The position numbers were made by a program, and so were the translations under genes. Below, piece by piece: positions 1 to 64,000 of a stretch of DNA of 64,000 nucleotides. The notes under the pieces are model-generated. The model made no database searches. It saw nothing but the letters and a program-made list of their open reading frames with translations, and was not told the DNA's origin. Origin of the DNA: Candidatus Aminicenantota bacterium (lineage in GTDB: Bacteria; Acidobacteriota; Aminicenantia; Aminicenantales; Aminicenantaceae); assembly GCA_030603565.1 (NCBI GenBank), contig JAUVXM010000002.1, positions 18,634 through 82,633 on the forward strand, written 5' to 3'. Numbering within the stretch: the first letter of the stretch is position 1; the number at the start of each line of letters is the position of its first letter.

Positions 1-2201
1 CCATCGCATCGGATGCAATGCCGGTATTGCTCGTCGCGATCGGCAGTGCATACGGGATACACATGCTTTCCAAATATAACGAAGATGTTCACAAGGAAGA
101 AAGTAAAATTCAAGATATAAAAGACGTATTGAGCGAAGTGGGCTTTCCAATTCTTCTGACCGGTTTAACAACTCTAATCGGTTTCCTGGCATTCCTGTCT
201 TCAAATTTGAGCTTGATACGCGAGTTCGGTGTCTTTACAGCCATGGGAGTGGCGTTTGCCATGATCATATCCGTCACCTTACTGCCGGCCGTGCTCTCCT
301 TCATGAAAGTCAAACGGACCAAACGTAGTACCAAAAAGAAAGAGAATGGATGGTCAACCGGAATGATGAACAAAGTGGGAGGATTTGTGCTGAGGAATGC
401 AAAGCTCATTATTGCATTCTGCATAGTTGTGGTCCTGTTTTCGCTGTTCATGATTACCAGGCTGAGTCGGGAAGTCAACATGGTTGATTACTTCAAGAAA
501 AACAGCGAGATAAGGCAGGCAGAGGAGATGATGGAGGAAAGACTCGGCGGCTCCATTCCTGTCCAGATAGTGATTAAAGGTGATTTGAAAGACCCCTTTG
601 TCCTGAAGGAAATGATAAGGTTTGAGAAATTTATAGAGGCACAACCATCCATCCATAATCCCCATTCAATTGCAGACTTAATCTGTGAAATGAACTGGGT
701 AGTGAACGGGCACCATACAATCCCCGAAACCAGAGATGGAGTAGCGAATCTATGGTTTTTTATCGAGGGAAACGAGATTTTGAATCAACTCATAACCGAC
801 GACGCCATGGAGGCGCTCATCCAGGCAAATCTGGGCACAGTAAATACCAAACAGGTTATTGCCCTGGTGAATCAGGTCGAAGGTTATATAAATAAGGAGT
901 TGAGAACAGACCTTATTAAGTTGAGAATTTCCCTTGTATCCTCTGATTTTGAGGCGGTACTTGCGAAAGAGCGGATGGAACAAATACTTTCAAAAATAAA
1001 TTGGGACATCAAAAAAAGGGGTCTTGTATGGACCGCTCATAATTCAGAGCTAAGGGAGATGCTTTTCACGGCAGCTAACCCAAACAGCGGCGGCTTAGAT
1101 GATGCCATGATAGATGCGCTAGGAATGAAAGTTAGTGATTATCTGCGCACCGAGAGTACCGACATCCAGGTTGAGTCTGAAAAAGTCATCTCTGCGATTA
1201 TCGCTGACATTGGCGATTCGCTGCGACTGAGCAAACCGGGAATCGGGGAAGCAAAAACGCCTGAATGGGGCGAGGAGGATATTGTCGATGTCCTGAAGAA
1301 GAATGTCCCTCAAGCCCTGTACGCCGAAGACCCGGAGGCGCTTGATTACGCTGCCGAAACGATTGTAACGATTATTAAAGACGAGAAAAATTGGGCAAGA
1401 GTGAAGAGATTAATTCAGGATATAAAACCTTTTCTTCCTGAGTCTCTTGCAGACGACGATAAATTCCTGGGCGATTTACGCGATGATGTCTGGGAGATAA
1501 ACGAGGATCGGATAGCCATTGAAGGTTCGAAATACGAGATTCTCCCCGGTAATACCAAGTTCCAGAGCCGAACAAAGCTTTCTGCTCAACAGACAGGAAT
1601 GCCGATAATCTACAATGACCTAGACAAACAGATCATAAAAAGCCAGGCTTTTAGCCTTTCCATCGCCATTCTACTGGTGTTCCTGCTTCTTGCCTACCGT
1701 CTGAAATCGATTATTGGCGGTTTTGTTTCGATAACTCCGATCACTCTGACCATACTCATCAACTTTACGATAATGGCGATTTTCGGCATACCCCTGGATG
1801 TTGTAACCGTCCTGATTGGCAGTGTAGCGGTCGGCATTGGAATCGACTACACAATCCATTTTATAATCAGGTTCAAGGTCGAACACGCTCTGGGCAAGAC
1901 TGAGCTTGAAGCTCTGGGCAAGACACTGGAAACCACTGGAAAGGCAATTGTCATCAATGCACTCTCGGTGATGATGGGGTTTTTGGTGCTGGTTCTGGGG
2001 AATATCGTCCCGATGCAGCGCTTCGGCTACCTCATCGCTATTACGATGATTGTCAGCGCCACAGCCTCGATTACGGTCATGCCCGCGTTGCTCCTGGTGA
2101 CAAGAGCCGGATTTATCGGGAGGCTCGGATTGCTGACTAATGGTTTAGTCTCCAAAGTGGCCAATAAAATCAATGTAAAAAATAATTACAGAAAAAAATA
2201 A
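1..2201 (+). CDS. RND superfamily (MMPL-type) exporter, 5' end outside window
   Basis: Frame open from the window edge; typical RND/MMPL transmembrane blocks (VLIGSVAVGIGIDYTIHFIIRF; GLTTLIGFLAFLSSNLSLIREFG) repeated in two halves. Confidence 0.9.
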   Translation, partial: IASDAMPVLLVAIGSAYGIHMLSKYNEDVHKEESKIQDIKDVLSEVGFPILLTGLTTLIGFLAFLSSNLSLIREFGVFTAMGVAFAMIISVTLLPAVLSFMKVKRTKRSTKKKENGWSTGMMNKVGGFVLRNAKLIIAFCIVVVLFSLFMITRLSREVNMVDYFKKNSEIRQAEEMMEERLGGSIPVQIVIKGDLKDPFVLKEMIRFEKFIEAQPSIHNPHSIADLICEMNWVVNGHHTIPETRDGVANLWFFIEGNEILNQLITDDAMEALIQANLGTVNTKQVIALVNQVEGYINKELRTDLIKLRISLVSSDFEAVLAKERMEQILSKINWDIKKRGLVWTAHNSELREMLFTAANPNSGGLDDAMIDALGMKVSDYLRTESTDIQVESEKVISAIIADIGDSLRLSKPGIGEAKTPEWGEEDIVDVLKKNVPQALYAEDPEALDYAAETIVTIIKDEKNWARVKRLIQDIKPFLPESLADDDKFLGDLRDDVWEINEDRIAIEGSKYEILPGNTKFQSRTKLSAQQTGMPIIYNDLDKQIIKSQAFSLSIAILLVFLLLAYRLKSIIGGFVSITPITLTILINFTIMAIFGIPLDVVTVLIGSVAVGIGIDYTIHFIIRFKVEHALGKTELEALGKTLETTGKAIVINALSVMMGFLVLVLGNIVPMQRFGYLIAITMIVSATASITVMPALLLVTRAGFIGRLGLLTNGLVSKVANKINVKNNYRKK

Positions 2202-2222
2202 TTTCAAAAATAAGGAGGAAAA

Positions 2223-2987
2223 ATGCAAAAAATAACATTGACTACTATTCTTTTTTTTCTGGTTGCCTTCCTATTTATATGCCAACCTGAGGAGCTGAAT
2301 GCGGAAGAATTGACCCTCACGGCTTCACAGATTCTTGAAAAGTGTGATGATGTTATCAATGCTCCCACGGATCAGGATTTAAGAATAAAACTTATCCTGA
2401 TAGACAAAAAAGGCAAAGAAAAAATGCGTGAGATGAGCATGCTTCAGAAGGGGAATGATAAAAGGATGGTGAAGTTTCTGTCGCCTGCTGATCAGAGGGG
2501 GATTGCTTTCCTTTCGCTTCCCGACGACATTATGTATCTTTATCTACCTGCTTTCAAAAAAATAAGACGCATTGCCTCTCATGTAAAAAATACCAAATTC
2601 GCAGGAAGCGATTTTACCTATGAAGATATGGAGGCAATAAGGTATTCAAAAAAATACATCCCTGAATTGCTGAAGAAAGAGGAAAATCATTATGTTCTCC
2701 AACTCAAACCAAGAGAAGGAGTGAAAACTGACTATTCCAAATTAGTTATGTGGGTGAGAATGGATAACTTCTACCCAACTAAAATTGAACATTACAATAA
2801 GGGTGACAAGCTATACAAGATAATGATCAGCAAAAAAATTGAGAAGGTTAATGGATACTGGATATCCAAGGAATATGAAATGGAAGATTTAAAAGCAGAA
2901 CATAAGACAAGAATGATGATATTGGATGTAAAGTTTGACTCGGGATTGTCCGATGACAAATTCACAAAACGTTATTTAAGTAGATGA
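2223..2987 (+). CDS. outer membrane lipoprotein-sorting protein (LolA-like)
   Basis: Signal peptide; KMREMSMLQKGNDKRMVKFLSPADQRGIAFL pattern typical of the family found beside MMPL exporters; RBS aaggagg. Confidence 0.8.
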   Translation: MQKITLTTILFFLVAFLFICQPEELNAEELTLTASQILEKCDDVINAPTDQDLRIKLILIDKKGKEKMREMSMLQKGNDKRMVKFLSPADQRGIAFLSLPDDIMYLYLPAFKKIRRIASHVKNTKFAGSDFTYEDMEAIRYSKKYIPELLKKEENHYVLQLKPREGVKTDYSKLVMWVRMDNFYPTKIEHYNKGDKLYKIMISKKIEKVNGYWISKEYEMEDLKAEHKTRMMILDVKFDSGLSDDKFTKRYLSR

Positions 2988-3003
2988 AGAAGGGTAACAT
3001 AAC

Positions 3004-4365
3004 ATGAAAAGGCGTAAAATCATATTGGCATCTGTATGTATTTTGTTGTTCTACTTTTCTTGTATTCTTCAGGCGCAAGAAAAAACGGATTCCGGAGTTA
3101 AATGGGGCGGGTATTTGCAAACAGATAATCGTCTCCGCTTAAAAGATAGTGATTTTTCCTGGCAGGAGTATCGGCTTGATTTAAAAGCGGATGTCAGTCC
3201 TTCGGAGAAGGCACATTTTTATAGCGAGTTCTGGATAAGGTCATGGGGATTTTCCGAGCTACAAAATAGTTCCGATTTGATAAATAAAGATAAAGTCGCT
3301 CCCTGGAACCTGGATTTGCGAGAGGCATACGTTGACCTTTATGGGTTTCTTTTTGACAATCTCGATGTTCGGGTTGGAAGACAGCGCATAGCCTGGGGAA
3401 CGGGAGATAAACTAAACCCCACTGACAATCTTAATCCCTATGATCTTGAAGACATCTGGGATTTCGGAAGACACCTGGGATCCAATGGACTTAAAATGTC
3501 CTATTACTTGGGAGATTATACGTTTGAAGCCGTTTTCATTCCAGCTTTCACACCTGCTGTATTGCCCAGAGGTGACTGGGCTTCGGCATTGTCACCCTCA
3601 ATGGAATTGCCTCCTGGACTGACTTTAAGAAATCTCACCGATACGATAACAATTCCCGAAAACAACATTAAAGAGAATTCTACTGTTGGTGTTAGAGTCT
3701 TGAAAAACTTTTTAGATTATGATTTTTCTCTGAGTTATGTTCATGGCAACGACTTTTTTCCGTTGGCAGAAAAAATAATCTTTACTCCTACAGATATGCC
3801 AGGCGACGTGGATATTGCAAGTGAACTTATATATCCGAAAAGGCATGTAGTCGGAGGGGATATGGCTGGAACCATTTACGATGTTGGGATATGGGCCGAA
3901 GCAGCGTTGTTTTTCCCTGAAAAAATCATGATGACTACTGACTTTTCTGCTCTGAGGATGGGCGTCCATGAATCAACTGCTTTGGACAATGAGCCGTATG
4001 TAAAATACGTTGTTGGTGCAGATTATACCTTCAGGAATGGAATCTATATCAATGGGCAATACCTGCATGGTTTCATACATGAACGGGGTAAAGACAATTT
4101 GGAAGATTATTTTATGTTTGGCATAGAGAAGAAATTATTTGACAATAAGCTGAAGCCAACGATTTCAGGAGGTTTAGAGGTAAAGGATTTTAAAGACTTT
4201 AAAAATAATTATGCCCTTATTCTTTCGCCTGAAATCGCTTATTATCCTCTTGACAATGCTGAGGTTATCCTTGGCGTCCGATGGATAGAGGGAAAAGTCA
4301 CGACTGCCTTTGGAAGGGTAAAAGATAATGACGAGTTTTATATCAGGGTAAAGTATAGCTTTTAG
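3004..4365 (+). CDS. DUF1302-like outer membrane beta-barrel protein
   Basis: Signal peptide, beta-barrel pattern, VGRQRIAWGTGDKLNPTDNLNPYDLED; C-terminal aromatic residue; same operon as RND and LolA-like genes. Confidence 0.7.
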   Translation: MKRRKIILASVCILLFYFSCILQAQEKTDSGVKWGGYLQTDNRLRLKDSDFSWQEYRLDLKADVSPSEKAHFYSEFWIRSWGFSELQNSSDLINKDKVAPWNLDLREAYVDLYGFLFDNLDVRVGRQRIAWGTGDKLNPTDNLNPYDLEDIWDFGRHLGSNGLKMSYYLGDYTFEAVFIPAFTPAVLPRGDWASALSPSMELPPGLTLRNLTDTITIPENNIKENSTVGVRVLKNFLDYDFSLSYVHGNDFFPLAEKIIFTPTDMPGDVDIASELIYPKRHVVGGDMAGTIYDVGIWAEAALFFPEKIMMTTDFSALRMGVHESTALDNEPYVKYVVGADYTFRNGIYINGQYLHGFIHERGKDNLEDYFMFGIEKKLFDNKLKPTISGGLEVKDFKDFKNNYALILSPEIAYYPLDNAEVILGVRWIEGKVTTAFGRVKDNDEFYIRVKYSF

Positions 4366-4441
4366 GATGTTATTTTTAATGTGTTATGAATGAAGAAAGG
4401 GTAGTCAAAAAAGTTTTTTTTCACTTGAAACCGACTTCCCA

Positions 4442-4545
4442 ACAGAGTTTGTTTCTGCAGAAATCTTAAGGAAGGAAATCTCATTCTGACCGAGATGAAA
4501 GCAAAAGGATTTAATTTGTCTGTGAATTCTCTAAAAGAAATTTAG
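4442..4545 (+). pseudogene. Relic of PIN-domain toxin gene (deletion derivative of the 16960-17454 gene)
   Basis: 104 nt align without gaps to 17059-17087 joined to 17380-17454; no intact ORF. Confidence 0.85.
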
Positions 4546-4613
4546 GATTGAAGAGCAGTCAGTCTCTTTTTTGCATCTTCCCCTTACCGAGAAAATTATT
4601 TTCAATTTTTTAC

Positions 4614-4660
4614 TTGACAAATACTCTAATATCATTATACTTTAAATATATTGAAGTATA
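4614..4660 (+). promoter_or_regulatory. Predicted sigma70-type promoter (TTGACA-16-TATACT) overlapping dyad TATACTT-11-AAGTATA
   Basis: -35 TTGACA 4614-4619, -10 TATACT 4636-4641, inverted repeat 4636-4660, upstream of CDS 4696. Confidence 0.6.
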
Positions 4661-4695
4661 AACATATTAGATTTATAATTAAGAGGAGGTAGAAA

Positions 4696-5469
4696 ATGGA
4701 AAAACCTGGAAAATTAAAAACGAGCAATTGGGGAATCGTCTTTTTTACTCTGCTGATTGTAGTAATTCTTACATGTTCCGCGATATTTTTTGGTAAAACA
4801 GTATTCTACACTGTACTTTGTTTTATGCCTTTATTAGCGGCTATTACCCACTTTATCAGTTTTCTCAGAACAAAGAATTGGGGTCATTTGATTCTAATGC
4901 TATTTTATGTGTTTATTGTCCTTCTTTTCTTCCCTACTTTAGCTTTTAACCAACAAACAAGAATAATACTTGCAGCATGTGCCTTGATCCTGTTCATAGG
5001 AGAGATTATTGTACTTTCAAGCAAAAGAATTAACTGGCGCTATCGGGAGATACTGGAACTTGCGGCATATCCTGTAGAAGAGTCCACCGACGGTTTTACT
5101 CCCCGCGCATTCCCTGCCGGGGAAGCACAATACACAAAAGAAGAAATTATTGGATTCACAAAATTCATGATTAAACATGTTATCGCCTACCCGTTCGTTG
5201 AAGAGAATAGAGTTGTCCTGGTAGTTCCGGAAAATATGTTTGTTTATATGCTTTTTCTAAAGCACAGCTACAAAAAAGACACCTATATCACTTTTGATTT
5301 CAAGGGAAATGTCTCTGTCACTATCGCCAAAAAGGACTATCAAAAATACAAGGAAGAATTCACTTTTGATCAATTATGTGCTTCTCTGGGAAATTTGTTC
5401 ATAGAATTTCTGGAGCTGTACCAAAAAGATAAAAGCAGAGAAATCATTGACAAACTGAATGCAATCTAA
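4696..5469 (+). CDS. hypothetical membrane protein
   Basis: RBS aggagg at 4683; several N-terminal TM helices, soluble C-terminus. Confidence 0.75.
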   Translation: MEKPGKLKTSNWGIVFFTLLIVVILTCSAIFFGKTVFYTVLCFMPLLAAITHFISFLRTKNWGHLILMLFYVFIVLLFFPTLAFNQQTRIILAACALILFIGEIIVLSSKRINWRYREILELAAYPVEESTDGFTPRAFPAGEAQYTKEEIIGFTKFMIKHVIAYPFVEENRVVLVVPENMFVYMLFLKHSYKKDTYITFDFKGNVSVTIAKKDYQKYKEEFTFDQLCASLGNLFIEFLELYQKDKSREIIDKLNAI

Positions 5470-5504
5470 AGTGAAATACAAAGAAGTAAATTGGAGAAAT
5501 TTCA

Positions 5505-6101
5505 ATGGATTTTAAAACAGCATCTCAATTAGGCTCCATAATCTCTAAAGATTATGCCGAGGATTTCTTTAAGCTGCTGGTGATATATCAAGACATTTCA
5601 GCCTCAGAAGCAGCCTCCCGGCTTAACCTTCATATATCAACCGCCCAGGATTTTCTCGAGGGATTAAACTCCCAGGATATAGTTTCAAAAAAAGAAGTCC
5701 TTGAAAAAAAGCGGCCCTATTTCAGGTATTCCCTTAAAAAGAAAACATTAACTATAACAATCGATTTTGTTGCCCTATATAACAAACAGGATCATCAGGA
5801 TAGATTAAAATGGAAAATAAGGGAGAAAAAGAATTCCGGCGCTATATTTAAAAAATTCAGGAAAAGTGATTATATTTCTGCGGTGCACTTTTTTACAGGC
5901 AAGGGAAGAACCCGAATTGAAAAAAAAATCAATCTAACAAGAAACCAGGGAAATTTCCTTTTATATCTCCCTTTTCCGACAGAGCCTTTTTTAAGCGTGG
6001 CTGAAATTATAAAAAAAGCTAAAATTGAAGATTCAAACATTCCAGAAGTCCTGGATATTATCGATGCTTTACTCAACCATAAAATAATTGAAAAGAGATG
6101 A
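5505..6101 (+). CDS. winged-helix/ArsR-like transcriptional regulator
   Basis: YQDISASEAASRLNLHISTAQDFLEGLNSQDIVSKKEVLEKKRPYFRYSL is a wHTH pattern; follows 4696 gene by 35 bp. Confidence 0.7.
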   Translation: MDFKTASQLGSIISKDYAEDFFKLLVIYQDISASEAASRLNLHISTAQDFLEGLNSQDIVSKKEVLEKKRPYFRYSLKKKTLTITIDFVALYNKQDHQDRLKWKIREKKNSGAIFKKFRKSDYISAVHFFTGKGRTRIEKKINLTRNQGNFLLYLPFPTEPFLSVAEIIKKAKIEDSNIPEVLDIIDALLNHKIIEKR

Positions 6102-6201
6102 CACTTGTTATTTAAAAAATCCAATTCTTTTCAAGTGTCTGAGTATAGTCCTAGTTAAAGATTTTATCTATTTGAGGCATTCCTTATTGAGCCTTGATTT
6201 C

Positions 6202-8694
6202 TCACTCATCTTTATCCCCGCGGATCATACGGATACCGAACACCGATGCAACAGAACTCCCCTCTGCAGCTTCAAAACGCACAGTTACTATCTCTTTGCC
6301 CTTGATGATGCTTGCATCGATGGCATACTCGACATTAAAAAATCGTTGGGGGTAGCTTCTTTTCACTTCCTGATGGCCGATAGGCCTCCCGTCCACAAGA
6401 ATATTGAATGTGGCGCTTCGGCTTCGCTCACCAGTGTAGTAGGTCACGACCAGGACCATGGGAGACTCGGGCTCTACAGGCAGATCAAAGGAGAACCAGC
6501 TCCCGCTTCTGCGTCCGGGACGACCCCTCACCTGTGTGATACGCGCATCTTCAGAGCCTTGATAGTTAAAATCCCGTTCCGGCTGCATCTCTCCAGGTTG
6601 AGCATAGGCCACAGTGGCTTTTTCGGAGACGAGCTGCCGTTCTTGTTCAGCGACATACTCGGCTTTTTTCTCCTCCCATCCGGGCTTGGAAAAGAGGTCG
6701 AAATAGACAGCGTAGACACGACGGTGTAAACGGTAGAACGGCACCAAATTGGCCTCGATCTCAAGGTCGGCACCAAAATTATCGCGGCCAACACCAGTAA
6801 TCCGAAAATGTCCCGGTTCGTTGGGAACTGGATGCACCCATTGGCCCACCGGCTGCTCGGCAGCCACGAATACAGGAATTGTCAGCGGTTCACGCCTGAC
6901 ATCACTTCCGCGTCCTCTCTCACGTTCCGGTCCCAAGTCTGCAGCCAATGCAAGAGGCCCCCACATAATAGCAGCGACCTGCGGATTGTCCGGTGTGGGC
7001 TCCAAACGAAGCGTCTTGGGGAGGGTTAGCTCGATTGTGTCGCCGGTATTCCAGGTCCGTTTCAGTTCGACATACACTCCGGAACTATCCACACCGGCAC
7101 GGCCAGCAACGGGGCGACCCGATTCAGGCACATCGCGATAAGGATTGATGGTGTCTTCTGAGACGGGTATGCCATTGACATTTATGGAAAATCCGTCACC
7201 AGCCCATAAGGGCCGGCGCAGAGCCAGAGTTATTTTTTTGGGGGACTGGAGCATCATTTTTATGGTCACGGACTCCCCTTCCGGGAAATCCGTATCCACC
7301 TCCAGGCTGACACCTGCCACAGTCCAGTCTAGCGTGGACGGTGCATACAAATTCACCCAGAGCTTGTCCTCTGCTTCATAGTAGATCCCGTCTCCATGAA
7401 GAGCATGACTCTCCATGCCCGTTCCCACACAGCAGGTGAAACTGCGGAACATATCCTGATATTCATGCTGGACTCCTCTACCGACCGGCACCATGTAGCA
7501 TGTCCGGCCGTCCTCTGGATCAATAGAGGCCAAGATATGGTTGAAAAGAGCCCTCTCATAAAAATCGGCGTAATGGGCGTCGGGCCGGATCGCAAAAAGC
7601 CGGCGGGTTAGTTTGAGCATGTTGTAAACATTACACGTTTCAGCAGTCCGACCGTCAACACGATCACTGAGCTTACCGGGTTCACCAAAATATTCGTCAT
7701 GACCGTGTCCACCCGTGGCATAGCTGTGGTGCTGGACAACTTGATCCCAGAAAAAACTTGCAGCCAGAAAATCTCCTGCACTGCCCGTATAGGCATAACG
7801 GTCGGCCGAGCCGATAAGCTTGGGCACCTGCGTGTTAGCGTGTTTGCCCTCAAGGATGTCCTGGTGGCGTTTGAGAGGCTCAATAAAGGATCGGTGTTCA
7901 AATTTATAGGAAAGATCCAACCAGCGCTTGTCCCCTGTGTCAGCATAGAGATCGACCATAACCTCGTTCATGCCTCCAAACTCCGTGTTCAGCATACGCT
8001 GTATCTGTCCTGCATCGAGAGGTGCAAGAATGCGTTCTGCCCATTCCGCAAATTTGATTTCCAATTCCAAAGCCAACTTGTTGCCCGTATAACGAAAGGC
8101 GTCCCTTAAGCCTGCGAATGTTTTATGCAGGGTGTACCACGGTGACCATAAACCATTGAGATCAAAACCGCCGGATTTGATTTCTCCCTGTGATAAGCGC
8201 ATGAAAAGTTCATGCCCGTCAATACCGTCTCGATTGACAATGGCCCCAAGGTACCCGTCGCCCCTCTTGTCTTGAACTTCCTTGAATTCTGTGACGATAT
8301 AATCTGCCCGTCGCTTGAACTCTTCATTGCCGGTAGCAGCGTACATTAAGCTGATAGCCGAGAGATAATGCCCGGCAATGTGGCCGGTCAGCTGGCGGCT
8401 GTCCACTGCATCCCAACCTCCGTATCCCTCGGCCTTTGCTTTCAGGCCCGCACGGATACGGTAGCCGGCCAGCATGCGATTTGGTTCCAGCTGAAGCAAA
8501 TATTCAGCCGTCACATCCTGGGCTTGCTTGAGAGGACCGCCCAACAGTCTAACTTTGCCTAAATCTAAGGGCCGTGCTTTAAGGATTTTTTCCTCAAAAG
8601 CCCCCACAACAGGATCCTGCCCCTCTGCAAGAATATTAAGGTTAAATACCAAGACCAAAAACAAAAGAGAAATAATTTTTGCTTTCATCATCAC
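6202..8694 (-). CDS. glycoside hydrolase family 127-like (DUF1680) protein, secreted
   Basis: Signal peptide; GH127 patterns (GGMNEVMVDLYADTGD, ETCNVYNMLKLTRRLF, CCVGTGMESH). Confidence 0.9.
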   Translation of the reverse strand: MMMKAKIISLLFLVLVFNLNILAEGQDPVVGAFEEKILKARPLDLGKVRLLGGPLKQAQDVTAEYLLQLEPNRMLAGYRIRAGLKAKAEGYGGWDAVDSRQLTGHIAGHYLSAISLMYAATGNEEFKRRADYIVTEFKEVQDKRGDGYLGAIVNRDGIDGHELFMRLSQGEIKSGGFDLNGLWSPWYTLHKTFAGLRDAFRYTGNKLALELEIKFAEWAERILAPLDAGQIQRMLNTEFGGMNEVMVDLYADTGDKRWLDLSYKFEHRSFIEPLKRHQDILEGKHANTQVPKLIGSADRYAYTGSAGDFLAASFFWDQVVQHHSYATGGHGHDEYFGEPGKLSDRVDGRTAETCNVYNMLKLTRRLFAIRPDAHYADFYERALFNHILASIDPEDGRTCYMVPVGRGVQHEYQDMFRSFTCCVGTGMESHALHGDGIYYEAEDKLWVNLYAPSTLDWTVAGVSLEVDTDFPEGESVTIKMMLQSPKKITLALRRPLWAGDGFSINVNGIPVSEDTINPYRDVPESGRPVAGRAGVDSSGVYVELKRTWNTGDTIELTLPKTLRLEPTPDNPQVAAIMWGPLALAADLGPERERGRGSDVRREPLTIPVFVAAEQPVGQWVHPVPNEPGHFRITGVGRDNFGADLEIEANLVPFYRLHRRVYAVYFDLFSKPGWEEKKAEYVAEQERQLVSEKATVAYAQPGEMQPERDFNYQGSEDARITQVRGRPGRRSGSWFSFDLPVEPESPMVLVVTYYTGERSRSATFNILVDGRPIGHQEVKRSYPQRFFNVEYAIDASIIKGKEIVTVRFEAAEGSSVASVFGIRMIRGDKDE

Positions 8695-8698
8695 TTCC

Positions 8699-10723
8699 TT
8701 ACCGAGAAACCTTCACTATAGTTGTTGCGGACTTGGAAGGATCACTCTCGGACGTTGCTTGAAGAGTCACCGTAGCCATAGGGGCACCCCCGTCCTGTTG
8801 AGAGACATAGACTATAACCGGTTGGAATCTTCCCATCTCTACTGCAGCCAGACCGTTGAGCAGCCGGGCCGTCCACCCTTCTCCTTCCACAGAAACGGTA
8901 AGCCGATAGACATCAGAATTGACGTATGCACTTACGTCAACCGGATGCACTTTCGGTTCCGATCCTACAACAGTACCAGTATTATTCAGAGTAAATGAAA
9001 TAGGGGTGTTGGGTCGTTTGACTTTTTGTTCTGCCGGCCCATCAAGAACAACATCTCTTTCATGCTGGCCCGAGCCATCCAGGGACCGGACGGCCAGAGT
9101 GTAAGAGAGGATCCCATTCTTTTCCTTTTGAATGTCGATCACATAGAAATGCAGCCGATTTGGCGTATCTTCCCATTCAAACTCACTGCCCGAGTTGAGC
9201 CCTGCATGAAAAAGAGCATCGTTGAGCTGCCGGTAGTCGGCGATCGTGCGCATAACCTCTTCACCATTGGGCTTTACGTAGTCCACCATGTTTATATCTT
9301 CAGGGTGAGCGTCAATAACCCAGATGTAGCTGTTAAAGGCATTGGGACCGCCATTTCTGCCTCGCAGACTATCTTTATTCTTGGCAATAAGTACCCCATT
9401 ATCAGGAGTGAACGAGTCATAACCGATGCGCTGAACCACTTCCAGTGTATAGAAATTGTAGTTCGGAATCCCAGGAGAGAGCGGATTTATCGCCGGATCA
9501 TCCTCTGAAGTCCGGTCAAAGGGCTCCGCACCGTCAAGCCTGACTATGATGCCGGCAAAGGTGCCCGCTAGAGGATCCACCGCCCGTGCTGTGACTTGAG
9601 CTACGGCCAATCCGGATTGGGCCAGGCCATCCCTACTCAGAGTTAATATCTGGGATTCGGTAATAAAGCCGTTCTCCAGGCGGTTGCGCACCATTAGTCC
9701 TGCTGGCATCGCTGCCCCCTGAGTAGGCGGAACTACACAGCGCATGTGGGGTCCTCCCGGTCCGTTAAAACAGCCCCTGTCCATCATATCCCATGGACCC
9801 GCAGCAACTCTCCGGTATGGTGTAACATAGGGATTGTTATTGAGGTCGGGTAGACGAAACGCATAATGACCGAGCTCGTGAGTGATAGTGCCGGAATTTT
9901 CTCCCTGACGCATGGACGACAGTCCCCACTGCTGTGAACCGGCCAACCAGCTCGTCCATTCAACGTACCGAGTCGTGATCCAGCGGGGCATGTCCGGATT
10001 GGGATTGCCCCACTCCGGCGGGATATCCTCGGGGGAATTGAACTTCATCTCGCCAAATTCCTGCCAGACACCCGTCTCATCATAACTTGCATACATGCGC
10101 AGAACGGCATCATAGTTTTTCCGAATGTCCTCCCCTATATCTTCAATCCAAATTGAATCACAATCCCGCTCCATGCGGCTGTTGGCGCGGCTGCCGTCGG
10201 GAGTTTGGTCATTCTGTCCATATTCATTAAGGCCGTAAGCCCAAATGGGTTTGGGCATGCGGTAAGGGCCAAAAACATCCACTTCGGTGACGCCGAACTT
10301 CCCCCGGGATTGCTCCATCCAGTAGCCGTTGATAGTCTGGCCGTTATTGACCTCACTTGGCGTCATGAAGAAGTCGGCATAGAACTGAGACACATTCTCC
10401 CTTTCTATGGGATCGATCTGTGGATTTCCGAAGGGATCTGATCCTTTGGGGAGGGTGACCACAAAAGGCTGGTCTGGAAAGTCGATGGCGAGTACTGCAA
10501 GACGAAAACCTCTTTCCGGTTTAAGTAAAGGATCTGCCCAATTGTGGTCGGGGATAGGGCGATAATCATCCCAAGTCATGAGGTCCTGGTCCTGAACCTG
10601 TTGAGGATCGATTGGCAACATGGATTTATGTCTACCATCTCCTATATTGCACGCGGCCAAAATTACAAAAGAAAAACACATAAAAACAAGAACAGGCGGG
10701 ATTTGTTTATAAGGCTTTGCCAT
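8699..10723 (-). CDS. secreted M6-like zinc metalloprotease (lipoprotein signal)
   Basis: GTITHELGHYAFRLPDLNN (HExxH); lipobox-like LAACNIG; 4 bp from the GH127 gene. Confidence 0.75.
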   Translation of the reverse strand: MAKPYKQIPPVLVFMCFSFVILAACNIGDGRHKSMLPIDPQQVQDQDLMTWDDYRPIPDHNWADPLLKPERGFRLAVLAIDFPDQPFVVTLPKGSDPFGNPQIDPIERENVSQFYADFFMTPSEVNNGQTINGYWMEQSRGKFGVTEVDVFGPYRMPKPIWAYGLNEYGQNDQTPDGSRANSRMERDCDSIWIEDIGEDIRKNYDAVLRMYASYDETGVWQEFGEMKFNSPEDIPPEWGNPNPDMPRWITTRYVEWTSWLAGSQQWGLSSMRQGENSGTITHELGHYAFRLPDLNNNPYVTPYRRVAAGPWDMMDRGCFNGPGGPHMRCVVPPTQGAAMPAGLMVRNRLENGFITESQILTLSRDGLAQSGLAVAQVTARAVDPLAGTFAGIIVRLDGAEPFDRTSEDDPAINPLSPGIPNYNFYTLEVVQRIGYDSFTPDNGVLIAKNKDSLRGRNGGPNAFNSYIWVIDAHPEDINMVDYVKPNGEEVMRTIADYRQLNDALFHAGLNSGSEFEWEDTPNRLHFYVIDIQKEKNGILSYTLAVRSLDGSGQHERDVVLDGPAEQKVKRPNTPISFTLNNTGTVVGSEPKVHPVDVSAYVNSDVYRLTVSVEGEGWTARLLNGLAAVEMGRFQPVIVYVSQQDGGAPMATVTLQATSESDPSKSATTIVKVSR

Positions 10724-10850
10724 TATTCCTCCATTCTGTAAATCATGAATCTATTTTACTTTGATAATTTATCCAATGCAATAATATATTACTTCAAGGC
10801 TCTCTCTATCACTAAAAGAAATTCCTATCCTGATCAAGCGATAAAATCAG

Positions 10851-11885
10851 CTAGCGGCTGTTGATGGGGGCTGTGAAGTAAAAGTAGTCGTAAATGAAAC
10901 GGCTGATTTTAGCGATTTTTTCCTCTATTTCCTTGGTTTTTCCTTCTGCCGTATCTTTAAAGAAGATGGAAACAGCCACATGCCCCAAGCCGTCAGGAAG
11001 ATAAATGATCCCGACATCATTAACCGTGCCCCCAATGGTGCCGGTTTTATGCGCTACAGCAGTCCCCGGAGGGAGTTCGCCCTTGATTCGACCCCTGCCT
11101 GTGTCACATTTGAGCATAACATCAATTATAAAATCACAACTTTTTTTATCCAGAATTTTTTGAGTGAAAATTTTCTCCAAAAGATTGGTCATGGCTCTCG
11201 GAGTGCTTTGATCCAGCAAGATCGTACTGAATTCTTTTTGGGCTTGCTTTCCTAAATCAGGATCTTTTTTCAGCTTCTGGCGGTAAGAAGCGATCACTTC
11301 GTCCCTGGTTTTGCCTTTATGCGCTTCGAAATCGAGCCCCATAGCATCCATTATCAAATGCTGACATGAGCGGTTAAGCGTAATACCTTCGATTCCAAAG
11401 GATTTAAGTCTGGCATTAATATTGTCAGGTCCCAGTTTGTTGAACAAAATATCTGTCGCGGAATTATCACTGATCATCATCATCATGTTGGCCAGATTGC
11501 GAAGAGACAAGGTTATCCCCGGGGCATCCAAAGTTGCAAGCATCCCGCTTCCCAGGTGCTGGTCGGTTTTTTGAATGCGGATTTCATCCTCCAACGAAAA
11601 TTCACCCTCTAATACCCGAGCCATCAGATCGACAAAAATGGGCACCTTGAAGACCGAGGCCAGGGGAAAAAACTCATCGCTATTGAGGGTAATATTTTCT
11701 CCCGACTCTATATGAGTAGCGGCCAGACCTACTTTCCCTTCCATCCCGCGGGTGATCCGTTCGATCTGCAGAAGAAGCCGCTTGACCCCCTGGGGAGGAT
11801 TATCCTGAGAGAATCGAACCCCTGAAACCAGAGGCGATACCACCATTAAAATACAAAGGAATACGATAACACGTATTTTTTTCAT
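10851..11885 (-). CDS. class A beta-lactamase-like serine hydrolase
   Basis: SVFK (SxxK), SDN and KTG motifs in order; signal peptide. Confidence 0.85.
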   Translation of the reverse strand: MKKIRVIVFLCILMVVSPLVSGVRFSQDNPPQGVKRLLLQIERITRGMEGKVGLAATHIESGENITLNSDEFFPLASVFKVPIFVDLMARVLEGEFSLEDEIRIQKTDQHLGSGMLATLDAPGITLSLRNLANMMMMISDNSATDILFNKLGPDNINARLKSFGIEGITLNRSCQHLIMDAMGLDFEAHKGKTRDEVIASYRQKLKKDPDLGKQAQKEFSTILLDQSTPRAMTNLLEKIFTQKILDKKSCDFIIDVMLKCDTGRGRIKGELPPGTAVAHKTGTIGGTVNDVGIIYLPDGLGHVAVSIFFKDTAEGKTKEIEEKIAKISRFIYDYFYFTAPINSR

Positions 11886-11898
11886 GTTAACCTCCTAG

Positions 11899-12031
11899 CC
11901 TGAACTATTCATAAAAAATGTCGATGTTCATAATAAGCCTATTTATATCAAGATGTTGGATTAATTTAAAGGAAATTCATAATCACCATTTCATTTTCGA
12001 TGTAATCCCTGTTTATAATCGACATTTCTTA
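11899..12031. repeat. Dispersed repeat family, composite copy: R-arm CCTGAACTATTCATAAAAAATGTCGATG plus inverted TTTTCGATGTAATC...ATAATCGACATTTCTTA
   Basis: 11899-11911 matches the family terminus; 11994-12031 is 35/38 identical to 39609-39646. Confidence 0.7.
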
Positions 12032-12045
12032 CTCCGTGCCTAGTA

Positions 12046-12074
12046 TTGACAGAAATCCCAATTACGGTTACAGT
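12046..12074 (+). promoter_or_regulatory. Predicted promoter TTGACA-17-TACAGT for acyl-CoA synthetase
   Basis: Perfect -35, weak -10, 35 bp upstream of the start codon. Confidence 0.4.
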
Positions 12075-12108
12075 TCGGCTTTGATAAGATTAACTACTGG
12101 AGAAAAAA

Positions 12109-13887
12109 ATGCATGATACACTGCCTGAGATATTGCTGCATTCCCTCAAATCATACCAGAAAGATACCCTGATGCTGTATAAACAGGGATCAGACTATGT
12201 TCCTCTTTCCAGCCGGGATTTTGCCAACCGGATCAAACGGCTCTCTCTGGCCTTACAGGATATGGGAGTGCAACCGGGAGACAAGATCATTCTGCTGGCA
12301 GAAAACGGACCCCAATGGATTATGACAGATCTAGCCATTCTGTGTATAGGCGGAGTAACAGTGCCGGTCTACACGACCTTAATCCCTGAACATATTAAAT
12401 ATATTATCAATGACTCCGATGCCCAAATTGTATTCTGTTCCAATCAGGCTCTGTGGGATAAAGTCAAGGAAGTTCGGCCCGACTTGAATAAAGTAAAGCA
12501 TTACGTTACTTTTCATAAAAATGATGACTCAGGGATTTTTTCCCTATCCCAACTCCTGGAACGGGGAAAAGAAATAGAAGATAACCATCCCGACCGGTTC
12601 GAAAAAACCGCCTTGCAGGTTCGGCCTGCAGATCTGGCTTCGATCATTTATACTTCAGGAACAACCGGCACGCCAAAAGGAGTTATCCTCACTCACAGCA
12701 ATTTCACCAGCAATGTAAAAGCTGCAAGCGGCCTGCTCGATCTCAGGGAAACGGATACTGTGTTTTCATTCCTGCCCTTATCCCATGTTTTCGAACGCAC
12801 GGTTACTTTCGGCTATTTATATAACGGCTGTACCATTGGTTATGCCGGGAGCATGGAGACAATAGCGGATGACATTTATAGAATTAAACCGCATGCCTTT
12901 GCCAGTGTTCCCAGATTTTTCGAAAAGATATATGCCAAAATCATGGATGGCATTTTAACGGGATCTGCTCTAAAAAGAAAAATCTTTTATGGGGCGATCA
13001 AAACCGGTAAAACTTACAGCCGAAAAAAACTGACCAATCGACCCATCTCCCTGTTTCTGCGGACCAAACGGCTTATTGCCAACAGATTAGTGTTTTCCAA
13101 GATAACCGACCGGATCGGAGGAAGGGTCAGATTTTGTGTTTCAGCCGCTGCTCCCTTGGCTAAAGATATTGCGGAATTTTTTCACGCTGTTGGTTTGGTT
13201 ATTCTGGAAGGCTACGGTTTGACAGAGACTTCCCCCTGCAACACTATGAACACCATGAAAAGCCTAAAATTCGGCACAGTGGGTAAACCCATCCCGGGAG
13301 TTAAAATACGGATTGCTGAAGACGGCGAGATTTTGACACAAGGGCCTAACGTAATGAAAGGGTATTATAAAAATTTAGACTGGACCCATGATGTTCTGAA
13401 AAACAATTGGTTTCACACCGGAGATATAGGCTTTTTCGATTCGGACGGATTCCTGGTTATTACAGACCGCAAAAAGGACATCATCATCACCTCAGGGGGA
13501 AAGAATACAGCCCCCCAGCCTACAGAAAACATGCTGCGCATGAGCCCTTACATATCCAATGCTGTTGTTATCGGGGACCGGAGAAAATTTTTATCCGCTT
13601 TGATCGTGCCCGATTTTGACAAAATCAAAAAATATGCCCGCAGCAACAATATCTCTTATACCGGTCTTAAGGACCTGGTAAAAAATTCCCGGATCGTCAA
13701 GTTTATAGAAACAGAACTGGAAAAATACACTTCCAAGTTGTCCGCTTTTGAAAAAATAAAAAAACTGGCGCTCCTGGACCGAGATTTCGAAATAGGAAAA
13801 AATGAGATCACTCCGACTCTGAAGATCAAAAGGAAAATAATCACCCGGAAATACAGCACCTTGATAGAATCGCTTTACGCCGAATAG
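12109..13887 (+). CDS. long-chain acyl-CoA synthetase (AMP-forming)
   Basis: YTSGTTGTPKGVILTHSN, GYGLTETSP, TGDIGFFDSDGFLVITDRKKDIIITSGGKN motifs. Confidence 0.93.
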   Translation: MHDTLPEILLHSLKSYQKDTLMLYKQGSDYVPLSSRDFANRIKRLSLALQDMGVQPGDKIILLAENGPQWIMTDLAILCIGGVTVPVYTTLIPEHIKYIINDSDAQIVFCSNQALWDKVKEVRPDLNKVKHYVTFHKNDDSGIFSLSQLLERGKEIEDNHPDRFEKTALQVRPADLASIIYTSGTTGTPKGVILTHSNFTSNVKAASGLLDLRETDTVFSFLPLSHVFERTVTFGYLYNGCTIGYAGSMETIADDIYRIKPHAFASVPRFFEKIYAKIMDGILTGSALKRKIFYGAIKTGKTYSRKKLTNRPISLFLRTKRLIANRLVFSKITDRIGGRVRFCVSAAAPLAKDIAEFFHAVGLVILEGYGLTETSPCNTMNTMKSLKFGTVGKPIPGVKIRIAEDGEILTQGPNVMKGYYKNLDWTHDVLKNNWFHTGDIGFFDSDGFLVITDRKKDIIITSGGKNTAPQPTENMLRMSPYISNAVVIGDRRKFLSALIVPDFDKIKKYARSNNISYTGLKDLVKNSRIVKFIETELEKYTSKLSAFEKIKKLALLDRDFEIGKNEITPTLKIKRKIITRKYSTLIESLYAE

Positions 13888-13897
13888 AGGAAGCGTA

Positions 13898-15766
13898 TTA
13901 TTTCTTCTTTTCGCTTTTTAACTTAAAAACAACCGTCACTGTAAAAATCACACCTCTCGGCTTACCGTCGATCAAAAACGGTTCATAAACCCACTGCATG
14001 ACAGCATCAATGGCGGCTTGGTCAAGTTCAGGGATGGATCGCAGGATTTTTGTTTCTTGCACCCGGCCATATATGCCTGTTGTCGCTTCAAGGATGACGA
14101 CACCCTCAATGCCCTCTTTTCTGGCCTCTTCAGGATAGATCGGATCAACTCCTTCTATCCGCTTTGGCGGTTTGATGTCCCCAGTAGCCCTGACAGGACC
14201 ACCGGCTCTTGCTTCTGCTTCACCTACGACACCGCCGATTACACCGCCCACGACTCCTCCTTCTACTCCTGGCGCTTTAATCTGCTTCTTCTTTTCACTT
14301 TTTAACATAAACCGAACCGTCACTGTAAAAATCACACCTCTCGGCTTACCATCGATTATAAACGGTTCATAGACCCACTGCATGACAGCATCAATGGCGG
14401 CCTGATCAAGTTCAGGGATGGATCGCAGGATTTTTGTTTCTTGCACCCGGCCATATATGTCTGTTGTTGCTTCAAGGATGACGACACCTTCAATCCTCTC
14501 TTTTCTGGCCTCTTCGGGATAGATCGGATCAATTCTTCTTATCAGCTTTGGCGGTTTGATGTCACCAGTCGCTCTGACAGGTGCACTTTCCTCCTCTTTC
14601 TGTTTTTCCTTTTCCTGGAGAACATTATGACCAGTAATTTCATTGGAAGCAACTATTTCGGGCAGCACTTTGTTATCAACGGCTGCAAAGGTCAGTCGGT
14701 AGCCTGCCATCATGCCAATTAAAAGAAGTGATACAAAAAGAATCACTCCCACAGTCGATTTTTTTAATTGAGTTTCCATATTTCTCTCCTTGGATAAAAT
14801 GTTTTTTATTCTTTCTGTCAAAGGAATATGCGGAGAAACAATAGCAGCGGGAACCAGAAAATGGATGGAAAGGGATGTTTTTTCCGCTAAGTTGACCAAA
14901 CACTCTGCATATTCTCTTTTGTCGTTTTTTAAGAGGACATGATTATCTGATATTTCCTCTCTTGCTCTGGAGAAATCAGCACTTAAAGTATAGGCCAGAG
15001 GATTCCACCAATTTAGAATTAGAAAAATCCTCTGCAAAACTACTGTAATCTGATCTCGATGAAAAATATGGGACATTTCATGGAGCAGAACAACTCTCAA
15101 TTCTTTATCTCGCATTTTTTCTATTAAACCACGCGGGACAAGTATGAGTGGTTTGAAGAATCCCAATACTATTGGGCTGCTGACCTCTGAAGACTCAAAT
15201 ATCTTTATTTTCATAGATTTCTGAAAGGCCAGCTCAGCTTCTTCTAAGACCTGAGAAATTCTATAGTTTTTGACTTCAACAATACCTTTTTTCAAATTCT
15301 TAAGAGAAGAAACCCCGTATACAAAACGGAACAAAAGGAGCACTACTCCCAATCCCCAGAGGACACCAAAAAAATTAAGGGCTTTTATCACAAATGGTCC
15401 TGATCCAAATATTTTCTTGAATGTTTTTGATATGAGATTAGATGATATAATTGTATTTTCGTTAATAGCTTCGTCCGTTCCTGAAGCAGTGTTCAAGCTA
15501 TTTCCATCCACAAGAATGGGAGAAGAATCAAGCTCAAAAGGGAGTATGGTTTGAATAGGCTTTAATCCCAGTAAAGAAGAGGAAATTGTCAGGATAGGAA
15601 GAAATAAAAGGACCAGCATGATCATGAATACAATACCACTCCTCAGGGGAGCGGCCTTATGTTTTAAAAACTGTATGAACACCCAACCGATCCCTAAAAT
15701 GATTAAGGAGGGGAGAGCTATATTCAGGATCCCTTCGGCTGTTGATATGTCTTGCAGTATTTTCAT
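13898..15766 (-). CDS. M56 (BlaR1-like) membrane metallopeptidase with two tandem TonB C-terminal domains
   Basis: HEMSHIFHRD; two copies of GDIKPPK..IDPIYPEEARKE.IEGVVILEATT. Confidence 0.9.
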   Translation of the reverse strand: MKILQDISTAEGILNIALPSLIILGIGWVFIQFLKHKAAPLRSGIVFMIMLVLLFLPILTISSSLLGLKPIQTILPFELDSSPILVDGNSLNTASGTDEAINENTIISSNLISKTFKKIFGSGPFVIKALNFFGVLWGLGVVLLLFRFVYGVSSLKNLKKGIVEVKNYRISQVLEEAELAFQKSMKIKIFESSEVSSPIVLGFFKPLILVPRGLIEKMRDKELRVVLLHEMSHIFHRDQITVVLQRIFLILNWWNPLAYTLSADFSRAREEISDNHVLLKNDKREYAECLVNLAEKTSLSIHFLVPAAIVSPHIPLTERIKNILSKERNMETQLKKSTVGVILFVSLLLIGMMAGYRLTFAAVDNKVLPEIVASNEITGHNVLQEKEKQKEEESAPVRATGDIKPPKLIRRIDPIYPEEARKERIEGVVILEATTDIYGRVQETKILRSIPELDQAAIDAVMQWVYEPFIIDGKPRGVIFTVTVRFMLKSEKKKQIKAPGVEGGVVGGVIGGVVGEAEARAGGPVRATGDIKPPKRIEGVDPIYPEEARKEGIEGVVILEATTGIYGRVQETKILRSIPELDQAAIDAVMQWVYEPFLIDGKPRGVIFTVTVVFKLKSEKKK

Positions 15767-16185
15767 GACCCTGCCTCCTCGGTTTTTTTAAGGAGTTCAC
15801 GTAGTTTGAGGATGTCCTCCGGAGAAACTTCCGAGGTTTCGAGCATGCACTTTACAAGCTCAGCCCTTGATCCTCCAAATACTCGATTGATGGTGTCATT
15901 CAAGATCTCCTTACGAGTTTTCTGTTCTTCTACAAGCGCAGAGTAGAAAAACGTCCGCCCTATTATTTTGTGTTTTAACCATCCATAGTCCTCAAGCCGG
16001 TTCATTTGAACCTGAATGGTTGTCCGCCGCAATTTATCAACTCTTTTTGCATTTATCGCGTCAAATATGTCATTGACACTGACTTCACCCTTTGCCCAGA
16101 CTATATTCATAATTTCGAGATTGGATGGAGAAAGCTTACGTACTCTTTTTTTTGCCATTGTTTGGCCTCCTGCCTTAAACGACAT
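15763..16185 (-). CDS. BlaI/MecI/CopY-family transcriptional repressor
   Basis: LSPSNLEIMNIVWAKGEVSVNDIFDAI..RTTIQVQMNRLEDYGWL; 4-bp overlap with M56 gene. Confidence 0.9.
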   Translation of the reverse strand: MSFKAGGQTMAKKRVRKLSPSNLEIMNIVWAKGEVSVNDIFDAINAKRVDKLRRTTIQVQMNRLEDYGWLKHKIIGRTFFYSALVEEQKTRKEILNDTINRVFGGSRAELVKCMLETSEVSPEDILKLRELLKKTEEAGS

Positions 16186-16222
16186 CTGTCGTTAATATAA
16201 ACGACTATTGTCGTTTTGTCAA
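16178..16222 (-). promoter_or_regulatory. Promoter TTGACA-17-TATATT with two BlaI-type dyads
   Basis: Minus-strand -35 16217-16222, -10 16194-16199; dyads AACGACA-TC-TGTCGTT (16178-16193) and AAACGAC-TATT-GTCGTTT (16199-16216). Confidence 0.8.
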
Positions 16223-16271
16223 GTGCTTCTAATCTTTTTTTTTATGACAACTGACACATAAAACAGTTATA

Positions 16272-16511
16272 ATGCCGGCTAAAGAAGGATTTGAGTTCAA
16301 TTTAGGCGAAAAATATATTTTATTCCTCGGTCTTAACAGGAATGACCTGGATAAGGCATCAAGTACTGTAATACGGGTGCCTGAAGTGAGGATATCAACT
16401 AAAGGCTACCTACCCGGTAAAAAATACGTACCCAGAGACGTGTTTGATATTATTTATACGGACAAGTTTATTCTGCAGGAAGAACAGTTTCAAAAAAATG
16501 AACCGACCTAG
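16272..16511 (+). CDS. small hypothetical protein, possibly a gene fragment
   Basis: 79-aa ORF without a good RBS. Confidence 0.3.
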   Translation: MPAKEGFEFNLGEKYILFLGLNRNDLDKASSTVIRVPEVRISTKGYLPGKKYVPRDVFDIIYTDKFILQEEQFQKNEPT

Positions 16512-16592
16512 TCAAATAAAGGGTAAAAATTTAGAGAAAACCGTAAGTTTAAAAAATATGAAATCCTATCTGTAAATACCTATCTGCAAAGG

Positions 16593-16642
16593 TTGACACA
16601 CAATTAGAAAAAACATATTATATACACATACTGTTACACATA
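16593..16642 (+). promoter_or_regulatory. TA promoter TTGACA-17-TATTAT plus direct repeats TACACATA x2
   Basis: -35 16593-16598, -10 16616-16621, repeats at 16623-16630 and 16635-16642. Confidence 0.65.
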
Positions 16643-16655
16643 TATAGGAGGGGCA

Positions 16656-16967
16656 ATGAAAAGGACAAATATTATGCTAAGTGAAGACCAGCACAGAAAA
16701 TTAAAGCTCTATTCTAAAAAAGAAGGCAGGACACTTGGGGGATTGATAAGAGATGCCCTTGATGTTGTTTATAAAAAAAAGGATGTGCTCGAACAGAGAA
16801 AGCAGGTTGCTATCAGCGCTTATGAGGAAGGATTCATCAGCCTGGGAAAACTTGCCGAAGTATTGGGTCTTGACCCGGTCAGCACGAGAAATTACTTAAA
16901 GGAGCATGGTAGACCAATCTATTCCCTGGATCTGCAGGAATTGAAAGAAGACGCAGAAAATGCCTGA
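16656..16967 (+). CDS. antitoxin, RHH (CopG-like) N-terminus with UPF0175-like C-terminus
   Basis: MKRTNIMLSEDQHRKLKLYSKKEGRTLGGLIRDAL; EEGFISLGKLAEVLGLDPVSTRNYLKEHG; RBS ggagggg. Confidence 0.8.
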   Translation: MKRTNIMLSEDQHRKLKLYSKKEGRTLGGLIRDALDVVYKKKDVLEQRKQVAISAYEEGFISLGKLAEVLGLDPVSTRNYLKEHGRPIYSLDLQELKEDAENA

Positions 16968-17454
16968 GATCATATTAGACTGCTGCTGCCTTTCCAATTT
17001 TGCCCTTTCCAATTCCCTGTTCATCCTTAAAAAGCTTTACAGCAACTCTGCTTTCGTCACAGAGTTTGTTTCTGCAGAAATCTTAAGAGGAGTTCATAGG
17101 GGACACAAAGATTTGACGAAGATCCAGGATTCTTTGAGGGAAGGATGGCTCAAGGAGGTTGTCTTGAGCCCTAAAAAAGAAAAATCCCTTTATGAAACGC
17201 TTTCCGTCTCTCTCGGTCTTGGCGAGGCCTCTAGCATTGCTGTCGCAAAAGCCAGAGGATTTTTTTTTGCATGTGATGATAGAGCAGCACGGAGAGAGGC
17301 CGGGCTGTTGGGTGTAAAACTCTCAGGAACGCTCGGCATCCTTAAAAAATCCATCCGCGATAAAACAATCAAGCTTAAGGAAGGAAACCTCATTCTGACC
17401 GAGATGATAGCAAAAGGATTTTATTCATCTGTGAATTCTCTAAAAGAAATTTAA
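16960..17454 (+). CDS. PIN-domain toxin (DUF3368-like)
   Basis: ILDCCCLSNFA; SLGLGEASSIAVAKARGFFFACDDRAARREA; 8-bp overlap with antitoxin. Confidence 0.8.
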   Translation: MPEIILDCCCLSNFALSNSLFILKKLYSNSAFVTEFVSAEILRGVHRGHKDLTKIQDSLREGWLKEVVLSPKKEKSLYETLSVSLGLGEASSIAVAKARGFFFACDDRAARREAGLLGVKLSGTLGILKKSIRDKTIKLKEGNLILTEMIAKGFYSSVNSLKEI

Positions 17455-17463
17455 GCATGTACT

Positions 17464-17712
17464 TCAGAGCCCAGCCCAGAAAAGCAGCCTGGTCAGAAAA
17501 TAGGTGATCACTGCTACCGTAAAAAGGGAAGCAAGCGTGGGTATATATTTTTGCTTTTCCAGGTTATTTGCCAGAAGACCGGGAATTACCCAGCCTATAG
17601 CTTTTAGCTCAAAAGGGAATCTTTCATAAATATTAGCTTGTTTGGATTTATAAATGAAACTGCTTAAGGCTAAAACAATTACAATCAATAACGCTATTAT
17701 ATAATTTTTCAA
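17464..17712 (-). pseudogene. chimeric ORF: new N-terminal TM segment fused to duplicated PgsC C-terminus
   Basis: 17462-17615 is 148/154 identical to 19215-19368 (3' end of pgsC). Confidence 0.8.
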
Positions 17713-18791
17713 TTGACAATTTTATATTTTAAAATCTCATATTCATCCAAATAATTACTTTCATTTAGCCGTCTGGATAGGATATAGAGGTGGTGATTTT
17801 CTTTATGGTAGAAATATGAAGGACCCCGCATGGAAAAATCAACCGCATCCGGAAGCTTTACCTCGCTCAATAATTTACCCTCAAGACTATACAATTGTAA
17901 AAGAGCTTTCCAAAGCGAAGAAGCTTTATCATAGTTATTATAGAGTAGACCTATGAATTCATTATCTGCAAAAACTCCTCTTACCCAGGACATCTTTTGC
18001 TTTTCTTTTCTTTCTTTAATCGATTTTCTTTCGTTACGGGCTTGAAGAATTCCTTTTGTTACCTTAGGCCTCGTGTAATTTTTTGTTTCTTGACCAAAAA
18101 ATTTCACTTTTTTTGTATTCAGATTCATTTGAATGATTCTTAATCGGCCCTCCCATACATGATAAATATAATCGTTATATATGTAAAAAAAAGATTCTGT
18201 TCCAATTGGGGAAATTTCTCTGTATTTTCTATCGAATCCATTTGCTGATTTAAATCCATATTTTAAATATATAGGAAGAAGATAATGAATCTCTTTGTTC
18301 TCAAAATCTTTATAATAGAGGGAATATTTTTTTCCCGATCGATCTACTTTATATCCACCAATTAATACATTTTTTTTAAATAATCGTACATCTGACATAC
18401 ATCCTAAACATAAAATTTCATTTATTCTTACAAACTTAGTTTTTTCAATCCTTTTATATATATAAATTTTGCTTGTCATAGCATCTAGGTGTATATAGTA
18501 GGGATTTTGATAATCACAATAAAAAGGGCTAAGGAATTCATCAGGGCCACGTCCTCTTCTTCCCCATACTTTAATTAAATCACCGTGGATATTATATAAT
18601 TTTATATTTCCTTCTTTTGAATCAGGAATTATTAGCATTTCATCTTCTGTTACAGAAAAACATACTATATTCATTAGAATTACTTTTTTTTGCAGCAAGG
18701 TGGAGCTCTTGATAAGTTTAACTTCTATTCCAAACAATCCATTGGCTATAATAAACAGGAAAAATAATGGCAACCAAATATTTTTTTTCAA
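17709..18791 (-). CDS. 6-bladed beta-propeller-like protein
   Basis: Signal peptide; IPDSKEGNIKLYNIHGDLIKVWGRRGRGPDEFLSP pattern. Confidence 0.7.
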   Translation of the reverse strand: MKKNIWLPLFFLFIIANGLFGIEVKLIKSSTLLQKKVILMNIVCFSVTEDEMLIIPDSKEGNIKLYNIHGDLIKVWGRRGRGPDEFLSPFYCDYQNPYYIHLDAMTSKIYIYKRIEKTKFVRINEILCLGCMSDVRLFKKNVLIGGYKVDRSGKKYSLYYKDFENKEIHYLLPIYLKYGFKSANGFDRKYREISPIGTESFFYIYNDYIYHVWEGRLRIIQMNLNTKKVKFFGQETKNYTRPKVTKGILQARNERKSIKERKEKQKMSWVRGVFADNEFIGLLYNNYDKASSLWKALLQLYSLEGKLLSEVKLPDAVDFSMRGPSYFYHKENHHLYILSRRLNESNYLDEYEILKYKIVN

Positions 18792-18810
18792 TCAATTTCT
18801 CCAAGAATTG

Positions 18811-18838
18811 AGGGGGCAGTTCTTTGGAACTACCCCCT
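18811..18838. repeat. Hairpin AGGGGGCAGTTC-tttg-GAACTACCCCCT in the 5' leader of the beta-propeller gene
   Basis: 12-bp arms with one mismatch, directly upstream of the start at 18791. Confidence 0.7.
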
Positions 18839-19180
18839 TAATTCCCCAATAAATATTCAGGTTTTAAACTGTTTAGATAATCCTAATTCTCGAATACAAT
18901 ACAGCAATCGCTACCCCTTTTTTTGTATAATAAATTTATTTTTCGCAGAATTTGAAAAATCCCTTTTACATAAAGTTTAGTCGTAGAAATAAGCATATAT
19001 TGGAATTTTTTTTAATTATGAAAATCATTATGTTATTTATAAAATATTTGCTTTTATGCTGTTGATAGCAGGTGCGGTGATGCTCATTCCGGTTTCGTCG
19101 AAAAAATTTAGCGAAGGAAAAGTATTTCGGAATAATAAATTTAAAATCAAAGGGTGAAAGTAGTATATCAATTAAGATCT

Positions 19181-19210
19181 CCTGAATTATTCACGAGTCG
19201 AGGATGCCGC
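19181..19210. repeat. Dispersed repeat family, L-arm CCTGAATTATTCACGAGTCGAGGATGCCGC
   Basis: Match to the left terminus of the element at 52539. Confidence 0.7.
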
Positions 19211-19216
19211 TACCCT

Positions 19217-19657
19217 TCAGAGCCCGGCCCAGAAAAGCAGCCGGGTCAGAAAATAGGTAATCACTGCTACTGTAAAAAGGGAAGCAAGCGTGGGTATATA
19301 TTTTTGTTTTTCCAGATTATTTGCCAGAAGACCGGGAATTACCCAGCCTATAGCTTTTAGCTCAAAAGAGGCAGGAAAAATATGAGGAAGCACTAAAAAC
19401 CACAGCTGCGTCCATAATGCCCCCAAAAGCACAAGCATTACAAAACGCCTTTTTCCAAACAGAATAAGATAGCGGGATAAGAATTTATAACAATAAAGGC
19501 TCACAAAAGCGATCAGAACCGTTGCCAGCGCTCTTAACGGTTGGTCAAGGTAAAGGGCGATATAGGCAGGCACAATAATCCCGCCGGGATATATATCCAT
19601 AATCTCAATATAAAGAACTGCAACCACAAGGCCGATAAAAAATGTTTCATACTGCAT
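19217..19657 (-). CDS. pgsC: poly-gamma-glutamate biosynthesis protein PgsC/CapC
   Basis: MQYETFFIGLVVAVLYIEIMDIYPGGIIVPAYIALYLDQP; start reassigned from 19741 to 19657. Confidence 0.85.
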   Translation of the reverse strand: MQYETFFIGLVVAVLYIEIMDIYPGGIIVPAYIALYLDQPLRALATVLIAFVSLYCYKFLSRYLILFGKRRFVMLVLLGALWTQLWFLVLPHIFPASFELKAIGWVIPGLLANNLEKQKYIPTLASLFTVAVITYFLTRLLFWAGL

Positions 19658-20807
19658 AATACTCACCTGCCTTCTGCCAATACTTGACAAGCTCCTCCCC
19701 TGCTCCTCCCATATTTCCCATCCCGATAACAACCGCTTCATCCCGGCTTATTTCTAAAAGAGAGTCCATTATCTTTTCCGCCTTTTTTTCCTTTAACACG
19801 GAAAGCTTGCTCCTGCAGGGGAATTTTCTTAATTTTCGTTTAAAAGACAGCGCATGTTCCCCGGAAAGGACCAACCTGTCAAATTCCGGAAAATCTCCCC
19901 GTTTTACAGCTTTCAGCCACTGAAGAGTCCTGCCGCCCCGGTCTCCACGCAGATTCAAGAGGCCGATAAATTTTTTCCCTGCCAAGGATTTTACTTTGTT
20001 AATCTTCTCCAGAACCTGTCTGGTAGAAATGGGGTCATTGGCAGCAAAAGCACTCAGAAAATGCCAAATACTTCCCCCCTCACCCATCGGGATTTTCCAG
20101 GCTTTAAGGCAGCCAAAATCGGGCTGAACGCTTGCAATCCCCTTTTTTACCTGGCTGCGGTCAATCCCAAGATGGTCAGAAACCGCTAAGCAAAGCCTGA
20201 TATTCTGTTCAAATTTATTAGCGGTCGAGGATAATTTGTAAAGCGGGAAATCATTAAAAATCTCCTGGGAAACAGAGATCACTTTTGACCCGGCTTTCCG
20301 CGCCTTCTCCTGAAATACCGGATACATCTCTTCTGTGGGAATAAATACTGTACTTCCCCCAGGAACTGCCGCAGAAAAACAGGCCGCAGCTTCTTCTTTT
20401 GTTGTCCCCCAATGTTCGATATGATCGACCCTGACATTGGTAATGATCAATATATGGGGCCTTAATATCCGGCCTGATTCAACCAGCATAGACTCGGGTT
20501 GAATACTCATCATTTCTGACACAAGTACCTGCACATTCAGATCCTCTCCAATTTTCAGGAGATTTTTCTGCTCCAAAATGGAGGGAGGGCTGCGGCGGAT
20601 GATCTCTTTTTCCTTTCCGTCGGGAAAAATTATAACCGGCTTTGAACCTGTAGTTTTTGCTAAAACAGAAAATCCAGCCTGGTTAAGTATAGAGGCAATC
20701 AACCTGGTAACACTCGATTTTCCCCGGGCTCCGGTGATACATATCCGCAAAGGGATATAGCGATATTTTTTCTTTATCCTGATGCGTTCGCTCAACAGGT
20801 AAGCCAC
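19647..20807 (-). CDS. pgsB: poly-gamma-glutamate synthase PgsB/CapB (Mur-ligase fold); frame remains open upstream of 20807
   Basis: ITGARGKSSVTRLIASIL; ITNVRVDHIEHWG; GLLNLRGDRGGRTLQW; overlap with pgsC. Confidence 0.88.
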   Translation of the reverse strand: MAYLLSERIRIKKKYRYIPLRICITGARGKSSVTRLIASILNQAGFSVLAKTTGSKPVIIFPDGKEKEIIRRSPPSILEQKNLLKIGEDLNVQVLVSEMMSIQPESMLVESGRILRPHILIITNVRVDHIEHWGTTKEEAAACFSAAVPGGSTVFIPTEEMYPVFQEKARKAGSKVISVSQEIFNDFPLYKLSSTANKFEQNIRLCLAVSDHLGIDRSQVKKGIASVQPDFGCLKAWKIPMGEGGSIWHFLSAFAANDPISTRQVLEKINKVKSLAGKKFIGLLNLRGDRGGRTLQWLKAVKRGDFPEFDRLVLSGEHALSFKRKLRKFPCRSKLSVLKEKKAEKIMDSLLEISRDEAVVIGMGNMGGAGEELVKYWQKAGEYYAV

Positions 20808-20923
20808 AAGAAAGGCAAGGCTTCCGGCTGTGGCAATAAGTCCGTTAATTAGAAACTCCGTTTTTCGATAGGGACAGTCCCTCTCCTTAAAAAGGACTAT
20901 CCCGGTCGTTTATAGTCTTAAAG

Positions 20924-23227
20924 TTAAAAAGGGCGCCTTGCTGCAGTCAGGACTCTCAAGAAAGTCCCGGAAATCACATTCCGGAAATCCCCTCTATCAT
21001 ATTCAGCCTTAATGATCTCAGATATCACATCTACCATCTGCCCTTTCCCAGCATCTTTCCACACACAGTCTTCATTAACGATCATCAAATGTTCGGTCCC
21101 TACTGCTTCTTTAGCATTAGTGAGAATTTTAAAATACTCAGCCGCAGCCGCACCTTTGGCAAGAACCAGCCCTACAGCCGCTTCTTTTTCCTTAACCAAA
21201 TCAAGCACATCCTGTTCCGGGAGGTTTTCCTCCAGTAGAACAAAAGGTTTTTTTGAAGCCTTTAAAAGTGCTTTTGCCTGAGCAGTATCGGTTCCTTTAA
21301 CCATAAGGAGAAGACCGCTCCGGTTAATACCTTTTAGAATCTGTTTTCCGTTTTCACTAAGTTCCTCACCCTCAAAAAGAGCCGCTGGATTATCAACTAT
21401 AACAAAATAAGCCCCTTGTTTGGCTAAAACTTCAGCCCATTTCGGATCATCTTTGAAAGAATTGAGCCCCTTAAGCCCTGCCAGAATCGTAGTCTTTCCA
21501 GCCCGGACTGCCCGGCTAATTCCATTAGAGGGAGAAAATCCCTCAAGCCCTTCAGCTGCGTGTAATTTTTCAGCAGTAGTAAAAAGATTGTTTATTATAT
21601 CAATCCTGAGCTCATCTCCGGAGAGTCCTTCTTTTTCGCCGATAATCGAAAGCTGTAGATCAACATATGAGTCTTTAACATCTTTTTTATGCTCTACAAC
21701 ATTAGCTAATTTATCCAGCTTAAAATTAATAAGATCCTGGTATTTCAGGTTATAGACGGCCTGCCGCTGCGGTTTTATAAAATCACCCGGCTCATCAGCC
21801 ATAATCTTGGTTGCAGTGTGGATAAAATCTCCTACTCTTTTTAATATATAAGGTTTGACGAGATCAGTATCATCCCGGACCTGGTGATATTTAAAATGGT
21901 GTCCTGCTGTCATTACCCCATAAGCCGGAACTCCTTTAGCAAGGAAAGGAGAATGGTCTGAACCACCGGGGCCGCCGCGTCCGGGTTTGACATATTCCAG
22001 CATCTCCTTGGAAATCTTTTCCTTCACAGCATCCCAAATCCAGGGACCATAATACACTCCGTTGAAAGGCACTATTCCATTCCCATGTGCAACCATATCC
22101 ATATTAAAGTAAGTGATTGTCTTTTCGATCGGATGGGTGGGATGCCCACAATAATGCCGCGAGCCGAGCAGGCCCATCTCTTCTCCGGCCCAGGCAGCAA
22201 AGATCACTGTTCTTTTCGGTTTTGCCTTGTTAAGTTTCATAATGCGGGCGATCTCCATCATCACAGCAGATCCTGAGGCATTGTCATTAGCTCCATTGTA
22301 AACATCTCCATACGGGCTTACTCCCAGATGATCCATGTGTCCGCCGATAATAACATGTTCATCTTTCATCTGCTTGTCGCTTCCTGTGATCTTGGCTAAA
22401 ATATTTCTTGTCTTTCTTTCCGGGTCAAATTCCGCATCAACTGAAATATAAACCTTTACGCCCGTGGCAAAAGACATGGGTTTTCCTTTGTCATCTATCT
22501 CCTGAAAAGGATAGCGGAGGTCGGTTTTAAGTTCTTTAAAAATAAACTCTGTGATTCTGCTTTCCGCTGATAATATGACAAAATGCGGATCATAAAGTTC
22601 TTTACTTAGTCTGAGCCTGAAATAACGGCTCTGGCTTGAGGCGCGGTTGAAACCGATAACACCCACAGCGCCCAGTTTTTTTGCTGCTGTGATACGGTTG
22701 TCCATCTTGGCTTCTTCCTCAAGCTTATCAGCAAGCTTTGCTGGAGCCCCGGTTGTAAAGAGAACGACTTTCCCTTTAACATCAACATCAGCATAGTCAT
22801 CATAGCCTTTTTTTGGAGCATGAATACCGTAACCGGCAAAAACAACCTCAGCCACAAAATGTCCGGAGCCTGAATATCTCTGAACCCTCCAGTCTTCACC
22901 ATAATAAAAATCACGATGCAGTTTATCTGTCCAGACCTCAAAAGATGCTCCCTGATTCACATACCTGTACTCTACTTTAAATTCCTGAAAATAGGACCCA
23001 TTATCTCCGGCCGGCTCCAATCCCCACTGCTTAAACTTGGCTGCAATATATTCTTCACCCATTACTCCGCCGGGATGGCCGCTTTGCCGCCCCTGCATGC
23101 AGTCGCATGCCAGGTCTTTAATGTAGCTCAAAGCTGCCATTTCATCAAAAGCCAGTCTCTTGTCTTTAGCTAAAGACGGGGTGGTAAGTAGAATTAATAC
23201 AAGTATAAGTCCAATAGCTTTTTTCAT
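20924..23227 (-). CDS. secreted M28-family peptidase with PA domain
   Basis: GGHMDHLGVSPYGDVYNGANDNASGSAVMMEIAR; AAWAGEEMGLLGS; signal peptide. Confidence 0.92.
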   Translation of the reverse strand: MKKAIGLILVLILLTTPSLAKDKRLAFDEMAALSYIKDLACDCMQGRQSGHPGGVMGEEYIAAKFKQWGLEPAGDNGSYFQEFKVEYRYVNQGASFEVWTDKLHRDFYYGEDWRVQRYSGSGHFVAEVVFAGYGIHAPKKGYDDYADVDVKGKVVLFTTGAPAKLADKLEEEAKMDNRITAAKKLGAVGVIGFNRASSQSRYFRLRLSKELYDPHFVILSAESRITEFIFKELKTDLRYPFQEIDDKGKPMSFATGVKVYISVDAEFDPERKTRNILAKITGSDKQMKDEHVIIGGHMDHLGVSPYGDVYNGANDNASGSAVMMEIARIMKLNKAKPKRTVIFAAWAGEEMGLLGSRHYCGHPTHPIEKTITYFNMDMVAHGNGIVPFNGVYYGPWIWDAVKEKISKEMLEYVKPGRGGPGGSDHSPFLAKGVPAYGVMTAGHHFKYHQVRDDTDLVKPYILKRVGDFIHTATKIMADEPGDFIKPQRQAVYNLKYQDLINFKLDKLANVVEHKKDVKDSYVDLQLSIIGEKEGLSGDELRIDIINNLFTTAEKLHAAEGLEGFSPSNGISRAVRAGKTTILAGLKGLNSFKDDPKWAEVLAKQGAYFVIVDNPAALFEGEELSENGKQILKGINRSGLLLMVKGTDTAQAKALLKASKKPFVLLEENLPEQDVLDLVKEKEAAVGLVLAKGAAAAEYFKILTNAKEAVGTEHLMIVNEDCVWKDAGKGQMVDVISEIIKAEYDRGDFRNVISGTFLRVLTAARRPF

Positions 23228-23333
23228 AGATACCCTCCATAATTAAATTAAGAATTTTTATTATACATAAAATGAAATGCAAACAAAACCTTGAATCGAC
23301 TTGACCTTTATGAGAAAATTTTTTACATAAAAT

Positions 23334-24542
23334 ATGAGACTACTTTTATCTGTCGTTGTCATTTTGGTGATCGCCCTTTTGGGATCTCGCCTTACATTTT
23401 TAAACCGCCGCCTTCCCCTTGGTTTTAAAAACATATTATTTACAGGAGCTGAATACATATTCATCGGGGTTATCTTAGGTAGAATGGGCCTTAATCTTAT
23501 AGATGCCCGGTCTTTAAATAATCTGGAACCATTTATAATCTTCGGGCTTTGCTGGATCGGCTTTTTATTTGGCCTGCAATTCGAATTCCGTCAGCTCAAA
23601 AACCTGCCGCGTTTCTACTTTTCAATCTCGGCCATACAGGCCTTTATTACTTTTTTAATCGTTAGTTTTGCGGTTTATCTATCATTTAGAGCACTGTTTT
23701 CGATACCTAAAAACACCCTGTTAATAATGGCCATTACCCTAGGAAGCGTAGCCTCTTGTACAGCCCAATCTGCCCTTGCCATAGTAAGTAATAACTATCA
23801 GTTTGAAAACCGCAAGCTTTTAGCTCTTTTGCGTTATATCTCCAGTGTTGACGGAATCTTTGCCTTGGGTTTTTTTACTATTGCTATTTGGATAATGCCA
23901 GGCGTTAATAATGCTGACTTTAGCTTAGCAAGGTCTCTAAGATGGTTTATTTTATCAATATCTTTAGGAATCCTCTCAGCGCTCATCCTTATTACTCTGA
24001 GTAAGACAAAATTTTCTCAACAGGAATTCCTTGTTTTTTTAATCGGGACAGTTCTATTCTGCGGCGGATTAGCATCGAAAGCAAACTCTTCACCTCTTGT
24101 GATCGGCTTTATCTGTGGGACTATTACAGCAAACTTCTGCCGGCACCGCCTGCGTGCCCTGGCAACTATCATTCATTCTGAAAAATCCATTTATATTATT
24201 CTGCTCATTATAATCGGGGCAAGCTGGTCTTTTAAATTAGGTTATATTGTTTTGATCACAGGGATATATTTTTTAACAAGGACAATTGGCAAAGTTATTG
24301 GAACATTTACGGCCACAAGAATATTTAGAACAGAATTTTATACTCCCCCCGCTCTCGGTTTAGGCCTTCTTTCTGAAGGTGGGTTGACTATTGCAATAAT
24401 AATTAATTTCAAACTCCTCTATCCCTCTTTATCAGATTACCTGGTAACAATAATCATATTGTCCCTGTTTGTTAATGAACTCATAAGCCCTAAGTTTATT
24501 CTCTATCAACTAAAAGGTTTTAAAAAGATAACAAAAAGATAA
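23334..24542 (+). CDS. cation:proton antiporter-like membrane protein
   Basis: About 12 TM segments, CPA-like; stop/start overlap with the next gene. Confidence 0.75.
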   Translation: MRLLLSVVVILVIALLGSRLTFLNRRLPLGFKNILFTGAEYIFIGVILGRMGLNLIDARSLNNLEPFIIFGLCWIGFLFGLQFEFRQLKNLPRFYFSISAIQAFITFLIVSFAVYLSFRALFSIPKNTLLIMAITLGSVASCTAQSALAIVSNNYQFENRKLLALLRYISSVDGIFALGFFTIAIWIMPGVNNADFSLARSLRWFILSISLGILSALILITLSKTKFSQQEFLVFLIGTVLFCGGLASKANSSPLVIGFICGTITANFCRHRLRALATIIHSEKSIYIILLIIIGASWSFKLGYIVLITGIYFLTRTIGKVIGTFTATRIFRTEFYTPPALGLGLLSEGGLTIAIIINFKLLYPSLSDYLVTIIILSLFVNELISPKFILYQLKGFKKITKR

Positions 24543-25858
24543 TGTTAAATAAAATAATCAGCCTTTTTCTTGCCCTTGCGACCATGTTTTTCATCGTTCA
24601 TGCCGGACTAAAATTAAATCAGAAAAACTGTCCTGTACTTGTTCTCGGTTTTATCCTTATCGCTGCCTACTGTATCGGTCAATTATTAGAAAAAATAGGG
24701 CTTCCAGGCATAGTAGGTTATATCTTAACAGGCCTTTTTATGGGTCCCTATTTCTTAAAATTCTACACAAGCTCTGCAATCAATGAGCTGAGTTTCATAA
24801 ATAACTTAGCGCTCGCTTTCATCGCCTTTTGTGCCGGAGGTGAATTACGACTTTCAAATATACGCCGTATTTTAAAACCCATCATTTATTATATTTCCGG
24901 AATTACTCTTGTAGTATTTACAGGGGTCACATTATTAATTTTTTCTATATCCAACCTTATCCCTTTTCTAAGGGGGCTAAGCCCGGAAGTCAAGCTTGCT
25001 GTCTCGGCTATTTTTGGGGTCATCACTGTAGCACGTTCTCCCTCATCCGCTATTGCCATTATAAGCGAAACAAAAGCTAAAGGTCCCTACACTGACTTAG
25101 TATTAAGTGTATCAGTCGCCATGGATGTTATTATCATCATGCTCTTTGCTGTTATCATATCAGTCTGTCAAATTTTTATACATACAAAAGACGGAATGGA
25201 TTTATCTTTTATAGCAGTACTTATCTTTGAAATCGCTATTGCTTTTCTACTTGGTTATCTGTTAGGGAAATTTATTGTTTTTCTAATTGAGAAAGCAAAA
25301 GTCGAATTTGCTTTTGTTATTATAGCCATGGGTTTTTTTGTAATAGAATTTTCCCGCCTTTTAGGCAAATATTTACATGAAGTCCATAATATCGGGTTTG
25401 AGATAGAACCTCTTCTAATCTGTATGGCAGCGGGTTTTACTGTGCAAAATTTTTCTGACTATGGCAAAAATTTTCTAGAGAGAATGGACAGGGTTTCACT
25501 TCCGATCTATATTGCCTTTTTTGCCATGACAGGAGCTGCAATGAACATCGATATACTACGCACAGGTTGGTTATTTGGACTTATTATCGTTGCGGCACGT
25601 TTAATATTAATCAATATCGGCTCATATTTCAGTGGAAAACTTTCCAAAACTTCACCAAAGATCTATAAAAATGCCTGGTTAGGCTTTATTACTCAGGCAG
25701 GTGTAAGCTTAGGGCTGTTGACAGAAGTCGTGCGACGATTCCCTGATATTGGACCCTCTATCCAAACCATCCTCATTGCTGCTATAATAATGAACCAGAT
25801 AATTGGTCCTATAGCTTTTAAATATGGGCTTAAAAAAGTGGGTGAGACTAATGTATAA
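24542..25858 (+). CDS. cation:proton antiporter (CPA/Kef-like)
   Basis: IGLPGIVGYILTGLFMGPYFLKF; ARSPSSAIAIISE. Confidence 0.85.
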   Translation: MLNKIISLFLALATMFFIVHAGLKLNQKNCPVLVLGFILIAAYCIGQLLEKIGLPGIVGYILTGLFMGPYFLKFYTSSAINELSFINNLALAFIAFCAGGELRLSNIRRILKPIIYYISGITLVVFTGVTLLIFSISNLIPFLRGLSPEVKLAVSAIFGVITVARSPSSAIAIISETKAKGPYTDLVLSVSVAMDVIIIMLFAVIISVCQIFIHTKDGMDLSFIAVLIFEIAIAFLLGYLLGKFIVFLIEKAKVEFAFVIIAMGFFVIEFSRLLGKYLHEVHNIGFEIEPLLICMAAGFTVQNFSDYGKNFLERMDRVSLPIYIAFFAMTGAAMNIDILRTGWLFGLIIVAARLILINIGSYFSGKLSKTSPKIYKNAWLGFITQAGVSLGLLTEVVRRFPDIGPSIQTILIAAIIMNQIIGPIAFKYGLKKVGETNV

Positions 25859-25869
25859 AGGAGAAAATC

Positions 25870-26337
25870 ATGCGGATTACTGATTATTTAAACAAAGAGT
25901 GCATTAAAATACCCCTATCTAAAACAACCAAAAAGGAAATAATAGAAGAACTATTAGAGCTCATCCTATCAGTTAATCCCGAAATTGACAAAGAAAAAGC
26001 ATTCCACTGCCTTATTGAACGTGAAAAAGTAGAGACAACCGCCATAGGAGACTATGTAGCGATTCCCCATGCGAGAATAAAAAACCTGGCAAAGATTTAT
26101 CTCGCTTTTGGATTATCTGAAAACGGTATCGATTGTCACTCGATAGACGGCGAATGCGTTAAGCTTTTTTTCCTGATCCTTTTTCCTGAAGAGGAGATCA
26201 ATGCTCAATTAAAGTTCCTAGCCCGTATTTCCCGCCTCCTTAAGGATAAAAACCTCCGTACTAAACTATTTAAGTGTAAAGACCATGAAAAAGTAATAGA
26301 TGCCTTTAAACAATACGAAGAGCATCATTTCCAATGA
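25870..26337 (+). CDS. PTS EIIA (PtsN/fructose-type) domain protein
   Basis: REKVETTAIGDYVAIPHARI (phosphorylatable His context). Confidence 0.9.
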   Translation: MRITDYLNKECIKIPLSKTTKKEIIEELLELILSVNPEIDKEKAFHCLIEREKVETTAIGDYVAIPHARIKNLAKIYLAFGLSENGIDCHSIDGECVKLFFLILFPEEEINAQLKFLARISRLLKDKNLRTKLFKCKDHEKVIDAFKQYEEHHFQ

Positions 26338-26353
26338 TCGGCAGGACAGTAAT

Positions 26354-26683
26354 ATGAAACTTGTAATAATTTTCCTCAATCAAATCGAATACCTGGACGA
26401 TCTGCTTGCTGCATTTCTTGAAATAGGAGTGCCCGGTGCTACAGTTTTAGATTCAGTCGGAATGTGGCATGTCATAAGCCATGATATTCCTATATTCGCA
26501 GGATTAAGAGACGCTTTTGCCGGAAGCAGTCCAACTAATAAAACAATCCTGATTGTAACTCAAGAAGATCGAATCGACCAAATAGATGAAGTATTACAGG
26601 ATATCACAGGATATCCGGATGAAACAGGCATAGCAAAGATGGTTTCTCTGCCGGTCGATAAATTGTTCGGTTTTAAGTTTTGA
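26354..26683 (+). CDS. PII-like (GlnB-fold) signalling protein
   Basis: MKLVIIFLNQIEYLDDLLAAFLEIGVPGATVLDSVGM; short ferredoxin-like fold; operon position; start moved from 26300. Confidence 0.6.
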   Translation: MKLVIIFLNQIEYLDDLLAAFLEIGVPGATVLDSVGMWHVISHDIPIFAGLRDAFAGSSPTNKTILIVTQEDRIDQIDEVLQDITGYPDETGIAKMVSLPVDKLFGFKF

Positions 26684-26730
26684 GAAACTCAAGCTATTTG
26701 ATTTAAAATAGGCATACAAAGGAGACAAAT

Positions 26731-27552
26731 ATGAAATATTTTAAGATGAGATTTTTTATGTTAGGCATTTGTTTTGGATTGATGCTTGGCACTGCCAATA
26801 TTAATGCTCTGGAAGCTGAAGGAGAGCAAGCAAAAGATGGGATCAATGTAACAATATTGTATGACAATTATATCCATACAGAAGGGACAAAGGCAGATTG
26901 GGGATTCTCCTGCCTTATCGAAGGCACAGAAAAAACCATTCTCTTTGACACAGGGACAAAACCTGATATTCTCTGGCACAATATAAAAAAACTCAACATC
27001 GATATCAATAAAGTTGAGCAGATCGTGATCTCTCATGAGCATGGGGACCATTTCGGAGGCCTATTTTCATTTCTTGAAAAAAAGACCGATGCCCCTGTCT
27101 ATATCCCGGCATCATTTTCTGATGCCTTTGTAAAGAGGACAGAAAAAGCCGGAGGAAAAGTTGTCAAGGTCACAGAACCTGTGGAATTATGCAAAAACGT
27201 TTACCTGACCGGTGAGATGGGAACCGGCATCATTGAACAATCACTGATATTTGATACCAGCAAAGGGCTGGTTGTCATAACAGGCTGCGCTCATCCCGGA
27301 GTGACAGAGATCGTCAACAAAGCACGCGAGATTCTAAACAAAGATGTTTATTTTGTTTTGGGCGGCTTCCATCTGATGCAAAAATCTCAGGCCCAGGTAC
27401 AGGCTATTATCAAACAATTCGAAGCAGCAGGAGTAGTCAAATGCGGGGCCACCCACTGCACCGGCGACAAACAGATCGAGTGGTTTAAAGAGGCTTATGG
27501 CGATAATTATGTCTCAATGGGGGTCGGGAAAATAATAAAAATCATCGAGTAA
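26731..27552 (+). CDS. MBL-fold metallo-hydrolase
   Basis: ISHEHGDHFGGL; VITGCAHPGVTEIV; GGFHL; signal peptide. Confidence 0.9.
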   Translation: MKYFKMRFFMLGICFGLMLGTANINALEAEGEQAKDGINVTILYDNYIHTEGTKADWGFSCLIEGTEKTILFDTGTKPDILWHNIKKLNIDINKVEQIVISHEHGDHFGGLFSFLEKKTDAPVYIPASFSDAFVKRTEKAGGKVVKVTEPVELCKNVYLTGEMGTGIIEQSLIFDTSKGLVVITGCAHPGVTEIVNKAREILNKDVYFVLGGFHLMQKSQAQVQAIIKQFEAAGVVKCGATHCTGDKQIEWFKEAYGDNYVSMGVGKIIKIIE

Positions 27553-27670
27553 ATAACACCCGGCAGTTACGCGTTGCAGCAATAAGAGCATCCAGGTCAA
27601 TAACCTTAACGTCCTCAATAGATAGAGGAAGCAGGGGAGATGCTTCCTGCAAATGAAAAACTATATACTG
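27549..27670 (-). pseudogene. possible PIN-domain toxin fragment
   Basis: Minus-strand reading LQEASPLLPLSIEDVKVIDLDALIAATRNCRVLF resembles a PIN (VapC) central segment; no intact ORF. Confidence 0.35.
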
Positions 27671-27702
27671 ATTGACGAAATAGCTTTATTCTTATATTAT
27701 TA

Positions 27703-28218
27703 ATGACAATTGAGGGTGGAAAGGCAATGCTGAAAGAAAAATTTAAAGAACTTCAAGACAAACTCTTAGAGGAAACCAAATCTTTTTATAGGGACCGGCT
27801 TGTCTCTTTTATCGTCTATGGTTCAGTTGCCAGAGAAACATTTCGATTTAATTCTGATATCGATCTCTTGATAATCGCCAGAAATCTTCCTAAAGGAAGA
27901 ATGAAGAGAGTCACCCAATTTTCGACCGTCGAAGACCGGGTCGAGCCTTTTTTAGAGTGCCTTAAAAAGGAAGGAATCAACACCTTTGTCTCGGCTATTT
28001 TTAAAACTCCTCAGGAAGTTGAAAGGGGAAGCCTTCTCTTTCTCGATATGGTGGAGGATGCCCGTATTCTTTATGATAAGAATAAATTCTTCACGAAATG
28101 GCTTGAAAAGTTCCGAAGCAGACTAAGAGAGCTGGGCGCAAAGAGAGTGTGGAAAGGAAATATGTGGTACTGGGTATTGAAACCGGATTATCAGCCGGGT
28201 GAGGTCATTGAATTATGA
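27703..28218 (+). CDS. minimal nucleotidyltransferase (MNT) domain protein
   Basis: VYGSVARETFRFNSDIDLLII (GSx10DxD). Confidence 0.88.
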   Translation: MTIEGGKAMLKEKFKELQDKLLEETKSFYRDRLVSFIVYGSVARETFRFNSDIDLLIIARNLPKGRMKRVTQFSTVEDRVEPFLECLKKEGINTFVSAIFKTPQEVERGSLLFLDMVEDARILYDKNKFFTKWLEKFRSRLRELGAKRVWKGNMWYWVLKPDYQPGEVIEL

Positions 28219-28619
28219 ATACCAAGAGCCTTGCGGAGAGTTATCTGAAAAAAGCTTTAGACAGGCTGGATATTTTGGACCTGCTTTTTAAGAAAGGCGC
28301 TTTTTCTGATGTTATAAGAGAATCCCAGGAAATAGTCGAACTGTCACTTAAAGGTATGCTGCGGTTTGTAGGAGTGGAGCCTCCAAAAATTCATGATGTT
28401 GGTAGCCTTCTCCTTGAGCACAACAATAAATTTCCCAAGGATATCTCAAAACAATTAAACAAGCTTGCTGATGTTTCAAAAAGGCTCAGGAAAGAAAGGG
28501 AATTGGCTTTTTACGGAGACATTGATTTTATACCAACAGAAGAGTATACAAAAGAAGATGCAAAAGAAGCCATCAGAGATACTCGGTTAATTGTCGAAAC
28601 AGCAAGAAAATTACTGTAA
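28215..28619 (+). CDS. HEPN domain protein
   Basis: 4-bp overlap with MNT gene; IRESQEIVELSLKGMLRFVGVEPPKIHDVGSLL; RKERELAFYGDIDFIPTEEYT. Confidence 0.88.
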   Translation: MNTKSLAESYLKKALDRLDILDLLFKKGAFSDVIRESQEIVELSLKGMLRFVGVEPPKIHDVGSLLLEHNNKFPKDISKQLNKLADVSKRLRKERELAFYGDIDFIPTEEYTKEDAKEAIRDTRLIVETARKLL

Positions 28620-28627
28620 AACTGCCG

Positions 28628-29923
28628 CTACTTTCTGTGACCTGCTATTTTTTTGATCCCATCCAGAAGCATATCCACTTCTTTATGGGTGATATATATA
28701 TGAGTTGAGACCCGGCAGCCGTATGTGCCTTTTTTACTGCTCCCTACAGTGCGTATCACAATATTATATTTCTGTCTGACAAATTCCACAATATCCTTTG
28801 GTTCGACTCCTTTGATTGAAAAAGCTGTTAAGCCGCCGCTTATATAGGGATCCTGAGAAGTGTGCAGTTTTGCTCCCGGAATCTTTTTCAATTCCTGTTT
28901 AAAATGTCCGGCCAAAGACTTTATTCTTTTCTCGATCCGTGCTTTGCCAATATAGTTCTGAAAGTTGACCGCCTCACCCAACGCAATACCAAGCGCATCA
29001 GCTCTTTGTCCTAGTGTTTCATATTTCCGGGCACTTTTGCTGCTCCAACCAGAGGTGACGATCGAAGGCCAGAGCCTGTCTTGAACTTCTTTGCGTACAT
29101 AAAACACGCCAACTCCGGTGGGCGCTCCCAGCCATTTATAAGGGCTTGTAGCAAAAAAATCGATTCCCAGCTCCTTCATATCCAAGTCCAGCATCCCGAT
29201 CCCATGGGCACTGTCAGCTACAACTAAAAGGCCTTTTTCATGAGCCATTTTGCTCAGCTCTTTAAGGGGAGATATCAGGCCGGAAATATACACTGTATGG
29301 CTGACACTTATTACCTTAGTTTTTGGGCTTATCGCTTTTCTAAATCCGTCGACAAATTCATCAACGCTTTTGGGAGGGAGCCCGATGGGAACTTCTTTTA
29401 TGTTAATACCGAAGCGCTCTTCCTTGATCTTCCAGGGATGAGTTCCTCCGGGATGCTCCATGGTCGAAATCAAAACCTCATCTCCCTCTTTCATATCCAA
29501 CCCATTGGCTACAAAATTCATGCCTTCTGTTGTGTTATGGACAATCGCTACTTCATCTGTAGAGGCATTGATAAACTCTGCCACTTTGGAGCGCACCTCT
29601 TCTTTTTTGCGGGGTAAATAAGTATAAGCATCGACCGGGCTAGTAGCCTGCACTTTAAATGCTTTCATAAGAGTATTAAACACCGGTTTAGGCATGGGGC
29701 CGACTGTTCCGTTATTCATCATTATAAGCCCGTCCTGGAATAAGAATTTATCTCTTATAGCATCCCAGTACACACCGTCAGGCGCTTCATCTTTGACATA
29801 CTTCTGGTTTAAGGTTTTTATGCCCTGGTATATAGAAGCGTTCAATTTATCCAAAGCAGTTACAGATAAAGCAGAACCTGCAACCATATACTTAACAAAG
29901 GCTCTTCTTGTAAGATTTTCCAT
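28628..29923 (-). CDS. aminotransferase class V-fold PLP enzyme, exported
   Basis: VVADSAHGIGMLDLDMKELGIDFFATSPYKWLGAPTGVGVFYV; RRAFVKYMVAGSALS export signal. Confidence 0.9.
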   Translation of the reverse strand: MENLTRRAFVKYMVAGSALSVTALDKLNASIYQGIKTLNQKYVKDEAPDGVYWDAIRDKFLFQDGLIMMNNGTVGPMPKPVFNTLMKAFKVQATSPVDAYTYLPRKKEEVRSKVAEFINASTDEVAIVHNTTEGMNFVANGLDMKEGDEVLISTMEHPGGTHPWKIKEERFGINIKEVPIGLPPKSVDEFVDGFRKAISPKTKVISVSHTVYISGLISPLKELSKMAHEKGLLVVADSAHGIGMLDLDMKELGIDFFATSPYKWLGAPTGVGVFYVRKEVQDRLWPSIVTSGWSSKSARKYETLGQRADALGIALGEAVNFQNYIGKARIEKRIKSLAGHFKQELKKIPGAKLHTSQDPYISGGLTAFSIKGVEPKDIVEFVRQKYNIVIRTVGSSKKGTYGCRVSTHIYITHKEVDMLLDGIKKIAGHRK

Positions 29924-29936
29924 TAAAGTCTCCTTA

Positions 29937-30893
29937 TTAGACTTTTACTTCTTTTATTTTTATTTTTTTCAGAGCCATATTGCCCAAGCCGCATTTATGA
30001 GCATGGGTTATTTGAGTACAGTCTTCAGCTTTGACATCCCAAAGGGTTGTACAAAAAGAATCCACGGCAACCCGGTCAACCCCGGCAATTACTTTTTGCG
30101 GTTTATTAAGCTCGCCCGGCCCCATCGGTCCGTTTGTTATGATAAATTCTGTAGCATCTACTACACAAAGGTCAGGTTTAACAGCTCTGTTTAAATCAAC
30201 AATACAGTAGTCCAGGTGTCGTATGGCATTTACATCAGTCGTCCAGTTTTCTTTATGAAAATTCGAGCGGTTATGAGTGGGAAAGTTAATACCCATGAGA
30301 TTTTTCATAGTGCCGGTAAATTTGTTCCCGGCATGGTCTTTTGTAATGGGCATGTCAATAAAAACATCATTATTATAGAGTTCTTTTATTATCATGGCAT
30401 CTTTAATAGCCGTGCCGTCAGGTATCTTTACCTGCTTGAAGAGGGCTTCTTCCCGTTCGACCAACTTCAAGTTTGCACCTTCCGCTTTCAGAGCCTTTGT
30501 CATTCCGGTTGATTCCCAGTTTTTTTCACCAAGCCATGACAGAACATTCACTTCTGCGGCCCCAGCCTTTTTACACATCCGGATCACTGCCCGCACGATC
30601 TCCCGCTTAGTAAAAGTCCCCGGATGCCATCTCTGGACATTAGGCAACAGTGCCACTTTGGAGCCTTTAGATACGATCTTGTCCATCCCGCCCAATAATT
30701 CAACCGCTTTAAAGGTGCTTTTATAATAATCAGCACCGCTTACTACGGTTAAATCCGCAAGCTGTCCTTCAAAAAAATAAGTACTGCCGACTCCAGGTCT
30801 GCTCTGAGCAATAAGGCTTCCTCCTATTGCCGCAGTCAAACCAAACTGCGCACTTTGTTTAAAAAATTCTCTCCGCCCAATTTTTTTTGTCAT
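29937..30893 (-). CDS. DUF362-domain protein with Tat-like signal
   Basis: GRREFFKQSAQFGLTAAIGGSLIA; KLVEREE..; MPITKDHAGNKFTGTMKNLMGIN. Confidence 0.85.
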   Translation of the reverse strand: MTKKIGRREFFKQSAQFGLTAAIGGSLIAQSRPGVGSTYFFEGQLADLTVVSGADYYKSTFKAVELLGGMDKIVSKGSKVALLPNVQRWHPGTFTKREIVRAVIRMCKKAGAAEVNVLSWLGEKNWESTGMTKALKAEGANLKLVEREEALFKQVKIPDGTAIKDAMIIKELYNNDVFIDMPITKDHAGNKFTGTMKNLMGINFPTHNRSNFHKENWTTDVNAIRHLDYCIVDLNRAVKPDLCVVDATEFIITNGPMGPGELNKPQKVIAGVDRVAVDSFCTTLWDVKAEDCTQITHAHKCGLGNMALKKIKIKEVKV

Positions 30894-30904
30894 AATTCCC
30901 TCCT

Positions 30905-30949
30905 AACCTGAACTATTCATAAAACTCAACTCGTGAATAATTTAGGCTA
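30905..30949. repeat. Dispersed repeat family, short hairpin form CCTGAACTATTCA-taaaactcaactcg-TGAATAATTTAGG
   Basis: Inverted arms 30907-30919 and 30934-30946; both family arms recognisable. Confidence 0.8.
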
Positions 30950-31007
30950 ATAATTCTTCTGTTATAATATATGTAAAAATAGTACAACAGAAAATAAAAA
31001 AGTTCAA

Positions 31008-31862
31008 TCAAGCTGACGATTTACTTTTCCTTTTGAGAATGATACTTCCCTCCTCGACTCCGATATCACGAGCAATAACATGGCATTTGGCTTTTAAAAG
31101 AAAAAAAACCGGGAGGTTTTCATCTGAAAGCCCTTCGTAATTGCCCTGCCCTTTGCTGATAATAAGGTCAGCTGTCCGCAAAATATCTAAAAATTCCGGA
31201 TCACACATTCCAAGTATAGTACCGGGACCATCACATCCGGAGGAGATTATCTCAGCAGTTTTATCAATTCCCGCCGCTACAGCATCTTCGTAGACCGCAT
31301 CATTTATTATAGGCTTTTCCCGGACAACATAAGTAACCGGCTTCCGCATCTCTTCAATAAGGATCCGGTCAAACACAGTCTCCCCGGCATTATCACCAAG
31401 ATAGATAATCTTCTCTGCACTTTCCAAAGCAAGCCTGAATTCCTGGTAATCATCTATAGTCAAGCCGCCGGCAAGAATCTCTCTTACATCCTTTTCCAGA
31501 TCGAATTTCTCTGCTATACCAAAATCAATAATATTTCCGGCAATTGCCAGCTTTGCAGCAGTCAGGAGAGAATCATCTGAATTCGCGACTATTTTTTTAA
31601 ACTCGGGATATAGAGTAAGCGCCTGTTTAGTGCATTTATTTTTTAGTTCATAATAAGGGTCCTCAACTCCTGTATATTCAGCAATGATCCGGTATATTTC
31701 CCGCCCAATCTCAGGCGGGGTTACCCCAAATGCCACTCCGGAAAGATAAGAGCTTAAAGCAGACAATATTTTCCAGATCTCTCTCTCATCCGTCAGTATC
31801 ATCCGGGAAGTTTTTAGCGCCTGTGTGAAAAAACAGGGATAACAGTCCAAATATGCGCGCAT
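31008..31862 (-). CDS. DUF89 (ARMT1-like) protein
   Basis: YLGDNAGETVFDRILIEEM; DLIISKGQGNYEGLS; N-terminal CYPCFF.QAL. Confidence 0.88.
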   Translation of the reverse strand: MRAYLDCYPCFFTQALKTSRMILTDEREIWKILSALSSYLSGVAFGVTPPEIGREIYRIIAEYTGVEDPYYELKNKCTKQALTLYPEFKKIVANSDDSLLTAAKLAIAGNIIDFGIAEKFDLEKDVREILAGGLTIDDYQEFRLALESAEKIIYLGDNAGETVFDRILIEEMRKPVTYVVREKPIINDAVYEDAVAAGIDKTAEIISSGCDGPGTILGMCDPEFLDILRTADLIISKGQGNYEGLSDENLPVFFLLKAKCHVIARDIGVEEGSIILKRKSKSSA

Positions 31863-31873
31863 ATGTCCTCTCC

Positions 31874-32368
31874 TTATCTTTGGCTATCCTTGATCATTTC
31901 CCGGTGGCTGCGAAATGCGATCTCCGGCAGGCTGTCCGGAGGGAAATAGCCGGCAGCCATAGAATCTGAACCGGGCTGCAGGTTTCCCCGGACTTCCATA
32001 CGGTATCCAATAATTATTACTCGCTTATACAGGGATGACTCCTGAGAATACACTCCGATCAATTCAGAGATATTCCCATCCAGACCAGTTTCTTCCTTAA
32101 GTTCCCTGAGGCAGCCTTGCTGCGGATTTTCATCGATCTCTATAAAACCGGATGGCAAGCCCCATTTCCCTTTTCCCGGTTCTACTCCTCTTTGGACAAG
32201 AAGGATATCGCCTCGTTCATTCTGGACAAAAGCAGCTGAACAGGGCAAAGGATTTTCATAATGAATCCATCCGCAGGCAGAGCAGACCTGTCTTTTTCTG
32301 CCTTCAATACTCTTGTCCAGCATTTCACTGCTGCATAAGGGACAATACTTAAACAAAGAATTATTCAT
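31874..32368 (-). CDS. NUDIX hydrolase with N-terminal zinc ribbon
   Basis: GLPSGFIEIDENPQQGCLRELKEETGL Nudix box; CPLCSS...CSACGWI. Confidence 0.92.
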   Translation of the reverse strand: MNNSLFKYCPLCSSEMLDKSIEGRKRQVCSACGWIHYENPLPCSAAFVQNERGDILLVQRGVEPGKGKWGLPSGFIEIDENPQQGCLRELKEETGLDGNISELIGVYSQESSLYKRVIIIGYRMEVRGNLQPGSDSMAAGYFPPDSLPEIAFRSHREMIKDSQR

Positions 32369-32390
32369 AATAGATGTCGATATGTATAAT
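32361..32390. repeat. Dispersed repeat arm TTATTCATAATAGATGTCGATATGTATAAT
   Basis: Close match to the arm at 11907-11935; contains the ATG of the NUDIX gene. Confidence 0.55.
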
Positions 32391-32727
32391 ATAAAGTAAA
32401 ATGCAAATTGTAAATTGTTTCATTGCTTCATTGTTAAAATTCATTAACCGGAAAATAGTAAATAGGGAGACTGGATACGTATTTTTGGGGATGTCCTGGT
32501 ATTTGTCCCGGGAAATTGGATATAATAAATTTAGTCGGAGGAAAAGATATGATAGATACAGACAACCTGACAAAGCTTTCTCCCTACGATTCTCTAGTTT
32601 CGATTCTCTAGTTTGGCTGTTCTAACTTGTTTATTTCAATGAAGTAAGTTCCAATTTTCTTTCCGATAATTGCCTTAAATGAGAATTTCTACCTGCAAAA
32701 TCGTCTATCTAAGAAAAGGAGGATATT

Positions 32728-33501
32728 ATGGCTCGTGCTAAACTCTATTACATCCCCGGAATTGTCTGGCACATTACCCAACGATGCCACAACAAAGATT
32801 TTCTTCTGAAATTTTCAAGAGACCGCAAAAATTGGCTCTATTGGCTGTTTCAAGCAAAAAAGAGGTATGGACTGCATATCTTGAACTATGCAGTCACTTC
32901 AAACCATATTCACCTTCTCGTCTATGATGACGGCAAAAGAGACGTAATTCCCAGATCTATTCAATTAACAGCGAGCCGAACGGCCAGAGAATACAATCAA
33001 AGGAAAGGCCGCAGAGGTGCTTTCTGGGAGGACCACTATCATGCCACTGCAGTAGAAACAGGTGATCACTTGAATTGGTGCATGGTGTACATTGATTTAA
33101 ATATGGTGCGGGCAGGGGTAGTAAAGCATCCGGCCGATTGGCCCTTCTGTGGATATAATGAGATCAAAAGCAGCCCGCAAAGATATAAACTAATCGATAC
33201 CAAAAAATTAATGAGATTATTGCATATAGATAGTCAACAGAGACTGAAAGAATTCTACAAGAAATGGATAGAATCTGCACTAATATCCAAAGGCATCAAG
33301 AGGGAAAGCCGATGGACGGAAAGTATTGCTGTAGGGAATAAGGATTTTGTTGAAGCAATAAAAACCAGACTCGGAATTAAGGCGAATTATAGAGAAATCA
33401 AAGAAGCGAATGGAACCTTTGTTTTACAAAATCAAAGAAATCCTTACAGGTCGAATTTTCCTACCAAAATGGGCCATTTAAAAGGGACAGCAGGGGATTA
33501 A
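32728..33501 (+). CDS. REP-associated tyrosine transposase-like (RAYT, Y1_Tnp)
   Basis: VTSNHIHLLVYDD (HUH motif HIH); GAFWEDHYHATAVETGDHLNWCMVYIDLNMVRAGVVKHPADWPFCGYNEI typical of TnpA_REP proteins. Confidence 0.88.
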   Translation: MARAKLYYIPGIVWHITQRCHNKDFLLKFSRDRKNWLYWLFQAKKRYGLHILNYAVTSNHIHLLVYDDGKRDVIPRSIQLTASRTAREYNQRKGRRGAFWEDHYHATAVETGDHLNWCMVYIDLNMVRAGVVKHPADWPFCGYNEIKSSPQRYKLIDTKKLMRLLHIDSQQRLKEFYKKWIESALISKGIKRESRWTESIAVGNKDFVEAIKTRLGIKANYREIKEANGTFVLQNQRNPYRSNFPTKMGHLKGTAGD

Positions 33502-33547
33502 TTTTGACTATCTCTATTGTAATCTATAGGTTGGCGTAGCCTAACTG

Positions 33548-33612
33548 CAATTTCAATTTCAATTTCCAATTATCCATTATCCATTATCCATTCTCTATTT
33601 TCTATTCTCTGC
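33548..33612. repeat. Low-complexity repeats (caattt)n, (attatcc)n, ctattttctattctc
   Basis: Direct reading of the sequence after the RAYT gene. Confidence 0.8.
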
Positions 33613-33643
33613 CTTCCTTCACATTTTACCGCAGTTTAAATTT

Positions 33644-35140
33644 TCATCTCTCAGAATAATCCAGTATCTCGATCTTTAGTTTCCCGATTATCTCAGAGAT
33701 AGAGGTTATCATCTCTTTGAACATATTCTCATCCAGGTTGCTGTGACCGAATTTAAGGTGAGTGGCATCAGTATAATATTCTCCACTGGCCTTATCAACA
33801 GCCAGCCATTTAGCATCCAGGCTGACCCATTCGCCTACATAGACTTCCGGCCACATATGATAAGCAAACAGTCCTCCTCCATACATAATACCTACAGACG
33901 CCCTGGCAGGAATTCCCACAGCCCGGCATAAGGAGATAAAAAGCACAGTATATTCACTGCAGTCCCCTTTTCGGTTATTGAATATTTCTTTTGCTGAGGC
34001 AAACCCTACATCATAATTTGGCGTCATATTTTTATCGACCCATTCCGCTATTTTCTTGGCGGCACGCCAAGAGTTTCGCTCAGTCCCAATAATATCATTT
34101 GCTGCCTCAACAATTTCCGGAGCATCCGCCTGACAAAAAACCGTTGGTTTCAAGGCCGCCTGCAGCTCTTCCCTTTTTAGCGGAAAAACGCAGGCTTCTT
34201 TTTCATTAAATATCCTGGAGTATGTTCTGATCAAAAAAGAATCCCCCTCTGCTTTTATGAGCTTCTGACTTCCATCACCCCAGGGAAATCCTTTTATCCT
34301 CTCTGCTGAAACCCCGCTTAGCTTAAACTTCATTTTCCTGACTTTTTGAGGATTATCAAATAACACATTGGATTTAATGATAGATGAAAAGGCAATATCA
34401 AAATTTTCCTCAGAAGGCTCTTGTGCCTTCTCTTGCGACATACGAATGGAAACTGTATTAAAAAAACCGGACCGGGTTATTGACTTATATATATCTCCCT
34501 CTTCATTGATCCACTCCTCTACCTCAATCGGAATTATTGACTTAAGCTCTGACTTTAAATGCCACAATTTTAACCTTTCCCCCAGGATTAGAGTCTCCTC
34601 CTCGCCCAATATTTCAACCCGGCAGTCTGAAAAAGAGTAAGCTATCGGATCAAGAATTTTATAATTAAGAATATTTCCCGGTTTAAAATCCCCACCTCGT
34701 ATAATGTTTTCCAGCGGCACCTCAAGATAAAACTCTTTATCATAAAGCAATTCTTTTACAACCTCTCCGGCAAGTTTAAAAATAACTTTCTCTGGAGTTA
34801 TTTCTGCTTTAATAACAGTTTCTATTTCCGACATCCTGGTCTTTAATAAAACCTCCAGTGGTTTTTTTTTAAGATCAGTCAAAGACTCCTGGATGCTTAT
34901 AATCTCTACCGGGTTGCCTCCAAAGCGGGAAACCTTCATTCTGGACTGGTTAAAGGCCTCAATCAGCTTTTTTCCTTCTTTTTTTATTATTGTCTCTTGG
35001 CTATGACTGTACCCGACCTTGATCCCATTCATATAAATACCCATCCAGAATTCAGAAGGATTTTCTATTTGAATTCCTGAACCTGTCTGTATGGACAATA
35101 AAAAAAGGGAAACAATGATCAATATTCTTGTTTTTTTCAT
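33644..35140 (-). CDS. transglutaminase-like domain protein
   Basis: NRKGDCSEYTVLFISLCRAVGIPARASVG; start moved to MKKTRIL. Confidence 0.88.
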   Translation of the reverse strand: MKKTRILIIVSLFLLSIQTGSGIQIENPSEFWMGIYMNGIKVGYSHSQETIIKKEGKKLIEAFNQSRMKVSRFGGNPVEIISIQESLTDLKKKPLEVLLKTRMSEIETVIKAEITPEKVIFKLAGEVVKELLYDKEFYLEVPLENIIRGGDFKPGNILNYKILDPIAYSFSDCRVEILGEEETLILGERLKLWHLKSELKSIIPIEVEEWINEEGDIYKSITRSGFFNTVSIRMSQEKAQEPSEENFDIAFSSIIKSNVLFDNPQKVRKMKFKLSGVSAERIKGFPWGDGSQKLIKAEGDSFLIRTYSRIFNEKEACVFPLKREELQAALKPTVFCQADAPEIVEAANDIIGTERNSWRAAKKIAEWVDKNMTPNYDVGFASAKEIFNNRKGDCSEYTVLFISLCRAVGIPARASVGIMYGGGLFAYHMWPEVYVGEWVSLDAKWLAVDKASGEYYTDATHLKFGHSNLDENMFKEMITSISEIIGKLKIEILDYSER

Positions 35141-35180
35141 GATTAACTCCAAAAAATTAAGTCCGCAACCCAAAATCTTG

Positions 35181-36518
35181 CTAAATAGAAATATTATAGT
35201 CCTTAATTTTTTTATCCAGGGTAGGTCGGCTGATCTGCAGGATCTGGCTTGCCTGAGTCTTTGAACCTTTTACAGATTTTAATACATGCTGAATATATTG
35301 ACTTTCCACCTCTTTTATAGGGACAAGTTTCTGCGGAAACAGTTTTTTTTCTCCGCTTTCAAGTGGCAGGTTTTCATCTAAAATAACATCACCCTTTGCC
35401 AGGATAACCGCTCTGGTCAAAGCATTTTCCAGCTCTCTCACATTACCTTTCCAGGGGATATTTAAAAGAGTCCTCATAACCTGGGGCGGCACTTTTCGTA
35501 CATTCTTGCGTAGCTCCCGGTTGATCTTTTCAAGCAGATAAGCTACAAGCTCTGGGATATCCTCCTTCCTTTCACGCAAAGGAGGCAGGTTTATCTCCAC
35601 AACTTTCAAACGGTAATACAGATCCTCCCGGAACTGTTCTTTTTTGATTAAAGCTATAAGGTCCTGGTTTGTCGCAGCAATAATCCGGGCCTCTGTTTTT
35701 AACACTTTTTCACCACCAACCTTCATAAAATCCCGGGATTCGATCACCCGCAGCATCTTTGACTGCAGATTAGGAGAGACATCACCCACTTCATCCAGGA
35801 ATAGAGTCCCTTTTCCGGCTATCTCAAACTTCCCTTTTGTCTCATATACGGCATCTGTAAAAGCACCTTTTACATGGCCAAAAAGCTCGCTTTCCAGTAA
35901 AGTATCGGAAATAGCGGAACAGTTTATCACAATAAACGGCTCGTTTTTAAAATGACTGTTGTAATGAATTGCTTTGGCACACAACTCCTTCCCGGTACCG
36001 CTTTCCCCTTGAATAAGCACATTAGCCCTATTATTTACAACGGAACCTATTAACTTGAACACTTCCCGCATCCGGGAAGAGCGTCCGATGATATTATCAA
36101 TTGTATATTCCTTTAATTTCTCTTCCACAAGATAGCTGAGCTTATTTTCCAACCCCCTGGCTTGAAAGGCTTTATCAATAGTCAGATCCAGTTCCACATA
36201 ATCAAGCGGTTTGACCAAATATTCAAAAGCGCCTGATTTTATAGCTTCCACAGTTGTTTTCATATCATCATAAGCGGTTATTATAATGATATGCGCTTTC
36301 TCATTTATTTCCTTGATCTTTCTTAGGGCTTCAAGTCCGTTGATATCAGGAAGTCGAATATCAAGGATGACAAGATCAGGGAAATTCTCCTCATATTTCT
36401 GTAAGCCCTCCCGGCCATCCTCTGCCAGAGTGATCTCATAGCCTTCCCCGGATGAAAAATGAGCAGCCAGTGTTTTTCTGATCAATGGGTCGTCATCGAT
36501 AATTAAAATTGTTTTCAT
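35181..36518 (-). CDS. sigma54-dependent NtrC-family response regulator
   Basis: Receiver DDDPLIR, AAA+ GESGTGKELCAKAIH, ELFGHVKGAFTDA, C-terminal Fis-like HTH. Confidence 0.95.
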   Translation of the reverse strand: MKTILIIDDDPLIRKTLAAHFSSGEGYEITLAEDGREGLQKYEENFPDLVILDIRLPDINGLEALRKIKEINEKAHIIIITAYDDMKTTVEAIKSGAFEYLVKPLDYVELDLTIDKAFQARGLENKLSYLVEEKLKEYTIDNIIGRSSRMREVFKLIGSVVNNRANVLIQGESGTGKELCAKAIHYNSHFKNEPFIVINCSAISDTLLESELFGHVKGAFTDAVYETKGKFEIAGKGTLFLDEVGDVSPNLQSKMLRVIESRDFMKVGGEKVLKTEARIIAATNQDLIALIKKEQFREDLYYRLKVVEINLPPLRERKEDIPELVAYLLEKINRELRKNVRKVPPQVMRTLLNIPWKGNVRELENALTRAVILAKGDVILDENLPLESGEKKLFPQKLVPIKEVESQYIQHVLKSVKGSKTQASQILQISRPTLDKKIKDYNISI

Positions 36519-37996
36519 TATTCCTCGTTACAGGGAATAAGGATTTCAAAAGAAGTCCCTACTCCCTTTTGTGATATAACCTTGATCGAACCAGCATGCT
36601 GTTCGATTATTTTCAAAGCGATAGCCAAACCCAGGCCTATTCCCTGGGCTTTAGTGGTATAAAAAGGCTCAAAAATATCCTTGATATCTTTTTCCGGGAT
36701 ACCCGGTCCATTATCGGATATTTTAATCTTTATTTTACTCTCTTTCTGTATGGAAATCCGGGTAACGTCAATATCGATCTTCCCGCCCTTATCTACTGCT
36801 TCGCAGGAATTTTGAATGATATTTAAAATTACCTGCCTAATTTTATCTGCATCAACTTGTACTTCAGGAAGCCCCTTCTGGCAATAAGATTCCAGTTTGA
36901 CTTCCTTCAACTCTAAGAGATCAGCCATCATTTTTAGCGACCCTTCAATTATCTGTTCGATAGAAAAATATTCCAGATTCAACTCGGAGACTCTGGCAAA
37001 ATTAAGAAGTTCTTTAATAAATTTTTCTATAACAGCGATTCCCTCCCGGGAGATATTAAGATAAGCTTTCTCCGCTTCACTCAGTATATTTTTTTCAAAC
37101 AGTTTTTGGATATTAAGTTTTACCGATGTCAAAGGATTTCTGATCTCATGGGCGATCCCTGCTGAAATATGACCGATCGAAGCTAACTTTTCTACCTGGA
37201 CCAATTTTTTATTGGCATCTTCCACCCTCTCTTTAAACAAGAGAAGCTTGCGACTCATTTCATTAAAACCTTTTGCCAGATTACCAATCTCATCCTGCGA
37301 GTCTATATCAATTTTAAGCGAGAAATCTCCGCGGCTTATCTTAACAGTACCATCAACCAATTTTTTAATCGGTTCAGTTATCTTTCTGGTCAGCCAGGCT
37401 ACTCCCAAAACTCCTACTAACAGCCCCACGAATCCTATCAGTACAAGCAGCAGCCGGGTTTTCTGTACTTCAGCCTTGATATCATCCTGTGATAGACCGA
37501 TGTTTATAGAACCCCATTTCACAGGAGATTCGGGTAAGAAAATAGGCACTTCGATCTCTACTACACTAAATATCGGGCTGTTATCCCCTTTATCAAGTTT
37601 TCTGGATTTAGAAAAAGAATCACCCTCTTTAGCAGAAGCTGGAAGATTGCTGAACTGATAGATATCTTCATAGCCAATAATAAAATCATTAGCAACAAAA
37701 GGCCGGTTGTAGCGGTTATAAAAAATCACATACACTAGTTTTTCATCAATACGCCTTTCTATACTTTCCTTGACTCCCTCAAAATCCCAGCGGATAAAGG
37801 CCTGAAGATTTTCCTGAGCAATGTTCTTTGCCAGTAAGATCCCTTTGTCTTTTTGCTCCTCATATATTGCCTGCACTTCCCGGCTTTGAATAACAAAGAG
37901 AATAAATACTGTCTGAGCAAGCAGCATAAGAATTACCGACACAGAAAGCTTGGTTCGTAGAGACACATTCCACTTGATCTTATTTTTCATTTTCAA
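36518..37996 (-). CDS. sensor histidine kinase (HAMP + HisKA + HATPase_c)
   Basis: GHISAGIAHEIRNPLTSVKLNIQ; NSCEAVDKGG; DNGPGIP; GLGLAI. Confidence 0.95.
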   Translation of the reverse strand: MKMKNKIKWNVSLRTKLSVSVILMLLAQTVFILFVIQSREVQAIYEEQKDKGILLAKNIAQENLQAFIRWDFEGVKESIERRIDEKLVYVIFYNRYNRPFVANDFIIGYEDIYQFSNLPASAKEGDSFSKSRKLDKGDNSPIFSVVEIEVPIFLPESPVKWGSINIGLSQDDIKAEVQKTRLLLVLIGFVGLLVGVLGVAWLTRKITEPIKKLVDGTVKISRGDFSLKIDIDSQDEIGNLAKGFNEMSRKLLLFKERVEDANKKLVQVEKLASIGHISAGIAHEIRNPLTSVKLNIQKLFEKNILSEAEKAYLNISREGIAVIEKFIKELLNFARVSELNLEYFSIEQIIEGSLKMMADLLELKEVKLESYCQKGLPEVQVDADKIRQVILNIIQNSCEAVDKGGKIDIDVTRISIQKESKIKIKISDNGPGIPEKDIKDIFEPFYTTKAQGIGLGLAIALKIIEQHAGSIKVISQKGVGTSFEILIPCNEE

Positions 37997-39599
37997 ACCA
38001 TATTTTAAATGTCCTCAAATACTGAAGGCCCATAGGGGGAATTTCCACACCCTTAACCCGCTCCTGCATAGCAATCCTGTTCTGCTGCGAATAAAGCGGA
38101 ACAGCAGGAATTTCTGAATTTAAAATCAGCTGTATTCTGTGGAACAATTTATTCCTTCTTGTCCAGCTCGGTTCTATCTCGGTCCGAGATAAAAGGCTAT
38201 CAAGTTCAGAGTTAATATAACCACAATGATTTGTTTCCGATTTAGAATAAAATAATGGCCGGATGATATCGTCAGGGTCAGGAAAGAGCATCAGCTTATC
38301 CATTAAAATCAGATACGGCTTACGACAGTCTTTAATCTCCTTAGTAGACCTATAATAATCAACTTTTAATGATATCCCCAGGATTGAAAGCTGCTTTTTA
38401 AGTTCTCGGAAAAACTTGATCTTAAACTCGTTTCTTGGGTGAGAGAGAAAAAGGGTTATGGCTGGAATCTTTTTATTTTGTGGAAATCCCCCCTCTTTTA
38501 ATATTTTTTTTGCCCTCTCCGGATAATAAGTAGTTCTGTCATCCGTAAGAAACAGTCCCGGCAGTTTGGGAGGAATAAAACTGTATAACAGCTCCTTTTT
38601 ATAACGTGCTTCGTGGGTTTCTTGAATAAGCTCACTTTTATTTATCCCCCAGAAAATCGCCCGGCGTAGAATTATATTATTTAGAGGCGAGATGTGACAG
38701 CTCATACCTAAGTAAACGGGATTAAGGGAGCCATCCTCAAATATAAAATAGTCTGATTTAAGCAGTCTATTTGAAAGGACAGGTATGGAATCAATCTCAC
38801 CATTAAAAAAATGCTCCAGGGTGTATAAAGGGCAGAATTCCACTACTTCCAAGCGGGGAGAACCTTGAAAATACTGCTCATTCCTGATCAGTCGGACTCC
38901 GCAAATTTTCAGTCGTGTATCTCTTATCCAGGAGTCGAATTTAAACGGTCCTGTCCCTGATGGCTTACGGAAAAAATCTTTTCCTTTCTCAAGCACAAGC
39001 TTCCGGGGTAATATCTTGCAGAAATGCATACTCATCAAATATAAGGCCAATGTCAGAGGCTTTTTCCAGAGAATCTCTATAGTTAATTCATCAATGACTT
39101 TTATCCCTGAGATACCCTTTGTTCTTCCGGCGTGGAAATCGGAAGCACCGGCTATTCTTGTTGCTAAAAATTGATAATAGGGCGAATTGACTTCAGGGTC
39201 CAGCAGTCTTTCCAATGAAAATTTTACATCATGGGCAGTGAGTTCTTCCCCATGATGGAATTTGACTCCTTTTCTTAAATAAAAACGATATCTTTTTCCA
39301 TCAGGAGACGTCTCCCAATATTCAGCCAGAGCAGGGACAATGTCAAAATTATTATTCCGGTTTTCCAACCTTACTAATCCATCAAAAATCTGCTCAGATA
39401 CAAATATCGACGAATCCGAATTAACAGGGTCTAACTGTACCTTGAATGTATCTGAAAACAATTTTATGCGGAATACGTTCTTCTGTGGCGCCGAATTTAT
39501 AATAATTCCCTCTATAGAACCTGAACCTATAACTATTGCTGATTGAAATAAAAAGAAAAATGCAATAAAGAAAAGATTTATCCTGCTAATAATCCTCAT
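37980..39599 (-). CDS. peptide/oligopeptide-type substrate-binding protein (SBP_bac_5)
   Basis: GLVRLENRNNNFDIVPALAEYWETSPDGKRYRFYLRKGVKFHHGEELTAHDVKFSLERL; 17-bp overlap with HK gene. Confidence 0.93.
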   Translation of the reverse strand: MRIISRINLFFIAFFFLFQSAIVIGSGSIEGIIINSAPQKNVFRIKLFSDTFKVQLDPVNSDSSIFVSEQIFDGLVRLENRNNNFDIVPALAEYWETSPDGKRYRFYLRKGVKFHHGEELTAHDVKFSLERLLDPEVNSPYYQFLATRIAGASDFHAGRTKGISGIKVIDELTIEILWKKPLTLALYLMSMHFCKILPRKLVLEKGKDFFRKPSGTGPFKFDSWIRDTRLKICGVRLIRNEQYFQGSPRLEVVEFCPLYTLEHFFNGEIDSIPVLSNRLLKSDYFIFEDGSLNPVYLGMSCHISPLNNIILRRAIFWGINKSELIQETHEARYKKELLYSFIPPKLPGLFLTDDRTTYYPERAKKILKEGGFPQNKKIPAITLFLSHPRNEFKIKFFRELKKQLSILGISLKVDYYRSTKEIKDCRKPYLILMDKLMLFPDPDDIIRPLFYSKSETNHCGYINSELDSLLSRTEIEPSWTRRNKLFHRIQLILNSEIPAVPLYSQQNRIAMQERVKGVEIPPMGLQYLRTFKIWFENEK

Positions 39600-39604
39600 T
39601 TCCT

Positions 39605-39664
39605 TTCGTTTTCGATGTAATCTATATTTATAATCGACATTTCTTATGAATAGTTCAGGTTAGA
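39605..39664. repeat. Dispersed repeat copy with R-arm TTATGAATAGTTCAGGTTAG
   Basis: TGAATAGTTCAGG 39647-39659; 39609-39646 is 35/38 identical to 11994-12031. Confidence 0.75.
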
Positions 39665-39758
39665 TACAGTTTACCTGATAACCAATAGAATGTAAAGATT
39701 TTTTACAAGAAAGAAAGTGACCCTGTCCATGAAGAATCCAGGCAAGCTGACCTGATTC

Positions 39759-40727
39759 TTATTTCAGCTCCTTAGACAGCACATAGAAATCCCGCATGCG
39801 TTCTTTGATTTTTTTGTAACGAAAGTCAATTATTTTATATCCATCCTTTAATATAGAACAAAAAGCTTCCTTGGTTTTTTTTCTCCAGTCAACCGGAATA
39901 TTACGAACTTCTTTATCTAAAACATCTGTTTCCTGCAGCATGGCATAGAAATCATAAGGTATTTCAATAAGCATAATGTTGCCCAAGGAACAGCCACTTT
40001 TTTTTGCTAAAGGCAGGCAAACTTGCCCGGTTTTCCCCCTGACTTCCCGGCTTTCAGAATAGATAATTAATCTATCTTTTTCGAGTAATAAGTCCAAGTC
40101 ATATTCAGGCCTCTTGATCTCTTTCTTTAAATCCCATGATACAAAAAGGCGGTCACCGGGGACATCTACCCTGTTTAGTTTTCCCGCAAATCCTTCATAA
40201 AATGCCTCTTTATAAGCTATAACTTCCATTCCAAATATATGGAAATTTCGATAGGCATTTACTCCGGTTAAAGGATCAAAAGTGCAGGTAATTGTATTAA
40301 TGCCTAAAATCCCTAATACTTTTTGCCTTTGAAACTGTTTTAAAAAAAAACCCAGGCCATATTTTTGAAAATCCGGCTTCACTGAAGCATACTGGGAATA
40401 AAATTCCAGGTTAGCCGGATTTTTATAGCCAATATTCAGGTCTTTGATCCCAACATAGCCATAAGAAAATCCAACCAGGTGCTCTCTATTTCTGGGAAAT
40501 CCCCCATTTTTATCCTCTAAATATATTCCTATATAGAGGCTGCTTCCATCATTGAAAATGTTTTCGCCAGCCATATTCCTGGCTGCTGAAAAGTTATCAT
40601 CCGGGTCCTCCCATATCTCATATCTCAACTCTTCAAACTTTGTATAATCAGCTAACTTATCTGAAGTTTCAACCGCAAATAAAAAACGCCTTCCCTTTGA
40701 CTCATGGATCACTTCTAAATTTCTCAT
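39759..40727 (-). CDS. hypothetical protein, possible GNAT-like acyltransferase fold
   Basis: YASVKPDFQKYGLGFFLKQFQRQKVLGILGINTITCTFDPLTGVNAYRNFHIFGMEV resembles a GNAT motif. Confidence 0.55.
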   Translation of the reverse strand: MRNLEVIHESKGRRFLFAVETSDKLADYTKFEELRYEIWEDPDDNFSAARNMAGENIFNDGSSLYIGIYLEDKNGGFPRNREHLVGFSYGYVGIKDLNIGYKNPANLEFYSQYASVKPDFQKYGLGFFLKQFQRQKVLGILGINTITCTFDPLTGVNAYRNFHIFGMEVIAYKEAFYEGFAGKLNRVDVPGDRLFVSWDLKKEIKRPEYDLDLLLEKDRLIIYSESREVRGKTGQVCLPLAKKSGCSLGNIMLIEIPYDFYAMLQETDVLDKEVRNIPVDWRKKTKEAFCSILKDGYKIIDFRYKKIKERMRDFYVLSKELK

Positions 40728-40837
40728 TTAATCTAATTTTACCGAAACATGCTGTTAAAAGGCAAGAGGCTACTTGCCTGTAAGAAAAGAGTTTGAATCA
40801 AATCAAATTTTAATATATATAATATGAGGATAATACA

Positions 40838-43294
40838 TTGGAGGAAAAAATGAATATCCTAAGAAAAATTTTAGCTCTTACATGTTTACTTTGTATCCCG
40901 ATTGCCCTGACTGCTGCCCAAGGACAGCCCAAAATCACTCAAAACGAAGACCATGTCATCTCTTTTGGAAATAATCTGGCGATTATTGGCGCTTCCTCTC
41001 GAATTTTTCAATCCATCTTAAACTATCCTGTTGCCGATACTATGGGATGCCTGATCAGCTTTGTCCCTGCCGGAGAAAATCTTAACAACACACTTTGCAT
41101 AGGCTCTCCATACCTTAAACTCAGGGATAAACAGGAGTTCGTTGCTTATTCCTCTGTTAAAAAGATAGAAAGTTTGACTCCCGAAAGTTCCCTGAGTATG
41201 GAGGCAACCGGAAATTATGAGGGATACCGGGGAGAAAAAGCCAGTATTACAACGACTTACAATTTTATCCCACAATCAGGAAAAATAGATATTTCCTCCA
41301 CCATAAAAAATACCGGCAAAAATACAATAGATAAATTCTCCTACTCGGTCTATTGCGGAACAAACACCCGTTATTCTTTTTCCCCTTTTCACAAAGAAAT
41401 ATTCCCCGGTTTAAACTTCCAAATATATCAGAAAGAAGACCTGGCTCTAGGCTGGATAAACCTTAATTCGACATCAGATAACGATACAGACTCTCTAGCC
41501 CCGGAAGAAAGCTTTAATGTCCGCTACTCTATGTTGGTCGGCAGCCAGGTTGCCACTTTGATGGAAAGGGTTTATCAGATCCTGGGGGTAAAAACTGTAC
41601 AAGCCGGAATCCTCCTGGAAGAATATAAGGGAAACCTGGCTGAAGTGATTATAAGTGACGTCTTATCCGGATCGATTTTTTTCCGCACATTTTTAACATC
41701 AAAAAAGATCATAGGCATCCCCCTTCCAGAAGGCACTTATTCCGCCAGGGCAAATCTATTTCCAGCTGTACAGAGGACAACCTTTGCTGCAGGTTCTGGT
41801 ATAGAAAATATCTGTATCATAAAAGATACTGCCAAGGGAAAAATCAAGGTCCGAATCTTAACCGGACAGGGGGAATTTGTCCCGGGAAAAGTTACTTTTA
41901 TTGGTCTATCCCCAACTGAATCCCCTTACTTCAAGCCGGACAACCCCTTGATAACCGGAAAATACTGGGAGACATTTAAAAACTCACGCTTCTCCGGTGA
42001 ACAAAGCCTCGAGATCACTCTGCCGGTCGGAACCTATCTTATCTATGCTTCCCGCGGCCCTGAATATTCGTTCGACCAACAGGTAGTAGAAATCCTGAAA
42101 AACGACCAGCAAAAATTTGACTTCCATATCAATAAAGAAGTCGATACAGCAGATTTGATATCCATAGACCCCCATATGCATACAACAAAATCAGATGGGA
42201 AGATGAGCATTGCAGCCCGGCTGAAATCCCTGGCAGCCGAAGGCATTGAAGTAGCCATTTTAACAGACCATAACTATATCACCAACTATCTCCCTGCTCT
42301 TAAATCCACAGGCCTGGAAAATATTCTTTCTTTAATATCAGGGAATGAAGTAACCATCAACGGAATGATCCACTATAATACTTACCCTCTGACATGCCGG
42401 GAAGATAAGAAAAACAATGGAGCAATAAATCCGGTATCCGACACTGTGACCCCCCTCTTTAAACTAAGCCGAGATACCGACCCCGAAACTCTTATACAGG
42501 TAAATCATCCCAGAAGCGGCAGCCTAGGCTATTTCAATATGCTCCAGCTTGACCCGGAAACAGCCGCCTATGCTTTAAAAGGTTTTGACACTTCTTTTGA
42601 TGTTCTGGAAATAATAAACGGTCCTTACTGCCATCCGGCCAATGCCGCTTCCATCCAGGATTGGCTTCATCTTTTAGACCGCGGCTACTACTATCCCCTG
42701 GTAGGTTCCTCTGATTCACACGGAATCGACCGAAGAGAGCCTGGATACTCACGCACATATGTCTATTACAAAGGTGAAAAGGGAGGCGACCTTGATGAAA
42801 ATGCCCTGATACAAGCAATAAAATGGGGCCACTCATTTGCCAGTAATGGCCCAATAATCGATGTTAAAGTCAATGATACTTTTAAGTGTGGAGATACCTT
42901 AACAGACAAAGACGGGAATGTGGACTTAGAAGTCAGAGTCCAAAGTGCTTCCTGGGTCGCTTTGGATGCGGCCCGGCTAATAATCAATGGAAAAAGAAAA
43001 TTGGGATTTCCGATACAACAAAAAGACCCAGGGGCCTTAGATTTTACAAAAAATATTCAGCTGAATATCAAAGAGGATTCCTATATTGTGGTCGAAATCT
43101 TAGGCAAAAAAAGCCTCTATCCTGTTATGCAGGCCACAGCCCGCAACGGACTTTCAAGTAACGCTATCCTTCCCTATGCTTTAACCAATCCCATCTTTAT
43201 CGATGTGGATGGAAATGGAAAATTCGACCCCCCTATAAAGGACGAAATCAGACTCGTCGATCAAATACCGGAAACTGACAATACAGAAAAATAG
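40838..43294 (+). CDS. PHP-domain CehA/McbA-family metallohydrolase
   Basis: IDPHMHTTKSDGKMSIAARLKSLAAEGIEVAILTDHNY; GSSDSHGIDRREPGYSRTYVYY. Confidence 0.85.
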   Translation: MEEKMNILRKILALTCLLCIPIALTAAQGQPKITQNEDHVISFGNNLAIIGASSRIFQSILNYPVADTMGCLISFVPAGENLNNTLCIGSPYLKLRDKQEFVAYSSVKKIESLTPESSLSMEATGNYEGYRGEKASITTTYNFIPQSGKIDISSTIKNTGKNTIDKFSYSVYCGTNTRYSFSPFHKEIFPGLNFQIYQKEDLALGWINLNSTSDNDTDSLAPEESFNVRYSMLVGSQVATLMERVYQILGVKTVQAGILLEEYKGNLAEVIISDVLSGSIFFRTFLTSKKIIGIPLPEGTYSARANLFPAVQRTTFAAGSGIENICIIKDTAKGKIKVRILTGQGEFVPGKVTFIGLSPTESPYFKPDNPLITGKYWETFKNSRFSGEQSLEITLPVGTYLIYASRGPEYSFDQQVVEILKNDQQKFDFHINKEVDTADLISIDPHMHTTKSDGKMSIAARLKSLAAEGIEVAILTDHNYITNYLPALKSTGLENILSLISGNEVTINGMIHYNTYPLTCREDKKNNGAINPVSDTVTPLFKLSRDTDPETLIQVNHPRSGSLGYFNMLQLDPETAAYALKGFDTSFDVLEIINGPYCHPANAASIQDWLHLLDRGYYYPLVGSSDSHGIDRREPGYSRTYVYYKGEKGGDLDENALIQAIKWGHSFASNGPIIDVKVNDTFKCGDTLTDKDGNVDLEVRVQSASWVALDAARLIINGKRKLGFPIQQKDPGALDFTKNIQLNIKEDSYIVVEILGKKSLYPVMQATARNGLSSNAILPYALTNPIFIDVDGNGKFDPPIKDEIRLVDQIPETDNTEK

Positions 43295-43308
43295 CACCCC
43301 AAATAAAG

Positions 43309-44505
43309 CTATTTGCGTTCATTTCCCCAAAGCTTCTTATTTCCATGTGCCTGGCGCCAGACATCCCGCCAACGGTGCATCTCAACCGGCCCTATTGCCG
43401 GCATATTCTGTCTCTCTTCCTTTGGTCTCATTTCCGGAAAGGGCTTGTGTGGTTCTTTTTGATACCAGTAGGCTACAGTTACGAGGTCAAGCGTTAGGCA
43501 GTTATTGTGGCCATGTTCAATCGTCGCCTTTAATGACTTTTCAAAAGCAATAGGAGATTCCAGAAAAAAATTATAACAATGTGTCCTACCCAGCCATCCT
43601 ATCTGCTCATTGACCCGGGCATAGCCAAAATAAGGATGCATATAGATCTCTTTTGGGCACCAGGAAGAATTAAAAAAGTCTTCCGTTCCAGTACCATGGA
43701 GTGAAGAAGGCCACTTTTCTCCATCGATAAAAAACATATCATCCCCCTCCCCATACCAGACAGGGCTGGGGCTATCAACATAATAATTCACACCGACAAA
43801 ATGCCCTTTTCCTTCAATATCCGCAAAAACATAGTTGCCGGTACCATCTGTATTTGCCCCCTGAGGGCCTAATATACTCCATTCATTTTCCCCATCCGGC
43901 AGCGGCTCGGTCAGTTCCCTACTCCAGAATGCATGGAATCTCCCCAGTTCAGGACCAATAGTATCATGTTCTTCATAATCAATATAATAGTAAAATGCAT
44001 CGATTTGTTTTTCGGATTGATTTTCAACAGTTATAAGAGCACCATTGCTAAAGGGCATAGAAAAATAACAGTTTAAAGCATTTCCGTCTTTTGGAGCCAC
44101 CGCCAAAGGAAGGGAAATAAAATTGTATTTTTCCCCCCAACCCTGGCCAAAAAAATCTCCGATTGGAGATTCCACGCTTGGTTCCTGTTCTCCATCCCAA
44201 TACATACGCAAAATCCCATTGCGTCGCAACATGGGGTCTTGGGAGGAAATCGTAACCCAGATATGCTTTATAATACCCGCGCCTTCAATCCGGGCGAGTT
44301 CTGCAGTCTCTCCTGACTTAATGACCAGCCGGTCAGCATTTTTCCCGCTCCGGTCATAACTGGAAATCCTTTTAGAACGGTATTGTTTGAAATGAGCGAG
44401 ATTATTCAGAATAGTCACTGATTGGTCACTATCCTGAATAAATCCAAATAATGTTCCGGTCAAAATAGAAACTGGCATAATAAAAATCCACTTTCTCAAG
44501 CGCAT
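43309..44505 (-). CDS. DUF2961 / GH172-like protein
   Basis: GIIKHIWVTI..LRMYWDGEQEPSVESPIGDFFGQGWG; GTGTEDFFNSSWCP. Confidence 0.9.
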   Translation of the reverse strand: MRLRKWIFIMPVSILTGTLFGFIQDSDQSVTILNNLAHFKQYRSKRISSYDRSGKNADRLVIKSGETAELARIEGAGIIKHIWVTISSQDPMLRRNGILRMYWDGEQEPSVESPIGDFFGQGWGEKYNFISLPLAVAPKDGNALNCYFSMPFSNGALITVENQSEKQIDAFYYYIDYEEHDTIGPELGRFHAFWSRELTEPLPDGENEWSILGPQGANTDGTGNYVFADIEGKGHFVGVNYYVDSPSPVWYGEGDDMFFIDGEKWPSSLHGTGTEDFFNSSWCPKEIYMHPYFGYARVNEQIGWLGRTHCYNFFLESPIAFEKSLKATIEHGHNNCLTLDLVTVAYWYQKEPHKPFPEMRPKEERQNMPAIGPVEMHRWRDVWRQAHGNKKLWGNERK

Positions 44506-44582
44506 TTATTCCTCCTTTTTTTACTCAAATTATTCTCTATCTTTTATATACTAAAATCAGCAAAAACATGTATCTGCAAGAG

Positions 44583-44662
44583 GGGTCAAGTCTTCATCTT
44601 CCACATTTCTATATTTTCCTTAGTTTTATATCAGAAAAATGTGGAATACGAAGACTTGACCC
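44583..44662. repeat. Long inverted repeat GGGTCAAGTCTTCATCTTCCACATTT / AAATGTGGAATACGAAGACTTGACCC
   Basis: 26-nt arms with 2 mismatches, 28-nt loop. Confidence 0.9.
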
Positions 44663-44679
44663 TTTTTTCCAGGATAGGC

Positions 44680-45603
44680 TTAGGATTCATCAACCAGGAT
44701 AAAGGCCGCAACAGCAGAGGCATGAAAAGCACGCCCTGAGAGTTTTTTAATATCAGCAATAGATTTATATTCTTCCACTCCCTGGAAGGGCGGGGCATGA
44801 TTTGATATTTTGTCTCTAATATGGGCTAAAGCCAAAATACTTGCTCCAATAGGAATTTCATTTAAATCCTTTTCTAAAATTCCAGCTTCCCGGATATAAT
44901 ACAGGTTAAAACTGTTTAATAAAGGCGCCACCTCTTTTAAAAGAGATGCTGTTGATTTTAATATCACTTTATCGTGATCATCAAGGGAATTTTCTGAAGT
45001 TTTTATGTCTGCTCCCAAAAAATCTGTCATTTCCACAAAAAAGGCTACGTTAGTATGCAAGGCCCCTGCTTCAGAAAGAAGAGCAGCTGATTTGATGTTT
45101 TCCATCTCCCGGGTATCAAGCCCGACAGCAACAGCGAGCTTCCCAGCGAAGCTGGCAATGCGCAAAGAGGACGGTTTAATATCATCCCCGCATTCAAGAT
45201 ATTTAAATAAGACTTCCAATATACCTATATAAGCGTTTCTCATTTTTTGAATTCTTTTCTCTCTTTGCTCGGAAATAACTCCAATAAGAGCACCGGTTAA
45301 TATTAAGAAGCTTGCCCAGGAAACAAGAGTGATGACCTCATCCATCGAAAAGGAAAGTCCTATTCCTGTACCCTGATGTGTAAATATCAGATAAAGAAAA
45401 ACAATCAGGACGCAAAAAACACTAGTCAAAACTCCATGTTTTTTGCCTAAAAAATATCCTGCAAGTATGACCGGAAGGAAAAAAAAGTTTAAAAAAGATA
45501 ATTTATAATGAACAAGCAGGGCAATAGCCAAAGTCCCCACCAGGATCAAAGCAATCAATGAACCTTCAAAATGGTCAACAATAAAGGCTTTTATTTTTTT
45601 CAT
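44680..45603 (-). CDS. membrane protein with degenerate HD-GYP-like domain
   Basis: N-terminal TM block; C-terminal AALLSEAGAL..IPIGASILALAHIRDKISN..AFHASAVAAFILV has HD-GYP spacing without catalytic residues. Confidence 0.6.
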   Translation of the reverse strand: MKKIKAFIVDHFEGSLIALILVGTLAIALLVHYKLSFLNFFFLPVILAGYFLGKKHGVLTSVFCVLIVFLYLIFTHQGTGIGLSFSMDEVITLVSWASFLILTGALIGVISEQREKRIQKMRNAYIGILEVLFKYLECGDDIKPSSLRIASFAGKLAVAVGLDTREMENIKSAALLSEAGALHTNVAFFVEMTDFLGADIKTSENSLDDHDKVILKSTASLLKEVAPLLNSFNLYYIREAGILEKDLNEIPIGASILALAHIRDKISNHAPPFQGVEEYKSIADIKKLSGRAFHASAVAAFILVDES

Positions 45604-45669
45604 CTACCCCTATCCAGTAAATTTTATATCACCCATGGGTCAATTAGTCAATCATATTGTTTTCCCATT

Positions 45670-46401
45670 TTATTGTGATGAACCATTCCTGTCCGGTCCT
45701 TTGGAAAAAATTGCCAGTAATAAGTCCCTATCCTTTGCAGTTATAGCCATACGCCCGAACAAATCATGAACCATGCCGGTCACATGTGCATTATTTCCTG
45801 GATTGATAAATTTCTTTTCCTCCAATTTCTGCAAAATAAGCCTGATACACTCCTCTTGTTCCCAGCGGGGAAGCGGCTTTTTTTGGGCTGCCTGCATTTT
45901 ATTCGCCCCCGCTGTGCTGTAAATACTAAACAACGTAATCAACACCGCTGAAGCAAGATTATAGGAAGGCTGTGATGTTTCCTGCGGTATAGCAAATAGG
46001 AAATTGGAATGATACAACTCCTCTGATGTCAATCCGGTCCTTTCATTCCCAAAAAGAATGCCGATCCTGCTTTCTGGGGAAAACTTTAACATTTTTCTCA
46101 CAGCCTGCTTTAAAGAAAGGGAGGTATAGTTTTTTCTATGCCTAGCTGTAGCAGCAAACACGACATCCATATCAGCAACTGCTGTGGATATATCAGGATA
46201 AACTCCGGAATTATCTAAGATCTCTTCTGCATGAACAGCAGTAATATAAGAGTTTGGATCAATTGGTGTACCCAAGATAAGTCTTAATTCATTAAAACCC
46301 GTATTTTTCATGCCGCGGGCGACTAAGCCAATATTTTCAGGACTCGAAGGCCGGGATAAAATAACGAAAAAACTGCTCATTGCTTTATCCGGATTATTCA
46401 C
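45670..46401 (-). CDS. RNA methyltransferase, TrmJ/SpoU family
   Basis: FFVILSRPSSPENIGLVARGMKNTGF; IGILFGNERTGLTSEEL; IPQETSQPSYNLASAVLI. Confidence 0.92.
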   Translation of the reverse strand: MNNPDKAMSSFFVILSRPSSPENIGLVARGMKNTGFNELRLILGTPIDPNSYITAVHAEEILDNSGVYPDISTAVADMDVVFAATARHRKNYTSLSLKQAVRKMLKFSPESRIGILFGNERTGLTSEELYHSNFLFAIPQETSQPSYNLASAVLITLFSIYSTAGANKMQAAQKKPLPRWEQEECIRLILQKLEEKKFINPGNNAHVTGMVHDLFGRMAITAKDRDLLLAIFSKGPDRNGSSQ

Positions 46402-46463
46402 GAGTCACTGAAAAGAAATTAATAATAAAAACATCGCCATTTTTTTATGAATAGTTCAGGCTA
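46389..46463. repeat. Dispersed repeat family, 75-bp internally deleted copy
   Basis: Termini CCGGATTATTCACGAGTC and TTATGAATAGTTCAGGCTA; core aacatcgcca shared with 52539 copy. Confidence 0.85.
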
Positions 46464-46889
46464 ATACTTGCCAGTGCTCCCGAACCCGTTTTCTCCGCGG
46501 GTTGTATTATCCAATCCATCAACCTCGACTATCTCTACCTTTTGAACCGGCTGCACAAGAAGCTGGGCGATTTTCATGCCCTTATCAATAACAAAAGGTA
46601 TATCACCAAGATTTATCATCACAACCTTTACTTCTCCGCGATACCCGGAATCGACTACTCCAGCAAGGCGATGGACTCCATTGAGGGAAATTCCACTCTT
46701 ATCCCAGATCAAGCCGACATAGCCTTTAGGTAAAGCAATTTTTATCCCAGTCGGCACAGGGAAAGCCCGGCCTGGCTCCAAAATGCAATTATTCACAGAG
46801 AAAATATCCAGGCCGGCATCACCTTTATGACCGTAAACAGGCAGTCTGGCGTCCTTATGAACACGTTTTACTTTAAGTTCCATGCTCAA
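46461..46889 (-). CDS. dut: dUTP diphosphatase
   Basis: GDAGLDIFS; GLIWDKSGIS; GVVDSGYRGEVKVVMIN; RGENGFGSTGK. Confidence 0.95.
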   Translation of the reverse strand: MSMELKVKRVHKDARLPVYGHKGDAGLDIFSVNNCILEPGRAFPVPTGIKIALPKGYVGLIWDKSGISLNGVHRLAGVVDSGYRGEVKVVMINLGDIPFVIDKGMKIAQLLVQPVQKVEIVEVDGLDNTTRGENGFGSTGKY

Positions 46890-47584
46890 TCACCTTCAAT
46901 AGAGACTCTCTTGAAATATTTTTTTGCTCTATCAGCAAATTCCTTAAATTCTATCCGGGAAAAAGTTGTTTTCTGCATATAAGACTTGTCAATAGTATTC
47001 TCAGGAACAAAGTTCTGCAGCTGGAAATAATCACTTCCCTTAAGCAGTTCCCCTATCTTTTCAATATCCTCGACCTGGAAAAGACCAGGAACGACTGTAG
47101 TACGGAAAACATATGGGACCCCTGAAGTCCTGATAAGATTAATACTAGTCCGAATATCATTGGTCTTCACATTCGATTTTGTAACCTCTTGATACCTTTC
47201 AAGCGGAGCTTTTATATCCATGGCTACAAAATCCACCAGCTTTTTTTTAATTAAACCTTCAAGCCTCAGCGGAAAAGAACCATTGGTATCTACCTTTACC
47301 AAAAGGTCACGCTCTTTTATTACCTGCAGCAGGATTTCAAGATCTTTATGAATAAGCGGTTCTCCCCCTGTTACACAGATGGCCTCCAACCAGTCTTTGC
47401 GGGCATCAAGGAAGCTTAAAAAAAAATTCAAAGGAAATACCGGAATGCTTTCCGGATTTAAAACCAGGTCTGCATTATGACAGAAAGGACAGCGAAAATT
47501 ACATCCCCCTGTAAAAACAGTAGCTGAGATATGCCCAGGAAAATCCCTAGGCGCGAACTTTTCTAACCCTTTGATCTCAACCAA
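46886..47584 (-). CDS. nrdG: anaerobic ribonucleoside-triphosphate reductase activating protein (radical SAM)
   Basis: GGCNFRCPFCHNADLV; operon with nrdD. Confidence 0.9.
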   Translation of the reverse strand: MVEIKGLEKFAPRDFPGHISATVFTGGCNFRCPFCHNADLVLNPESIPVFPLNFFLSFLDARKDWLEAICVTGGEPLIHKDLEILLQVIKERDLLVKVDTNGSFPLRLEGLIKKKLVDFVAMDIKAPLERYQEVTKSNVKTNDIRTSINLIRTSGVPYVFRTTVVPGLFQVEDIEKIGELLKGSDYFQLQNFVPENTIDKSYMQKTTFSRIEFKEFADRAKKYFKRVSIEGD

Positions 47585-47829
47585 TCCTGTAGCTCCTTGT
47601 TGCTATTTAATACTGATTCTATTTTATCCTCCTCCTGTAATATCAGCGTAGGGATAATAATCCCTCCTTTATCATCCCGTTTGATGACCTTCAGATATTC
47701 TCTAATCTTAAATTTGCTTTCTTTCTTGGTAAGATTATATTCTGTTCCTTCAATATCGCTGTTATTTAAGCCCTCTTTAAGCACATCACATTTTGCACAA
47801 TTGGGATAGGAAAAAAGTAAATATTCCAT
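47563..47829 (-). CDS. glutaredoxin-like thiol protein
   Basis: LFSYPNCAKCDVLKEGL (CxxC). Confidence 0.75.
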   Translation of the reverse strand: MEYLLFSYPNCAKCDVLKEGLNNSDIEGTEYNLTKKESKFKIREYLKVIKRDDKGGIIIPTLILQEEDKIESVLNSNKELQDWLRSKG

Positions 47830-47840
47830 GGTCGTTTCCT

Positions 47841-49913
47841 TTAACCTGTTTTCTCATATGGAGTACGTTCAATAAACTCCTGTTTTTTTCCATCGTTCCA
47901 AGTGGCAACCGGACGTAAATACCCAACAATCCGGGAGTAGACTTCGGTCTGTTCCCCGCATTCAGGACATTCTTTAACTTCGCCTTTAATATATCCATGG
48001 TTCTTGCATATACTAAATGTGGGAGTAATACTGAAATAGGGAAGCTTGGTTTCAGCAATCTTTCTTACTAGTTTTCTGCATGTATTTTTTTCAGTAGACT
48101 CGGGGAGAAAGGAGTGAAATATAGTTCCTCCCGTATAAAGCGTCTGCAGGTCTTCCTGATGTTGAATGGCCTCAAAAATATCCAGGGTGGCATCTACATT
48201 AAGCTGAGTAGAATTTGTCAGGAAAGGATACTTATCAGTACCTGCAGTTATAATCCGACCGTACCTCTGCTTATCCAGCCTGGCCAGACGATAGGAGCTC
48301 GATTCTGCCGGAGTAGCTTCAAGATTATAGAGGTTTCCAGTCTCTTCTTGATAATCCTTAAGCGTTTCCCGCATTTTATTTAGAATCTCAACTGCAAATT
48401 CTTTTCCTTCGGGAGTACCGAGCCCTTTTCCTAAAAAATTCATACAGGCTTCATGCATTCCCAACAGGCCTATGGTAGAGAAATGATTATCAAAATGCCC
48501 CAAATATACTTTTGTATAAGGTACAAGTCCCTTTTCCAGCATATTATTAACGATTTCTCGTTTTGCCTCCAGGGCATCTTTTGCCAAATCCATCACCTTT
48601 TTCAACCGGGTATAAAAGTCCTCCCTATCTTGCGCCTCAAACCCAATTCTATTCAAATTAATTGTAACAACTCCAATTGAACCAGTAGAATCCCCTGGCC
48701 CCCACATATTGCCGGGACGCTGCAGCAGCTCTCTCTGGTCAAGGTTAAGCCGGCAGCACATAGCCCGGATATCCCCAGGATCCATACCTGTCCCAATATA
48801 GTTCTGAAAATAGGGAATGCCATACTTAGCCGTTACCTCAAAAAGCAGGTCAGCATTAGGTGAATCCCATTCAAAATCCTTAGTCAGATTATAAGTGGGG
48901 ATGGGAAAAGTAAACACACGCCCTCTCTGATCACCCTCTTTCATCAACTCCAGGAAGGAACGATTGATCATATCCATTTCTTTTTGATATTCCCCATAAC
49001 AGGAATTCAATTCCTTCCCACCTACAATAACTTGTTTATCTTTCATATCCTCCGGCACTGTCCAATCAAAAGTCAGATTGGAAAAAGGTGTCTGCCATCC
49101 CCAACGAGAAGGAACATTCAAGCCGAAAATAAGCTTTTGGATATCCTGCTTGACCCCTGCATAATCCAGTTTATCCGCCCTTACAAAGGGAGCTAAAAAG
49201 GTGTCCACACTCGAAAAAGCCTGGGCTCCGGCAAACTCCCCTTGCATAGTCCCGATGAAATTCACCATATGAAGCGTAGCAGTCTCCAGATGCTTGGCCG
49301 GAAAAGAATGTACCTGGTTAGATACATGCCCGAATCCTTTTTTCAGGAGATTTTCCATAGACCAGCCAGCACAATAACCGACAATAGGATAGGAGAGATC
49401 ATGTATATGGAAGTCACCATCTGTATGGGCCTTCTTAATATCTTTGGAGTAAATCTGGTTAAGAGCAAAATTAGCCAGCACTTCTCCCGAGACTCTGGCA
49501 TTAAGCCCTGAAAAACTCGTCACTCCTTCATTACTATTTTCTTTGACCTTCCAGTCTACATCATTTATATAATCCTTTATCAATCTCTCCAAATTTATTC
49601 CTATTTTTTTTGCTTCGCGGACCTCCTTGTGGCTCTCGCGGTAAAGAATGTAGGATTTAGCGACATCATGATATCCCTGCTTCATTAAAACCATCTCAAC
49701 AATATCTTGAATCTGTTCAACAGAAGGAATGGTGTAACCCCCGAATTTTTCCTCCAGCATAAATGTTACTATATCGGATACACTCTTGGCCGCCCGTTTA
49801 TCCACCAGTCCTTTAGATTCCATGGCGTTATAAACAGCTCTTGTGATCTTGTCCTGGACAAAATCTGCTACTATACCATCTCTTTTTTTTATTCTTGCGA
49901 GGCCTTCATTCAT
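47841..49913 (-). CDS. nrdD: anaerobic (class III) ribonucleoside-triphosphate reductase
   Basis: N-terminal ATP-cone; C-terminal CKNHGY...CPECG zinc site and RIVGYLRP glycyl-radical context; start moved from 50021 to 49913 (aaggag 7 nt upstream). Confidence 0.95.
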   Translation of the reverse strand: MNEGLARIKKRDGIVADFVQDKITRAVYNAMESKGLVDKRAAKSVSDIVTFMLEEKFGGYTIPSVEQIQDIVEMVLMKQGYHDVAKSYILYRESHKEVREAKKIGINLERLIKDYINDVDWKVKENSNEGVTSFSGLNARVSGEVLANFALNQIYSKDIKKAHTDGDFHIHDLSYPIVGYCAGWSMENLLKKGFGHVSNQVHSFPAKHLETATLHMVNFIGTMQGEFAGAQAFSSVDTFLAPFVRADKLDYAGVKQDIQKLIFGLNVPSRWGWQTPFSNLTFDWTVPEDMKDKQVIVGGKELNSCYGEYQKEMDMINRSFLELMKEGDQRGRVFTFPIPTYNLTKDFEWDSPNADLLFEVTAKYGIPYFQNYIGTGMDPGDIRAMCCRLNLDQRELLQRPGNMWGPGDSTGSIGVVTINLNRIGFEAQDREDFYTRLKKVMDLAKDALEAKREIVNNMLEKGLVPYTKVYLGHFDNHFSTIGLLGMHEACMNFLGKGLGTPEGKEFAVEILNKMRETLKDYQEETGNLYNLEATPAESSSYRLARLDKQRYGRIITAGTDKYPFLTNSTQLNVDATLDIFEAIQHQEDLQTLYTGGTIFHSFLPESTEKNTCRKLVRKIAETKLPYFSITPTFSICKNHGYIKGEVKECPECGEQTEVYSRIVGYLRPVATWNDGKKQEFIERTPYEKTG

Positions 49914-49990
49914 CTGAATCTCCTTCGATAAAAAGCCGACAAATCCCCTTCCTTCTGACTGCCCGATAAGAATGGATTTTCCGCTAATAT

Positions 49991-50038
49991 CACTATATGT
50001 TGTATGTATTAATCCCAACAAATACTAAATGTTGTATC
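49991..50038 (-). promoter_or_regulatory. Paired NrdR-like boxes
   Basis: CACTATATGTTGTATG 49991-50006 and TACTAAATGTTGTATC 50023-50038, 32 bp apart, upstream of nrdD. Confidence 0.7.
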
Positions 50039-50092
50039 GACATTTAACAATCTATTCCTGATTTATCGACTTGTCAAGTAGTTTTTAAAAAA

Positions 50093-50145
50093 AAATGAAA
50101 TTAATAATAAAAACATCGCCATTTTTTTATGAATAGTTCAGGTTA
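50093..50145. repeat. Dispersed repeat family, R half
   Basis: gaaattaataataaaaacatcgccatttttttatgaatagttcaggttaa nearly identical to the R half of 46389-46463. Confidence 0.85.
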
Positions 50146-50197
50146 ATATTTTATCAAAAGATACAAACTATTTCTATATTTTTAAGACTAATTCAAA

Positions 50198-50809
50198 TCA
50201 AAAAACAAGCTTGAATTTACGCAGCTCTGCAGCTAACTCAGCCCTCTCTATAAAATGGATTGTATTGATTCCGAGGGCAATTGCCGCATCAATATTATCT
50301 GCCTTGTCATCAATAAATAAACATTCATCCGCTTGGGCCTCAGCTTTTTCCAGGGCAGCTTTGTATATTCGCGGGTCCGGTTTCATATATCCCTCTAAAT
50401 ATGAAATTATATAGGCATCAAAGATCAACATTTCCGGGAAATTCTTTTTAATAAAGCCATAACGCATTACATCCGTATTGGTAAGCAATATTACCCGGTA
50501 ATTCTCTTTCAGTTTTTTTAAAATTTGCAGTTCCTTTTTTCTAAGATCAAAAACATCATTATAAGCTTTAAAGAATCGATTATAATCAAAATCACTTTTA
50601 AAGATCCTCACAACTTTGCTATAAAACTCAGCAGGATTTATTTCCCCCTTGTCAAAGGATCTTAGGATTTCAAAATTCTTAGATACCAGCCCCGCAATAT
50701 CGCTTTGGGATAAAGAAACATTGGCTGCAATTTTTTTAAAAAAGATATCATTATCAAAGGAAATAAATACATTTCCCATGTCCGAAATTATACATTTAAT
50801 CATATGCAC
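50198..50809 (-). CDS. HAD-family hydrolase
   Basis: IISDMGNVFISFD; VILLTNTD; YMKPDPRIYKAALEKAEA..CLFIDDKADNIDAA. Confidence 0.93.
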   Translation of the reverse strand: MHMIKCIISDMGNVFISFDNDIFFKKIAANVSLSQSDIAGLVSKNFEILRSFDKGEINPAEFYSKVVRIFKSDFDYNRFFKAYNDVFDLRKKELQILKKLKENYRVILLTNTDVMRYGFIKKNFPEMLIFDAYIISYLEGYMKPDPRIYKAALEKAEAQADECLFIDDKADNIDAAIALGINTIHFIERAELAAELRKFKLVF

Positions 50810-50827
50810 TATCCCTCATTGAATTAT

Positions 50828-50866
50828 TTAACCTGACCTATTCATATCGTGAATAATCCAGGTTAA
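50828..50866. repeat. Dispersed repeat family, 39-bp hairpin form
   Basis: TTAACCTGACCTATTCA-tatcg-TGAATAATCCAGGTTAA, 14/17 paired. Confidence 0.85.
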
Positions 50867-51228
50867 GAAGGCATTATACTGCAAACAGGAAAGGCAGTAA
50901 AACCAGGAAAGACAGATAAAACAGGAAAAGCATCTTATTTTTATCCGCGAAAATCCGCGTCTAATGCTTTATCACTTTAATCCGTGTCCACAGCGTCCTC
51001 AGCGTAAAATTTTGTTTTTCTACTATATATTATTTTCCAAGTATCGCTTGCATCAGCAAACCTGATTTATCTATTTTCCCCCTTTCCCCCACATTTCACC
51101 ATTCACCATTCATATTTCACGGTATTTCTATTTTCCGCTTTTTTCCATTGAGAGAATGGAATTATTCCTATATTATAATTGATAGTTGACATCATTTTGA
51201 AAAATCAGAGCACGGAGGTTAATAGTCA

Positions 51229-52533
51229 ATGAATGAGAATATAAGTTTTTTTCACCCGTCCAAAAAACTCTTTCGCTTTACAGTATTAATCTTTGTAAGC
51301 TTATTGACCTATGGAAGCTATTTTGTTTATGACGGCTTGTCTGCTATAGCCCCTATTTTAATCGATTCTTTCCAGATCACAAGAGCTGCTTATGGGGCTA
51401 CAAAAACCATTTATTCTGTGGCTGCAATATTATGTCTTTTGATCGGGGGAATTCTCATAGACAGGATAGGTACCCGTAAGTCCAGTCTTCTATTCTCTTC
51501 ATTTATTGTTTTCGGTGCTCTTATAATGGCTTTTTCCACAAATATCCGGATGCTATATATAGGGATGTTCTTTTTTGGGGCAGGTTCCGAAACATTGATT
51601 ATCGCTCAAAGTTCGATTATTGCCAGATGGTTCAAAGGAAAGGAACTTGCTCTGGCTTTCGGGATAGCTTTGACTGTCAGCAGATTGGGCTCCCTCTTTA
51701 GTTACAATACAGAAACTTTGATCGTAGATTACTTTGGTCATTATTCCTCCGCCCTTTGGGCAGGTCTGATATTCTGTTTGTTGTCTTTAGTCAGTAACAT
51801 CGTCTATTGTCTTTTGGACAAAAGAGGTGAGCATGTCTTGAATCTAAAGGAAGAAGAGGTAGAGGAAAAAATAGTATTCTCCGATATTAAGAATTTTAAC
51901 TCTTCCTTCTGGTATGTGACATTTCTGTGTTTTACCTTCTATGGAGCAATTTTTCCCTTTCAGCACCTTGCTGCGGATTTTTTCCATGACAAGTGGGGAG
52001 TTCCTCTGGAGGTAGGAGCTGGGGGAGGATTCCTGCAACAGGTCTTTTCCAATTTTTTACATATGTTTTCTACAGCTCCCGGAATGGCTGGAATTATCGT
52101 GTTTGCCTCAATGGTGTTTGCCCCTCTCGCCGGATCACTGGTGGATAAGATCGGAAAGCGTGCGTCACTCATGATCGTGGGTTCATTATTAATGATCCCG
52201 GCACATTTGCTGATGGGAATAACATATATCAATCCTGTTATCTGTATGATCGTACTGGGAGCCGCTTTTGTCCTGGTACCTGCTGCCATGTGGCCCTCTA
52301 TACCCCTGATTATATCAGAAAAGCAAGTGGGTACAGCCTTTGGTCTGATGACAATGCTTCAGAATATTGGATTGGGTTTATTTCCGTGGCTCAGTGGAAA
52401 ACTGAGGGATTTGACTGGAGACTATACAGCAAGCCAGATCATGTTCGCTTCTCTAGGTGTCTTAGGGCTTGCACTTGCATTCCTTCTCAAACGGGCTGAT
52501 TCCAGAAACAATAACGTATTGGAAAAACCATAG
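51229..52533 (+). CDS. MFS transporter
   Basis: 12 TM pattern; GGILIDRIGTRKSSLL; GSLVDKIGKRASLM. Confidence 0.88.
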   Translation: MNENISFFHPSKKLFRFTVLIFVSLLTYGSYFVYDGLSAIAPILIDSFQITRAAYGATKTIYSVAAILCLLIGGILIDRIGTRKSSLLFSSFIVFGALIMAFSTNIRMLYIGMFFFGAGSETLIIAQSSIIARWFKGKELALAFGIALTVSRLGSLFSYNTETLIVDYFGHYSSALWAGLIFCLLSLVSNIVYCLLDKRGEHVLNLKEEEVEEKIVFSDIKNFNSSFWYVTFLCFTFYGAIFPFQHLAADFFHDKWGVPLEVGAGGGFLQQVFSNFLHMFSTAPGMAGIIVFASMVFAPLAGSLVDKIGKRASLMIVGSLLMIPAHLLMGITYINPVICMIVLGAAFVLVPAAMWPSIPLIISEKQVGTAFGLMTMLQNIGLGLFPWLSGKLRDLTGDYTASQIMFASLGVLGLALAFLLKRADSRNNNVLEKP

Positions 52534-52538
52534 CATTC

Positions 52539-52797
52539 CTAGCCTGGATTATTCACGAGTCGAGGTTGCTGCAGATGCAAGACACAGGGTATGAAGCTGT
52601 GGTCCTTCACCGCGAATGCCCTGTAACGAAGCAGGTGCTGTGAGATCGGCTCGCTCGGAGAGTAAAAAATGGCGATTAAAATTAAAAATAAAAACAAGAA
52701 AAAAGTTTCAATAATCATTGTTGAAAAAATCTTGCATGTCATTGAAAAGAAAATAATAATAAAAACATCGCTATTTTTTATGAATAGGCCAGGCTAG
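52539..52797. repeat. Dispersed repeat family, longest copy (259 bp, MITE-like)
   Basis: Terminal inverted repeats CTAGCCTGGATTATTCA / TGAATAGGCCAGGCTAG (15/17); no plausible ORF inside. Confidence 0.85.
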
Positions 52798-52816
52798 TTG
52801 TGAATAAGGAAATAAA

Positions 52817-53152
52817 TTGAAGATCTGCCCATATTGCAGTTGCCAAATCCCAGAAAAAGATGCCTTCTGCCCTGAATGCGGAAGGCCTTACTGGGACCCA
52901 GACAGTCCCCGCACAGCCAAAATTGAGGAAATCGACTCGGAAGCCGAAGACGGATGTCTCTCTATTATTATGCTTCCCTTAATAGTTTCTCTAATAACAG
53001 CAGGTTTAATAATCTTAGCCGGGCTTATCCTGAACCTGTTTGTGCATTTTGAAAGCAACCAATTAAAAATAATTTGGCTCGGTATATCTATCCTTTCCGG
53101 AGCCGCAACCTTCTGGGTAATAAAACGCTATAAAAATAAGAATAGTCCTTGA
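52817..53152 (+). CDS. zinc-ribbon membrane protein
   Basis: KICPYCSCQIPEKDAFCPECGRPY plus two TM segments. Confidence 0.8.
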   Translation: MKICPYCSCQIPEKDAFCPECGRPYWDPDSPRTAKIEEIDSEAEDGCLSIIMLPLIVSLITAGLIILAGLILNLFVHFESNQLKIIWLGISILSGAATFWVIKRYKNKNSP

Positions 53153-53153
53153 T

Positions 53154-53564
53154 CTATTTTCTAGTGGCAACAGCAGGAGCATAAACCTCCAGGTCAGCTA
53201 CATTGATATATCCTTCGAGTCCATTATCTCCCACTTCAAACTCTCCCCCGACTGTTCGTTCCATTCCATCCGGAGGGGTAGGAGCATCAAAGGTAAAGCT
53301 GAAATTTTCCCCGTCATATTCAATATTCTCAAGCTCAATATCATAAAAAAATCCAGACGATTCACTGATAGTGCCGGATAGCTTTCCCTCTAACTCTTCC
53401 ACAGTCATATCAAGATAGAAATATTCTCCCTCTGCTTCAAGCTCGATCTCCCAATCCCCGGTTATCCTGCTGAGATCACCGGTTTGAAATGCAAATAAAG
53501 AAAAAGAGAAAATAAAAATTAAACAAACAACCTTAATACTTTTCTTTAATACTTTTCTTTGCAA
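53154..53564 (-). CDS. secreted hypothetical protein
   Basis: Signal peptide, WEIELEAEGEYFYLDMTVEELEGKLSGTISES pattern. Confidence 0.65.
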   Translation of the reverse strand: MQRKVLKKSIKVVCLIFIFSFSLFAFQTGDLSRITGDWEIELEAEGEYFYLDMTVEELEGKLSGTISESSGFFYDIELENIEYDGENFSFTFDAPTPPDGMERTVGGEFEVGDNGLEGYINVADLEVYAPAVATRK

Positions 53565-53605
53565 CTCTCATCATGCAAACCTCCTGCAAATGGTCTCCTT
53601 ACCAT

Positions 53606-53632
53606 AAAAAAAAAGGAGGGCGGAAGCCCTCC
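53606..53632 (-). terminator. Rho-independent terminator
   Basis: GGAGGGC-ttcc-GCCCTCC followed by T9 on the minus strand, 46 bp after the 53678 stop. Confidence 0.9.
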
Positions 53633-53677
53633 CCTGAGTAAAAATTTATAAATTGTGCCAGTAATAAAACTTATACC

Positions 53678-54427
53678 CTAAAACAATCCGGTAAATACTA
53701 CATCTGCATGAAATAATTCCCGGGTTCTCCGCCTTGTTGCCCATGCTACCGTATCCTTTATATTCACATAAAACCAATAACTGTCAAAAAGGTCTAATTT
53801 CTTTATATAATACTGAGAGATGTCAGTAAAGTTATCTACAATGATTTTGCCGACCTGTTTTCCATCTTCTTCATCTATAACTACGATCTTGAAATTTCCG
53901 TCCTCTTCTTCCAATTTTCCATAGACTTTAGCTTTTTCTTTTTCTTCCCAGACGTTTTTCTTATCATAAGAAATATCCTTCAAGGCAGTAAATTCACTTC
54001 TGCCATGTAGATCTATATAATCTTCCAAAACAACCTCTTCGGTTCTGGTAAAGACATTCCGGTAAGTCCCGTTTTCTTCTTTCACTTCTATAGTATCTGC
54101 AATTAATACTGAAGTCCTTTCGGAGTCAATATGAGCTTCACCTTTAACCTCTTTCCCCTCAAGAGAGCTTATGTCGCCGGACTCCAAAGTTCCATGAATA
54201 ATAATATCAAATCCCTGTACCTCAGGGACATAAACATATTTTCCATAGACAACCTTGATTGTCCCTTCAAACGGAACTTTACCCTCTTCTATTTTTGCGC
54301 CTTTTTCTGGCACTTCTTCTTCAGCCTTGCTACAGGCAAAAGTACCGGCTATCACTATCATGAAAGCCAGAAATGTAAGACCAAAAATGCGAGGTGTCGA
54401 ATCCCATTTACTTTTTCTTTTAGCCAT
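53678..54427 (-). CDS. hypothetical lipoprotein
   Basis: Signal with lipobox-like AGTFACSK. Confidence 0.65.
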   Translation of the reverse strand: MAKRKSKWDSTPRIFGLTFLAFMIVIAGTFACSKAEEEVPEKGAKIEEGKVPFEGTIKVVYGKYVYVPEVQGFDIIIHGTLESGDISSLEGKEVKGEAHIDSERTSVLIADTIEVKEENGTYRNVFTRTEEVVLEDYIDLHGRSEFTALKDISYDKKNVWEEKEKAKVYGKLEEEDGNFKIVVIDEEDGKQVGKIIVDNFTDISQYYIKKLDLFDSYWFYVNIKDTVAWATRRRTRELFHADVVFTGLF

Positions 54428-54550
54428 AACTCATACCTCCAAATCTTTAATAGTTCTCTTCATAATTGTACGGAAATTCACTCTAATTAATACTCCAGAT
54501 TAAAGATATTTTATACCATCGAAAACAATAAAAGTAAAGAGGAAAATGAG

Positions 54551-56662
54551 CTATTTTTTTCTTACCTTTTTAGTAGAGCTTGAAGAGGAAGTGGATCTCC
54601 GGCTGGAAGACTGTTTTACTCTCGAACTGGACGACCCGCTGCTCCTTCTGGAAATAGAAGATCTTCCCGAGGAAGAGGAGCGACTGGAGGAGTATGACCT
54701 GCTGGGGGTGTTGGACCGGCTTGTACTTGAATAGCTGCGGGACGGAGACCTGTATTTAGAAGTATAAGACTTGCTGCTTGAATAATTACGGGACGGAGAG
54801 ACTCGGCTGCTAGAGTAGGACCTGCTGGGGGTGTTGGCCCGACTTGTACTTGAATAGCTGCGGGACGGAGACCTGTATTTAGACGTATAAGATTTGCTGC
54901 TTGAATAATTACGGGAAGTAGAACTGTAACGGGTGGGAGAGCTGGAAGAACTGCTTCTGGAATCAGAATATGAGCTCCGGGAAGAATATTTTTTAATAGA
55001 GGAAGACCTGTTTTTTGTACCGGAGATACTGGAACTCGGCTTAGAAACCGGCAAAGAACTCCGGCTTCCATATGACTTGATCTCCCTTCCTGAACTCCTG
55101 CTTCTGGAAAAAGAAGAAGGTGGCTGTGTCTGTATTTTTCGCGCATTAGCAGTACCTTTTGAGGGATAGGTTTTTACTGAAGAACGGGCTTTTGATAATT
55201 CGGAGCCTGACGAACTTGCGCTATTACCTTTTGATACCTGTGAGCTTCTCGCTTTTGAAAAGCGGGTCTTTGAAATGCTCTTGTTAGAAACTCCCGAAGC
55301 AGATCTACTTGAGGATACAGAGCTTTTTCCGGCTTTAATTGAACCTCTTGAGATTTTACCAGAGCTTCTTATAGAAGTTTTTCCCGAGGGAAAGGCTTTG
55401 TCCACCCGGCGTATTTTTGACCTTTCCATTGCATTGACTGCAGCTGAATTGTTCAAACTGGATTTTCTTGCAGCAGCACTTATCTGTGGCTGGCGGGACG
55501 AAAGTGATACTTTGCCTAGGCGGCTGACCTGGTTTCTGCTTAAGGCGACCTTCGATATATGGCGTGCCTGCAGCTGATTCTTATGGACAACAACAAGCGC
55601 CCGGGAATGAGCCGGATAATTACCCCGGTTATAACGACCATAATAATGGTTGTTTATTATCACTCCAGGGTAGCCGTAGTAGCTTAAAGGGCTCCAGCCA
55701 TAATAACCGCTTCCATGATACCAGTGGACCCATCCAGGACCCCAATGGCGAGTCGGGATCCAATGCCATCCGAGACCAAACCTCCAGTGCCATCTTCCAT
55801 AATGAGACACACACCACCCCCAGGGTTCATAAGAAACCCAGGTTAGGCCTATTACAGGATACCATACCCAGCGACCATTGTAGTAAGGCTGCCAGGAGTT
55901 ATAGGATACTCTGGGCACCCAGACATAACCATATGGCCTTTCATATGCCCACCTGCCGTAATAATCCAATTCAGCCTCATATTCATTAAGCTCTGAAGGA
56001 AGATGATTTCTGCCAACATAGCGGTTATGAAAAGCATCGCGTGAGCTGTTCCATTCAGTGAAGCTATCTTCCATACTGGCATAAAGAGCAGCAGGTTCAG
56101 AGATAAAATCCCCATTTGATATCATCAAGCTTTCTTCCCTATTCACCAAAAGGGAACCCGTCTCTGCGGCTGCTTCAGCTGTTCCTTCAAAAACCCTTAT
56201 TTCCGTCTCATATCCTTCTTTGACATCAAAACAATATAGACCTTCTTCCAAAATATAAAACGAAGCATCCGGCGTATGAATTTCAAAATCCTTTTCTCTT
56301 TCCATAAAATTTACTCTGAGAAATATTCTGCCGGAAAGCAGATGCAGTCTGATCAGATCAAATCCTTCCTTGGGAAGTTCTGTTATATCTATCTGAGTAT
56401 ATCCGTCTATCCGTAAATAATTCTTATGACCTAAGTGAACCTCTGCCCGGCCTTCTTTTGTCCCCAGCTTATCTCCTGCAATTAATGCCAGGTTAACGAC
56501 TCCTTCTTCATAACCAAGGTCTTCTGCCCTCTGGATAAATACATCCCCGTTCACATAACTCAAGCGGGCATAACTGTAACTAAAATAATCCGTCGAATTA
56601 TCTGCTAAAGCAAAAGACCAACTTATTAACAAACAAACTAATAATCCAAGAAGCTTTCTCAT
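54551..56662 (-). CDS. FecR-like/DUF6600-type protein with Ser/Arg/Tyr-rich repetitive C-terminus
   Basis: YGRWAYERPYGYVWVPRV..WQPYYNGRWVWYPVIGLTWVSYEPWGWCVSHYGRWHW; start moved to MRKLLGLL after gaaggagg. Confidence 0.8.
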   Translation of the reverse strand: MRKLLGLLVCLLISWSFALADNSTDYFSYSYARLSYVNGDVFIQRAEDLGYEEGVVNLALIAGDKLGTKEGRAEVHLGHKNYLRIDGYTQIDITELPKEGFDLIRLHLLSGRIFLRVNFMEREKDFEIHTPDASFYILEEGLYCFDVKEGYETEIRVFEGTAEAAAETGSLLVNREESLMISNGDFISEPAALYASMEDSFTEWNSSRDAFHNRYVGRNHLPSELNEYEAELDYYGRWAYERPYGYVWVPRVSYNSWQPYYNGRWVWYPVIGLTWVSYEPWGWCVSHYGRWHWRFGLGWHWIPTRHWGPGWVHWYHGSGYYGWSPLSYYGYPGVIINNHYYGRYNRGNYPAHSRALVVVHKNQLQARHISKVALSRNQVSRLGKVSLSSRQPQISAAARKSSLNNSAAVNAMERSKIRRVDKAFPSGKTSIRSSGKISRGSIKAGKSSVSSSRSASGVSNKSISKTRFSKARSSQVSKGNSASSSGSELSKARSSVKTYPSKGTANARKIQTQPPSSFSRSRSSGREIKSYGSRSSLPVSKPSSSISGTKNRSSSIKKYSSRSSYSDSRSSSSSSPTRYSSTSRNYSSSKSYTSKYRSPSRSYSSTSRANTPSRSYSSSRVSPSRNYSSSKSYTSKYRSPSRSYSSTSRSNTPSRSYSSSRSSSSGRSSISRRSSGSSSSRVKQSSSRRSTSSSSSTKKVRKK
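54699..54944. repeat. 123-bp tandem repeat (41 aa) in the C-terminal coding region
   Basis: ctgctgggggtgttgg... at 54699 and 54822. Confidence 0.85.
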
Positions 56663-56771
56663 GACTCCTCCTTCTTTCATTTCATTCATAACAAATGCAA
56701 AAACCATGCCATTTTACTCCCCCTGAGAAGCACAAGCGACCTGTCCTTAAATAAGGACAACTGATAGCAAA

Positions 56772-56810
56772 GATGAACTATTCACGAATCGAGCTTGCCG
56801 TAGATGCGAT
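56772..56810. repeat. Dispersed repeat family, L-arm only
   Basis: GATGAACTATTCACGAATCGAGCTTGCCGTAGATGC resembles the left end of the 52539 copy. Confidence 0.6.
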
Positions 56811-57030
56811 AAAAGCAGAAAATGAAAAAAAATAAAACCTTAAATGTTAGTCAAAAGAATTCTATCTAATGAAATTCTGATGTGGCTGAAGCGACATTGA
56901 AGATTTAGCCTTCTGATGAGGTTTTTCGAGGGAATCCGACCTAGTCGGACGTTGAGCATGTTTGACCCACGGACGGGGGGAGTTGCGCAGACGCCGAGAA
57001 AAATGAAGAAGAATGGCGTTAAAAATCTGA

Positions 57031-57294
57031 ATCGAGCACAAGCCACACCCGATTTCCAAGCTGGTTATCAAAGCCCTAACTGCCCATAGTGAAAAAAAAC
57101 CTGTTCTCCTTCCTTCCTTGGGCGGCTCGCTTCCTATTTATATGTTCAATGACCTCCTGCATGTCCCCATCATCGGTGTTCCTATTGCTAATCACGACAA
57201 TAACCAACACCAGCCGGACGAAAATATCCGGATAGGACATCTTTGGACAGGGATCGAGACATTTGCATCCATCCTTATGCTGAACGAGGAGTAA
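57031..57294 (+). pseudogene. C-terminal remnant of an M20-family peptidase
   Basis: In-frame LVIKALTAHSEKKPVLLPSLGGSLPIYMFNDLLHVPIIGVPIANHDNNQHQPDENIRIGHLWTGIETFASILMLNEE*; no intact upstream part. Confidence 0.75.
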
Positions 57295-57439
57295 AACCAG
57301 GAACGCCAGGGAAAATCAGTTGGCAGTTTGCATAAGGCAGTGGTTTTAACTATTTTCCATTTACCATTTTCTATTTACAGATTTTTAATAATAGAACAAT
57401 GAAGCAATGAAACAATGGAGCAATAATCCTTTATATAGT

Positions 57440-57664
57440 TCAAGTCAACATCAGGGTTTGATGTGCCAACCCAAGTAACCCCTGAACAGGAACCCCAAAG
57501 GGACAGGCTTTTTCACAGTACCCGGCACAGTCTTTACATAAATCAGCTCTGCTTGAAGGAAGGGAAGCATATTTCTGCATCGCACTTTTTTCCCTCCCCT
57601 GAGTAGTAAAATAATAGTTATAACGCAAAGGTTTATATATCCACTTGAGAGAGCCTGCAATCAC
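57440..57664 (-). pseudogene. C-terminal remnant of 4Fe-4S aldo/keto reductase
   Basis: SAMQKYASLPSSRADLCKDCAGYCEKACPFGVPVQGLLGLAHQTL; N-terminal barrel absent. Confidence 0.7.
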
Positions 57665-57851
57665 CCCATAAGAGCTCGTTTACCCCAGGAGATTGGAGGA
57701 TTTAGAAAGCATTTTGTTTTAAGCCACATAACCGTAGTTTCATGTATTTTAAGCTGATTATTTAGACTATTTAAAGAACGATCGGCTGTAAGGAGGGGCT
57801 GAATTGGAAACAGTTTGGCCCCTTTTTTTATGGAGGGAAGGATAGAGAAGA

Positions 57852-58310
57852 ATGAAAACTATAAAACAGGTTGAACTGTATGAATTAAATTTATTGAGAA
57901 ATGGCAATTTAGACCTCTTGAAAATCATTGTGGGTGCTCCAATGGTTGTAAAAATTATTAGAGCTTTCATGGACGAGAGCAAAGAGATTCGTACTATAAA
58001 AATCCCATCCAGAAAACAATTAAAAAAAGCACAGTTTCGGGAGCATATCTATAATCAAGTTAAAGCAAAATTGGCTGGCAAATTAGACAAAACTTTTAGG
58101 GAGATCGGAGAGGCTAACCAGCAGCTTCCCGGCTGGAAAATGAAACAAATATATGAGCTGGAAAACGCGAAAAGAAAAAAACAGAAAAAATGGGGTAGGA
58201 AAGCTGTTGCAGCAAGGATGCTTGAGAAACGTATTGAAGTTGAAAATGAGTTTGAAGACTTGTACAAACATAAACCCAGACAGCGGTCAATAAAGAGCGC
58301 ATTCAAATAA
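57852..58310 (+). CDS. phage-region hypothetical protein
   Basis: 152-aa ORF, Lys-rich, RBS ggagggaagg upstream. Confidence 0.65.
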   Translation: MKTIKQVELYELNLLRNGNLDLLKIIVGAPMVVKIIRAFMDESKEIRTIKIPSRKQLKKAQFREHIYNQVKAKLAGKLDKTFREIGEANQQLPGWKMKQIYELENAKRKKQKKWGRKAVAARMLEKRIEVENEFEDLYKHKPRQRSIKSAFK

Positions 58311-58439
58311 ATTTAAAATATTTTTAACTTTTAGATAACAAAGAAGTTATAGCAAAAAGGGGACTCAAAATTTATAGGTTTTTATAAAAACTGTGCCTAA
58401 AACGCTATACATATTTAAGTGAGGCATAAAGGAGACAAA

Positions 58440-59675
58440 ATGAAACAGCCACAAGTTTTTTTAGAATATCAGAAGCCAGGCCAGATCAATATTATCAAAG
58501 AAAATATCAATGAAAAGACTGGTGAAAAATCTTTGACAGTATCGGCAGTTTGGCAGGTTGCAGGAAAGATAAATAAAAATAGGAGATTATATCCCACAGC
58601 ATTGCTAAAGCGGGAAGTGGAAAAAGTTGAAGCAAAGATAAAATCTGGTGAAACTGTTTGGGGAGCGCAAATGCATCCCAGAAAAGGGATCGAGGAAACG
58701 GGAGACATAAGCCATAAATGGAATTCAGTCTCTATAGATGAAAAAACGGGCATCTGTACAGGTCAGCTAACCGTCCTCCCGACTAGCTCTGGCCGCGATA
58801 TTCAGGTTTTGCTCCAGGCGGGGAGATTGGGGATAAGTTCGAGGGGAAATGGAACGGTTGTAAAAAAGTCAAAAAAGGTAGAAGGAAAAGAGGAAGAATA
58901 TCTAGAAGTCCAGCCCGACTATAGCTTGCAAACGCCTGGTGATTTCGTACCCTCACCTAGCGTGAGTTTGGCAGCTGCAACAGTAAATGAGGAGCTTCAG
59001 ATATTGGAAAATAAACTTAATGATGTAGAAACTAAAGAGGAACATTTTACAGAATGGAATGAATCATTAAAAGTAGAGGCTTCTGGTGCTAGCCCTATAG
59101 AATGCGCTTGGGATTATGAAGTAAAAGCAGGCACATTTGAGGGAACATTTGATAAGTATAAAAATATAAAACGAGCAGAGAATTTCATGGACAAGATAGT
59201 CGAGATGTACGAAGAAGAAGTCAAGATTGGCAGCATGGAAAAAGGATCATTAGAGGAATATCTTAATGAATTTTATGATAACGAGCGGAAGGTAGAAACA
59301 GAACATCAGAAGGCATTAAAAGATAGGTTAGATGAAGAGCTGGCAAAGGACAAGTACAGCCTTTATAAGCCCCTTATTGAGGCAAAGCTTATGGATGAAT
59401 CTGGCAAGGTTATTTTTGTTGAAACGGTTGAGGAAATATCAGCAAAAGTAGAGGAACTTCATAACGAATATTCGAAGATAACTGCCACCGTAGAAAAAGC
59501 AAAAATTGAAGCGTCTGGATTAAAAGAGAAAGGCCATATTGAGAATCCAGAAGATGAGGAAGAAAGGCAAAAGGACTTAAAGGAAAAGAATGCCCTCTTT
59601 CAAGAAGCCCGGAAAGCAGGATTTAAAGGAAACTTAGATGAGTGGCAGGAGATGGTCAATAAGGTTGCTGAGTAA
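58440..59675 (+). CDS. phage prohead protease/scaffold-like protein (S80/T4 gp21-like N-terminus)
   Basis: NKNRRLYPTALLKREVEK..GAQMHPRKGIEETGDISHKW; charged C-terminal half; start moved to MKQPQ after aaaggag. Confidence 0.7.
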   Translation: MKQPQVFLEYQKPGQINIIKENINEKTGEKSLTVSAVWQVAGKINKNRRLYPTALLKREVEKVEAKIKSGETVWGAQMHPRKGIEETGDISHKWNSVSIDEKTGICTGQLTVLPTSSGRDIQVLLQAGRLGISSRGNGTVVKKSKKVEGKEEEYLEVQPDYSLQTPGDFVPSPSVSLAAATVNEELQILENKLNDVETKEEHFTEWNESLKVEASGASPIECAWDYEVKAGTFEGTFDKYKNIKRAENFMDKIVEMYEEEVKIGSMEKGSLEEYLNEFYDNERKVETEHQKALKDRLDEELAKDKYSLYKPLIEAKLMDESGKVIFVETVEEISAKVEELHNEYSKITATVEKAKIEASGLKEKGHIENPEDEEERQKDLKEKNALFQEARKAGFKGNLDEWQEMVNKVAE

Positions 59676-59866
59676 GGCAGCAATACCTCTTTGTCTATAG
59701 AACGGCCTGCACGTAAGCCTGTGTAAGGCATAATTATTTGGAACTAAGGGGAGAGTAAGGGGATACATAGAGAGGGGGAAGCAAAAGGGGACAAATAGGA
59801 GGATTTTAAGCCAGCACCACAAAAAGGGACGGCTGGATTTCAAACATTAGTAGGAAACAGAATAAT

Positions 59867-61096
59867 ATGTTTACTCAAATACAGGGCTTTTTAGAGGCCC
59901 AGAAAAAACGGCTGTTAAAACTGGATGAAGCGGATGAATCAACTGGCTATTTAACTAAAAGAGAGTTCGAAGGCGGCGATTTTACAGCAATGGATAAGTC
60001 GGGACGGAAAATCGGTTTAATGGAAATGCTGTATTCAAACACTATAGAATGGATTATGGCAGCCGGGACGAAGAATCTATATCAGGAATTTCAGAAGTTA
60101 TCAGCACCTGGAGTTTTGACCGAAGCTACATCAAGTTCATCAAACATCCAAACTTTTACGACAGCACTACTTCCAGCAGTGAGACGGATTTATAACAATT
60201 TGATCGCGAGGGACTTAATTTCGGTACAAAGTTTACCCGGGCCTGCAGGATATATTTATTGGATTGACCGACTTTTTGCAGACGCACATGGGACAATTTC
60301 TGCTGACGATCGTGTTGATCAGAATCAAGATGAAACCAGTTATGGCACAAGCTCAGAAGGCGGAGCAATTCGTGGAATCGACTTCAAAGTTAGCAGCAAA
60401 AAAGTTGAAACTATAAACAAAAAAGTCTTAGGAAATTGGTCACTGGAAGCTGAGCAGGATTTAAGAGCGCAGTGGCACATGGATTTGGAGGGCGAAATTT
60501 CAACCGCCCTGGCAGATGTTTTGGCTATGGAAATGGATAGGATGGTGATAAATGATTTATCAAATGGAGCTGGCGCAGGAAACGTAAACTGGAGCAAGAA
60601 TCCCCCATCAGGCGACACAACTACCAGTGCAAAAAAAGATTATTATTCGACACTTTATTGGGCAATTTGCGAGGCTGGAAGTAAGGTCTATGCGGCAAAG
60701 AGAATGACCCCCACGTGGTTACTTTGCAACGCTGAAACTTTTTATTTACTGGAAAGATTAGAAAACTTTTCGGCGGAAGGAATTGAGAATCAAGAGGCTG
60801 CAGTTTCTCGCCGATTTGTGGGAACTTTGAACCGCAAATATCATTGCTACGTTGACCCGGATTTTACCGACAACCGTATTTTAGTTGGTATAAGGTCTCT
60901 TAATGATTGGCGTTATGCCATCGGGTACCTCGGAATTTATATTCCATTATTTTTAAGCCCAAAGTACACAGCAAGTAGCGACTTTTCTGCAATATATAAA
61001 GGTGCCCAAAGTAGGTTCGCACATGGTGTGATCCCGGATTCGAGCACAGAAACAAGTACTTCAGGCGTTGCGACTGTTACGATAACGAGCAGTTAA
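59867..61096 (+). CDS. phage major capsid protein (T4 gp23-like)
   Basis: TFTTALLPAVRRIYNNLIARDLISVQSLPGPAGYIYWID; position after protease. Confidence 0.75.
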   Translation: MFTQIQGFLEAQKKRLLKLDEADESTGYLTKREFEGGDFTAMDKSGRKIGLMEMLYSNTIEWIMAAGTKNLYQEFQKLSAPGVLTEATSSSSNIQTFTTALLPAVRRIYNNLIARDLISVQSLPGPAGYIYWIDRLFADAHGTISADDRVDQNQDETSYGTSSEGGAIRGIDFKVSSKKVETINKKVLGNWSLEAEQDLRAQWHMDLEGEISTALADVLAMEMDRMVINDLSNGAGAGNVNWSKNPPSGDTTTSAKKDYYSTLYWAICEAGSKVYAAKRMTPTWLLCNAETFYLLERLENFSAEGIENQEAAVSRRFVGTLNRKYHCYVDPDFTDNRILVGIRSLNDWRYAIGYLGIYIPLFLSPKYTASSDFSAIYKGAQSRFAHGVIPDSSTETSTSGVATVTITSS

Positions 61097-61141
61097 GGAC
61101 AGAAATAAAGCTTCTCTTTAAGAAGTTTTCTCTTTTAATTC

Positions 61142-61182
61142 GGAGGGTAGTGGTTTTTAATTCTTTTCTTCCATTGCCCTCC
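61142..61182 (+). promoter_or_regulatory. RNA hairpin after the capsid gene
   Basis: GGAGGGTAGTGG / CCATTGCCCTCC: 12 bp in RNA including two G-U pairs. Confidence 0.65.
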
Positions 61183-61383
61183 ACCAAATTTAAAAGGGGT
61201 TTATACTATAGAAATGCCGTGGAACAGGAAGTTTTTACCCTACTTGAGAGGCTGAGTTTTAAATGGATGTTGTTAGAGGATGATAAAAAGATGTCAGAAA
61301 AAATAAAGGAGGTCTTAAAGATGGAATTAACTAAAAGAATTCTAGACTGTTTGGAGAAAATAAAATGGCTGAAAAAAGATTAG
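61150..61383 (+). CDS. small phage hypothetical protein; start uncertain
   Basis: 77-aa ORF starting inside the hairpin; a later start (MSEKIKEVLKM) is plausible. Confidence 0.4.
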   Translation: MVFNSFLPLPSTKFKRGLYYRNAVEQEVFTLLERLSFKWMLLEDDKKMSEKIKEVLKMELTKRILDCLEKIKWLKKD

Positions 61384-61763
61384 CTGTAAAGATTAAAAGG
61401 GGGCGGCCAGCAATCCATGGTGGTTATAGTTTTCTGATTAAAGGTGAGCTGCCAGAAAATAAAGGGTATATTTTAGAATACTTGACGGCAGCAAGGCAAG
61501 GATTAATCCAAGATTTGGGCCCCAAAGAGGCAGATTTATCAACAGCTCAGATTATTTTGATAGACCGAATTACCAGCAAATTGGGAATAATCAGATGCAT
61601 CGAGGAGCATATCAGAAAGGGCACCGTCCTGGCTGATAATGATCTTCAGCCTTCTTTGAAAGCCTCATATTTGAGTTATAATAATTCACTCAGAACAGAC
61701 TTAGTGGCATTAGGGCTGAAGGTAGAAAAAAAAGAGAAAATAAAATATCTCGAAGACATGTAA
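61365..61763 (+). CDS. phage protein, possible small terminase-like
   Basis: 132 aa directly upstream of the large terminase. Confidence 0.6.
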   Translation: MAEKRLAVKIKRGRPAIHGGYSFLIKGELPENKGYILEYLTAARQGLIQDLGPKEADLSTAQIILIDRITSKLGIIRCIEEHIRKGTVLADNDLQPSLKASYLSYNNSLRTDLVALGLKVEKKEKIKYLEDM

Positions 61764-61764
61764 A

Positions 61765-63414
61765 ATGAATATTATTGAAGCACTGAATGATAAAAACCTT
61801 TTCAAAAACTACCTCACAAATTTGACGACATGGGGATCGTGGCAAGTCTATTTAAAAGCCTTGTTTGGGCTGCCGATGTCAAAGGAGGAAATAAAGATTT
61901 ATAAGCATTGTACAGGTAATAAAAAGCCTCCGGAATCACCGAGTAAGACAAGTTATGTATTATCAGGAAGAAGGTCTGGTAAAAGCACTATATCAGCTCT
62001 AATATCTGTTTATTTAGCAGTCTCGCGGGATTGGTCAAAGGTATTATCACCGGGAGAGATGGGATTTGTATTTTTGATAGCTGAAAGCAGGGATCAGGCG
62101 ATGATTCTCAAGCGGTATGTGTCGGGGATTATCAATTCTGCTCCAGGTCTCCGGAGTTTAGTAAAACGAGAGCTGGCCTGGGAGATTGAGTTAAATAATA
62201 GCATTACTATAGCGGTTAGGACAAAGAATTTCAGGACCTTGAGAGGCTTTACCGTCGTGGGGGCTGTGCTGGAGGAACTAGCGTTTTGGAGGTCTGAGGA
62301 AAGTGCAAATCCTGACGTTGAGGTGCTGACAGCCATTAAGCCAGCAATGCTGACAGTCAAGGACAGCATGCTGATAGGGATTAGCTCAGTTTATGCCAAA
62401 CGTGGGCTGTTATACGATCAATATAAGCGATATTTTGGCAAGTCAAAAGGGCCTCTGGTGTGGAAAAGTACAACGCTGGATATGAATCCTATAGTAGATA
62501 AATCAGAGATTGAGGCGGGGTTGAAAACAGACCCAGCAAAATACAAGGCTGAATATCTGAGCGAGTTTCGAGGGGACATTGAAAATTATCTTGGTATTGA
62601 AGATATTGAGAAAATAATAGAAGCTGGCATAAATCAAAGAGGCTATAATTCGGCATTTAACTATATGGCACATTGTGATCCATCGGGGGGCCGGGTAGAC
62701 AGCATGACTTTGGGAATATCTCATCCTGAGGGAGATAAAGTAGTTTTAGATAGGATTATTGAAAGGAAACCACCGTTTAGCCCGGAGGAAGTAGTTAGAG
62801 ATTTTGCTGATCTTTTAAGGCAATATAGGGTTTCAACTATAAAAAGCGATCGTTATGCCGGGGCCTGGGTCGAGGAGGCTTTTAGAAGGCACAATATAAT
62901 GGTTAAGTATAGTGAGTTATCAGCCAGCCAGATTTATGAAGCTTTTATCCCTATAGTGATGAATGAGAAGGCAATTTTATTGGATAACAGCAGGCTGAAG
63001 ATGCAGCTTTCAAATCTGGAAAGGAAAACACGTGCTGGAGGTAAAGACGTTATAGATCATCCTTCAGGATCGCATGACGACATGGCTGTAGCTTGTGCAG
63101 GGGCATTATTATCAGCTCAAGGGGAGGCTCGTCCCAGTGACCTAGAATTGGCACTTAGACTGCCACACAAAGCCGGACAATCGGTTGCACACTTTTTGAG
63201 GCTTCAGAAGGAGGTAGGGGAGCAAAGGAAGCAGGCTAAAATAGTGGAAAAGAGGAAAAAGGAGCAGACGAGAAAGTTGAGTAAATCACAGCAAGATAGA
63301 ATAGCCCGGGAGGAGGCATTTCATGAGAAGTGGAAAAATTCAACTAACAATGAGGCAATGTTGCGGGACTGGATGGAACAGGAATGTGGCCCACTTGGAC
63401 GATTCATTGATTAA
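61765..63414 (+). CDS. phage terminase large subunit
   Basis: SGRRSGKSTISAL (Walker A), VGAVLEELAFWRSEE, nuclease-type HCDPSGG and HDDMAVACAGAL. Confidence 0.9.
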   Translation: MNIIEALNDKNLFKNYLTNLTTWGSWQVYLKALFGLPMSKEEIKIYKHCTGNKKPPESPSKTSYVLSGRRSGKSTISALISVYLAVSRDWSKVLSPGEMGFVFLIAESRDQAMILKRYVSGIINSAPGLRSLVKRELAWEIELNNSITIAVRTKNFRTLRGFTVVGAVLEELAFWRSEESANPDVEVLTAIKPAMLTVKDSMLIGISSVYAKRGLLYDQYKRYFGKSKGPLVWKSTTLDMNPIVDKSEIEAGLKTDPAKYKAEYLSEFRGDIENYLGIEDIEKIIEAGINQRGYNSAFNYMAHCDPSGGRVDSMTLGISHPEGDKVVLDRIIERKPPFSPEEVVRDFADLLRQYRVSTIKSDRYAGAWVEEAFRRHNIMVKYSELSASQIYEAFIPIVMNEKAILLDNSRLKMQLSNLERKTRAGGKDVIDHPSGSHDDMAVACAGALLSAQGEARPSDLELALRLPHKAGQSVAHFLRLQKEVGEQRKQAKIVEKRKKEQTRKLSKSQQDRIAREEAFHEKWKNSTNNEAMLRDWMEQECGPLGRFID

Positions 63415-63579
63415 GGAGGAGTTTGTTTGGATATTGGTAGGAGATTCCCAATATTCCTAATTTTATTTGTGTATATATTTTCTAAGGTAATGTGGGAAGT
63501 TAGTTTTCTCTATTAGGCTGGCTTCCCTCTATTGCCACTTATTGGAGGATTTGAAATTCTAAGCTAGGATATAAAATAT

Positions 63580-63683
63580 GCCGGGCAGGATCAAGAAATC
63601 AAAAATAATAAATAAGGGGGAGCACCATACCACCTTTGTACCTGCCCGGCAGCAAGTCAAAATATTTGGTGCTTCCCCATATT
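63580..63683 (+). other. Interleaved inverted repeats (pseudoknot-compatible)
   Basis: GCCGGGCAGG 63580-63589 with CCTGCCCGGC 63641-63650; AATAAGGGGGAGCACCA 63611-63627 with TGGTGCTTCCCCATATT 63667-63683. Confidence 0.8.
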
Positions 63684-63741
63684 ATATAGTAAAGGAGGGA
63701 AAGAGGAAAACGATGGAAAATAACTATAAAGGAGGGTTAAA

Positions 63742-64000
63742 ATGAGTAAAGCAAAAAAGAGCAGCAATATCATCGAAAGGAATAATCTAAAGTTTCAAGG
63801 AAGGAAAACTTTTATTTGTTATGGAGTTCGGGGTGCTGAGTGTCTGGATAAGCAGATATACATGGATCTAGAAGATGCAACAGTTAGAACATTAATGGAT
63901 ATAAATCCACATGACAAAGAGAGAAGATACAACACAGAATCAGCTCGATGGAATAGTCAGGCCTATGCAATCTATTGTTTTATAAGAACTCTTCTTAAAA
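63742..64000 (+). CDS. phage hypothetical protein, 3' end outside window
   Basis: Frame open from ATG at 63742 (RBS ggaggg) to the window end: MSKAKKSSNIIERNNLKFQGRKTFICYG...; not in the supplied ORF list. Confidence 0.7.
   Translation, partial: MSKAKKSSNIIERNNLKFQGRKTFICYGVRGAECLDKQIYMDLEDATVRTLMDINPHDKERRYNTESARWNSQAYAIYCFIRTLLK

What the first reader, a model, noticed from the sequence alone, without database searches (positions are those of the whole stretch)
52539..52797. Two-armed, MITE-like dispersed repeat family; longest copy 259 bp
CTAGCCTGGATTATTCA...TGAATAGGCCAGGCTAG bounds a segment with no plausible gene. At least ten other intergenic sites share one or both ends (11899, 19181, 30905, 32361, 39605, 46389, 50093, 50828, 56772). 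The left arm continues CACGAGTCGAGG and the right arm continues (reverse strand) TATTCATAAAAAATnGCGATG, so the two ends are distinguishable and the element has polarity. The density, roughly one copy per 5-6 kb, suggests recent or continuing spread.
Basis: seen in the sequence. Interest (0 to 1): 0.8.

Follow-up and report, generated by a model that had tools for sequence, protein, structure and literature searches.

The report
Aminicenantes MITE family carrying structured RNA
The repeat is a real, once-mobile piece of non-coding DNA, present in hundreds of copies in a group of uncultivated bacteria (Candidatus Aminicenantes); each full copy carries an RNA hairpin that evolution has kept foldable on one strand only, so it is probably more than inert junk, although neither the enzyme that moves it nor what the RNA does is known.

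Summary
The 259-bp segment is CTAG + a 251-bp element + CTAG. Its ends occur 539 times (up to one mismatch) in this 3.14-Mb genome and 0 times in the reversed control. The host is Candidatus Aminicenantes. Comparison with two ~93% identical genomes shows clean empty sites in which a 4-bp YTAR target is single when empty and double when filled. So this is a MITE-like transposable family, with 13-bp CCTGRAYTATTCA ends and several size classes: ~252 bp (two hairpins), ~146 bp (one hairpin), and 31-48 bp "minis" that look like internal deletions. New here: the left hairpin is conserved by compensatory change and only on one strand. In other genera 20 of 30 pairs covary, with 138 double-change cells against 40 in shuffles. 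The consensus fold is -44.9 kcal/mol on the + strand and -4.0 on the other. The hairpin is found in 34 of 38 genomes of the family. Between co-directional genes it lies in sense 45:15, with its right end a median 20 bp before the next start. No transposase with these ends was found. It is a new variant of a known kind (structured bacterial MITEs such as BOX, ERIC, Correia).

The parts
52539..52542 (.). left copy of 4-bp target duplication, CTAG
   Evidence: YTAR class established by empty sites
52543..52555 (+). left terminal inverted repeat CCTGGATTATTCA
52556..52658 (+). module A: long hairpin with conserved purine-rich internal loops, + strand fold supported by covariation
   Evidence: RNA model R1 hit, 114.8 bits
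52664..52676 (+). 5' strand of module B stem (AAAAAATGGCGAT)
   Evidence: pairs with 52767-52779; helix 6
52677..52766 (+). AT-rich loop of module B; open frame MAIKIKNK... present but without coding signature
52767..52779 (+). 3' strand of module B stem (ATCGCTATTTTTT)
52781..52793 (-). right terminal inverted repeat (reverse strand CCTGGCCTATTCA)
52794..52797 (.). right copy of target duplication, CTAG
30903..30950 (-). mini copy, 40 bp between CTAA repeats; absent in G002, which has a single CTTA
50828..50866 (-). mini copy, 31 bp between TTAA repeats; empty in G002 (L205)
46384..46464 (+). 73-bp deletion copy; present in G002, empty (single TTAG) in G001
11895..12042 (-). B-type copy (right-type arm first, then loop and second stem strand), right end decayed, CTAG on both sides
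39604..39663 (+). right arm plus part of B loop of a truncated copy
50093..50150 (+). right arm of a truncated copy
19181..19210 (+). left arm only, truncated copy
56768..56801 (+). left arm and start of hairpin A, truncated copy

Best explanation
It is a non-autonomous cut-and-paste (DDE-type) transposable element, a MITE. Shown: it inserts at 4-bp YTAR targets, duplicates them, and is bounded by 13-bp CCTGRAYTATTCA repeats. Inferred: the transposase acts in trans. Shown: the full copy is modular, with end + hairpin A + hairpin B + end. Copies lacking A are still found as lineage-specific insertions, so A is apparently not needed for movement. Inferred: 31-48-bp minis, each with its own junction, are remnants left when both hairpins are deleted at their bases (replication slippage favoured by the inverted repeats), not separate mobile units. 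Shown: hairpin A is kept by compensatory changes on the + strand only and lies mostly in sense orientation just upstream of the next gene's start. Inferred: A works as transcribed RNA, most likely a structured leader or intercistronic element in the mRNA (affecting processing, stability or translation, or making the insertion harmless) that favours survival of sense copies.
For: Ends: 539 in the genome, 0 in control. Empty sites with the target single: L039:18557-18702 (146 bp, TTAA) vs G002; L259:5452-5597 (146 bp, CTAT), L271:3654-3905 (252 bp, CTAG) and L150:4863-5125 (263 bp) vs the window genome; window 46388 (73 bp) vs G001; minis at window 30907 and 50832. Where both flanks are YTAR, 25 of 37 are identical against 11.0 in shuffles, maximum 21 in 2000 shuffles. 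Structure: 96.6% of cells paired, 22 pairs with changes on both sides (shuffled 9.1, slid 10-12); independent genera 20/30 pairs, 138 vs 40 cells. Strand: -44.9 vs -4.0 kcal/mol; hairpin more stable on + in 58 of 59 copies; G.U 151 vs A.C 28 in mainly Watson-Crick pairs, 166 vs 15 in other genera. Orientation 45:15, p 1.3e-4; right end to start median 20 bp vs 177 bp for the other end, p 2e-6. Family-wide distribution.
Against: No transposase gene with these ends was found in ~2.3 Mb read; IS701-type is absent from 60 relatives; G014, with ~200 ends, has no DDE_Tnp_1 match. No expression data exist, so transcription is not shown. The ORF caller was simple, and a few loci are orthologous between the two genomes. 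Sense bias could be purging of harmful antisense copies without any benefit from the RNA. A minority of pairs break.
Confidence: 0.72

Rival explanations
1. An ordinary MITE whose hairpins matter only for the DNA (cruciform or transposase binding); the paired changes come from quasipalindrome correction by template switching, with no RNA role.
For: Hairpins and terminal repeats are inverted repeats at DNA level; bacterial MITEs commonly fold this way (PMC10969869).
Against: Correction and cruciforms do not favour a strand, yet the fold exists only on the + strand (-44.9 vs -4.0 kcal/mol) and G.U outnumbers A.C 151:28 and 166:15. Single-stranded DNA of that strand would still fit. Copies without hairpin A are mobile.
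Confidence: 0.15
2. The polarity and sense bias reflect an outward promoter in the AT-rich right half that drives the downstream gene; hairpin A is secondary.
For: The right end lies a median 20 bp before the start of co-directional genes; Correia elements can create promoters (PMC3049150).
Against: No sigma-70-like site on the + strand of the window copy, and only chance-level matches; the B loop is the least conserved part and comes in at least two unlike versions.
Confidence: 0.2
3. The element encodes a small peptide (MAIKIKNK..., 39-42 codons, with a ribosome-binding-like GGAG before the ATG).
For: Frame open in most B1-type copies.
Against: No codon-position signature, and synonymous/non-synonymous counts equal random expectation; start codon missing or frame changed in some other genera.
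Confidence: 0.03
4. Minis (31-48 bp) are themselves mobile minimal elements rather than deletion remnants.
For: They have TSDs and clean empty sites (window 30907, 50832; L071:5463).
Against: Junctions differ from copy to copy, unlike an amplified family; a 31-bp duplex is too short to bring two DDE-bound ends together (general knowledge). In one site G002 has a 388-bp copy where G000 has only 12 bp between TTAG repeats.
Confidence: 0.1

Closest known systems
BOX elements of Streptococcus pneumoniae (PMC3049150)
   Same: Modular, intergenic, terminal repeats paired with each other in a tightly folded transcript, proposed MITE
   Different: Different host and different module plan (sequences were not aligned here); here YTAR TSDs are shown by empty sites, and strand-specific covariation is shown across genera
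ERIC and Correia/NEMIS elements (PMC2229807)
   Same: Non-coding, TIR-bounded, one long folded RNA, effects on neighbouring mRNA in an orientation-dependent way (ERIC)
   Different: TA-type termini; here 4-bp YTAR targets and two separate hairpin modules
CIR repeats of Caulobacter (PMC2229807)
   Same: Two long arms joined by a linker in the RNA model
   Different: Here the ends also pair, giving a three-way junction; no GANTC role tested
QMITE1/QMITE2 of Coxiella (PMC10969869)
   Same: Large size range down to 39 bp with conserved ends and direct repeats
   Different: Different host; no strand-specific covariation reported in the passage read
IS5-type insertion sequences (IS5, IS711)
   Same: Target motif YTAR (PMC10359306; PMC2266754)
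   Different: No IS with the CCTGRAYTATTCA ends found in these genomes; IS711 is described as duplicating only TA

Membership tests
Bacterial MITE | Shorter than 500 bp and non-coding | tested here: met
   31-390 bp; no coding signature
Bacterial MITE | Terminal inverted repeats | tested here: met
   13-bp ends, paired in 98% of cells
Bacterial MITE | Target site duplication | tested here: met
   Empty sites with a single YTAR; 25/37 identical vs 11 in shuffles
Bacterial MITE | High copy number, intergenic | tested here: met
   539 ends; no full copy lies inside a long ORF
Bacterial MITE | Mobilised by a related autonomous IS in the same host or lineage | tested here: inconclusive
   No partner found in ~2.3 Mb or by families PF13546, PF13586, PF01609; about half of the genome was not read
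IS701-derived MITE | DDE_5 (PF13546) transposase present | tested here: not met
   0 of 60 genomes
IS5-derived MITE | YTAR target | tested here: met
   motif from PMC10359306
IS5-derived MITE | Shared ends with an IS5-type element | tested here: not met
   PF01609 hits in the own genome have other ends; PF13586 found in 1 of 39 relatives only, none of the family
BOX / ERIC / Correia families | Sequence homology | not tested
   Not aligned directly; indirectly, no Rfam match and no plasmid or phage match
Known Rfam RNA family | Score above gathering threshold | tested here: not met

The most novel reading that the evidence does not exclude
Hairpin A is a bona fide undescribed structured RNA, spread by a MITE through Aminicenantia, that acts as a mobile leader or intercistronic regulatory RNA of the genes behind it, with conserved purine-rich internal loops as a protein or tertiary-contact motif.
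Probability: 0.4. Interest if true: 0.75.

Novelty: new variant of a known kind. Interest (0 to 1): 0.52.

Why it matters
Bacterial MITEs are usually said to fold as RNA on the basis of predicted energy alone. Here one family, spread across dozens of genomes of an uncultivated lineage, gives comparative evidence that evolution keeps one strand's fold. It also gives hundreds of natural insertions, some with known empty sites, so the question whether such repeats are parasites or portable RNA regulators becomes testable from metatranscriptomes. It may also explain why assemblies of these genomes break: many contigs end inside a copy.

Tried and rejected
IS1380-like transposase at C5 and the other PF01609 hits of the genome: their ends differ. 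IS701 (PF13546) and PF13586: absent from the family. ORFs bracketed by two ends 0.6-3.5 kb apart: all ordinary host genes. High-coverage contig L125 as a possible autonomous copy: host genes only. Rfam and tRNA: nothing. IMG/VR, plasmids, phages: no match. Tiny ORF: no coding signal. Literature: no paper in the held library describes this repeat in Aminicenantes.

Full report
What is there. Window 52539-52797 is CTAG, a 251-bp element, CTAG. The end consensus YTAR-CCTGRMYTATTCA occurs 261 + 278 times (up to one mismatch) in the 3.14-Mb draft genome that holds the window, and never in the reversed control. The same pattern is present in 35 of 38 genomes of the taxonomic family, sporadically in the order, and in none of 54 genomes elsewhere in the class and phylum. 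All 58 named GTDB stretches that hold the left arm are Candidatus Aminicenantes or Acidobacteriota MAGs. It was not found in viral contigs, plasmids or phages.

Size classes. In 1.47 Mb of the own genome and 0.69 Mb of sister genomes, paired ends fall into sharp classes: 250-255 bp (30 + 30), 140-149 bp (8 + 4), 30-48 bp (about 14 + 5), and a few others, some with foreign cargo in the loop of hairpin A. The 146-bp class is the full element without hairpin A. The minis keep 10-25 bp of each end and have different junctions.

It moved. Two genomes of the same genus (G001, G002) align at ~93%. At several sites one genome has the element between two YTAR copies and the other has one YTAR-like word and nothing else: 146 bp at L039:18557 (TTAA), 146 bp at L259:5452 (CTAT), 252 bp at L271:3654 (CTAG), 263 bp at L150:4863 (TTAG filled, TTAT empty), 73 bp at window 46388 (TTAG in G001), and minis at window 30907 and 50832 and L071:5463. 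Where both flanks are YTAR they are identical in 25 of 37 against 11.0 expected. The window's own copy is shared with G002 (97.6% identical), so it predates their split. This is shown directly; that a DDE transposase acting in trans did it is inferred from the TSD and the terminal repeats.

The fold. 59 full copies align over 263 columns. The consensus is a three-way junction: terminal repeats paired with each other, hairpin A (columns 14-115) and stem B (128-140 with 235-249). 96.6% of cells pair and 22 of 54 pairs have changes on both sides; shuffles give 9.1 +- 1.6 and slid structures 10-12. A covariance model of hairpin A finds it in many other genera, where 20 of 30 pairs have compensatory changes, 138 cells against 40 in shuffles (that alignment is fitted to the model, so it leans towards it). 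It is strand-specific: the consensus fold is -44.9 kcal/mol on + and -4.0 on -, hairpin A is more stable on + in 58 of 59 copies, and G.U exceeds A.C 151:28 in mainly Watson-Crick pairs and 166:15 in other genera. Copies without A still occur as lineage-specific insertions, so A's conservation is not explained by mobility. The model finds A in 34 of 38 genomes of the family and in two more families of the order; two matches outside the order are weak.

Context. In contexts where both neighbours point the same way, copies lie in sense 45 and antisense 15 (p 1.3e-4). The right end is a median 20 bp from the start of a following sense gene, against 177 bp for the left end and genes that start on that side (p 2e-6). 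Caveats: a simple ORF caller, some orthologous sites, and no expression data. Transcription-linked C-to-T change on the sense strand could add a little to the G.U excess, but not the swaps between G-C, A-U and the reverse pairs.

Mechanism. I commit to this reading: a MITE moved in trans to YTAR sites, carrying an RNA module that functions when transcribed with the host operon. Minis and ~15-bp palindromes such as TTAA-CCTGAATAGTTCAGG-TTAA (L268:8022) fit host-made deletions between the inverted ends, like the nearly precise excision of Tn10 (general knowledge). Movement and TSD are shown; the RNA-level constraint is strongly supported; its cis-regulatory role is inferred.

Known or new. Structured MITEs with orientation-dependent effects on mRNA are known (BOX, ERIC, Correia, CIR, QMITE: PMC3049150, PMC2229807, PMC10969869). 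YTAR is the IS5 target motif (PMC10359306), but no IS5-like partner with these ends was found. I found no description of this family. It is a new variant of a known kind, unusual for its strand-specific covariation across an entire lineage.

Noticed in passing
L205:1140-1270, L058:7460-7640, L217:11200-11330: A second dispersed inverted repeat of ~150-190 bp (GGCATGGACACKGGTAARTCCC ... GGGATTTACCMGTGTCCATGCC), also polymorphic between the sister genomes (present in G002 where window 45664-45683 has none).
   Followed up: partly
L205:6450-6570; window 50900-51130; L150:4863-5125: Repeats of the type TTTTTATCCGCGAAAATCTGTGTCCTCAGTGTCCACAGCGTAAA, found free and as cargo inside the loop of hairpin A in long elements.
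   Followed up: no
window 17462-17615 and 19215-19368: 154-bp direct repeat, 96% identical, 1.75 kb apart, next to a truncated left arm of the element at 19181.
   Followed up: no
window 13902-14201 and 14286-14585: Two 300-nt direct repeats, 91% identical, inside a 622-codon ORF on the minus strand.
   Followed up: no
L159:3162-3549 versus L175 ~8986-9007: Where G002 has a 388-bp copy, the window genome has only GAATAATTCAGG between two TTAG repeats: a possible near-precise excision footprint.
   Followed up: partly
G068, G077 (same order): Genomes with 18-25 copies of hairpin A but almost no exact terminal pattern, so the hairpin seems conserved where the ends are not.
   Followed up: no
G098 (same class, other order): Eleven weak matches to the hairpin model (best E 4e-6) outside the order; could be chance or a distant relative.
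   Followed up: no
contig ends of the own genome (e.g. C9:126, C20:126, C27:125, C52:124, C57:124): Many contigs end inside a copy of the element, i.e. the assembly breaks at it.
   Followed up: no
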